DNA of 34,335 nucleotides. It comes from an uncultured Clostridia bacterium (lineage in GTDB: Bacteria > Bacillota > Clostridia > Christensenellales > Borkfalkiaceae). Each line of letters starts with the position of its first letter. The stretch's first letter is position 1. The notes under the pieces are model-generated. The model saw nothing but the letters and a program-made list of their open reading frames with translations, was not told the DNA's origin and did not search any database. This document shows positions 1 to 34,335 of this stretch, one piece after another. The stretch spans positions 1 through 34,335 of the forward strand of contig CALVUC010000018.1 of NCBI GenBank assembly GCA_944363395.1, given 5' to 3'. The position numbers were made by a program, and so were the translations under genes.

Positions 1-1307
1 CGGCGAAGCTGGGCTTCCTGCTGAGCAAAGTCCTTCCATGTAGATTCCGTCCGCTCCCGGAAGCACTCCGAGAACTGAGGCAGAGAAATGCCCTTCTTGC
101 ACCCGTCGATCAGCTGCATGGTGTCCTCGTCGTCGGGGCGGGCCTCCAATGCCTTTTCAAAGTAACGAAGAGCCCTGCCCTCCTGATCCAGATAGTAATA
201 GGAATAGCCCATGCGAAAGTTCCAGTAGTAGTCTCCCTCAAAGTATTCCTCATGAGGTTTCAAGAGAGCGATGGCCTTTTTGAGCATAGCTCTGCCTTCC
301 GGCGTTCTGTGATCTGCCTCGTTGTTGTACGCCCTTGCAAGCTGGCTGTCCATTTCCGGAGTGCGCTCCTCAATACCCTCCAGTGCTTCAATGATCTTGT
401 GATGCTCGTTGTTCTCATGCCACTTCTGGCACTGCTTCAAAATATCCATATCCGGGTCCTCCTCGTCCTCATCTGGTTTCCAGTCTTTGATCTGCCGAAA
501 TACTCCATTCTCATCTCGCTCGAAAGCGCAGGGCGCAGGTGTATTCAGCAGAGGTATAATGTCTGGATCATCATTACAGATAGTATTAAGTTTATAAATC
601 GCAGAATTGTTTGGGTCATCCATATACTCGTCGCTTTCGTCTCCGGCAGTAAAACGCCAGCCGCTGTCCCAACCGTTGTCCGGTTCCTCACGATAACAAT
701 AGCCCACCTTATTTCCTTCAACCATAATACGGTTTGTGGCGATGCACCCGTCTGCTCCCTCCCAGTCAGGAAGCAATTCTTTCATTTCCTCAACCTTAAT
801 ATGAAAGTTACGATTCTTGCCGCCTTCTTCGTACAACTCTTTTCGTAACGCTTCTACCTGCTCTGCCATCTCCTTTATCTCATCATCGCTCATCATTTCA
901 TGAAGGTCATAAGATAAAGGGTCTTTCGCAAAATCTGCCAAAGCCTTATTCATAGCATGGTGTTCTTCAACTGTAGCGGTTATGCGGATACGGCGCGACG
1001 GAGTGTTATAATCATCCAAATCTTTCAGATTTACACTTCCGCTGACACTACACTCCAACAAAATGGCAGCCAAATCGGTTATCACATCAATGGCAAAATG
1101 GAAGTCCATCTCCACACCATTGGAATGAGTGAACTCCAAATATCCCGCCGTTTGATGAAAATCCCAGTTTTGCTTATCCAGCCCGATTTTAGCAAAGATC
1201 TCGCTGAGCGTAATCTCTTCCTTGTTCTGATCCGCCAAAAATTCTACAAGATTTAGACTGTCGTCGCTTCCCCCAATATAATTACCCCAGTATTTCTTAA
1301 TATACAT
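1..1307 (-). CDS. DUF2185 (Imm33-like) protein with TPR-like tail, C-terminus off the left edge
   Basis: Open from an ATG at 1307, preceded by GGAGGG at 1313-1318, to the window edge, giving about 435 visible codons. Residues about 185-270 read as a DUF2185 domain: a conserved 'RIMVEGNKVGY' strand, then a PDNGWDSGW stretch, 'GDESDEYMDDPNN' and 'IYKLNTI'. Residues from about 285 onward are helical and TPR-like (paired AR.YNNEA and YSYYYLDQEGRALRYFEKAL units). DUF2185 is grouped with polymorphic-toxin immunity proteins (Imm33), so an immunity role is inferred, not shown. It is the last visible gene of a six-gene minus-strand run and lies 33 bases after the DUF6547-like gene. The N-terminal 180 residues match nothing I recognise. 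Confidence 0.75.
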   Translation of the reverse strand, partial: MYIKKYWGNYIGGSDDSLNLVEFLADQNKEEITLSEIFAKIGLDKQNWDFHQTAGYLEFTHSNGVEMDFHFAIDVITDLAAILLECSVSGSVNLKDLDDYNTPSRRIRITATVEEHHAMNKALADFAKDPLSYDLHEMMSDDEIKEMAEQVEALRKELYEEGGKNRNFHIKVEEMKELLPDWEGADGCIATNRIMVEGNKVGYCYREEPDNGWDSGWRFTAGDESDEYMDDPNNSAIYKLNTICNDDPDIIPLLNTPAPCAFERDENGVFRQIKDWKPDEDEEDPDMDILKQCQKWHENNEHHKIIEALEGIEERTPEMDSQLARAYNNEADHRTPEGRAMLKKAIALLKPHEEYFEGDYYWNFRMGYSYYYLDQEGRALRYFEKALEARPDDEDTMQLIDGCKKGISLPQFSECFRERTESTWKDFAQQEAQLR

Positions 1308-1340
1308 AATATCCCTCCTAAAAATCGGGTTTATAAGATT

Positions 1341-1691
1341 TTATTCAGGCCATTCATCGCCTTCGCATCTGCCAATAAAATCGAAGTGCATACTTTCAAA
1401 ATAATCATGCGGATATTCAACGCCTTCCTGCTGTAAGACCAATCCGTCTAAATCCATCATTTCATCCATGTATGCGAGAGTATCGTGCATTCCACCGATT
1501 CTTTCATTCTGAACAATTTTTGCAAGTATCCTTTTTTGTTCAGGGGTCAGCTCTTGAAGAAGTTTGTTTTCTTCTTCATTATCTCCGTTCTTCGGAAAGC
1601 CATCTTCCATAATCCATCGTGCCGTTACACTTTCTTTTTGTTCAACAAGCCCGTCGATAAATTTTTTATAAAGCTCTAATTCCTTGCTCAT
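1341..1691 (-). CDS. Small acidic DUF6547-like protein, probable immunity protein
   Basis: A 116-aa soluble, acidic protein with no signal peptide or membrane segment. The opening 'LYKKFIDGLVEQ', followed by 'RWIMEDGFPKNGDNEEENKLL' split by short helices and 'LTPEQKRILAKIVQNER', resembles the DUF6547 family as I remember it; I could not run a comparison. The gene sits 17 bases downstream of the preceding helical-repeat gene and 33 bases upstream of the DUF2185 gene, so it is almost certainly co-transcribed with them. DUF6547-like genes often occur in arrays of small immunity-type genes, which fits this context. Its actual target, if any, cannot be read from the sequence. Confidence 0.7.
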   Translation of the reverse strand: MSKELELYKKFIDGLVEQKESVTARWIMEDGFPKNGDNEEENKLLQELTPEQKRILAKIVQNERIGGMHDTLAYMDEMMDLDGLVLQQEGVEYPHDYFESMHFDFIGRCEGDEWPE

Positions 1692-1708
1692 TTTTAGCCT
1701 CCGTTCTC

Positions 1709-2557
1709 TTATTTGCGAATCAGCGACCCGTCGTCTATATACGCTGCTTCACGAATTTTTCGTAACGTACTTTCTTCCATAATAAAATCTCGCAAATTCA
1801 AGTCCTCAAAAAATGTCATCGGACGAACCTGTGTAGGACCTGCAACCGCCCACAATCTTGATGTAGCCAGTTTTTCTGCGGTTTGTATAGCTTTATCTCG
1901 TTCTCCCAGATACAGATAACGAGCTATCGCATCGGTATAGGATGACTCAGCCATCGGTGCGCCTGAAAGTTCTTCAAACAACTCTACTGCATCTCTTGCG
2001 TGTCCAAACATACAGCAGAAATTGTAAAGCCTTCTCTTGCCGTCAACACTGTCCAATGTCAGCTTCTTATTGTTCTCCTGTATTTCTTTCCAAAGCTGCT
2101 CTTTTGACTTTGCTTCCTCTGGTTCATTATAAGGATGATTTTTAGTATCATCGGCAAACGGCATTTGTCCTTGACGGATATAGTTCATCAGTATATCGCA
2201 ATATCTGTCACGCTGTTGCCAACCGTTTTCTGCTCGAATGCGTTCCTGTTCACGCCGAAAAGCATCCAAGACTTCTTCTTCCCGATGCAAAACCACAGAA
2301 GTAATAGCCATTGCAATCATGTGCTGATCACTTACATTGGAATAATACCATTCCTCCAGATACGGCAAAATCGTTAAATCCAGATCGAGCGCTCTGTTAT
2401 AATCCATATTAAAATACGCCACTTCCGCCTTAACAGCCGCAACCTGATGAGGAAACTGTTCAGAAAAAGTTTCCAATGTATTCAAGGCTTCATCCTTGCC
2501 GTCCATTATGTCATAACAGACCATACGAAACTTTTTAGGTAATTTGATAACTTCCAT
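1709..2557 (-). CDS. Helical (TPR-like) cytoplasmic protein of unknown function
   Basis: A 282-aa protein that is almost entirely alpha-helical by eye. Several helix pairs look like degenerate tetratricopeptide repeats: residues about 20-60 around 'EALNTLETFSEQFP' and 'AEVAYFNMDYNRALDLD', and again about 200-240 with 'ARYLYLGERDKAIQTAEKL'. No signal peptide, membrane segment or catalytic motif is visible. The gene is embedded in the immunity-like array, 12 bases after the DUF1266 gene and 17 bases before the DUF6547-like gene. Its likely role is protein binding. An immunity or accessory function for the array is inference from position only. Confidence 0.65.
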   Translation of the reverse strand: MEVIKLPKKFRMVCYDIMDGKDEALNTLETFSEQFPHQVAAVKAEVAYFNMDYNRALDLDLTILPYLEEWYYSNVSDQHMIAMAITSVVLHREEEVLDAFRREQERIRAENGWQQRDRYCDILMNYIRQGQMPFADDTKNHPYNEPEEAKSKEQLWKEIQENNKKLTLDSVDGKRRLYNFCCMFGHARDAVELFEELSGAPMAESSYTDAIARYLYLGERDKAIQTAEKLATSRLWAVAGPTQVRPMTFFEDLNLRDFIMEESTLRKIREAAYIDDGSLIRK

Positions 2558-2569
2558 AGGCTTTATCTC

Positions 2570-3289
2570 TTATTTTAAGCTGACCTTTTTCCAAGGGCTT
2601 TGTTCATCGGCAAGTAACCCTTCCGCTATACTCATAATTCCGGCAAGGAACTGCGCATCTCCTGACCACATTGCTCTGCCGAAAACATATCCTTTTGCAA
2701 ATTCATTCCAGTCGGCATATACTTCCTTACATGCCTTGTATGCGTTTTCAATATAATTCCACGCTTCTTCTTCGCTGATATAGCCGCAATCATAACAACT
2801 GCGTGTTACCATGACTAAACGCCCCATATCCCAAGCGATAATGGACATTTTTGCAATATCAAAAACATTTCCCGAAAAATATCCTGCTTCCACAAGAAAC
2901 GGCAGAACTCCTTGCATATTCATGAAATACTCCATAAAATTTGCCTGTTCCTCTTCGGTAAATTTGCTGTAATCAATACCTTCTCCCGTACCGGAATACA
3001 TGGTTTTGATTGCATCAAAATAGATTCTGTGACCGCGATTAAATAACCATTCCAAAGTTTCAACCGCAGAATCATGGTCGGTTATATCGTAAAAATTTTC
3101 CAAATTACCTTTGATTTCATATACTTTTTCTCCGGTTGTCAAACTATCGCAATAATAGCAGGTCTGCTCGGAGTTAATCGCTCCGATATTCAAAGCAGCC
3201 AACCTTTCCTGAGATAAATTTTCAGGATTGGGATTTTCCCTATATTTCTTGCTGGACAATACCTTCTTCGCTTTTCTGAAAAAACTCAT
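2570..3289 (-). CDS. DUF1266 domain protein
   Basis: A 239-aa protein with a good ribosome binding site (AAGGAG, 8-9 bases before the ATG). The C-terminal half, residues about 145-230, carries the DUF1266 pattern: 'AWDMGRLVMVTRSCYDCGY', then 'ISEEEAWNYIENAYKACKE', then 'WNEFAKGYVFGRAMWSGD'. This domain is found in small cytoplasmic proteins, including the E. coli YbeR/YbeU type, and recurs in toxin-immunity neighbourhoods. The N-terminal lysine-rich 20 residues look like a flexible leader. It lies 12 bases from both neighbours in the array. The molecular function is unknown. Confidence 0.8.
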   Translation of the reverse strand: MSFFRKAKKVLSSKKYRENPNPENLSQERLAALNIGAINSEQTCYYCDSLTTGEKVYEIKGNLENFYDITDHDSAVETLEWLFNRGHRIYFDAIKTMYSGTGEGIDYSKFTEEEQANFMEYFMNMQGVLPFLVEAGYFSGNVFDIAKMSIIAWDMGRLVMVTRSCYDCGYISEEEAWNYIENAYKACKEVYADWNEFAKGYVFGRAMWSGDAQFLAGIMSIAEGLLADEQSPWKKVSLK

Positions 3290-3301
3290 TTTAATTTCTC
3301 C

Positions 3302-3520
3302 TTATTTCTTTTTATTTTTCAGCCTTAAAACGCTGACTAAAACCATAATACTTCCAAGCAGACCAAATAAAATTCTTCTGCCTGTTCTTCCAAAGATGCT
3401 ATTCATTGAGCGCGTATATAAAGGATCACACAACCAATCCCAATTCAATACTACGCCGATAATCAATAACAATCCGATAAGACCAAGAATAATGGGCAAT
3501 ACTTTTTTCCAAAAATTCAT
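3302..3520 (-). CDS. 72-aa two-helix membrane protein
   Basis: A start at 3520 is preferred over upstream in-frame codons because it follows an AAAGGA site and clears the stop of the previous gene by 13 bases. The protein has a hydrophobic segment at residues about 8-26 (VLPIILGLIGLLLIIGVVL) and a second at about 48-64 (ILFGLLGSIMVLVSVL), joined by a soluble loop and ending in a lysine-rich tail. It is therefore a small integral membrane protein with both ends probably inside. No family was recognised. Its position within the array suggests it could be an immunity protein against a membrane-acting toxin, but this is speculation. Confidence 0.65.
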   Translation of the reverse strand: MNFWKKVLPIILGLIGLLLIIGVVLNWDWLCDPLYTRSMNSIFGRTGRRILFGLLGSIMVLVSVLRLKNKKK

Positions 3521-3533
3521 GTCAGCATCCTTT

Positions 3534-4649
3534 TTAGGTTTGCTGATGCTGCATAGATACAATCTTGCAGTCTGGACAGAACTCAATATAAAGTGTTCCC
3601 TCTGTACCATCAAACAAAGTATCCCATTGAATTTGAGCAAGGTATTTCATGGGCTTTCCGCAATGAGGACAGGTTGTATATTCCCAATCCTGTACCCAGT
3701 TTGCAAATCCGCCAATAGTGTTTACATCTTCGCTCGCTGCGCCATAAAATAAAGGCACAGACATTTTCCCCAACACAAAAAGATTGTCAGCAAGTGCCTT
3801 GTAATCCTCCGGTCTAACATAGCAATCCATTTTCTCTTCCCCATCAAAAAGCTCCGAGGGAAAAACCTCTACATCGCCATCAAGTGTAAAACTATTGAAT
3901 GCCGGACCTTTCAAAAATCCTACACAGTTAGGGCAACATGTAGCAGTAAGAATACCATCTAATCCTAAAAATTTCAGTCGCTCATCTCTACCATCCAAAA
4001 CCAGTATATCTACCATGTGACCACCACAATGAGGACAAGTATCTTCCCGCACCCGACCAATTTTGACTGGGGACACTTCGTTAAGTGTTCCTTTGACCAT
4101 TGGATAACAAGTATTAAAGTTGAGTTGTATTCGATGCCCTTCTTTGTTAAAAGTCCAGCCGCCACATTGAGCATAGATAGACGGATCAACATATAGATTT
4201 GCACGCCAATCACGAGGATTTTTTTCCAATTCTAACAGCGTTTCCATAGCTTTATCATCACCTTGCATTGCAAGACAACACATCAAATTGTTGGCCTCTT
4301 GAGAATCGTCTGTTTTTTGCAGGGCAGCTATCAGTCCATCTCTCACATTTTCTGGTGCATGGTAGTAAATCTCACAAGGATAGTATATCTCTGCGGTCAA
4401 TGCCTTACTTTGGATTTCCGGTGTAATGGCATTCTGATAACTGAGTAGTTGCCAGAATATAGTAAACTCCGGATCTTCCATATTTGCCAACCGCTGGATA
4501 TTGCTAATCAAAAGTTCCTGTTTTTCTTTAATTTGCTCTGCTGTCCAATTCATAACAGACTGTCTGTCTTGTTCAGACTTGCATTTCCAACATAAGCCTT
4601 CATAGCCCAAAGGAGTGCCGCAAATCGGGCATTGGTAGTTAAGTTTCAT
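3534..4649 (-). CDS. Zinc-ribbon protein, DUF1963/YwqG-like C-terminus, first gene of immunity-like operon
   Basis: A start at 4649 is chosen (371 aa) because GGAAAGGAGA lies just upstream and the protein then opens directly on a zinc ribbon, 'CPICGTPLGYEGLCWKCK'. Two more Cys pairs follow: 'CPHCGGH' with 'CCPNC' at about 205-245, and 'CPHCGKPMKYLAQ' with 'FCPDCK' near the C-terminus. The ending (Pro-Cys-Gly, 'AQIQWDTLF', then 'GTLYIEFCPDC') resembles the end of DUF1963/YwqG-like proteins, which also occur among immunity genes. The middle is helical. It is the first gene of the six-gene unit, with promoter-like elements and a hairpin upstream. Function is unknown. Confidence 0.7.
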   Translation of the reverse strand: MKLNYQCPICGTPLGYEGLCWKCKSEQDRQSVMNWTAEQIKEKQELLISNIQRLANMEDPEFTIFWQLLSYQNAITPEIQSKALTAEIYYPCEIYYHAPENVRDGLIAALQKTDDSQEANNLMCCLAMQGDDKAMETLLELEKNPRDWRANLYVDPSIYAQCGGWTFNKEGHRIQLNFNTCYPMVKGTLNEVSPVKIGRVREDTCPHCGGHMVDILVLDGRDERLKFLGLDGILTATCCPNCVGFLKGPAFNSFTLDGDVEVFPSELFDGEEKMDCYVRPEDYKALADNLFVLGKMSVPLFYGAASEDVNTIGGFANWVQDWEYTTCPHCGKPMKYLAQIQWDTLFDGTEGTLYIEFCPDCKIVSMQHQQT

Positions 4650-4682
4650 AGCATTTTCTCCTTTCCTCATAAAATAAAAATA

Positions 4683-4721
4683 CCTTGCGTCATTCACAAC
4701 AAGGCGTGAAGGGACGCAAGG
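4683..4721. repeat. Leader hairpin upstream of the immunity-like operon
   Basis: Arms ccttgcgtc (4683-4691) and gacgcaagg (4713-4721) pair perfectly over 9 bp. Inside them ttcac (4693-4697) pairs with gtgaa (4706-4710), leaving an 8-base loop. It lies 34 bases before the start codon at 4649 and is not followed by a T-run in either direction, so it is more likely an operator or mRNA leader structure than a terminator. Confidence 0.5.
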
Positions 4722-4764
4722 CTAAACATACCACATAAGTATTAAATGTAGCATTACCATGAGT

Positions 4765-4794
4765 GTCATATTCTGTTATTAAAATTTGTGTCAA
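4765..4794 (-). promoter_or_regulatory. Candidate promoter for the immunity-like operon
   Basis: On the minus strand TTGACA (4794-4789) is followed after 18 bases by a poor -10, TATGAC (4770-4765). The motif TGACAC occurs twice on this strand, at 4793-4788 and 4768-4763, 25 bp apart, and could be a regulator site, possibly for the neighbouring WYL protein. The rest of the 4698-4967 gap is AT-rich and shows no gene. Confidence 0.35.
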
Positions 4795-4967
4795 ATTTTT
4801 ATGTATATCTAAACCCTTTAAGCGGGAATTACTGATATTTGTTTGGTTGATAAGCATAAAAATATTTTCCTTTTTTAATCAAACATATATCTACCCATAT
4901 TCTAAATTATACCATATCTTCCCCTGCAATGCAAGCCCTTATAAAAAAATCACATACCAAACGCGAT

Positions 4968-5945
4968 TTACTCTATTTTTGCCAAAATCCCTGTAATAAA
5001 CTCTTTGAACTGTTGCCGTATAGATTTTGGCTCTATAATTTTAACTTGCCCTTCAAAGGTCGACAACCAAGCGAAAAAAGTTTTACTTACTCTGACTGTT
5101 GTATTTATGATATACCCACTATCAACGCTTACAGGTATTATATCCCCGAAACGTTCTTTTGCCACATAAATCAAATCTCTTGGAAAAAACAATGTTACTT
5201 CAACCTTTTCCCCTGAAAACATGGAGAAAGATTCTTTCCGATATGCATTAAGATCAAAGTTTTCATATTCTTTCTTTTTTGTTATAGGTTTCTTTTCCTC
5301 GCGTACATCTTCCATTTTATCGATACGATAGTTTGCAGGATCGCCGTATTTGTCGTGGAAACAAACTAAGTAAAAATATTCCCCTGAATAGACTAAACCA
5401 AGAGGATTAACAACATACCTTTCTTTATCCTTTCTGTACAGTTTTTTCCCGTTCACATCCACATCATAATACAAGAAGGAAACTTGTTTCTTGTTCAGTA
5501 AAGCAGAAGTAATCACATCAATACTGTAAAGGATTCTTTCATTATTGCTTTTTCCCACACAGTCAGGAACACCAAATCGAAGTTCCTCTGCTTGTTGCGG
5601 ATTTAACAGTTCGGCTATTTTTTCTGATAAAGCCGATGCTTTTTTTTCTGTTAAAAATTTTGCAGCCCCTACTGCGTGTAATAATATTTGCACTTCCGGA
5701 CGTTCAAAGGTGCGGTCGGCAACATAATAGTGATTATTCCGTCCATGTTCACAAATTATGTCATATCCAAAACTGTTCAGAACTTCTATATCATCATAAA
5801 GCGTTTGGCGTGTTGCCGTTATCCCTAATTTCGACAACTCCTCTACAATGTCATTTGTTGTCATCGGATGATCTTCATCCGTTTTCTTTTCTAATAAATC
5901 GTAAAGCACCAACAGCTTTACTTTTTGCTCCGCACTTCGTGACAT
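4968..5945 (-). CDS. WYL-domain transcriptional regulator
   Basis: About 325 aa. An N-terminal winged helix (residues about 5-65: 'KLLVLYDLLEKKTDEDHP', then 'TATRQTLYDDIEVLNSFG') precedes a WYL domain at about 140-215. The WYL domain shows 'KKQVSFLYYDVDVNGKK', 'YVVNPLGLVYSGEYFYLVCF' and 'YRIDKMEDV', and a WCX-type C-terminal domain follows. WYL proteins bind ligands, often nucleic-acid-derived, and frequently regulate defence or mobile loci. Two tandem ATGs are present (5948 and 5945); the second has better spacing from GGAG. A TATAAT at 5981-5976 could be its -10. Its position beside the immunity-like array suggests it is the local regulator, which is inference. Confidence 0.85.
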   Translation of the reverse strand: MSRSAEQKVKLLVLYDLLEKKTDEDHPMTTNDIVEELSKLGITATRQTLYDDIEVLNSFGYDIICEHGRNNHYYVADRTFERPEVQILLHAVGAAKFLTEKKASALSEKIAELLNPQQAEELRFGVPDCVGKSNNERILYSIDVITSALLNKKQVSFLYYDVDVNGKKLYRKDKERYVVNPLGLVYSGEYFYLVCFHDKYGDPANYRIDKMEDVREEKKPITKKKEYENFDLNAYRKESFSMFSGEKVEVTLFFPRDLIYVAKERFGDIIPVSVDSGYIINTTVRVSKTFFAWLSTFEGQVKIIEPKSIRQQFKEFITGILAKIE

Positions 5946-5981
5946 CATTTTCTCCTGTCTCTTTGAAGTGACCTTATTATA

Positions 5982-6176
5982 TCATATTTTTTCTTCAATG
6001 TACTGCTGTATCATCTTATAGGTTACTTTTTCTTTCGGCTTACGAGCTTCTGCCCGTTTTTCTACTTCTTTCAGAGAGATTTGCCCCTCTCCTTCGCCGA
6101 ACTCAACAGTCACGTTGATATGACTGTCCGAATTTTTGGAAAGGAGAACCAATGTCTCCACCTTAGTCGTTTGCCG
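5982..6176 (-). pseudogene. Remnant of RlmD-like 23S rRNA methyltransferase C-terminus
   Basis: The minus strand, read from about 6176 to a TGA at 5984, encodes 'KVETLVLLSKNSDSHINVTV' followed by a GEGEGQISL stretch and 'KVTYKMIQQYIEEK'. This matches the C-terminal extension I recall from RlmD/RumA-type uracil methyltransferases of gut Bacillota, where 'VETVVLLSK' closes the methyltransferase domain. No upstream catalytic domain exists here and the tail ends abruptly, just where a YG... continuation would be expected. I read it as a deletion scar or transfer debris. The recognition is from memory. Confidence 0.5.
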
Positions 6177-6308
6177 CTATATATCCAAATTGTTGCTCAG
6201 ATGTCGATAGTTCAAATCCTGCTTTCTTAATAATTCACAAAAAAGCAGCCCTAAAATATTATCTTCTTTTCACTTTTCAAAATTGCGCATTTTTACGGCT
6301 TAAACAAC

Positions 6309-6347
6309 AAAAAGCCTTGAAAAACGTACTGTTTTTCAAGGCTTTTT
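6309..6347. terminator. Strong bidirectional intrinsic terminator
   Basis: A 17-bp perfect inverted repeat (aaaaagccttgaaaaac at 6309-6325 and its complement at 6331-6347) with a 5-base loop gtact and T-rich tracts on both outer sides. It lies downstream of the minus-strand repeat-protein gene that ends at 6524. The remaining bases between 5949 and 6523 hold only the RlmD-like remnant and no other gene that I can see. Confidence 0.85.
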
Positions 6348-6523
6348 TGTCTTGCAGCCTTTTCGTCTGCAATCATGATCTATATGGCGGGAGTTGAACT
6401 GCCACTTTTAACGATCTTACTATTTACCACCTTCCTCAAAACTATTCACCTTACCTAATTACAGGAGCACAGCAGAAAACAAAAGTGCCATTTTGCGTTT
6501 CCACAAATTGAAACCTTACTACA

Positions 6524-7363
6524 CTAAAAAACGATCGTAATAACGTTGTTAATGAGTTTTACAGGCGGCAAGTCATTTGTGTAGCGCTTTAACCCGCAGC
6601 ACGCAAGCAACTCTTGCCAGCATTTGATTTTGTTATAGCGCATGATCACTTCCGCACAGCAAATTTGTTTGCTCCGTTTTTGATTGAACTCCTCTTCCGT
6701 AAACGGTTTGATCCGTTCATATTCTTTTGCAAAATCATGCAGAGAACTTTGTTTGTACGTCCTGCCCCGCGCCCTTTCCTTTTGCATCAACACAGGGCAA
6801 TGCAACTCGATCCAGGCATTGCGGCGCATTTTATAGCGATACCTATATATGTCTATAAAAGGCAGATAATTTTCTTTTTGATAATCTTCCTTCCTCGGCA
6901 AATATCCGTGAGAATCGAAAAACGTTTCCAATCCGTCGCTGATATTCTTCTCGTTCCATTTTGTCAGCGGATATTCCGACAAAATATCGCGGAGCTTCCC
7001 TGCGGCTTCGTCGTCCTCCGCCGCGACCTCGATCGCCATACGCAGAGCCTGCCGAATCGTTACGGTCGGCTCATAGTATGTAGGGAAGTTCCGCTCCATC
7101 CATTCGTGTGCAGTCATCTTGAACAGATACGGAAAGAGCGCGTGCGCGGGCATTCCGTCTTTCACCTTGAAATCTGTAACTGAGGGCAATCTTCCGTGAT
7201 CGCTCATAAATTGCTCCACACAGTCGCGGACTGTTCCTTCGCTCCACTTCACGAAAGGCATTGCGTCTGCTATTTCAGTGAGCTTTGCGACAAGATCCTC
7301 ATTTTGCCCTTTCTGAGCCCGAATTTTCAAAATCGCCTTGAAAATTGCCTGTTTTCGCGTCAT
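6524..7363 (-). CDS. Repeat protein resembling homing-endonuclease-associated repeats, inserted in sigG
   Basis: A start at 7363 (279 aa) follows AAAAGGGG by five bases, but the frame is also open upstream into the sigG fragment. Two long repeats are visible, residues about 1-95 and 100-190. Each has a helical first half, then 'KWSEGTVRDCVEQF' or 'KWNEKNISDGLETF', then 'HGRLPSVTDF' or 'HGYLPRKEDY', and finally a Trp-Glu near 'NFP' or 'HCP'. A third, weaker unit ends the protein ('CWQELLACCGLKRY'). The 'HG.LP...D' pattern with a following W resembles homing-endonuclease-associated repeats, which are DNA-binding. No nuclease motif is visible. It could bind DNA at the insertion; the function is unproven. 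Confidence 0.6.
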   Translation of the reverse strand: MTRKQAIFKAILKIRAQKGQNEDLVAKLTEIADAMPFVKWSEGTVRDCVEQFMSDHGRLPSVTDFKVKDGMPAHALFPYLFKMTAHEWMERNFPTYYEPTVTIRQALRMAIEVAAEDDEAAGKLRDILSEYPLTKWNEKNISDGLETFFDSHGYLPRKEDYQKENYLPFIDIYRYRYKMRRNAWIELHCPVLMQKERARGRTYKQSSLHDFAKEYERIKPFTEEEFNQKRSKQICCAEVIMRYNKIKCWQELLACCGLKRYTNDLPPVKLINNVITIVF

Positions 7364-7402
7364 AAATACCCCTTTTCGGGTATTTCGACGTCCTAACGTA
7401 TT

Positions 7403-7687
7403 CGGAACGGCATATGTCGAAAACCTGACGTGAAAGGAGAGATCGAACCCGTCGATCGCCTTGATGAGCCCCACGCAGCCCGCCTGGAAGAGATCATCCG
7501 CATTGGCGCTCTTTGCCCAGAAGCGCTTGACGAGAGAAAGAACAAGTCGCATATTTCCGACGATGAACGTCTCGCGCGCGGCGGCATCCCCCGCTTTGAG
7601 GCGCGCCATGAGCTCCTCGTTCTCTCTTTGGGAGAGTTTGGGAAGTCCGGACGTATCCACCCCGCAGATATTGACCTTGTGCAGCAT
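7403..7687 (-). pseudogene. sigG: sigG 5' fragment (sporulation sigma-G), interrupted after codon 95
   Basis: From ATG 7687, with GGAGGTGG at 7691-7698, the product opens 'MLHKVNICGVDTSGLPKLSQ', the sigma-G signature. It continues through region 1.2/2.1 ('NMRLVLSLVKRF') and region 2.2 ('DDLFQAGCVGLIKAIDGFDL') to 'RFSTYAVP'. The expected continuation ('IIGEIRRYLRDN', regions 2.4, 3 and 4; sigma-G is about 257 aa) is absent. At 7402 the frame passes into unrelated sequence and then the repeat protein. sigG sits directly downstream of sigE, its normal place. The fragment lacks -10 and -35 recognition and would be inactive unless the two halves are rejoined. The other half is not in this window. 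Confidence 0.85.
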
Positions 7688-7759
7688 ACTCCACCTCCGA
7701 GCGCAAGACCGCGCATATGTAGGCGCTGAGAGTATGCACATTTTACAGGAACCTATGTA

Positions 7760-8470
7760 TCAAACGAGTTTGGAGATCTCCTTTTTCAATCGCTCGATGA
7801 TCTTTTTCTCCAGACGGGAGATATAGCTCTGCGAAATGCCGAGGCGGTCGGCGACATCCTTTTGCGTCATCTCCTCGCCGCCCGAGAGCCCGAAACGGAG
7901 ATCCATGATGCAGCGCTCGCGGTCGGGCAGCTTTTTGAGCGCCTCCTTGAGCAGCTCCTTTTCCACATTCGCCTCCACGCCGCCGTACACCGCGTCGCTG
8001 TCCGTGCCGAGAATATCGGAGAGCAGTAGTTCGTTGCCGTCAAAATCGGTATTGAGCGGTTCATCGAAGGAAACTTCGCTCTTGAGTTTCACCGTCCTGC
8101 GCAGATGCATCAGGATCTCGTTCTCGATGCAGCGCGAAGCGTATGTCGCGAGCTTGATGTTTTTCTCCCTGCGGAAGGAATTGATCGCCTTGATGAGACC
8201 GATCGTGCCGATGGAGATGAGGTCGTCGGGATCGACGCCCGTATTCTCAAACTTGCGGGAGATATACACGACAAGGCGGAGATTGTGTTCAATGAGCTGT
8301 GCCTTGACCGTCTCCGCCTCCCTCCCCTGTTCCAGCTTCGCGAGCAGGTCCTCCTCTTCCTCCGGCGTCAGCGGCAGAGGCAGCGCTTCGCTCCCGCACA
8401 GATAGTGAATGACGTTTGCGCCGCTTCCGATCGCCGACAGCCACTGTTTGAGCACACCCAGGATCTTCAT
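7760..8470 (-). CDS. sigE: Sporulation sigma factor sigma-E precursor
   Basis: 236 aa, the normal pro-sigma-E length, beginning at an ATG 5-6 bases after GGAGGGGGA. An amphipathic pro-sequence of about 25 residues ends at '[10 protein letters not shown]', equivalent to the SpoIIGA cleavage region (YYIGGSEALP in B. subtilis). Region 2 reads '[20 protein letters not shown]' followed by '[17 protein letters not shown]' and '[20 protein letters not shown]'. Region 4 ends with the helix-turn-helix '[20 protein letters not shown]'. Sigma-E directs early mother-cell gene expression once its pro-sequence is cut by SpoIIGA, encoded just upstream. This copy is intact, unlike sigG. Confidence 0.95.
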
Positions 8471-9251
8471 ATTCCCCCTCCGTCCAAGCGCTATGTAATA
8501 TCAACTGATACCGCGGTCCCGTATCGCCCACGGTGAGACAGATCTTGCAAAAGCTCCGCTGTCCGATCTCCAGCCGGTCGGCAAGAAAGACGGGACGCTC
8601 CGTCTGCGCGTCGATCGTGCCGACCTTCATCCGCCCGATCGCCTTTGGATGGGCGCCGAGGAGCGCGAACACGCCCGCCGCGGAGATGACGCCGACGGGC
8701 TTTCCGCAAAAGAAGAGGCAGTTCCCGCTGTCCGCAAATCCCCGCCATGTCACCGTACGGCAGCCCGCCGTCAGACGGCAGCGATAGACTGATCGCTCCG
8801 TCTTTGTATGCGCATAGAGCGCTCTCGCCCCATGTACGACACAGACGGCAAAGATGCCGGCGACGCTGAAAACAAGGGCGACGGGGACGCGCTCCACAAA
8901 GAATACACCGCTCACCGCAACGGCGTCCGAAAAACAGCCGACTGCCGTCAAAACGCCTCCCAGCAGGAAGGTGAGCGCGAAAAATATGACCGACGTCAGG
9001 ATATGCGCGCGCACACTGCCGCGCGCTGCCGTCAGCGGGAGTATCAGCCCGCCCGAAATTTTCATGATATATCCCGCCCATACGGGAACGCGAAACAGGG
9101 GAAACAAAAGCGCCTCGCCCCCTCCCAATACCGCGGCGGCGATCAGCCGCGGGAATCGCACCTTCACCCGCGCACAGACGAGGGAGAGATAGAGAAGAAG
9201 CCCGTCCAAAAGAAAGTTTTCCAAAAAAACGTCTTCGATATAGACCGTCAT
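8289..9251 (-). CDS. spoIIGA: SpoIIGA, membrane aspartic protease that activates pro-sigma-E
   Basis: Residues 1-145 hold about five membrane helices ('[20 protein letters not shown]' onward), and the catalytic aspartate is D174 in '[10 protein letters not shown]'. The family normally ends soon after the 'YQLILH' strand, here near residue 252. In this gene the frame instead runs a further 64 codons, out of frame inside sigE, giving a basic low-complexity tail unlike the family. One extra T near 8485-8488 would restore a stop (ATATGA) overlapping the sigE start, so a frameshift or sequencing error is the simplest reading. A TATAAT lies at 9276-9271. It is transcribed with sigE. Confidence 0.9.
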
Positions 9252-9341
9252 ATCCGCGCTCCGTGAGCAAATTATAAGGCTGCGGCAGGCGCGGGAGATA
9301 AAAGATGGCGTCGGATGGCGCCGAAAATTGTCGCCGCCCCC

Positions 9342-9370
9342 TTGTCAAGATGAAAAACATATGATATAAT
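9342..9370 (+). promoter_or_regulatory. Sigma-A promoter of HEPN-CBS gene 1
   Basis: TTGTCA (9342-9347), a 17-base spacer and TATAAT (9365-9370). The predicted start is near 9377, so the leader is only about 11 bases and begins at the AGGAGG ribosome site (9377-9382). A TTGTCGCC at 9328-9335 is close to a Spo0A box and lies between this gene and the divergent spoIIGA; that reading is weak. Confidence 0.75.
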
Positions 9371-9387
9371 GAACGCAGGAGGTATCT

Positions 9388-10128
9388 ATGGACATATCCA
9401 ATGCGTCACGTTTTTTGCAAAGCTACAACCGTATCGAAGCGCACCTGAAACTCATTTACGGCGTAAAAGCGGCGATGAACTTTACGGACCTCGTAAAAAA
9501 ATGCAGCGACCAGGATATCACCGTGCGCCGCTATGCAACGGAACTCATCGATTACGGGAAACTGCGCAACGCGATCGTCCACCGCGGCGGATCCACAACG
9601 GAAGAGACGGTCATCGCCGTTCCCTGCGACGAAGTCGTACGCATGATCGAGTACATCGAAGCGAGCCTCTGCCGCCCGCCGCGACTGATCGACGCGATCA
9701 AGGTGAAGCCGGTCGGGTATGTCTTTGCCGATAAACCCGTCCTGTCCGCCGTGGAAACGTTCCGCGAAAAATGGCTCAAATCGCTCGTCGTGTACGATCA
9801 CGGAACGATGGTCGGCATCATCAATTCGTACGGCTTGTATGCCGAGATCGAGACAAGGGTGAAAGCGGGCAACGATCTCATGGAATTTTTCCTGCACACC
9901 CCCGTGCGCGACATCATGCACGAATCGGCGCTCGAGCGCTACGTCATTATGAGCCAGGACGCGACCGTCTTTGAAGTATTCGTCGCATTCGAGCAGAAAA
10001 AGAATTTGCTTGCCGTCGTCGTGACGGAAAACGGCGTATTCGGGGAAAAGGCGCTGAGCATCATCACCCCCTCTGATTTTCCCCGCATCAACCACTATCT
10101 CGAAAGTTATAACGCCAAACCGTTCTGA
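9388..10128 (+). CDS. HEPN-like domain fused to a CBS-domain pair (paralogue 1)
   Basis: 246 aa, with AGGAGG six bases before the ATG. Residues 1-95 are helical and contain 'KLRNAIVHRGG', where R60-N-A-I-V-H65 fits the R-N-xxx-H motif of HEPN ribonuclease-type domains. Residues about 105-240 form two CBS motifs: 'PVLSAVETFREKWLKSLVVY' with 'MVGIINSYGL', and 'ATVFEVFVAFEQKKNLLAVV' with 'ALSIITPSDF'. CBS pairs sense adenine nucleotides or related signals. The combination suggests a nucleotide-regulated RNA-binding or RNA-cleaving protein, which is inference. A clear paralogue is at 15199-15903. No antitoxin-like partner is adjacent, and the gene is followed by the large ncRNA candidate. Confidence 0.8.
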   Translation: MDISNASRFLQSYNRIEAHLKLIYGVKAAMNFTDLVKKCSDQDITVRRYATELIDYGKLRNAIVHRGGSTTEETVIAVPCDEVVRMIEYIEASLCRPPRLIDAIKVKPVGYVFADKPVLSAVETFREKWLKSLVVYDHGTMVGIINSYGLYAEIETRVKAGNDLMEFFLHTPVRDIMHESALERYVIMSQDATVFEVFVAFEQKKNLLAVVVTENGVFGEKALSIITPSDFPRINHYLESYNAKPF

Positions 10129-10212
10129 TTTCATTTTTCTACGATAAAACGACGGCATTTTGGCGCAAAGAAAAAAAGTTACAAAAACTTAAAATTTTTT
10201 TCAGCAAAACTA

Positions 10213-10240
10213 TTGACAAATGAAAAATCCATGCTATAAT
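10213..10240 (+). promoter_or_regulatory. Consensus sigma-A promoter driving the gene-free 10.25-10.93 kb transcript
   Basis: Perfect TTGACA (10213-10218), a 16-base spacer and perfect TATAAT (10235-10240), with an extended -10 TG at 10232-10233. It is the best promoter in the window, yet no credible protein-coding gene follows. Predicted start is near 10247. Confidence 0.85.
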
Positions 10241-10246
10241 AAAGGC

Positions 10247-10929
10247 ACAACAAGGGAGTAACCCAAAGGCAGATCCAAAACAACGGGACGGCAAAAGGAA
10301 ACTCAATAAAACCTTGTAAGAAATGAAATGGATCCTAAAATCCAAGTATTCTCTGCGGGACGATTTTCAAGCAAATCGGATACAAAGAAAGTAAGGTGAA
10401 ATGAAATTTCCAAAAGGCAATAAAAAGAGTGCTTTTGAAGGAAGGTTGCAAGGAACGGCGTTCCACCCGCAGACGTAAGTTTCGCGTACGGAAATCATCG
10501 GGAAAGCAAGTCTAAAGGAAGCTCCATTCGTTGCGTGGGTTTCACATCAAAGTTTCTTTTGAAAACCAACGTTTCGAAATTCCGATGGAAATTCAGATCG
10601 GAAGATCAAAAAAAGGAAAAATCCAAAGCATTCCTGCATTGATCGAAGAGATGAATGGAAAAAGGAGATCGAAAAAAGCGGAACTATTCGAAAGAATAGC
10701 AAAGCAAAATAGGTATCCCCCTATCGAGGTTGAAGAAAGGAACACGGTTTGGTAAAGGGAAAGAAAAATTTTATCGAAGGTCAGGGGTTCAACCAACAAG
10801 AACGAAAGGAATTTAGGTTGAAAAGTGTAAGTCGACCCGAGAATAAAGACTTTTCGGAATAACAAATCGGACAACGATGGGTAACGCCACGAAAATAGAG
10901 GCGTATCGCAAGATACGCCTCTTACTTTT
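10247..10929 (+). ncRNA. Candidate large structured non-coding RNA (about 0.68 kb)
   Basis: Bounded by a consensus promoter and an intrinsic terminator, with no credible reading frame between. The RNA is very purine-rich. Visible hairpins include cgattt/aaatcg (10361-10378), ggaac/gttcc with a 3-base loop (10452-10464), tccgat/atcgga (10581-10602), cattc/gaatg (10629-10657), ctattc-GAAA-gaatag (10684-10699), atagg/cctat (10709-10724) and ttcaacc/ggttgaa (10788-10822). Pairings acaagg(10250-10255)/ccttgt(10312-10317) and gatcc(10272-10276)/ggatc(10330-10334) would form a pseudoknot. Its size and style recall large bacterial RNAs such as ROOL, but I cannot assign a family. I see none of the core motifs of RNase P RNA or tmRNA. 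Confidence 0.6.
10897..10929 (+). terminator. Intrinsic terminator of the large ncRNA candidate
   Basis: An 11-bp perfect stem (agaggcgtatc at 10897-10907 and its complement at 10912-10922) closed by a GCAA tetraloop and followed by ttacttttg. On the minus strand the stem is followed by tattttcg, so it may work in both directions. Confidence 0.85.
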
Positions 10930-11074
10930 GCCCTCTCCCCCACCGTTCCCGCATCGGGACCGAATGTGTACATAAAAAATAGCCTTCCCTCGTCCCTCTG
11001 TCAAACACAGAGCCTCGTCGCGCTTATGAGCGATCGGTTTCTCCTGTATTCTGACAAAGAACACAGCGCTGCAA

Positions 11075-11204
11075 CGCGATTTCAGGCAGCGGGTCTCTCC
11101 CGCTTTCCTTCACAGAGCGAAGCATCGGCACACGCTTTCAGGCAGAAAAATTCTCCCGCGCTCTGCCGCCTGAAAAAATGCCGTCGCGGTGCGCTTTCAG
11201 GCAG
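11075..11204. repeat. Three spaced copies of a 13-bp element (cgctttcaggcag) in a gene-free region
   Basis: Copies at 11077-11089 (one mismatch), 11133-11145 and 11192-11204, starting 56 and 59 bp apart. A partial inverted copy (gccgcctgaaa) lies at 11166-11176. Small hairpins are interleaved, including gcggg/cccgc at 11088-11102. Nothing else is visible between 10930 and 11253 apart from a ctctgt/acagag hairpin near 10997-11013. The role is unknown; spaced identical elements could be protein-binding sites. Confidence 0.5.
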
Positions 11205-11253
11205 GAGTTTGCAGACGTTCCGTGATATCCCCCTCTTGTAACCACAGCAAAAC

Positions 11254-11331
11254 ATGAAAACGACCGATCCCTACGCCCGCGTATTCATGGGACGTCCGGA
11301 AGACACAGCGATCGAAAAGGAGCCGAAATGA
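11254..11331 (+). CDS. Possible 25-aa ORF overlapping the GNAT start codon
   Basis: ATG at 11254 reads 25 codons ('MKTTDPYARVFMGRPED' then a lysine-rich end) to a TGA that overlaps the GNAT ATG as ATGA. Codon use (CCC, TAC, GCC, CGC) is like the host genes, and the GNAT ribosome site AAAGGAG lies inside it. No good Shine-Dalgarno precedes its own ATG, which counts against it. It may be a translationally coupled leader peptide or chance. Confidence 0.35.
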   Translation: MKTTDPYARVFMGRPEDTAIEKEPK

Positions 11332-11810
11332 CCATCATTCCCTATTGCGACAACTATGAAGAGGACGTCAAAGATCTGCTTTTACAATTGCAGATCTTTC
11401 TTTCCGCACTCGACAGCGAGCACGTCCTGACCGTCAAAGAAAACTACCGCGACGCATACTTTGCACATACCATGCAAGAAATGCAAACCGTTCCGAACGC
11501 GGCGATCCTCGCCGTAGACGACGGAAAGGCGATCGGCGTCGTACTTTGCAAGATCATGCCTCCCTCCGCGGAGAGCCGCATCACCACGACGTGTCCCAAG
11601 ACGGGCTTTATCTCCGATCTCGTCGTATCGGAACCACACCGCCGAAAGGGCGTCGGTCGGGCGCTGCTCTCTGCCGCAGAGCGCTTTTTCCGCGAAAACG
11701 GCTGCGCGCGCTATCAACTCTGCGTCTTTGCGCCCAACAAAGGCGCCATCGAATTTTACCGCAGCACGGGTATGACGGAAAACTGTCTCTTTCTGGATAA
11801 GAAACTATGA
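11328..11810 (+). CDS. GNAT family N-acetyltransferase
   Basis: 160 aa, with AAAGGAGCC just before the ATG. It has the GNAT layout: an N-terminal helical part, then motif A 'ISDLVVSEPHRRKGVGRALL' at about 98-117 with the RRKGVG acetyl-CoA pyrophosphate loop, then 'CARYQLCVFAPNKGAIEFYR' for motif B. The final 'GMTENCLFLDKKL' is a typical end. The substrate, a small amine or a protein N-terminus or side chain, cannot be inferred. It is the only annotated enzyme on the plus strand here. A terminator-like hairpin separates it from the convergent nfnB gene. Confidence 0.85.
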   Translation: MTIIPYCDNYEEDVKDLLLQLQIFLSALDSEHVLTVKENYRDAYFAHTMQEMQTVPNAAILAVDDGKAIGVVLCKIMPPSAESRITTTCPKTGFISDLVVSEPHRRKGVGRALLSAAERFFRENGCARYQLCVFAPNKGAIEFYRSTGMTENCLFLDKKL

Positions 11811-11815
11811 AAATA

Positions 11816-11840
11816 CGGCGGCGACCGATGGTCGCCGCCG
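11816..11840. terminator. Terminator between GNAT gene and nfnB
   Basis: A 10-bp GC-rich perfect stem (cggcggcgac and gtcgccgccg) with loop cgatg. On the minus strand it is followed by tatttt, so it best serves the nfnB end. The plus side has only a weak T-tract. Confidence 0.7.
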
Positions 11841-11856
11841 CGTTCTTATGCGGTCG

Positions 11857-13257
11857 TTACGCGTTCTTTCCCCTGATATATTCGTCGATCGCCTTGGCAG
11901 CCGTCTTTCCCGCGCCCATTGCAAGAATGACGGTCGCCGCGCCCGTGACGGCATCGCCTCCCGCATAGACGCCCTCCAGGCTGGTCTTGCCGTTTTCGTC
12001 CGCGACGATCTCGCCGCGACGCTGCGTCTCAAGTCCCGGTGTCGTCTGTTTCAAAAGCGGATTGGGCGACGTCCCGAGCGCCATGATGACGCAGTCGACG
12101 TCCATCGTAAATTCGCTGCCGGGGACTTCAACGGGACGGCGGCGACCCGAAGCGTCCGGCTCGCCCAGTTCCATGCGGATGCACCTGAGCCCGACGACGT
12201 TGTCATCCTTGTCCGTCACGATCCCGACGGGGTTGGTCAGCAGCTTGAAGACGATCTCTTCCTCCTTGGCGTGTTCCACTTCCTCTCTGCGGGCGGGAAG
12301 TTCTGCCTCGGAGCGGCGGTAGACGATATAGACGGTCTCTGCACCGAGACGCTTTGCACAGCGCGCCGCATCCATTGCGACGTTCCCGCCGCCGACGACG
12401 GCAATGCGCTCCGCATGGAGGATGGGCGTCTCGCTCCCCTCTTCATACGCCTTCATCAAATTGGTGCGCGTCAGATACTCGTTTGCGGAGAACACGCCCT
12501 TCGCGCCTTCGCCGGGGATACCCATGAACTTGGGAAGCCCCGCGCCCGTGCCGAGAAAGACCGCCTCAAAGCCGTATTGCTCTTTGAGTTCGTCGATAGT
12601 GAGGACGCGCCCGATAACGGAATCCGTCTCGATCTTCACACCGAGCTCTTTGAGCCCTTCCACCTCGCGGCGGACGATCTCTTTGGGCAGACGGAATTCG
12701 GGAATGCCGTAGACAAGGACGCCGCCCGCGACGTGCAGGGCTTCGAACACGGTCACCTCATAGCCGAGTTTGGCGAGGTCGCCCGCGCAGGTGAGCCCCG
12801 CGGGACCCGAGCCGATGACGGCGACCTTATGCCCGTTGCTCTCCGGTCTGCGGCGCGCCTCATGCGAGTGCTGCATATGATAGTCGGCGACAAAGCGTTC
12901 CAACCTGCCGATGCCGACGGGTTCGCCCTTGATGCCGCGCGTACACTTGCCTTCGCACTGCGTCTCCTGCGGGCAGACGCGGCCGCAGACGGCGGGCAGC
13001 GAAGAGGTGCGGGCGATGACCTCGTACGCCTCTTCAAACTCCCCTGCCGCGACGTGAGCGATAAAGGCGGGGATATCCACGGCGACGGGACAGCCCGCGA
13101 CGCACGGCTTGTTCTTGCAGTTGAGACAGCGCTTTGCTTCGTCGACGGCGGTCGCTTCGTCGTATCCGAGCGCAACTTCCTTAAAATTTTTATTGCGGAT
13201 GAGCGGATCCTGCGAGGGCATCGGATGCTTTTTGGGATCCATATTGAACTTCGGCAT
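11857..13257 (-). CDS. nfnB: NfnB / glutamate-synthase-small-subunit-like NADPH oxidoreductase
   Basis: ATG 13257 is preferred over an in-frame GTG nine bases earlier because GGAGT is then 8 bases upstream; this gives 466 aa. Eight cysteines in the N-terminal domain bind two 4Fe-4S clusters: 'CLNCKNKPCVAGC' (44-56) and 'CGRVCPQETQCEGKC' (91-105). FAD binding follows at 'VAVIGSGPAGLTCAGDLAK' and NADPH binding at 'IAVVGGGNVAMDAARCAKRL'. The last FAD motif is 'GVYAGGDAVTGAATVILAMG'. Because its immediate upstream partner is an NfnA-like subunit, the pair is best read as NADH-dependent ferredoxin:NADP oxidoreductase, an electron-bifurcating transhydrogenase. Plain gltD-type or sulfide dehydrogenase roles remain possible. 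Confidence 0.85.
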   Translation of the reverse strand: MPKFNMDPKKHPMPSQDPLIRNKNFKEVALGYDEATAVDEAKRCLNCKNKPCVAGCPVAVDIPAFIAHVAAGEFEEAYEVIARTSSLPAVCGRVCPQETQCEGKCTRGIKGEPVGIGRLERFVADYHMQHSHEARRRPESNGHKVAVIGSGPAGLTCAGDLAKLGYEVTVFEALHVAGGVLVYGIPEFRLPKEIVRREVEGLKELGVKIETDSVIGRVLTIDELKEQYGFEAVFLGTGAGLPKFMGIPGEGAKGVFSANEYLTRTNLMKAYEEGSETPILHAERIAVVGGGNVAMDAARCAKRLGAETVYIVYRRSEAELPARREEVEHAKEEEIVFKLLTNPVGIVTDKDDNVVGLRCIRMELGEPDASGRRRPVEVPGSEFTMDVDCVIMALGTSPNPLLKQTTPGLETQRRGEIVADENGKTSLEGVYAGGDAVTGAATVILAMGAGKTAAKAIDEYIRGKNA

Positions 13258-13278
13258 ATATATCACTCCTTTGTGCTT

Positions 13279-14121
13279 TCACTCGACCGTCTTTTTATAG
13301 AGATTGCAGTGCTTCTCTCTTGCCTTGGCTTCAAATTCGGCATAGGTGCGCGAACGCTTCATCGCCTCGTCAAAGTCGATGAGGTGCGCGTCGAAATCGG
13401 GACCGTCCACGCAGGCAAACTTCATCTCGCCGCCCACGGTGACGCGGCAGCACCCGCACATTCCCGTGCCGTCGATCATGATGGGATTCATGCTTGCGAC
13501 CGTCTTGATGCCGTACGGCTTTGTCGCAGCCGCGACAAACTTCATCATGATGAGCGGTCCGATCGTGATCACTTCGTCAAAGGTCTCGCCTCCCTCCAGA
13601 AGGCGGGTGAGCGGCACGCAGACGTTTCCCTTCTCGCCATAAGAACCGTCATCCGTCATCATATAGAACCTGTCGCTGATCGCACGGAACTCGTCTTCCA
13701 GAATAACGAGATCGCGGCTGCGGAACCCTGCGATCGTGACGACCTCGGCGCCCTGCTCGTGCAGCGCGCGCGCGACGGGAAGTGCGATCGCGCATCCGAC
13801 GCCGCCCCCGACGACGGCAACCTTTTTCAGCCCCTCGATATGCGTGGGCGTGCCGAGCGGTCCGACGAAATCAGCGATGCAGCCGCCCTGCGGAAGAGAG
13901 GCGAGCGTCATGGTCGCGCCACCGACGATCTGGAAGATGATGGTGACGAGCCCCTTCTCCCTGTCGCAGCCCGCCACGGTGAGCGGGATACGCTCGCCGC
14001 GCTCATCCGCGCGCAGGATGATGAACTGTCCCGCTTTCGCCTTTTTGGCAATGAGCGGCGCGCAGATGTCCATCCGCATGACGGTGGGATTGAGCGCCTC
14101 TTTGGTTACGATCTCAAACAT
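13279..14121 (-). CDS. nfnA: NfnA-like FAD/NAD-binding, 2Fe-2S subunit
   Basis: 280 aa, with AAAGGAG 12 bases before the ATG. An N-terminal flavin barrel ('AGQFIILRADERGERIPLT') and a nucleotide-binding fold ('KVAVVGGGVGCAIALPVAR') precede a C-terminal 2Fe-2S site, 'IDGTGMCGCCRVTV' with 'FACVDGPDFDAH'. This matches the unusual Asp-Cys-Cys-Cys ligation described for NfnA. The gene is followed 21 bases later by nfnB. The complex couples NADH, NADPH and ferredoxin, which fits an organism that also has Rnf. Close relatives are sulfide dehydrogenase subunit B and PyrK, but no PyrD gene is adjacent. Confidence 0.85.
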   Translation of the reverse strand: MFEIVTKEALNPTVMRMDICAPLIAKKAKAGQFIILRADERGERIPLTVAGCDREKGLVTIIFQIVGGATMTLASLPQGGCIADFVGPLGTPTHIEGLKKVAVVGGGVGCAIALPVARALHEQGAEVVTIAGFRSRDLVILEDEFRAISDRFYMMTDDGSYGEKGNVCVPLTRLLEGGETFDEVITIGPLIMMKFVAAATKPYGIKTVASMNPIMIDGTGMCGCCRVTVGGEMKFACVDGPDFDAHLIDFDEAMKRSRTYAEFEAKAREKHCNLYKKTVE

Positions 14122-14159
14122 AAATTCTTTCGCTGCTCCTTTATGAATTTCCGCAGAAT

Positions 14160-14188
14160 ATTATACTCTCCCCTCGTCCGCTTGTCAA
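14160..14188 (-). promoter_or_regulatory. Sigma-A promoter of the nfnAB operon
   Basis: On the minus strand TTGACA (14188-14183), a 17-base spacer and TATAAT (14165-14160), 39 bases before nfnA. It is divergent from the degV promoter at 14228. Confidence 0.85.
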
Positions 14189-14227
14189 TGGGCGAGGGAG
14201 TTTTTTTCGCAAACACTTTTCATTCTC

Positions 14228-14256
14228 TTGACAACCTGTCACAAACAGGCTATACT
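14228..14256 (+). promoter_or_regulatory. Sigma-A promoter of degV 1 with a palindromic spacer
   Basis: TTGACA (14228-14233), a 17-base spacer and TATACT (14251-14256). The spacer holds the dyad cctgt-cacaa-acagg (14235-14249), which is well placed to be a repressor operator. Confidence 0.8.
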
Positions 14257-14296
14257 GTCAATTAGTTCAAAAAATGAAATATTGGAGAAAAAGAGT

Positions 14297-15169
14297 ATGG
14301 CAAAAGTCAGGATCGTGACCGACTCCAACAGCGGCATCACGCAGGCGGAAGCAAAGACATTGGGAGTCTCTGTCATTCCGATGCCCTTCCTCATCAACGG
14401 GGAAGACTACCTGGAGGACGTCAACCTCACACAGGAAGAATTTTACAGACACCTGGAGGGCGAGGCGACTGTCTCCACCTCCCAGCCCGCCGTGGCGACG
14501 GTGACAGACCTTTGGGACAGTCTGCTCGCCGAAGGCGAGGACGTGGAGATCGTCCACATCCCCATGTCGAGCGGGCTTTCCGAATCCTGCCGCACGGCGC
14601 AGAGCCTCGCCAAGGCGTACGGCAAAAGGGTGTGCGTCGTCGATAACCAGCGCATTTCCGTCACGCAGAAACAGAGCGTCCTGGACGCTTTGAAACTCGC
14701 GGGCGAGGGAAAGAGCGCCCAAGAGATCGCGGACTACCTTACGACGACCAAACTCGAGAGCAGCATCTACATTGCGCTCGACACCTTAAAATATCTCAAA
14801 AAGGGCGGCAGGCTCACGCCTGCGGCGGCGCTCGTCGGCTCCATCCTGCGCATCAAACCCGTCCTGCAGATCCAGGGGGACAAGCTGGACGCCTATAAAA
14901 AGGTGCATTCCCTTTCGCAGGCAAAACAGGTCATGATCGAAGCGATGCGCGGCGATTTGAACACCCGCTTCAAGGAGAGCGCCATACAGGGAAAAATGCG
15001 CCTCTTTATTGCGCATACGAACTTTTATGCGGAAGCCGAGACCTTCCGGAAGGAATTGGAGGCGATCTTCCCGAACATCCCCGTAACGCTCGTCGACCCG
15101 CTGTCGCTGTCCGTCTCCTGTCACATCGGACCCGGCGCGCTCGCCGTTGCAGCTTCCGTCTGTTACTAA
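14297..15169 (+). CDS. DegV family fatty-acid-binding protein (FakB-like), copy 1
   Basis: Start 14297 follows GGAG and opens 'MAKVRIVTDSNSGI'; 290 aa. DegV hallmarks are present: 'TDSNSG' at the N-terminus, 'VSTSQPAVATV' around residue 62, 'IPMSSGLSESCRTAQSLA', 'LKYLKKGGRLTPAAALVGSI' and the final 'HIGPGALAV'. DegV/FakB proteins bind a fatty acid and present it to the kinase FakA for phosphorylation before phospholipid synthesis. No fakA is in the window. A palindrome in the promoter suggests repression. A second DegV is encoded at 16695-17564. Confidence 0.9.
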   Translation: MAKVRIVTDSNSGITQAEAKTLGVSVIPMPFLINGEDYLEDVNLTQEEFYRHLEGEATVSTSQPAVATVTDLWDSLLAEGEDVEIVHIPMSSGLSESCRTAQSLAKAYGKRVCVVDNQRISVTQKQSVLDALKLAGEGKSAQEIADYLTTTKLESSIYIALDTLKYLKKGGRLTPAAALVGSILRIKPVLQIQGDKLDAYKKVHSLSQAKQVMIEAMRGDLNTRFKESAIQGKMRLFIAHTNFYAEAETFRKELEAIFPNIPVTLVDPLSLSVSCHIGPGALAVAASVCY

Positions 15170-15174
15170 AAAGA

Positions 15175-15200
15175 TCCCCGTCGCAGGACGGGGAATTTTT
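15175..15200. terminator. Terminator between degV 1 and the convergent HEPN-CBS gene 2
   Basis: Perfect 8-bp stem tccccgtc/gacgggga (15175-15182, 15187-15194) with loop gcag, followed on the plus strand by aattttta. It overlaps the stop codon of the minus-strand gene ending at 15199. Confidence 0.85.
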
Positions 15201-15903
15201 ATTCTTCGAGAAGGCGCAGAAGTTTGGGAAGATCGGCGCTCGTAAGAAGGTTGACGATCTCGTCGTTCGGATTGCCCGAAGCGGTGACGATGACGGCAAG
15301 CAGCTTTCTGTTCTCGTCAAAGGCGTCGATCGCCTCCTGTACCGTGTTTTTCTTCCCGAGCACCTTGTAAAAGCGCATCATGTCGCCCTCGTGAATGGCG
15401 CTGACGCAGGGCTGAGAGAGGTAGTCCCCGATCGGGTTGCCCTCTTCGAGCGCGCTGCCCATGCCCCTGACGAGACGGCGGTTGTTGAGCACGCCGATCA
15501 TCCGCCTGCCGTCATATACGGGCAGGTTGGAATAATTGGTGCGGGCGATGAGCATGACGGCGTCGCCGATGGTCGCCTGCGCGTCGATCCCCGTGACGTC
15601 CTTATCTTTGAGTTCGGAGAGCAGCGGCGGCGATTGCAGCAGATCGGCGACATGGCAGATGAGCTGCGTCACCTCGTCGCACGGTTCGGCAATGATGCGG
15701 TCGCGGCGGCTCTCATGTACGATCACGTTGCGCAGGCGGGCGCAGAGGAGCAGGTCCTCTTCGTACTTCTTCACCGTGCGGTTAAATTCCGCACAGCGTC
15801 TGACAAGGTCGGAGAACTGTAAATTTCCCTTGCCGCGGTAGATGGCGCGCATCCGCGCGTCGATGATGTTGTATGCGGAGATCAGATCCAACGCGTTTGA
15901 CAT
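15199..15903 (-). CDS. HEPN-like domain fused to a CBS-domain pair (paralogue 2), leaderless
   Basis: The start at 15903 ('MSNALDLISAYN') gives 234 aa and aligns with paralogue 1 at 9388. The HEPN-like segment holds 'RLRNVIVHESR', with R58-N-V-I-V-H63. The CBS part shows 'ATIGDAVMLIARTNYSNLPV' with 'MIGVLNNRRLVRGM', and 'NTVQEAIDAFDENRKLLAVI' with 'VNLLTSADLPKLLRLL'. No Shine-Dalgarno precedes the ATG. Instead TATAAT ends six bases before it, so the transcript should begin at the start codon. It lies 39 bases after the nitrilase-fold gene but has its own promoter. Function as a nucleotide-responsive RNA-acting protein is inferred. Confidence 0.8.
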   Translation of the reverse strand: MSNALDLISAYNIIDARMRAIYRGKGNLQFSDLVRRCAEFNRTVKKYEEDLLLCARLRNVIVHESRRDRIIAEPCDEVTQLICHVADLLQSPPLLSELKDKDVTGIDAQATIGDAVMLIARTNYSNLPVYDGRRMIGVLNNRRLVRGMGSALEEGNPIGDYLSQPCVSAIHEGDMMRFYKVLGKKNTVQEAIDAFDENRKLLAVIVTASGNPNDEIVNLLTSADLPKLLRLLEE

Positions 15904-15909
15904 GGCACT

Positions 15910-15938
15910 ATTATAGCACGGATGCGGCAAAAAATCAA
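15910..15938 (-). promoter_or_regulatory. Promoter giving a leaderless mRNA for HEPN-CBS gene 2
   Basis: TTGATT (15938-15933), a 17-base spacer and TATAAT (15915-15910), then AGTGCC and the ATG. The expected start, seven bases after the -10, is the A of the ATG. The whole element fits in the 39-base gap after the nitrilase-fold gene. Confidence 0.75.
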
Positions 15939-15942
15939 CCCC

Positions 15943-16614
15943 CTAAATTTCACTTCTCTGCCTGCGCGAAACACCGCGGCGGCGCGTCTCGACAAGGTGA
16001 TACTCCTGCTCGCGCGGGAGATCGAAGGAGCTCACCCTGCGCGGGGAAGCAAAGCGCACACGCCCGCCGATATCCGCGGCAAACGCGTACCCGTACCCGC
16101 AGAGTATGAAGGGAAGCCCGAAAAAAAATGCCTGCGCGCGCGCAAGGACGGGCTCGATGCCGCAGAACTGCTCATAGACGCAGACCGCGAGGTCTGCGCC
16201 GCAGACAGAGAGCGTCTCGCCGACGCGCGGAAAGCAGACGTCCTCCGCGACGATGACGCCGAGTTTCCCCGGGCAGGTCTCGAACATTTTGATCCCCGCG
16301 CCGGCGCGGTATTCGCCGCCGTCCATGCGGTTGAGCATATCGGAAACGCCGAGGATGCGCCCCTTTTCCGCGACGACGACCGACTTGCGCCTGCCGACAG
16401 GAAGATCGGTGAAACAGCCCGCGACGATGACGCCCTTCGTTTCCTTGGAGAGGAGCGCGACCTCTTCAAAAAGCCCCGTCTCGCCGCGCAGTTCGCGTTC
16501 GTAACTCACCTCGCCCAGCGACTGGAACCCGCATACGATGACGTCCGCGCCGCTTTCCAGAAGCTGCGCGGCATGATCGGAAAGCCTGCCGCCCGTCAAA
16601 AACCCTATCCGCAT
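15943..16614 (-). CDS. Nitrilase-fold (carbon-nitrogen hydrolase-like) protein, catalytic residues apparently lost
   Basis: 223 aa. The fold is recognisable: 'LLESGADVIVCGFQSLGE' carries the position of the catalytic Glu, 'VIVAGCFTD' and 'RRKSVVVAEKGRIL' form the core strands, and 'KLGVIVAEDVCFPRVGETLS' is the nucleophile-elbow region. In active members that last motif is 'G..IC.D..FPE'. Here alanine replaces the cysteine (VAED), and no Lys is seen at the usual position before the 'GGEYRAG' stretch. The product is therefore probably a non-hydrolytic relative, or uses a different residue. It has its own TTGTCA/TATACT promoter and precedes HEPN-CBS gene 2. Confidence 0.65.
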   Translation of the reverse strand: MRIGFLTGGRLSDHAAQLLESGADVIVCGFQSLGEVSYERELRGETGLFEEVALLSKETKGVIVAGCFTDLPVGRRKSVVVAEKGRILGVSDMLNRMDGGEYRAGAGIKMFETCPGKLGVIVAEDVCFPRVGETLSVCGADLAVCVYEQFCGIEPVLARAQAFFFGLPFILCGYGYAFAADIGGRVRFASPRRVSSFDLPREQEYHLVETRRRGVSRRQRSEI

Positions 16615-16629
16615 ATCATCACCCTACGC

Positions 16630-16659
16630 AGTATATGCGCGCGCGGTCTTTTTTGACAA
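16630..16659 (-). promoter_or_regulatory. Promoter of the nitrilase-fold gene
   Basis: TTGTCA (16659-16654), an 18-base spacer of A-run plus alternating GC, and TATACT (16635-16630). The predicted leader is only about 9 bases, carrying AGGGTG before the ATG at 16614. Confidence 0.55.
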
Positions 16660-16665
16660 AGCAAG

Positions 16666-16687
16666 GGGCGCGCCCTGCGGCGCGCCC
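16666..16687. terminator. GC-rich hairpin downstream of degV 2
   Basis: Perfect 9-bp stem gggcgcgcc/ggcgcgccc with loop ctgc, seven bases beyond the degV 2 stop at 16695. The T-tract on the minus-strand side is weak (cttgcttt). It may also act for read-through on the plus strand, where tggattttt follows. Confidence 0.5.
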
Positions 16688-16694
16688 TGGATTT

Positions 16695-17564
16695 TTATCT
16701 CTGTTTTCCCTTGAAGAAGAGCGCGACCGTTCCCGCACCCGAGTGCGTGCCGATGACGCTGCCGATCATGTTGACAAAGAACTTCCGTTCGCCGAAGCGC
16801 TCCCTGATCAGCCCGATGAGGAAGTCGACGTCCTCCTCGCAGTCGCCGTGGCTGATAAAGACGGGATCGTCCGGACCGAGCGCGGCAAGTTCCGACATCT
16901 TGTCCACGAGCGCGGAAATGGACTTGCGCCTGCCCATCGTCTTGCCGATGGGAATGAGATGCCCTTCGTTATCGACATAGAGAACGGGCTTGATGCGGAG
17001 CAGCGAACCGATCGCGGCGGACGTGCCCGACACCCTGCCGCCGCGCTTGAGATGAAACAGATCGTCCACCGTGAAATAGTGGCAGATATGCCATTTGAGT
17101 TCCTCGGCATATCGGAACGTCTCTTCAAGCGAAGCGCCGCTGTCCGCCTTTTTGACGATATAGTCGACGAACAGCCCCTGCCCGAGCGATGCGCAGAGCG
17201 AATCGACGACGCGCACCTGCGGCGCGGGATAGCGCTCCTTGAGCTCCTTTGCCGCGGCGAGATAGCTCCCGTACGTCCCCGAAAGTCCCGAGGAGAAGGC
17301 GATGACAAGGACGTCCTTCCCTTCCTTGACAAACGGCTCGATATGCGATACCGCCTGCGCGGGCGTGACCTGGAAGGTCTTGGGCATCGCGCCGCCGCGG
17401 AGAAGTTCATAGAACTTTTTGACATCCATCTCCCCGCCGTCTTCGCCGTACTCGACGCCGTCCAGCGTAAAACCGAGCTTGACGCAGTCGATGGCGTGTT
17501 CGGCGTAGTATTCTTCTGGCAGGTCGCTGCCCGTATCCGTGATCAAAACAAACTGTCTTTCCAT
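16695..17564 (-). CDS. DegV family fatty-acid-binding protein (FakB-like), copy 2
   Basis: A start at 17564 gives 289 aa opening 'MERQFVLITDTGSDLPEEYY', the standard DegV beginning. Other hallmarks are 'TFQVTPAQAVSHIEPF' with Thr in the ligand-hydroxyl position, 'IAFSSGLSGTYGSYLAAA', 'LFHLKRGGRVSGTSAAIGSL', and 'IGSVIGTHSGAGTVALFF' at the end. It is distinct from copy 1, so the pair may prefer different fatty acids, as known for FakB1 and FakB2. The leader is about 28 bases and contains a small ttgga/tccaa hairpin. The Shine-Dalgarno is poor (GGGGTAACGG). It lies after minE but has its own promoter. Confidence 0.9.
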   Translation of the reverse strand: MERQFVLITDTGSDLPEEYYAEHAIDCVKLGFTLDGVEYGEDGGEMDVKKFYELLRGGAMPKTFQVTPAQAVSHIEPFVKEGKDVLVIAFSSGLSGTYGSYLAAAKELKERYPAPQVRVVDSLCASLGQGLFVDYIVKKADSGASLEETFRYAEELKWHICHYFTVDDLFHLKRGGRVSGTSAAIGSLLRIKPVLYVDNEGHLIPIGKTMGRRKSISALVDKMSELAALGPDDPVFISHGDCEEDVDFLIGLIRERFGERKFFVNMIGSVIGTHSGAGTVALFFKGKQR

Positions 17565-17598
17565 ACCGTTACCCCATTGGAGATCTTTTCCAACAGAA

Positions 17599-17627
17599 AT
17601 TATACACAAATGCAACGGATTTGTCAA
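17599..17627 (-). promoter_or_regulatory. Sigma-A promoter of degV 2
   Basis: Perfect TTGACA (17627-17622), a 17-base spacer and TATAAT (17604-17599), lying between minE and degV 2. Predicted start is near 17592. Confidence 0.85.
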
Positions 17628-17642
17628 CAGGTGGAACGGGCT

Positions 17643-17864
17643 TTACCTGAGGCGCGTAAAATTTTTTACGCGAGATACGCGGAAAGAGACGGTGACCAAC
17701 GTCTTTCCCCTGTCCTCGCGGACGGAAAAGCCCATCTCTCCGTCCAGTTCAAAATATTCTTCGGCGACGTGGGCAAAGTCGCGCACGGCAGCCTCCTCGC
17801 ACTCCTCGCTGATCACGGCTTTATCCCGCCGCAGCAAATTTTCCAGCCGCTCTTTGTCCTTCAT
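17643..17864 (-). CDS. minE: MinE-like division-site topological specificity factor
   Basis: 73 aa, the usual size for a short MinE. The N-terminal 'RLENLLRRDKAVISEE' corresponds to the MinD-activating helix region, and 'DFAHVAEEYFELDGEMGFSV' followed by 'KTLVTVSFRVSRVK' matches the dimerising topological domain. MinE stimulates MinD ATPase and makes it oscillate so that septa form at mid-cell. The gene begins 12 bases after minD. No minC is present in the window. The sequence is divergent, and the call rests on both pattern and position. Confidence 0.75.
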   Translation of the reverse strand: MKDKERLENLLRRDKAVISEECEEAAVRDFAHVAEEYFELDGEMGFSVREDRGKTLVTVSFRVSRVKNFTRLR

Positions 17865-17876
17865 TCCGACCTCCTT

Positions 17877-18587
17877 TTACCCTCTTTTTTTTCTTGTTAC
17901 GACCGTGTCGATGCACGTCTCGGCAAGCGCGCGGAAGGCGCGCGAGCGCGAAACGATATTTTCGCGGAAAAGTTTGTCGTCCTCGGCGACCACGCCCGTG
18001 AGCGGAAGGCGCAGCGCGGAGGCGATCTCGTCCGGGGCGAGCATCCCGCCCCTGCGGCGTTCCCGCCGCACCTGGTTGACGATGAGCCCGACGGAGGAAA
18101 ACTGATAGCTCTTTAAGATCCCCGCGACGCGGTCTGCGTCGCGCAGCGCGGAAATGTGCGGCGTCGTGACGAGCAGCGCCTCTTCCGCACACGACGCCGC
18201 GCGGTGAAAGCCGTCCTCGATGCCCGCGGGTGAATCGATGAGGATAAAATCAAACTGCGGCGAGAGCGTATCGAGGATGAGGCGGATCGCCTGCGGGGAG
18301 ATATACCGTTCGAGGACGCGGTTGCTCGAAAGGACGTACAGCGTGGGATAACGGGGATGCGAGACGAGCGCCTGTTTGGCGCGGCACCGCCCCTCGACCG
18401 CGTCAAGAACGTCGTAGAGGGCGCGGTTCTCGACACCGAGGACGACGTCCGCATTATTGAGCCCGAAGTCAAGGTCGCAGACGATGACGCGATACCCCCG
18501 CCGCGCGAGCTGTACGGCAAGGTTGCAGCAGACCGTCGTTTTCCCGACGCCCCCCTTTCCCGAGGTGATCACGATCTTTCTTGCCAT
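17877..18587 (-). CDS. minD: Septum-site ATPase MinD
   Basis: A start at 18587 (GGGAGGAG just upstream) gives 236 aa opening 'MARKIVITSGKGGVGKTTVC', with the deviant Walker A KGGVGKT at 11-17. 'YRVIVCDLDFGLNNADVVLG' is the A' motif, and 'FDFILIDSPAGIEDGF' is the Walker B region. MinD binds the membrane as an ATP dimer and recruits division inhibitors. The C-terminus ends with a basic stretch ('VVTRKKRG'), shorter than the usual amphipathic membrane helix. It is followed by minE. Length is slightly under the usual 260-270 aa. Confidence 0.9.
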   Translation of the reverse strand: MARKIVITSGKGGVGKTTVCCNLAVQLARRGYRVIVCDLDFGLNNADVVLGVENRALYDVLDAVEGRCRAKQALVSHPRYPTLYVLSSNRVLERYISPQAIRLILDTLSPQFDFILIDSPAGIEDGFHRAASCAEEALLVTTPHISALRDADRVAGILKSYQFSSVGLIVNQVRRERRRGGMLAPDEIASALRLPLTGVVAEDDKLFRENIVSRSRAFRALAETCIDTVVTRKKRG

Positions 18588-18680
18588 ACGCTCCTCCCGC
18601 GCACGCATTTTCCCGTATTCTATCACGTCCGCAGAGGGCATATCGCGGCAAAAACTGACGAAACACGTCCCCTTTTCGCG

Positions 18681-18708
18681 AAAAAAAGACCCCGCTTCGG
18701 GCGGGGTC
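18681..18708 (-). terminator. Terminator of the MarR-ABC transporter operon
   Basis: On the minus strand an 8-bp perfect stem gaccccgc/gcggggtc with a 5-base loop is followed by seven T residues (18687-18681). It lies just after the 24-codon ORF. Confidence 0.9.
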
Positions 18709-18715
18709 CGTACGT

Positions 18716-18790
18716 TCAGCGCTGCAAGAGGCGCCGCAGATAGTTCTCGTATTCTTCGTCGGTAAGTTTCTTCATTTTCTTCTTTGCCAC
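18716..18790 (-). CDS. Possible 24-aa basic protein at the end of the ABC operon
   Basis: GTG at 18790, with GGGGGTGG 4-5 bases upstream, reads 24 codons: a lysine-rich start ('MAKKKMKKL'), then the acidic 'TDEEYENY', ending 'LRRLLQR'. It lies between the transporter stop (18843) and the operon terminator, so it would be co-transcribed. An internal ATG at 18775 would give 19 aa. Its amphipathic helix-like composition and position suggest a genuine small protein, but no homologue is known to me. Confidence 0.4.
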   Translation of the reverse strand: MAKKKMKKLTDEEYENYLRRLLQR

Positions 18791-18842
18791 AGAACCACCC
18801 CCGTACGATCGGTGTCAGCAGTATTGCCCGCAGCGCCGCCTT

Positions 18843-21578
18843 TTATTCGGTGCGGAGGGCAATGACGGGATCTTTCTTCGCCGCCGACTGCGCGGGAATG
18901 AGCCCCGAAATGAGCGTCAATACAACGCTGACGCACACCATGATGACAGCCGACGAGACGCGGAGCGAGGCAATGCCCGCGATCCCTGTGAGCGATTGCA
19001 GCACAAGGCTTATGATGAAGCTGAGGATATAGGAGATCCCGATGCCGATGAGCCCCGCCGCAAGACCGATGATGAAGGTCTCGGCATTGAAGAGGTTCCT
19101 GACATCCTGCTTTCTCGCGCCCAGCGAGCGCAGGACGCCGATCTCCTTGACGCGTTCGACGACGGAGACATAGGTGATGATGCCGATCATGACGGAGGAG
19201 ACGACGAGAGAGATCGCCGTGAACGCGACGAGGACGTAGGTGATGATGTCGATCATCGTCTGCATGATGCCCATGAGCATCCCGACCGTATCGGTATAGG
19301 TGATCTTGTCGCCTTCGCCAAGAACAACGCCGCCGTACGCCTCCCCGCTCTCGCACTTTGCGTTCCAGTCGTCCAGCCATTGCAGGATATTGGACTTATT
19401 GTCGAAATCGTTGGCATAGATGGAGATACGGCTGACCTTGTCGCTCCCGCCCAGCGTGCGGACGGCGGGATCCGCCGTCTGCGCAACGTAGACGCTGCTG
19501 CCCATGATCTCATAGAGCGTATAAGCGGATGTGAGCGCCTCCGTCGCGACGGGCATGAGATAGATCGTCGTCCCGCCCATCGTAAATTCGGCGTCCCCGC
19601 TCTGCAGCCATTGGACGATCGCGGACCGCATATTCCCTTCGAGGTATGCCTGCACCGTCTTTTCGGTCAGATTGAGCCCTGCGGAGAGGCAACCGTACGA
19701 ATAATCGTCCCTCAGGCGGAGGATGCCGGAGATGGTGACGTTGATCCCCTCGCCTTCCGATGCGGTCAGGGCGTCGCCGCACGCCTCCTCGCTGCTGTTT
19801 CCGCCCTCATCATACGGCGTTATATCGCCCTGATAGGAGAACGCATATTTCCCCCCGAGGTAATCTGCCTTTGTCCAGCCTTCGTTTTCGGTATACACGG
19901 CGTCGTTGAAAAAGAGCGTGTACTGTTTGCCGAGGATCTCATCGAAGGGGATCTTGTCTGCATCGGGGTCCTTCGCCTCGTCCTCCGCATTGTCGCCGCC
20001 GAGATTGAACAGTTCCAAAAAGCGGTCCTCGCTCAGCAGCCCGAGCTGCGCGAGCGTCAGATCGGTCACCTGATTGTTGCCGCCGACGACAAGCACCGCC
20101 TGATCGCTGCGTTCGCCGTCGGGAAATTCCCCGGCGATGAGTTCATACTGTTCATCGATATACTTGCCGTACCCCAAATTGGCGCTGTCGGACGTACCCG
20201 GCATGACGTGGACAACGTTTGTAAAGTAATCGGCGAAACCGATGAGCGAACTGTACTGCGAGGCAAACGCCATGAGGTCGGTGATATACTTGTTTTTGAG
20301 GTTGGAGAGCGAGCGCACGGTGGGAATGACCTTGGAATTGTCCCCGTCCGGGAAGGTCTCCACCTGCATGAAGAGGTTATCGGCGAGCGATGCGCCGTAA
20401 CTGTACATGATCTCCGAATACCAGGAGCCGTCCATCTCTTCCAGATAGGAGACATATTGCTCGGAGATGTTGTTGGTCGCAGCCATGCCGTTGGCAAGAC
20501 CGGTGAGGAAGGAGTCGATATACACCTTATCCGTCAGCTGCGACATATCGGGCATATCCTGCGGCGACGTGAAGGAGGTCATCACCGATGCGAGATCGAA
20601 GGAACTCTCCGAGACCGTGACGGGATAATAGGAGAGCATATCCTCTTCCGTCTTGCGAATATAGTTATTGAAGCCGTTGGAGAGCGCCAGAACGAGGCAG
20701 ACGCTGATGATGCCGATGCTGCCCGCGACCGACGTCAGAATGGTGCGCGCCTTTTTTGTGAGCAGGTTTCTCGCACTCAGTGCGAGCGACGTGAAAAAAT
20801 TCATGCGGGCGCGCGGCTTTTTTTGTCTGCCGCCCGCCTTCGGCACTTCCTCCGCCTGCGCTTTAAGCGCGGTCTCTTCGTCCCCTTCTTCCGCGGCGCC
20901 GTCGTACGGCATGGAGTCCGACTCCACAAGCCCGTCCTTTAATTTGACGATGCGCGTCGCGTAGCGGTAGGCAAGTTCCGGGTTGTGCGTGACCATGATG
21001 ACGAGGCGCTCGCCCGCGATCTCCTTGATAAGTTCCATGATCTGGACGCTCGTTTCGGAATCGAGGGCGCCCGTCGGCTCGTCGGCGAGAAGGATATCGG
21101 GATTGTTGACGAGCGCACGCGCGATCGCCACGCGCTGCATCTGCCCGCCCGAGAGCTGGTTGGGCTTTTTATCGAGTTCTCCTCCGAGCCCCACGCGCTC
21201 CAGCGCCTGCCTGGCGCGCGCCCTGCGCTCCTCTCCCGAAACGCCCGCGATGGTCAGCGCGAGTTCGACGTTCCCGAGCACCGTCTGGTGCGGGATCAGA
21301 TTGTAGGACTGGAAAATAAAGCCGATGCGGTGATTGCGGTAGACGTCCCAGTCTCTGTCCTTGAAATGTTTGGTAGAGCGACCTTGTATGACAAGGTCGC
21401 CCGAGGTGTAATGATCGAGTCCGCCGATGATATTGAGCAGCGTCGTCTTGCCGCAGCCGGAAGGTCCCAGCACGCAGACAAATTCATTGCTGCGGAATTC
21501 AAGGCTTACCCCTTTGAGGGCGGGTACCGTCCCCGAGGCGACCTTATACTCTTTGGTGACAGCGGAAAGTTTTAACAT
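18843..21578 (-). CDS. MacB-like ABC transporter, fused ATPase and FtsX-type permease
   Basis: 911 aa. The ATPase is residues 1-225: Walker A 'GPSGCGKTT' (38-46), signature LSGGQ (142-146) and Walker B 'ILLADEP' (162-168). After a charged linker the permease starts with a membrane helix near '[20 protein letters not shown]'. A large extracytoplasmic domain of about 450 residues follows, then three membrane helices at the C-terminus ('[20 protein letters not shown]' onward) in the FtsX arrangement. Such proteins export peptides, antibiotics or lipoproteins, or act as mechanotransmitters. It follows the MarR gene after 37 bases, so substrate-induced expression is likely. The substrate is unknown. 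Confidence 0.9.
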
Positions 21579-21615
21579 GATATGGTCTCCTCATCCGTCC
21601 GAAGGACGGACGCAG

Positions 21616-22086
21616 TCAATTGCCGGAGCGTTCCTTACTTTCCTCGCGCTCCTTCATGACCTCTTCCGCGATCTTGCGGAATTCGTTGAAACGGGCGAAC
21701 AGTTCCTTCACGTTCTCCTCGCCGTAGCGCTCGACGATGCATTGCATCGTGGCGTTCGCCTCCTTGCACTGTTCTTCAAAGACGGCGAGCGCGCGCTCGG
21801 ACAGGCAGACGTAGGCGATCTTCCTGTCCGTGGGAGAAGCGACGCGGTTGACGATGCCGCGCTGTTCCATCTTGGTCACGATCTGGGAGACGGCGGAACG
21901 GGTGATCCCGAGGCGGCGCGCAAGTTCGGAAGAGATGATGTTCTTCCCCTTTTCCGACTCGAGGATGACCTCGCGCAGCAGGCGGAATTCGGTACGGGAC
22001 AGATTGTTGACGCCCGCAAAAAAGTCGACGTTCTCCATGCTGCCGAGCACTTCAAAGCTCTTGACAAGATATTCGTTGATTTCCAT
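21616..22086 (-). CDS. MarR family transcriptional regulator
   Basis: Start 22086 follows GGAGAAGGG; 156 aa. The winged helix spans about 35-105: 'LSRTEFRLLREVILESEKG', 'ISSELARRLGITRSAVSQIV' for the recognition region, 'KMEQRGIVNRVASPTDRK' for the wing, and 'IAYVCLSERA'. The terminal helices would form the dimer. It is the first gene of the unit that continues into the ABC transporter, so it is probably the transporter's own ligand-responsive repressor. A dyad overlapping its promoter is a candidate autoregulatory operator. Confidence 0.9.
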   Translation of the reverse strand: MEINEYLVKSFEVLGSMENVDFFAGVNNLSRTEFRLLREVILESEKGKNIISSELARRLGITRSAVSQIVTKMEQRGIVNRVASPTDRKIAYVCLSERALAVFEEQCKEANATMQCIVERYGEENVKELFARFNEFRKIAEEVMKEREESKERSGN

Positions 22087-22131
22087 AAATATCCCTTCTC
22101 CTTGCTTGTTTGTCTTATTCTGAACAATTTC

Positions 22132-22160
22132 ATTATAGAACAAAGGGGGGCGAATGTCAA
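22132..22160 (-). promoter_or_regulatory. Sigma-A promoter and likely operator of the MarR-ABC operon
   Basis: TTGACA (22160-22155), a 17-base spacer and TATAAT (22137-22132). GAACAA is repeated on the plus strand at 22123-22128 and 22138-22143, flanking the -10, and ttct/agaa ends form a dyad around it. This is where a MarR dimer would block transcription. Confidence 0.8.
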
Positions 22161-22198
22161 CCCCCCGAAACAGCGTTTTTTACAAATTCACAATATTC

Positions 22199-23335
22199 TC
22201 ACGCATCCGTTTTTCGGCTTTCATGCGGCGGCGCGCCGAAGTAGGAATAGAGCGTACAGGCGAGCCCCGCGCTGAAGAGCCGCCTCTTTTTTTGCGCGCG
22301 CGCGCCGAACGCGCGCTCCGCATCCCCGTAGGCAGACAGAAAATAACAGCTCCAGTCGGGCAGGGCGCGGTATGTCTTGCCGAAGGCGCGGTACAGCCCG
22401 AAGAGATCGCTCTCCCTGAGCCGCTCGCCGTAGGGCGGGTTGGAGACGATCACGCCGCAGCGCTCCCCGCTCGCAAACCCGCGCATATCCGCACAGGAAA
22501 AGAGGATGTCCCGTTCCACGCCCGCGCGCCTTGCATGGAACTTTGCCGTCTCTATCGCGGCGGGGGAAATATCGCACGCGAACAGCGGCGGCATCTCCCC
22601 TCTTTTCTCCTGTGCGCGCGCCTGTTCGCGCGCACGCTCCAGAACGTCAGGCACGCCTTTCCAACGGGTGAAGTCAAATCCGCGCCCGAGCCCCGGCGCG
22701 ATATCGCGCATATACAGCGCCGCTTCGATGGGAATGGTCCCGCTGCCGCAGAAGAGATCGGCAAAGGGTTTGCCCGCGCGGAAGAAGGAGTCCTCCACGA
22801 TGGCGGCGGCGGTCGTCTCCCGCAGGGGCGCGGCATATGCCTTGACGCGGTAGCCGCGCCTGTGCAGCCCCTCTCCCGACGTATCGAGCGTGATGCTCGC
22901 CATGTCGTCGAGGAGATATACGCCGACGACGGCGCGCTCGCCGCTCTCGTCGAGCGACGAGATGCCGAGTTTTTGCCTCAGCCGTTCGACAATGGCTTTT
23001 TTGGCGACGCCGCCCGCCGCCTTGACCGCCATCAACTTGCTCGAAACGCACTTCCCGTCCATCAGGATGCGCGTATGCGCGCCCAGAAATTGCTCCCACG
23101 CGACGGAACGGACGCCTTCAAAGAGCGCATCGAAATCGGGTGCGGGAAATTGCGCAAGTTCCAGAAGGACACGCTCCCCCGCCCGCAGGCAGACGTTGAG
23201 GCGCGCGACATCCTCCCAGCCGCCCGAAAGGCGCACGCGCCCCGCGACGGCGGGGCAGTCGCCGTAGCCCATGCTCTTCAGTTCGCGCTTGACCGCCGCT
23301 TCGACGCCCGCCGCGACGGGGACGGAGAGGTTCAT
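22199..23335 (-). CDS. THUMP-containing class I SAM-dependent RNA methyltransferase (RlmL/YpsC-like)
   Basis: 378 aa. Residues about 1-160 fit a ferredoxin-like plus THUMP RNA-binding region. The methyltransferase part follows, with motif I 'FADLFCGSGTIPIEAAL' (191-207), 'FACDISPAAIETAKFHARRA' for motif II, and the catalytic NPPY at 299-302 ('VSNPPYGERLR'). The NPPY motif points to exocyclic amine methylation, as in 23S rRNA m2G enzymes of the RlmL group. The B. subtilis relative is YpsC. It is the last gene of a unit with the two CNNM/CorC genes, overlapping the nearer by 4 bp. Confidence 0.85.
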   Translation of the reverse strand: MNLSVPVAAGVEAAVKRELKSMGYGDCPAVAGRVRLSGGWEDVARLNVCLRAGERVLLELAQFPAPDFDALFEGVRSVAWEQFLGAHTRILMDGKCVSSKLMAVKAAGGVAKKAIVERLRQKLGISSLDESGERAVVGVYLLDDMASITLDTSGEGLHRRGYRVKAYAAPLRETTAAAIVEDSFFRAGKPFADLFCGSGTIPIEAALYMRDIAPGLGRGFDFTRWKGVPDVLERAREQARAQEKRGEMPPLFACDISPAAIETAKFHARRAGVERDILFSCADMRGFASGERCGVIVSNPPYGERLRESDLFGLYRAFGKTYRALPDWSCYFLSAYGDAERAFGARAQKKRRLFSAGLACTLYSYFGAPPHESRKTDA

Positions 23336-24381
23336 TCTTCCTCCTCGTCCGCGCTCTCTTCGGGCATGGCGGGTTTTAAGGGCGAGGTGACGGGCGTCAG
23401 GTCGTACTTGTCGTCGACGTCGCCCAGAAGTTCTTCGATGATATCCTCGCGCGTGATGAGCCCCTCGGCATTGCCCTGCCCGCCGACGATGAGCATATGC
23501 ACGCGTTCCGCCTGCATCTTTTTCATGAGCGAGGAGACTTTCTCGTCCGCCGCCGCAAAAGAGACGGGACGGATGAGCTCGACGATCCCGTGGCGGCGCA
23601 TGAGCAGATGTTCATAAAAATCGGCGCGGTAGAGGATGCCGACGATGTTCTTCTTCTCCCCTTCGTAGACGGGTACGCGCGAAAAGTTGGTGTCGCGGAA
23701 GAGATTGAGGATCTTTTTGTCGTTCTCGTCGATGCGCACCGCGGTCACCCTGTCCAGCGGGATCATACAGTTCGCGACGTGCAGTTCGTCGTAGCGCAGC
23801 GTCCTGCGGATGAGTTCGTGCTCGGTGTCGTTCAGAACGCCGTCCTCTCTGACGTCGGAGACGAGCATCCTGAACTCCGTCTCGGTGTACTTGGGCTGTT
23901 TTTTATCGAGACGGAAGATATGGAAGATGAGTTTTTCCCACTGCCCGAACAGCCATGAGAGCGGGAAAAAGAGGATGCTCAGGACATACAGCGGGTATGC
24001 GGCGAAGCAGGCGAACGCCTCTGGCATTGCCTTGGCGACCGTCTTGGGCGTGACCTCGCCGAAGATGAGCACGACGACGGTGACGATGACCGTAGAGAGC
24101 ACCGCGCCGAGGTCTTCGCCGTACCAGCCGACAAAGAGAAGCGTTGCGATCGTGGACGCCGTGATGTTGACGATGTTGTTCCCGATGAGCAGCGTCGTCA
24201 GAACGCGGTTGAAGTTCTCGCTCAGTTTGAGGGCGATGCGCGCCGCGCGGCGCTTTTTGGCAAAGCGGCGCATCCGCATCTCGGAAAAGCCCGTATACGC
24301 GGTCTCTGTGGCGCTGAAAAAGCCGGAAAGCGCCACAAGGATGACGAGGGCTATGAGCATTGCGATGGTCTCAGGGCTCAT
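23332..24381 (-). CDS. CNNM/HlyC-CorC membrane protein, copy 2
   Basis: 349 aa. An N-terminal transmembrane CNNM domain ('IALVILVALSGFFSATETAY' opening, helices to about 150) is followed by a CBS pair from about 200: 'MIPLDRVTAVRIDENDKKIL', then 'RVPVYEGEKKNIVGILYRAD' and 'LIVGGQGNAEGLITREDIIE'. The gene ends soon after 'ELLGDVDDKYDLTPVT' with an acidic tail, so it lacks the C-terminal CorC domain of longer members. Relatives act in magnesium or divalent-cation homeostasis. It overlaps both neighbours by 4 bp (ATGA), indicating translational coupling. It is a tandem duplicate of the next gene. Confidence 0.9.
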   Translation of the reverse strand: MSPETIAMLIALVILVALSGFFSATETAYTGFSEMRMRRFAKKRRAARIALKLSENFNRVLTTLLIGNNIVNITASTIATLLFVGWYGEDLGAVLSTVIVTVVVLIFGEVTPKTVAKAMPEAFACFAAYPLYVLSILFFPLSWLFGQWEKLIFHIFRLDKKQPKYTETEFRMLVSDVREDGVLNDTEHELIRRTLRYDELHVANCMIPLDRVTAVRIDENDKKILNLFRDTNFSRVPVYEGEKKNIVGILYRADFYEHLLMRRHGIVELIRPVSFAAADEKVSSLMKKMQAERVHMLIVGGQGNAEGLITREDIIEELLGDVDDKYDLTPVTSPLKPAMPEESADEEEE

Positions 24382-25484
24382 TTGCGCGCCTCCTTATCCT
24401 TCTTTTCCTTCTTTGCGTCCCCCTCTTCCTGCTCCTCCTCTTCCTCCGCGTCCTCCTCGTCGGAGACGGGCTCGGGCGTCGGAAGCGAGGTGACGGGCGT
24501 CAGGTCGTACTTGTCGTCGACGTCGCCCAGAAGTTCCTCGATCATGTCCTCGCGCGTGATGATGCCGAGCGCGTCGTCCTCCGAGCCGACGATGAGCATA
24601 TGCTCGCGCATCGTCCTGAGCCGCTCCATGAGTTCGGAGACCTTCTCGTCGGGCGAGACGGCGGAAATGGGACGTACGATATTATCGAAGTCCCTTCTGC
24701 CGGCAAGCATATTCTCATAGAAATCCGCGCGGTACAGGACGCCTTCGATATTGCCCTTCGTCCCCTTGTAGACGGGCAGGCGGGAGAAGTTGGTCTCGCG
24801 GAACACGCGGAACACGATGCGGTCGTTCTCACGGATATCCACCGCGACGACGCGCTCCAAAGGCACCATGCAGTCGGCGACGGTGAGTTCGTCGTAGCGC
24901 AGCGTCTTGTGGATGAGATCTTGTTCGGTATCGTTGAGGACGCCCTCCTCCTTGACGTCCGTGACGAGCATCTTGAATTCCTCTTCGTTGAGGCGGGGCT
25001 CCTTTTTTCCCAACCCGCAGACATAAAAAACAGCCTTCTTCCAGACATCGAACAAAAAGACGATCGGCAGGAAAAGGCAGATGCACACAAACAATGGATA
25101 GGCAGCTGCGCAGGCAAACGCCTCGGGCAAACGCTTTGCAAGCAGTTTGGGCGTGATCTCGCCGAAGATGAGCAGAACGATCGTGACCGTAACGGTGGAG
25201 ACGACGGAACCCACGTCCTCGCCCAAAAGCGAGGTGAAAATGAGTGTGCCGATCGTCGCCGACGCAATGTTGACGATGTTATCGGCAACGAGCAGCGTCG
25301 TTAAGATACGGTTATAGTCTGCGCTCAGGCGAAGTGCCATGCGCGCGGTGCGTTTTCGCTTGGCAAAACGCCTCATACGCACTGCCGAAAAACTTGTGTA
25401 TGCCGTCTCTGTGGCGCTGAATAAGCCCGACAGGATGACAAGCACGACAAGAGCGATCAAAAGTCCGATCGTTCTACTGTCCAT
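24378..25484 (-). CDS. CNNM/HlyC-CorC membrane protein, copy 1
   Basis: 368 aa, first gene of the operon, with GGAGG and AAGGG before the ATG. Layout is as in the downstream copy: 'LIALVVLVILSGLFSATETA' opening, 'ADNIVNIASATIGTLIFTSL' and other helices, then CBS motifs ('MVPLERVVAVDIRENDRIVF', 'RLPVYKGTKGNIEGVLYRAD', 'IVGSEDDALGIITREDMIEE'). It ends in a long acidic and lysine-rich tail. CNNM proteins are linked to Mg2+ transport with nucleotide-controlled CBS domains. The two copies share most motif residues, suggesting local duplication and possibly heteromer formation. An attenuator-like leader precedes it. Confidence 0.9.
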   Translation of the reverse strand: MDSRTIGLLIALVVLVILSGLFSATETAYTSFSAVRMRRFAKRKRTARMALRLSADYNRILTTLLVADNIVNIASATIGTLIFTSLLGEDVGSVVSTVTVTIVLLIFGEITPKLLAKRLPEAFACAAAYPLFVCICLFLPIVFLFDVWKKAVFYVCGLGKKEPRLNEEEFKMLVTDVKEEGVLNDTEQDLIHKTLRYDELTVADCMVPLERVVAVDIRENDRIVFRVFRETNFSRLPVYKGTKGNIEGVLYRADFYENMLAGRRDFDNIVRPISAVSPDEKVSELMERLRTMREHMLIVGSEDDALGIITREDMIEELLGDVDDKYDLTPVTSLPTPEPVSDEEDAEEEEEQEEGDAKKEKKDKEARK

Positions 25485-25509
25485 GGGAAAAACCCTTTAT
25501 CCTCCTTCC

Positions 25510-25582
25510 AAAAAAAAATCTATTTTTCACGGCTGCGCCGTAAAAACCTTATTTGCGCTGCGCCGCACTTACGGCGCGGCGC
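25510..25582 (-). promoter_or_regulatory. Attenuator-like leader of the CNNM operon
   Basis: Read on the minus strand, hairpin 1 has 11-base arms at 25582-25572 and 25565-25555 with one mismatch. It is followed by hairpin 2 (25546-25537 with 25533-25523, one bulge) and a nine-T run (25518-25510) directly before the ribosome site. Hairpin 2 plus the T-run is a canonical terminator lying between promoter and start codon. The 5' arm of hairpin 1 (GCGCCGTAA, 25577-25569) is also perfectly complementary to TTACGGCGC (25543-25535) in hairpin 2, giving a mutually exclusive antiterminator fold. The sensed signal is unknown. It is too short for a classic M-box. Confidence 0.55.
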
Positions 25583-25601
25583 TTTTGTCATGTTAAGTGA
25601 T

Positions 25602-25630
25602 ATTATACGATATTTTTTTGCAACTTGCAA
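25602..25630 (-). promoter_or_regulatory. Promoter of the CNNM operon
   Basis: TTGCAA (25630-25625), a 17-base spacer and TATAAT (25607-25602). Predicted start is near 25595, giving a leader of about 110 bases that contains the attenuator-like hairpins. Confidence 0.65.
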
Positions 25631-25669
25631 CTACATTCAAGGAAAATTGCAAAAATTCCGAGCAAAAGT

Positions 25670-26485
25670 TCAGTATTCGTCGAGAAAGCTGCCCCGCGCG
25701 CCGCCCCTGCGCCATCCGACGATGCAGTCGAGCGCGACGTTGTGCATACTGCGGAAGATATTGTTCGCGGCTTCGGGATTGGACTTTTCCAACTCCGCAA
25801 GCAGCGCCTTGACCTCGGCGCGCTTGCTCTCCTCCTCTTTCCCCGCGACGCGCTCGGTAAAGCGGCAGGCGCAGTTGAGGAAGGTGAGCCCGCTCTCCCG
25901 CGCCCAGCGCACGATATCCCTCTCGCGCACGGCGTACAGGGGACGGATGAGCTCCATGCCCGGATGCCCCGTCGAGCGGAGCTTTGGCATCATCGTCCTG
26001 ACCTCCGCGCCGTAGAGCATACTCAGGAGCGTCGTGCCGACGACGTCGTCAAAATGATGTCCGAGCGCGATCTTGTTGCAGCCGCACTTCTTGGCAAATT
26101 CATAGAGATAGCCGCGCCGCATCCTCGCGCACAGATAGCAGGCAGAACCCTTGGTGACGCCGTCCACGACGGCGAAGATGTCGCTCTCGAAAATGCGCAC
26201 GGGGATGCCGAGCGCCGCGGCGTTCTCCTCGATGCGGGCGCGGTTTTGGGGCGCGTAGCCGGGATCCATGACGATAAATTCAAGCCCGAAGGAAAACTTC
26301 CCGTGGCGGCACAGTTCCTGCATACATTTGGCGAGCAGAAAGGAATCTTTCCCGCCCGAGATGCACACGGCGATCTTATCCCCTTCGGAGATGAGTTCAT
26401 ACCCCTTTACGCTCTTAATGAAGGGACACCACACTTCCTTGCGGAATTTCTTGATGAGGGAGCGTTCGATCTCCTGCGTCGTCAT
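25670..26485 (-). CDS. TtcA-like PP-loop tRNA sulfur-transfer enzyme
   Basis: A start at 26485, overlapping the upstream stop as ATGA, gives 271 aa. The PP-loop 'SGGKDS' at 43-48 adenylates tRNA. The CxxC pair C116/C119 ('SACYLCARMRRG') and the 'NCACRF' cysteines near 205-207 would hold a 4Fe-4S cluster as in TtcA, which makes 2-thiocytidine at tRNA position 32. The 'LGHHFDDVVGTTLLSMLYG' stretch is also typical. Clostridia carry several related PP-loop enzymes, so the exact tRNA target is uncertain. It is co-transcribed with the flavoprotein gene, which could supply a reducing partner; that link is inference. Confidence 0.8.
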   Translation of the reverse strand: MTTQEIERSLIKKFRKEVWCPFIKSVKGYELISEGDKIAVCISGGKDSFLLAKCMQELCRHGKFSFGLEFIVMDPGYAPQNRARIEENAAALGIPVRIFESDIFAVVDGVTKGSACYLCARMRRGYLYEFAKKCGCNKIALGHHFDDVVGTTLLSMLYGAEVRTMMPKLRSTGHPGMELIRPLYAVRERDIVRWARESGLTFLNCACRFTERVAGKEEESKRAEVKALLAELEKSNPEAANNIFRSMHNVALDCIVGWRRGGARGSFLDEY

Positions 26486-27339
26486 GACCCCGTCCCCTGT
26501 AAAAACGCGTGCGCAGAGTACGCGGCGACCTGCCCTTCCCCCGCCGCCTTTGCGTACTGATAGGGTCTGCCCGTCACGTCGCCCGCGGCGAACAGCCCTT
26601 TCAGATTGGTGGAACAATCCCGCGCAGTGACGACGGCGCTCCCCTCTGTCCGCAATCCGCCGACGAGCGCCGCGGGGGGCGCCGCGTCACGCAGCAGAAA
26701 GACGCCGTCAACGGGCAGCGAGCCGTCCGCAAGGACGAGCCGCTCGACGCGCATCCCGCCCTCGACAGCGCGCGGCATCTGCGTATGCGCGACGATGTTC
26801 TCTGCATGAAAGACGGGATCGGGATAGAGACAGAAGGCGTGGACCTGCGCGGCAAAGCCTGCGAGATACTCCGCTTCCTCGGCATACACGGGGCGTGCGA
26901 GCACGGCGGCAACGGTCTTGCCCCTGTAGAGCGCGCCGTCGCATACGGCGCAGTAGCTCACGCCCCGCCCCAGAAATTCTTCCTCTCCCCCGATCGTTCC
27001 CGCCAAGGAGACGCCCGTCGCAAGAATGACGGCGCGGGAGAAAAAGCTCTCCTCGCCCGCGAGCACGGTGAACGGTTCGCCCGCATAGATGCCGTCGGCG
27101 CGTTTTTTGGTAAAGACGACGCCTTCGCGCGCCATCTGCTCTTCGATACGGGCGGCAAAGAGCGCGCCGTCCCCCAAAAGGGCGGGATAGTTGCGGACAT
27201 ACTCCGCAGAGCGCAGCTTGCTGCCGAGGAGCTCCGTCCCCATCCATAAAAATTTGCGCCGGAGGCTCTGCAAAGTGAGCGCCGCGGAATAGCCTGCGAT
27301 CCCGCCTCCGACGATGATGACGTCATATACGTTTTGCAT
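26482..27339 (-). CDS. Thioredoxin-reductase-like flavoprotein with degenerate NADPH site, leaderless
   Basis: A start at 27339 gives 285 aa opening 'MQNVYDVIIVGGGIAGYSAA', the FAD Rossmann motif. The redox pair is C130-A-V-C133 in 'GVSYCAVCDGALYRG', as in low-molecular-weight thioredoxin reductases, and the second FAD motif is 'LKGLFAAGDVTGRPYQYAKA'. The NADPH motif expected after 'KTVAAV' (GGGDSA..EA) is replaced by 'LARPVYAEEAEYLAG', and the usual HRR basic patch is absent. The protein is also shorter than the usual 305-320 aa. This resembles ferredoxin-dependent flavin thioredoxin reductases of clostridia. No Shine-Dalgarno is present; the promoter predicts a leaderless mRNA. Confidence 0.8.
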   Translation of the reverse strand: MQNVYDVIIVGGGIAGYSAALTLQSLRRKFLWMGTELLGSKLRSAEYVRNYPALLGDGALFAARIEEQMAREGVVFTKKRADGIYAGEPFTVLAGEESFFSRAVILATGVSLAGTIGGEEEFLGRGVSYCAVCDGALYRGKTVAAVLARPVYAEEAEYLAGFAAQVHAFCLYPDPVFHAENIVAHTQMPRAVEGGMRVERLVLADGSLPVDGVFLLRDAAPPAALVGGLRTEGSAVVTARDCSTNLKGLFAAGDVTGRPYQYAKAAGEGQVAAYSAHAFLQGTGS

Positions 27340-27345
27340 AAAAAA

Positions 27346-27374
27346 AGTATACCACATCCGCCCCGTCTTGTCAA
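27346..27374 (-). promoter_or_regulatory. Promoter giving a leaderless mRNA for the flavoprotein gene
   Basis: Perfect TTGACA (27374-27369), a 17-base spacer and TATACT (27351-27346), six T residues, then the ATG at 27339. Predicted transcription start is the A of the ATG. Confidence 0.8.
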
Positions 27375-27417
27375 GGCTGCCGGGCGGCGCTTTTTTTTGC
27401 CGATCTTCCTTGAGCGA

Positions 27418-27446
27418 TTGACATTTCTTTTTTTCTTCATTATAAT
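27418..27446 (+). promoter_or_regulatory. Promoter of the hepS-like gene and rnf operon, giving a leaderless mRNA
   Basis: Perfect TTGACA (27418-27423), a 17-base T-rich spacer and perfect TATAAT (27441-27446), then seven bases to the ATG at 27454. It is divergent from the flavoprotein promoter, with about 44 bp between the two -35 boxes. It is the only promoter seen upstream of the rnf genes. Confidence 0.85.
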
Positions 27447-27453
27447 AAAAGCT

Positions 27454-27999
27454 ATGAAAAAATACAGACGTACGGACGCGGGACGCCGGGCGGCGGTTCT
27501 CGGGCTGCTCTCCGCGCTTGCGCTGTGCGCTTTCCTCTTGGAGAGTCTCGTCCCCATCCCCTATCTGCCCGGCGCAAAACTCGGGCTTGCGAACATCTTT
27601 TCCATGCTCGCGCTGCTCCTGTACGGGCTGCCGGACGCCCTGCTCATCGTCCTCGTGCGCACCTTTTTGGGGAGCCTGTTCGCGGGGAACGTCTCCATGC
27701 TGCTGTACAGCATGACGGCGGGCGTCGTCTCCGTGATCGCGTGCAGGCTGATGCTCTGTCTCCTGCCGCGCGTGAGTTTTGTCGCCGTGAGCGTCGCGGG
27801 CGCGGTGCTGCACAACTTCGTACAACTCCTCGTCTACTGCGCGCTGGCAGGAACGATGCTGCTCCTTGGCTATTCCCCCTATCTGTGCCTCCTCGGCGCG
27901 CTCTCGGGGGCTGCCGTCGGGCTCATCGTCACATATACCGTAAAACTTCTCCCCCCGCGGTATCTCCCCGGGGCGGATCGTAAGGAGGAATCAACGTGA
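27454..27999 (+). CDS. Gx-type membrane protein / heptaprenyl diphosphate synthase component I-like
   Basis: 181 aa with a basic N-terminus ('MKKYRRTDAGRRAAVLGLL') and about five membrane helices. 'ALALCAFLLESLVPIPYLPG' and 'AKLGLANIFSMLALLLYGLP' are the usual signature of this family, long annotated as HepS component I but more like an ECF-type or Gx transporter subunit. The family is often encoded just before rnf genes in Clostridia, as here: its stop overlaps the rnfC GTG start by 4 bp. It has no Shine-Dalgarno and sits directly after a consensus promoter. Its exact role with Rnf is unknown. Confidence 0.8.
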   Translation: MKKYRRTDAGRRAAVLGLLSALALCAFLLESLVPIPYLPGAKLGLANIFSMLALLLYGLPDALLIVLVRTFLGSLFAGNVSMLLYSMTAGVVSVIACRLMLCLLPRVSFVAVSVAGAVLHNFVQLLVYCALAGTMLLLGYSPYLCLLGALSGAAVGLIVTYTVKLLPPRYLPGADRKEEST

Positions 28000-29279
28000 T
28001 CATCAGACCGATCCCTTTCTTCCGCGGCATACGCCTTGCGGGGCATAAGTCGCGCACGAGGGATTTGCCCATTGAGCCTTTTTCTCCCGCAGAAGTCGCC
28101 GTTCCCCTCTCCCGTCACTTGGGCGCGCCCGCCGTGCCGCTCGTACAGACGGGCGATCGCGTCAGAAAGGGACAGACGATCGGCGCGCTCGCGGGGAAGA
28201 TCTCTGCAAACGTCCATGCGAGCGTCTCCGGCACCGTAAAGGCGGTGGAGGAACGTCCCGACGGACGGGGCGGGACAATGCCCTGCGTCGTCATCGCGGC
28301 GGACGGGAGCAAAGAAGAGGCGTTTCTTCCCCCGCTTGCCGACCTCACGCCCCGCGCCATCGTGGAACGCATCGAAGCGTGCGGCATCATCGGCATGGGC
28401 GGCGCGGGATTTCCCACGCATATCAAGCTCTCTCCGTCTGTTCCCGTCGATACGCTCATCCTCAACGGCGCGGAGTGCGAGCCATACCTCACCTGCGACG
28501 ACGCCCTGATGCGCGAAAGGACGGACGCCGTCGTGCGCGGCGCAAAATATATGGCGCAGGCGCTGGGCGTGGGGCGCATCCTCGTCGCCATCGAAAAGAA
28601 CAAGCCCGAGGCGATCGCCGCCTTTGCCGCGACGGAACTTGCCGTCGTCCCCCTGAAAAAACAGTACCCGATGGGCGCGGAAAAGCAGCTCATCTACTGC
28701 TGCACAAAGCGAAAAGTCCCCTTGGGGAAACTTCCTGCCGACGCGGGCGTCATCGTGCAGAACGTTGCGACGGCTTTCGCCGTATGCGAGGCGGTGGAAC
28801 AGGGCAAACCGCTCATCGAGCGCGTCGTCACCGTAACGGGCGAAGGCATCCGTACGCCGAAAAATCTGCTTTGCCCCGTCGGGACGCCCCTCTCGGCGCT
28901 CGCAGAAGCGTGCGGCGCGGACGATAACACCGTGAAACTCGTGGAAGGCGGTCCCATGACGGGCGCGGCGCTCACGGGGACGCAGGCGGTCGTCACCAAG
29001 ACGACGGGCGGATTTTTGTTCCTTTCCGCAAAAGAGACAAGCGTCTATGACCCGACCCCCTGCATCAATTGCGGCAGGTGCGCGGACGTATGTCCCATGA
29101 AGCTGCTGCCCATGCAGACGGAATTTTACACCGACGCCAAGGAATATGACAACGCCGAAAAATACGGCGGCGTGCTCGCCTGCATCGAATGCGGCGCCTG
29201 CTCGTATGTCTGCCCCGCGCACAGACCGCTCGCGCAAGCCATCAAGACGGCAAAAGCCGAACTGAGGAGGAAGCCATGA
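27996..29279 (+). CDS. rnfC: Rnf complex subunit RnfC
   Basis: 427 aa from a GTG start with AAGGAGG upstream. The N-terminal lipoyl-like fold ('VQTGDRVRKGQTIGALAG') leads to the nucleotide and FMN region 'IIGMGGAGFPTHIKLSPS' and 'ILNGAECEPYLTCDDALM'. Two 4Fe-4S motifs close it: 'CINCGRCADVCPMKLLP' and 'CIECGACSYVCPAHRPLAQ'. RnfC is the peripheral subunit that reduces NAD+ with electrons from ferredoxin via the other subunits. All six rnf genes follow in coupled order, most overlapping as ATGA. Confidence 0.95.
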   Translation: MIIRPIPFFRGIRLAGHKSRTRDLPIEPFSPAEVAVPLSRHLGAPAVPLVQTGDRVRKGQTIGALAGKISANVHASVSGTVKAVEERPDGRGGTMPCVVIAADGSKEEAFLPPLADLTPRAIVERIEACGIIGMGGAGFPTHIKLSPSVPVDTLILNGAECEPYLTCDDALMRERTDAVVRGAKYMAQALGVGRILVAIEKNKPEAIAAFAATELAVVPLKKQYPMGAEKQLIYCCTKRKVPLGKLPADAGVIVQNVATAFAVCEAVEQGKPLIERVVTVTGEGIRTPKNLLCPVGTPLSALAEACGADDNTVKLVEGGPMTGAALTGTQAVVTKTTGGFLFLSAKETSVYDPTPCINCGRCADVCPMKLLPMQTEFYTDAKEYDNAEKYGGVLACIECGACSYVCPAHRPLAQAIKTAKAELRRKP

Positions 29280-30280
29280 ACCTCATCGTATCTTCCGCGC
29301 CCCACCAAAAGACGCGGCGCACCACGAGGACGATCATGCTCGACGTCCTCATCGCCCTCCTCCCCGCGACGGCGGCGGGCATCGTCTTTTTCGGCTGGCA
29401 GGCGGCGATGTTCGTCGCGATCTCCCTGGCGGGCGCCTTCCTCACCGAACTGATCTGGTACCTCGCTGCGCACAAGGCGTGGAAAGAGCATGACGCGCTC
29501 CCGTCCTTCTTCCGTCAGTTTGACTGTACGTCGCTCGTGACGGGGCTTCTGCTGGCACTCTGCCTTCCCGCCTCCGCGGAGGGCTGGTATATGCCGCTCA
29601 TCGGCAGCATCTTTGCGGTCGGCGTCGCCAAAATGCTCTTCGGCGGCACGGGAAAAAATATCGTCAATCCCGCGCTCGCAGGCAGGATCATGCTGTTCAT
29701 CTCCTTTACGGCAATGACCGTGTATCCCGCGGCGAATTTCGCGCCCATCGCTTCCGTCACGGCGGACTTCCATCCTTCGGCGGGCGCTACGCAACTCGGG
29801 AACTTTCTGAAAGGCGATCAGATGCTCTCCTGCCTCGACCTCTTCTTCGGAACGGGCGTCGCGGGATGTATCGGCGAGACGTGCAAACTCGCGCTGCTCG
29901 TCGGCTATCTCTATCTTTGCGTACGCGGCGTCATCAAGTGGTATCTCCCCCTTCTCTATATCGCCGCTACGGGACTGTTCGCCATGGCGTTGGAGGGAGG
30001 CTTTGGCATCAACGTATTCGGAGAAGCCGTCCTCTCGGGCGGGCTGTTCCTCGGCGCCATCTTCATGGCGACCGACTATGTGACGACGCCTAAGACAAAA
30101 ACCGGAAATCTCATTTACTTTGTTGCGCTCGGTCTTCTGACGGCGGGACTGCGAAAGGCGACGGGCATCGAAGTCGTCTCCTTCGTCATCTTCTTGATGA
30201 ACTTCGTTGTCTTCCTGCTCGACCTTGCGATCAGACCCCGCCCCTTCGGCTATTGCAGACAAAGGAGAGCAAAGAAATGA
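29276..30280 (+). CDS. rnfD: Rnf complex subunit RnfD
   Basis: Start 29276 (GAGGAGG upstream) overlaps the rnfC stop; 334 aa. It is a polytopic membrane protein: 'MLDVLIALLPATAAGIVFFG', 'LVTGLLLALCLPASAEGWYM', 'LFGGTGKNIVNPALAGRIML' and further helices to 'FVIFLMNFVVFLLDL'. The periplasmic-side 'HPSAGATQLGNFLKGD' holds T172, the threonine expected to carry covalent FMN. RnfD belongs to the ion-pumping membrane core. An ApbE flavin transferase would be needed to attach FMN; none is in the window. Confidence 0.95.
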   Translation: MNLIVSSAPHQKTRRTTRTIMLDVLIALLPATAAGIVFFGWQAAMFVAISLAGAFLTELIWYLAAHKAWKEHDALPSFFRQFDCTSLVTGLLLALCLPASAEGWYMPLIGSIFAVGVAKMLFGGTGKNIVNPALAGRIMLFISFTAMTVYPAANFAPIASVTADFHPSAGATQLGNFLKGDQMLSCLDLFFGTGVAGCIGETCKLALLVGYLYLCVRGVIKWYLPLLYIAATGLFAMALEGGFGINVFGEAVLSGGLFLGAIFMATDYVTTPKTKTGNLIYFVALGLLTAGLRKATGIEVVSFVIFLMNFVVFLLDLAIRPRPFGYCRQRRAKK

Positions 30281-30900
30281 CGGCAAAACAGTTTTTCAAA
30301 AGCAACGCCTTCAAGAGCCTTGCGGTGCTCATCGCCATCGTCCTTGCCGCGGGCGTGCTGCTCGCCATCTGCAACGATATCTTCCATGTCTCCGACGAAG
30401 AGCGCTTTGCCCGTTCCATCGCCAAGATCTACGGCACGCAGGTCACGACGGAAGAAGTCGAACTCACCGAAGAGGAGAAAAGCTACAACACGGGACGGGT
30501 GGATGCCGTTTACCTCGTTGCGGACGACGGCAATTACCTCTTCAAGACGACGGGCTTCGGCGGCTATTCGGGCGGCTCCGGCGAGGTGACGCTGTGGACC
30601 GTTATCCTCTGCGAAGGAACGCGGGAAGCGGGCGATCTGCGCCTCACGGGCATCCGGAAAGTCGTATATGAGTCCAACGAGGGGCAGACGCTGATGTCCA
30701 ACTTCACAAACGAATATTACGCCTTCTTTACAGAGCATAACGAAGCGATCGCCGCAGGCGAAAGTTTTACAGCGATCAAGGACGGCGGCGAGCTCGACAA
30801 CGTCTCGGCAGGCGCAAGCCAGACGTCCAATGCCATCGTCAACGCCGTCAACACGGCGCTCGCGTGCTTCCGCGGCGTCCTTTCGGGAGGTCAGGCATGA
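30277..30900 (+). CDS. rnfG: Rnf complex subunit RnfG
   Basis: Start 30277 (AAAGGAG upstream); 207 aa. One N-terminal membrane helix ('FKSLAVLIAIVLAAGVLLAI') anchors an extracytoplasmic FMN-binding domain. The flavinylation motif near the C-terminus reads 'VSAGASQTSNAIVNAV', with T183 in the position of the covalent FMN threonine; the usual SGAT is varied to AGAS but the final Thr-Ser is kept. RnfG passes electrons between RnfD and the other core subunits. Confidence 0.9.
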   Translation: MTAKQFFKSNAFKSLAVLIAIVLAAGVLLAICNDIFHVSDEERFARSIAKIYGTQVTTEEVELTEEEKSYNTGRVDAVYLVADDGNYLFKTTGFGGYSGGSGEVTLWTVILCEGTREAGDLRLTGIRKVVYESNEGQTLMSNFTNEYYAFFTEHNEAIAAGESFTAIKDGGELDNVSAGASQTSNAIVNAVNTALACFRGVLSGGQA

Positions 30901-31577
30901 ATGTGAAAAAATACGGCAAGATCGCTTACGACGGTCTCATCACCAACAACGCGACCTTCAAACTGGTGCTCGGAACGTGCGCGACGCTCGGGATGTCCAC
31001 CTCGGCTGCCAACAGCTTCGGCATGGGGCTCTCCGTCACCGTCGTCCTGCTGCTGAGCAACGTGCTCATCTCCATGCTCCGCAAAGTCATCCCCAACACC
31101 GTGCGCATCCCCGCGTTTGTCGTCATCATCGCAACGATGGTCACGCTTCTCAGAATGGTGCTCGAAAAATACATCCCCGATCTCTACGACTCGATGGGCG
31201 TCTTTTTGCCCCTCATCGTCGTCAACTGCGTCATTTTGGGACGGGCGGAGGCGTTTGCGAGCAAGAACCCCGTTCTGGACAGCGCCGTCGACGGCATTGC
31301 CACGGGGCTCGGGCTGACGTTCGCCCTCACCTTCATCGGCATCGTCCGTGAATTTCTGGGCAGCGGCTCGTTCTTCGGCATTCAGGTGATGGACTTCAAG
31401 ATCGGCTTCTTTACCAACGCCGCGGGCGCGTTCTTCGTATACGGCATCTGCATCGCGCTCTTCGTGTTCGTCACCCATAAGATGGAACAGCGGCAGCGCG
31501 TCAGGAAAATGCGCGCTCTGCGCGCGCCCGCGGGGGATGCGCCCCTTCCCCCCGTCACAGGACAGGAGGACAAGTAA
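30897..31577 (+). CDS. rnfE: Rnf complex subunit RnfE
   Basis: Start 30897 (GGGAGG upstream) overlaps the rnfG stop; 226 aa. The opening 'YDGLITNNATFKLVLGTCAT' is the RnfE/NqrD signature, followed by six membrane helices including 'FLPLIVVNCVILGRAEAFAS' with the conserved cysteine used with RnfA to hold an intramembrane iron-sulfur cluster. The C-terminal tail is basic and cytoplasmic. Confidence 0.95.
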   Translation: MNVKKYGKIAYDGLITNNATFKLVLGTCATLGMSTSAANSFGMGLSVTVVLLLSNVLISMLRKVIPNTVRIPAFVVIIATMVTLLRMVLEKYIPDLYDSMGVFLPLIVVNCVILGRAEAFASKNPVLDSAVDGIATGLGLTFALTFIGIVREFLGSGSFFGIQVMDFKIGFFTNAAGAFFVYGICIALFVFVTHKMEQRQRVRKMRALRAPAGDAPLPPVTGQEDK

Positions 31578-32192
31578 ATGGCTTCGACCATCCTTCTCAT
31601 CGTCATTTCCGCCGTCTTTTCGCAAAACTTCATCCTGGTGAAATTCCTCGGCATCTGCCCCTTTTTGGGCGTCTCCAAAAAGACCAACAGCGCGCTCTCG
31701 ATGGGGATCGCCGTGACGCTCGTCATGCTGCTCGCGACCCTCGTCACCTATCCGCTGTATATGTACATCATGGTGCCGCTCAAGATCGAGTATCTGGAGA
31801 TCATCTTCTTCATCTTCGTCATCGCGGCGCTCGTCCAGATGCTGGAAAAGATCATCGGGAAGATCTCCCCCGCGCTCTACCGTTCGATGGGCATCTATCT
31901 CCCGCTCATCACGACCAACTGCGCCATTCTCGGCGTGGCGGAGCTGCTCCTCGTCAACGAGGTCTCCGAAGTCGTCTCGGGCGTCGCCGTAGGGATCTCG
32001 ATGAACCTCGGCTGGGCGCTCCTGTACGCGCTCTGCTCGGGGCTGGGCTTTACCCTCGCCATGATCCTCATGGGCGGCGTCAGGGAAAAGCTGGAAAAAC
32101 TGCCCGTCGCCAAGTGCATGAAGGGATTCCCCATCACGATGGTCGCGGCGTGCTTTATGGCGATGGCGTTCTACGTCTTTGCCCTGCTGTAA
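31578..32192 (+). CDS. rnfA: Rnf complex subunit RnfA
   Basis: 204 aa beginning immediately after the rnfE stop, with AGGAGGA upstream. It is homologous to RnfE in the opposite membrane orientation: 'SQNFILVKFLGICPFLGVSK' carries the conserved cysteine, and 'GIYLPLITTNCAILGVAELL' the second one. Six membrane helices span the sequence. RnfA and RnfE together form the pseudo-symmetric channel core with a shared iron-sulfur cluster. Confidence 0.95.
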   Translation: MASTILLIVISAVFSQNFILVKFLGICPFLGVSKKTNSALSMGIAVTLVMLLATLVTYPLYMYIMVPLKIEYLEIIFFIFVIAALVQMLEKIIGKISPALYRSMGIYLPLITTNCAILGVAELLLVNEVSEVVSGVAVGISMNLGWALLYALCSGLGFTLAMILMGGVREKLEKLPVAKCMKGFPITMVAACFMAMAFYVFALL

Positions 32193-32202
32193 GGAGAACA
32201 TC

Positions 32203-33015
32203 ATGCAAACAATGCTTTTAGCCGAAGTGCAATGGGGACAGGTCGGCGTCGTCCTCGGCGTCTTTGCCGCCATCGCGGTACTGCTCACCGTCTGTATCCT
32301 GCTCGTTGCGAAATTCTGCAAGACCAATGCCGATGAAAAGGTGGAAAGTATCCTCTCCCACCTTGCGGGCGCGAACTGCGGCGGATGCGGCTGCACGGGC
32401 TGCGCCGGGTTTGCCGAAAAACTTGCCAAAGGCGAGGCAGCCCTCTCCGACTGCCATGTGACGGAATCCGATCAGAAGGCGCAGATCGCGCAAATTTTAG
32501 GCGTCCCCTATGCGGCGGGAAAGCCCACCGTGAGCGTATGCCGCTGCGCGGGCGGGGATAACGCCGCAGACGCCTTCGTCTACAACGGCGCAGCCGATTG
32601 CGCGGAACAGAAAAAACTCGCGGGCGGACACAAGGCGTGCAAGTACGGATGCCTCGGCGACGGCAACTGTACGCGCGTCTGCCCCGAAAACGCCGTCTGC
32701 ATCCAAAATGGCTGCGCCGAAGTCGGAGACAGGTGCATCTCCTGCGGGGCGTGTATGCTCGCCTGTCCGCAGAAACTCTTTGACCGCATCCCCGCCGACG
32801 CAAAGGTATATGTCGCGTGCTCTTCGCATGACAGAGGCAAGGCGGTCATGGACGTGTGCAAAGTGGGCTGCATCGGCTGCGGAAAATGCGCCAAGGTATG
32901 CCCGCAGGGTGCCGTTACGATGCAAGACAATCTCCCCGTCATTGATTATACGAAGTGCATCGGCTGCGGAAAATGCGCCGAAAGCTGTCCGCGCGGCAGC
33001 ATCCGCACCAGATAA
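32203..33015 (+). CDS. rnfB: Rnf complex subunit RnfB, ferredoxin-accepting
   Basis: Start 32203 (AAGGAG upstream); 270 aa. A membrane helix at about 15-36 is followed by the 4Fe-4S domain 'GANCGGCGCTGCAGFAEKLA'. Several ferredoxin-type motifs then follow: 'CKYGCLGDGNCTRVCP', 'CISCGACMLACPQ', 'CIGCGKCAKVCPQ' and 'CIGCGKCAESCPRGS'. RnfB accepts electrons from reduced ferredoxin at the cytoplasmic side. It closes the operon, and two hairpins follow it. Confidence 0.95.
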   Translation: MQTMLLAEVQWGQVGVVLGVFAAIAVLLTVCILLVAKFCKTNADEKVESILSHLAGANCGGCGCTGCAGFAEKLAKGEAALSDCHVTESDQKAQIAQILGVPYAAGKPTVSVCRCAGGDNAADAFVYNGAADCAEQKKLAGGHKACKYGCLGDGNCTRVCPENAVCIQNGCAEVGDRCISCGACMLACPQKLFDRIPADAKVYVACSSHDRGKAVMDVCKVGCIGCGKCAKVCPQGAVTMQDNLPVIDYTKCIGCGKCAESCPRGSIRTR

Positions 33016-33028
33016 GGAACAGAAGAAA

Positions 33029-33064
33029 CGCAGCGCGCCGCGGCAATTGCCGCGGCGCGCTGCG
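33029..33064. terminator. 36-bp perfect palindrome after rnfB
   Basis: Two 18-base perfectly complementary GC-rich arms meet with no spacer (centre at 33046/33047). No T-run follows on the plus strand, so it may end transcription by another route or protect the mRNA 3' end. It lies 13 bases after the rnfB stop. Confidence 0.6.
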
Positions 33065-33088
33065 CCCTATGCACAATAAACACGGATA

Positions 33089-33116
33089 AGCCCCGCCCGA
33101 ATGATCGGACGGGGCT
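33089..33116. terminator. Second hairpin, shared by the convergent rnfB and surface-protein genes
   Basis: Arms agccccg and cggggct (33089-33095, 33110-33116), extended inward by ccga/tcgg across one mismatch, with loop atga. T-tracts on both sides are weak. It lies 25 bases downstream of the minus-strand stop at 33142. Confidence 0.5.
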
Positions 33117-33141
33117 CGAGACTTATGAGCCGTGTGATCTG

Positions 33142-34335
33142 TTATTCTGTAACTGCCTCGAGGGTTAATGTGCCTGAACAAGGCTCGATGTTAGTGCTGG
33201 TTATCGTAAATGTATCCCCGGGTTTAAGCTCTACAACAACTTTAAATCCGACATATGTTCTATCCCAGTAACCTGTAACTGTATTACCAGGAGACAAGTT
33301 ATATGTATCTCCATTTACATTAATAATAAAGCTGCTGCGTCCAAAGGTTGGTCCTTTCATCAGAATCGCATACGTTCCAGCCTCAAGATCACTTGATACA
33401 TAAAATGTTTGAACGTCATTCCTTTCTGCAAAAGAAATCGTTTTCTGTTCTCCAACGTTAACAGTCGGAGGTTCTGACTCTTCAACGGTATAATACACTG
33501 TTTTTTGGGAAGAAGCACTATGCGCTACAATCACACTATATCTCGTGTCTGATGTTTGGAAATAAACAAAAGGATTGTCTTCCGTTGGAATAAAATCAAG
33601 ATACGTTCCATCAGGATTGATAATTGTAATTGTAGGTGCTGCATCAAGCGTTTCGACCGTCAATTTAAACCAACCGGGTTCCGCTTTTAAATATTTCCCA
33701 AAAGTTATATCGTTAATCGATTTTGTGACATGCATTGCAGGTGTGGATGTCTGAGCACCTAAAGTAGCCGCTGAGGACGCATTAATGGATGAAGTTCCTT
33801 CTACTATAAAAACAGGAGGTTCTTCAAGTCCCAAATCTGTTGCATAAGTATATTGACCATCTCGATAAATTTTAACTTGAACTCTTGTTCCTGTTTCATT
33901 CGCCTGATAATCATACCTATACGACACAGAATAGTCATACGTTCCGTTCTCATAGTTTTCAGTCGTGAGCATAGGAAGTGTAATTGTTTCCACAATTTCT
34001 TCACAGACGGAGCACTTCTTCTCGACCTTACCTTCTGCCGTTGCGGTAGGCTCCTGTGTGACAGTCACTACAATCTTTGCATGACCGGCTGCAACAACAG
34101 TGTCCTCTTTATCGATCTCTTCCTTGCCTTCTGCATCCGAGAAGTATTTCTTACAAACCGAGCAGGTGTAGTATGCCGTGTTGCCGTCCTCGGTACAGGT
34201 CGCCTCTTTTGCAGGCGTCTCCGTCAATGTATGCGCCGCGGGGATCACGGTAGAGGAAAGTTCGATCTCTTCCTTGCCTTCTGCGTCGGAGAAGTACTTC
34301 TTGCAAACCGAGCAGGTGTAGTATGCCGTGTTGCC
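33142..34335 (-). CDS. Repeat-bearing, probably surface-exposed protein, N-terminus off the right edge
   Basis: 398 codons are visible. At the window edge are two copies of a 50-aa unit (period 150 bp, cgatctcttccttgcc at 34113 and 34263) containing 'AYYTCSVCKKYFSDAEGKEE', a CxxC pair, and 'TPAKEATCTEDGNT'. A related CxxC unit ('KKCSVCEEIVETI') follows. Such repeats are common in large secreted or wall-bound proteins of gut Bacillota. The remaining 280 residues look like beta-rich extracellular domains with many Thr/Ser ('GTYAILMKGPTFGRSSFIIN'). No sorting signal or membrane anchor is seen at the C-terminus. The AT-rich 33142-33980 part contrasts with the GC-rich rnf operon. Function is unknown. 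Confidence 0.75.
   Translation of the reverse strand, partial: GNTAYYTCSVCKKYFSDAEGKEEIELSSTVIPAAHTLTETPAKEATCTEDGNTAYYTCSVCKKYFSDAEGKEEIDKEDTVVAAGHAKIVVTVTQEPTATAEGKVEKKCSVCEEIVETITLPMLTTENYENGTYDYSVSYRYDYQANETGTRVQVKIYRDGQYTYATDLGLEEPPVFIVEGTSSINASSAATLGAQTSTPAMHVTKSINDITFGKYLKAEPGWFKLTVETLDAAPTITIINPDGTYLDFIPTEDNPFVYFQTSDTRYSVIVAHSASSQKTVYYTVEESEPPTVNVGEQKTISFAERNDVQTFYVSSDLEAGTYAILMKGPTFGRSSFIINVNGDTYNLSPGNTVTGYWDRTYVGFKVVVELKPGDTFTITSTNIEPCSGTLTLEAVTE

Follow-up and report, generated by a model that had tools for sequence, protein, structure and literature searches.

A large structured RNA encoded beside a predicted HEPN-CBS ribonuclease gene in gut Clostridia of the Gallimonas group

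Introduction

Large structured RNAs are rare in bacteria, according to excerpts of a published account (PMC11332333). The same excerpts describe OLE as a structured RNA of Bacillota, ~600 nt long, that works in a ribonucleoprotein particle (RNP), and an excerpt of a second paper reports palindrome switching in support of intermolecular contacts of OLE and GOLLD (PMC12286853). Among proteins, control of HEPN ribonucleases is a theme linked to Cas13 and to abortive-infection systems; in one such case, AbiF-RCd22, a HEPN protein is neutralised by a neighbouring RNA that binds AbiF, and the antitoxin RNAs of type III systems are short tandem repeats lying upstream of the toxin on one transcript (PMC12373285, in the parts used here). 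The sections of the HEPN survey on which we draw define the superfamily as a helical bundle whose third helix ends in an Rx4-6H motif, the R being followed by a polar residue; the conserved acid belongs to an Ex3[KR] motif and is placed in helix 2 (PMC3710099). They also record fusions of HEPN and CBS domains, with the suggestion that these regulate RNA stability in response to nucleotides (PMC3710099).

Here we describe a transcription unit in a stretch of 34,335 nucleotides (hereafter the window, meaning the whole stretch that was analysed) from a genome of 1.6 Mb in 60 contigs. An earlier note had read this locus as encoding a large structured RNA; that part of the reading stands, but it overlooked a linked upstream gene for a HEPN-CBS protein and the long-range architecture of the RNA. 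Judged from its sequence and that of its relatives, the RNA is an uncatalogued, folded molecule of ~650 nt carried by gut bacteria of the Gallimonas group. The explanation that we favour, and regard as moderately probable, is that this RNA of a new family acts with the protein encoded upstream of it, which would be an RNase that responds to nucleotides and that the large RNA controls within an RNP.

Results

A transcription unit with its own promoter and terminator

The unit is delimited by three features:
10213..10240, plus strand: promoter TTGACA-N16-TATAAT with extended −10 (TG), matching the consensus at 12/12 positions
10247..10929, plus strand: large structured noncoding RNA (72 aligned RNAs including that of the window; no Rfam family; no codon periodicity)
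10897..10929, plus strand: intrinsic terminator with stem 10897-10907/10912-10922, 11-bp arms 100% complementary, GCAA loop

The promoter is of the sigma-70 type, with TTGACA starting at 10213, a 16-nt spacer, and a TATAAT that is preceded by TG and ends at 10240. Six promoter-like sites occur in 5 kb (shuffled sequences have a mean of 2.1) and the site at 10213 alone scores 12/12. The perfect promoter with extended −10 and the 11-bp GCAA-capped terminator hairpin described in the earlier note are both exact, the latter with fully complementary arms; the U-tract directly 3' of the hairpin is imperfect (TTACTTTT). The 5' end of the RNA (10247) was placed from the promoter and the 3' end (10929) from the terminator.

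All counts of relatives given here include the source genome, whose genus is referred to as g1. A DNA search of 101 genomes of this genus found the RNA in 20. The 20 copies align from promoter to terminator: TTGACA, a −10 box and the 5' end (G)CACAACAAGGGAG recur almost unchanged, and base pairing in the terminator is kept although the stem varies from one copy to another. Since promoter, 5' end and terminator recur in relatives, the unit is no chance arrangement, and the conservation of a consensus promoter suggests an abundant RNA. The unit would appear to yield a structured noncoding RNA, probably an abundant one.

Relatives of the RNA

A model built from the 3' part of the RNA (R1), in which the promoter is not included, detected the RNA in 27 of 103 genomes of the genus (28 copies) and matched 56 of the 301 genomes of the family, 53 of them at E<=1e-4. 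Relatives occur in two further genera of the same family (g10 and g8) and in a second family of the order (genus g98), and records of Candidatus Gallimonas that carry the RNA include gallistercoris, merdae, merdigallinarum and faecavium. A TTGACA/TANANT promoter lies <=900 nt upstream of the R1 match in 67 of 70 loci, that of the window included; the three weakest RNA matches (L131-L133, E 0.008-0.0096) are without the promoter and were excluded from later counts. The final set of 72 RNAs (28 from g1, 40 from g10, one from g8 and three from g98) consists of the 67 promoter loci, two more from g10 and three from the second family, and within it the R1 match ends 551-816 nt after the −10 box.

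When the genome contigs were searched with the promoter pattern, 22 of the 29 stretches found had a strong R1 match and five had none; in L060 and L080 the sequence ends too near the promoter to judge. In a sample of the class (391 genomes, with few clades that have the gene) only the source genome passes E<=1e-60. One genome, G037, has a second, diverged RNA copy (L058 / L134, G037:C9) that lies beside ssb- and rpsR-like genes, named by eye, and not beside the HEPN-CBS gene.

A conserved fold with two predicted domains

The helices considered below are as follows:
10248..10533, plus strand: 5' domain closed by P1 (RNAalifold on 28 genus RNAs, pair counts on 20)
10248-10251/10530-10533 and 10255-10258/10522-10525, plus strand: P1, predicted in genus g1 only and not in g10
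10352-10359/10466-10473, plus strand: P3, 99.4% paired with three double-change pairs in 20 genus RNAs
10361-10366/10373-10378, plus strand: hairpin P3a, just 59% paired in 20 genus RNAs
10479-10483/10491-10495, plus strand: hairpin P4, within the 5' domain
10534..10891, plus strand: 3' domain closed by P5 (10534-10538/10887-10891 plus 10539-10541/10883-10885), 95.6% paired, 4/8 pairs with double changes
10746..10868, plus strand: most conserved arm, P6-P10, 30/33 pairs with double changes in 72 sequences
10746-10751/10863-10868 and 10758-10763/10850-10855, plus strand: P6 and P7, both supported by the tree-aware null
10769-10774/10843-10848 and 10779-10782/10834-10837, plus strand: P8 and P9, within the most conserved arm
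10788-10794/10816-10822, plus strand: hairpin P10, within the most conserved arm

RNAalifold, applied to g1 and g10 separately, recovered P5 and the arm P6-P10 in both; the helix corresponding to P5 was thus predicted independently from the 40 g10 RNAs. On drawn structures that were both derived partly from the same sequences used to score them, 87.7% of the cells in the arm are paired across the 72 sequences, and the number of double-change cells there is 335 versus 116.7 +/- 11.7 in shuffles, none of 500 of which reached as high; shifting the partner by one column lowers pairing to 54-58%. Over the whole RNA in the 20 genus members, double changes occur in 34 of 75 pairs (105 cells versus 37.7 +/- 5.4), and in 6 of the 11 terminator pairs. 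P1a is invariant in the 20 genus RNAs and hence uninformative. Pairing in the 20-member genus alignment is poor for P6 (39%) and P9 (51%), as it is for P3a (59%), and P6 is shifted in register by one in the window relative to the alignment consensus.

The earlier note had proposed a check of homologues for covariation, and this was run with a tree-aware test that supports a few pairs. Using a null in which substitutions are replayed along the tree, the 3' part of a sequence-only alignment of the 72 RNAs gave seven column pairs at E<=0.05; six of them are complementary and fall in P6, P7 and the terminator, and the seventh is non-complementary. At full length nine pairs reached E<=0.2, seven of them complementary, and the full-length pairs include a long-range one, 10276/10447, that is absent from the drawn structure. 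Power was limited within single genera, where the 28 g1 RNAs yielded one pair (in the terminator) and the 40 g10 RNAs two (3' part) or four (full length). The predicted fold is conserved on this evidence, with compensatory changes beyond a phylogeny-aware null at a few pairs. Local hairpins, which had been pointed out before, are present (P3a at 10361-10378, P4 at 10479-10495 and P10 at 10788-10822), but the supported fold is dominated by long-range helices that had not been listed. GGA occurs 3.3 times per 100 nt versus 2.6 expected from composition, a modest enrichment of the CsrA style.

The upstream gene encodes a protein with CBS domains and a probable HEPN domain

Two features describe the neighbouring gene:
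9388..10128, plus strand: linked partner gene for a 246-aa HEPN-like + CBS protein (CBS E=1e-7), directly upstream of the RNA
9565..9582, plus strand: codons of R60-N-A-I-V-H65, an Rx4H motif typical of HEPN RNases, with R60, N61 and H65 invariant

The presence of CBS domains in this protein is certain: the profile scores 32.6 bits against a cutoff of 24 (E=1e-7), and all 26 aligned members match it at E<=1. The HEPN_RiboL-PSP profile matches 22 of the 26 (best E 3.5e-4), with the window protein at 14.5 bits, below the Pfam cutoff of 28.4. R60, N61 and H65 are invariant in the alignment of 26 sequences and remain so with two paralogues (37-38% identical) added. In a full-length structure model (23 sequences) the N-terminus was poorly modelled; a model of the N-terminal 105 residues, with the two paralogues added, is helical (pLDDT 84), with helices at 4-24, 32-40, 50-63 and 81-95, and the Rx4H motif begins inside the third long helix (50-63) and runs past its end. 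In the model, R60-N61...H65, with its polar residue after the R, thus sits where the HEPN definition puts the Rx4-6H motif.

A Foldseek search returned nothing at E<=0.001; the top probabilities were 0.12, for 5yep_B (which we take to be a HepT-type HEPN toxin complex), and 0.11, for the sacsin HEPN domain 3o10_C. The protein profile had 14 matches among PDB sequences, none of them significant (best E 0.06). The invariant E17 and near-invariant K21 lie in model helix 1, and D34, in helix 2, is also invariant. The sub-threshold Pfam score, the absence of a significant Foldseek match and the position of E17 in helix 1, not helix 2, all weigh against the favoured explanation. Motif and model nevertheless make the partner a probable member of the HEPN superfamily and a predicted RNase.

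A paralogue of the HEPN-CBS protein (33% identical, with the motif in the form LRNVIVH) is encoded 5 kb away in the window, at 15202-15930 on the minus strand, and has no adjoining RNA unit according to the Rfam and ORF lists. Elsewhere in the window, at 6524-7741 on the minus strand, a sporulation-type sigma-factor gene, presumably sigG-like given its position beside sigE- and spoIIGA-like genes, keeps sigma-70 region 2 and continues into unrelated sequence after 'RFSTYAVP'. A motif search of the window did not find its second half. An insertion, perhaps of a mobile element, seems to have interrupted the gene.

RNA and gene occur together

In 57 of the 67 RNA loci a protein with LRNAIVH and CBS domains is encoded just upstream on the same strand, with 75-288 nt between the gene stop and the end of the −10 box in 56 of the 57 (no stop was met in L116). 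Such adjacency is seen in three genera of one family and one genus of a second. Co-occurrence is exact in the genus: RNA and orthologue (62-100% identical) are in the same 27 of 103 genomes and neither is in the other 76, 17 of which carry only a paralogue that is 34-40% identical. For the family of 301 genomes, with the RNA counted at E<=1e-4 and the protein at 360 bits or more, a cutoff set after the gap between 363 and 298 bits had been seen, the numbers are 52 with both, two with protein only, one with RNA only and 246 with neither; Fisher tests on such counts ignore relatedness and are not independent evidence. When the DNA behind the gene was inspected, both protein-only genomes proved to have a consensus promoter there, together with a divergent RNA that had escaped the genome scan (R1 E 3.3e-6 and 3.9e-6, with only these loci searched). 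In g98 of the second family the gene is likewise followed by a TTGACA promoter (−10 TACAAT, TAGAAT or TATAAT, the box being weaker in three of the four loci) and then by the RNA, with R1 matching three loci at E 2.2e-11 to 1.8e-6; the sequence of the fourth ends inside the unit.

At the remaining 10 of the 67 loci the gene is absent from the 201-1702 nt upstream that were examined (only 201 nt at L097). In nine of these ten cases the genome has an orthologue elsewhere, and in G218, G243, G247 and G295 an orthologue lies ~5-6 kb upstream on the same contig; G323, which is 75% complete, has the RNA and a paralogue only. Where the HEPN-CBS gene is missing or farther off, genes that by eye are ABC-transporter-like lie upstream of the RNA. 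Two g11 genomes have an intermediate homologue, and a search of the 900 nt that follow it found no RNA. One genome each of g5 (L142, G159:C23) and g12 (L141, G113:C7) has a promoter of similar type behind the gene and then a purine-rich stretch without genes, where R1 gives non-significant E values of 0.57 and 0.14; these stretches, possibly very divergent or replaced RNAs, were not counted as members. Divergent homologues in f18, f28, f29 and f32, covered by a partial scan for promoter-like motifs and ORFs, in some cases have TTGACA-like motifs behind the gene. At the g12 locus (L141, G113:C7, 1701-1892, minus strand) the HEPN-CBS gene is immediately preceded by a 6S-like RNA that scores 40.6 bits, short of the 46.4 cutoff.

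Co-occurrence and synteny with a neighbouring gene can also reflect shared descent. It is conceivable that a large RNA works here without the HEPN-CBS protein, for example in an RNA-only assembly as for ROOL, GOLLD and OLE, and that the neighbours have simply been inherited as a block. Such an RNA would fit the second copy in G037 beside other genes, the ABC-transporter-like genes upstream of RNAs that lack an adjacent HEPN-CBS gene, and the RNA-only state of G323. We nevertheless consider it rather unlikely, given the exact co-occurrence in 103 genus genomes, the adjacency in three genera and in one of a second family, and the fact that an RNA behind the gene was successfully predicted in the protein-only genomes.

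The same alternative draws on a self-complementary word found at one alignment column in 37 of the 40 g10 RNAs, which differs between lineages (CTGCGCAG in 18, CTGTACAG in 9, CTGCAG in 6, CTCGAG in 3 and CCTAGG in 1) and so resembles, by analogy, the palindrome switching of OLE and GOLLD contacts (PMC12286853, in the part cited above). A narrower palindrome pattern is present in 24 of the 40, versus a mean of 6.0 and a maximum of 12 in mononucleotide shuffles; both counts were made after the words had been seen and without correction for relatedness, and the relatedness of the g10 RNAs inflates them. Outside g10 a stricter search finds the palindrome more rarely (3/28, 0/1 and 0/3), and by itself a palindrome is no argument against a protein partner.

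The partnership of RNA and HEPN-CBS protein remains likely in our judgement. Against it count the ten of 67 loci without an adjacent gene, G323 with its paralogue only, the unlinked second copy in G037, the g11 intermediate homologues behind which no RNA was found, and the paralogues present without the RNA in 17 genus genomes.

We also weighed whether the pair could be a toxin-antitoxin system, with the HEPN-CBS RNase as toxin and the large RNA as antitoxin, in the manner of AbiF-RCd22 or of type III. A HEPN-like protein with an adjacent RNA under a consensus promoter invites this comparison, and AbiF-RCd22 provides the precedent. The RNA, however, is ~600-800 nt long, lies downstream and has its own promoter, and the repeats that a search of the window RNA turned up are 10-25 nt long and in two copies only, with no tandem array of 34-50-nt units, which leads us to reject membership of type III. 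PADLOC has no match for the partner protein, and neither the abiF motif nor any other Rfam model matches the RNA. A sequence search of phage records returned just a 34-nt piece over the promoter, in two records, and in the viral contigs searched the promoter pattern gave four stretches, none with an R1 match, and the protein profile no relative. A toxin-antitoxin pair is therefore unlikely, and we continue with the reading in which the RNA acts with, and would control, a nucleotide-responsive RNase.

The RNA matches no catalogued family

An Rfam 15 scan of the whole window found no family at gathering score, a permissive scan of the RNA region (E<=10) gave matches at chance level only, and in 12 related loci there were 12 matches at E<=1, none above its own cutoff and none to the abiF motif. 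The covariance-model search of Rfam that had been suggested for this locus has thus been run, with no match at gathering score. The source genome encodes RNase P RNA (276 bits) and tmRNA (133 bits) elsewhere, both above cutoff, together with a 6S candidate (46.1 bits, just under the 46.4 cutoff), and we rejected these three identities for the RNA of the window. A divergent ROOL, GOLLD, OLE, RNase P, tmRNA or 6S RNA, which length and style alone would recommend, is highly unlikely when neither the window nor the 12 related loci has an Rfam match above cutoff and the RNase P RNA, tmRNA and 6S candidate are located elsewhere in the genome. The idea that the RNA might be a divergent member of ROOL, GOLLD or OLE accordingly finds no support as homology, there being no covariance-model match. 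The companion suggestion of a large structured RNA, maybe of a new family, is supported by the lack of an Rfam 15 match and by paired positions that are kept as the sequence changes, and the RNA almost certainly represents a new large RNA family. In the part of the literature that was searched we found no such family in print, nor any Gallimonas noncoding RNA, and PMC11109978 mentions neither HEPN nor CBS.

The RNA region shows little sign of coding

Inside the unit there is a sense ORF of 74 codons with a TTG start (10531-10755), and an antisense ORF of 126 codons spans 10593-10973 on the minus strand. In-frame stops are absent from the sense ORF in only 5 of 27 aligned genus relatives. Among 28 genus sequences, the ratio of substitutions between the highest and lowest codon positions is 1.05-1.46 in eight windows along the RNA, whereas the HEPN-CBS gene, compared across the same genomes, gives a factor of 2.6-4.9 and is almost free of indels; the indels of the RNA are mostly no multiples of three. 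Because periodicity would show for either strand, the absence of a three-base periodicity argues against coding on both. The earlier claim that the unit holds no credible reading frame is borne out by this and by the in-frame stops in the sense ORF of most relatives, and codon-like conservation, which had been named beforehand as what would speak against an RNA, was looked for in the relatives and did not appear.

The longest sense ORFs of the RNAs average 82 codons versus 50.6 in mononucleotide shuffles, an excess that probably stems from the T-poor, purine-rich composition (median purine content 63%). Some of their translations match one another by blastp, one of them having as many as 13 matches. 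None of 27 relatives has a stop-free copy of the ORF with the most matches, and the ORFs differ in where they start and end, 56 of 72 beginning with TTG or GTG. A coding transcript or chance intergenic stretch, for which these longer ORFs and mutual matches might be cited, is exceedingly unlikely against the weak periodicity, the mostly out-of-frame indels, the stops in the best-matching ORF, the inconsistent ORF boundaries with their TTG and GTG starts, and the compensatory changes, which favour an RNA.

Discussion

As far as comparison of sequences can show it, the unit has its own promoter and terminator, a maintained fold and no codon signal, and co-occurs tightly and adjacently with the HEPN-CBS gene. 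A predicted RNase is the constant companion of the RNA, which makes an RNP the economical reading: the RNA probably forms an RNP with this predicted RNase, or controls it.

In the mechanism that we propose, the RNA would bind the HEPN-CBS protein. With P1 ending at 10533 and P5 beginning at 10534, the 5' domain (P1) and the 3' domain (P5) may stack end to end. The HEPN domain would be an RNase that the RNA holds in check or directs, and the CBS pair would sense adenine nucleotides and gate the RNase. A fuller version, in which a nucleotide-sensing HEPN-CBS ribonuclease is gated by a ~650-nt RNA of two domains, each closed by a long-range helix, that serves as scaffold and control element and self-associates through its palindrome in some lineages, is possible and is offered tentatively.

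The function of this RNA is open to direct test: there is a linked protein that hints at a mechanism, promoter and terminator are defined, the fold can be probed, and homologues are diverse and number in the dozens. A genuine partnership would bring a large RNA into the control of HEPN ribonucleases and would suggest an undescribed RNA-protein machine in gut Clostridia.

Among described systems, the HEPN-CBS fusions of Anantharaman et al. 2013 (PMC3710099) share the same domain combination, and differ in that the sections of that survey used here mention no RNA partner. ROOL and GOLLD resemble the new RNA in being large and structured, and the g10 RNAs have a possible self-complementary contact site; they differ in that no Rfam match links them to the new RNA, which was not found in the viral contigs searched. 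OLE, too, is a large structured RNA of Bacillota, with an RNP shown for OLE and proposed for the new RNA; in contrast, no covariance-model match connects the two, and the protein linked to the new RNA is HEPN-CBS and not an Oap protein such as OapC. OapA and OapB are further Oap proteins of the OLE RNP. AbiF/RCd22 of Clostridioides difficile likewise sets a HEPN-type protein beside a noncoding RNA, with RNA binding shown for RCd22 and proposed for the new RNA. RCd22 lies ahead of its gene and carries two abiF motifs of 36-37 nt, as described in the part of PMC12373285 used here, whereas the new RNA has no abiF model match, is long and lies 3' of a gene whose product carries CBS domains.
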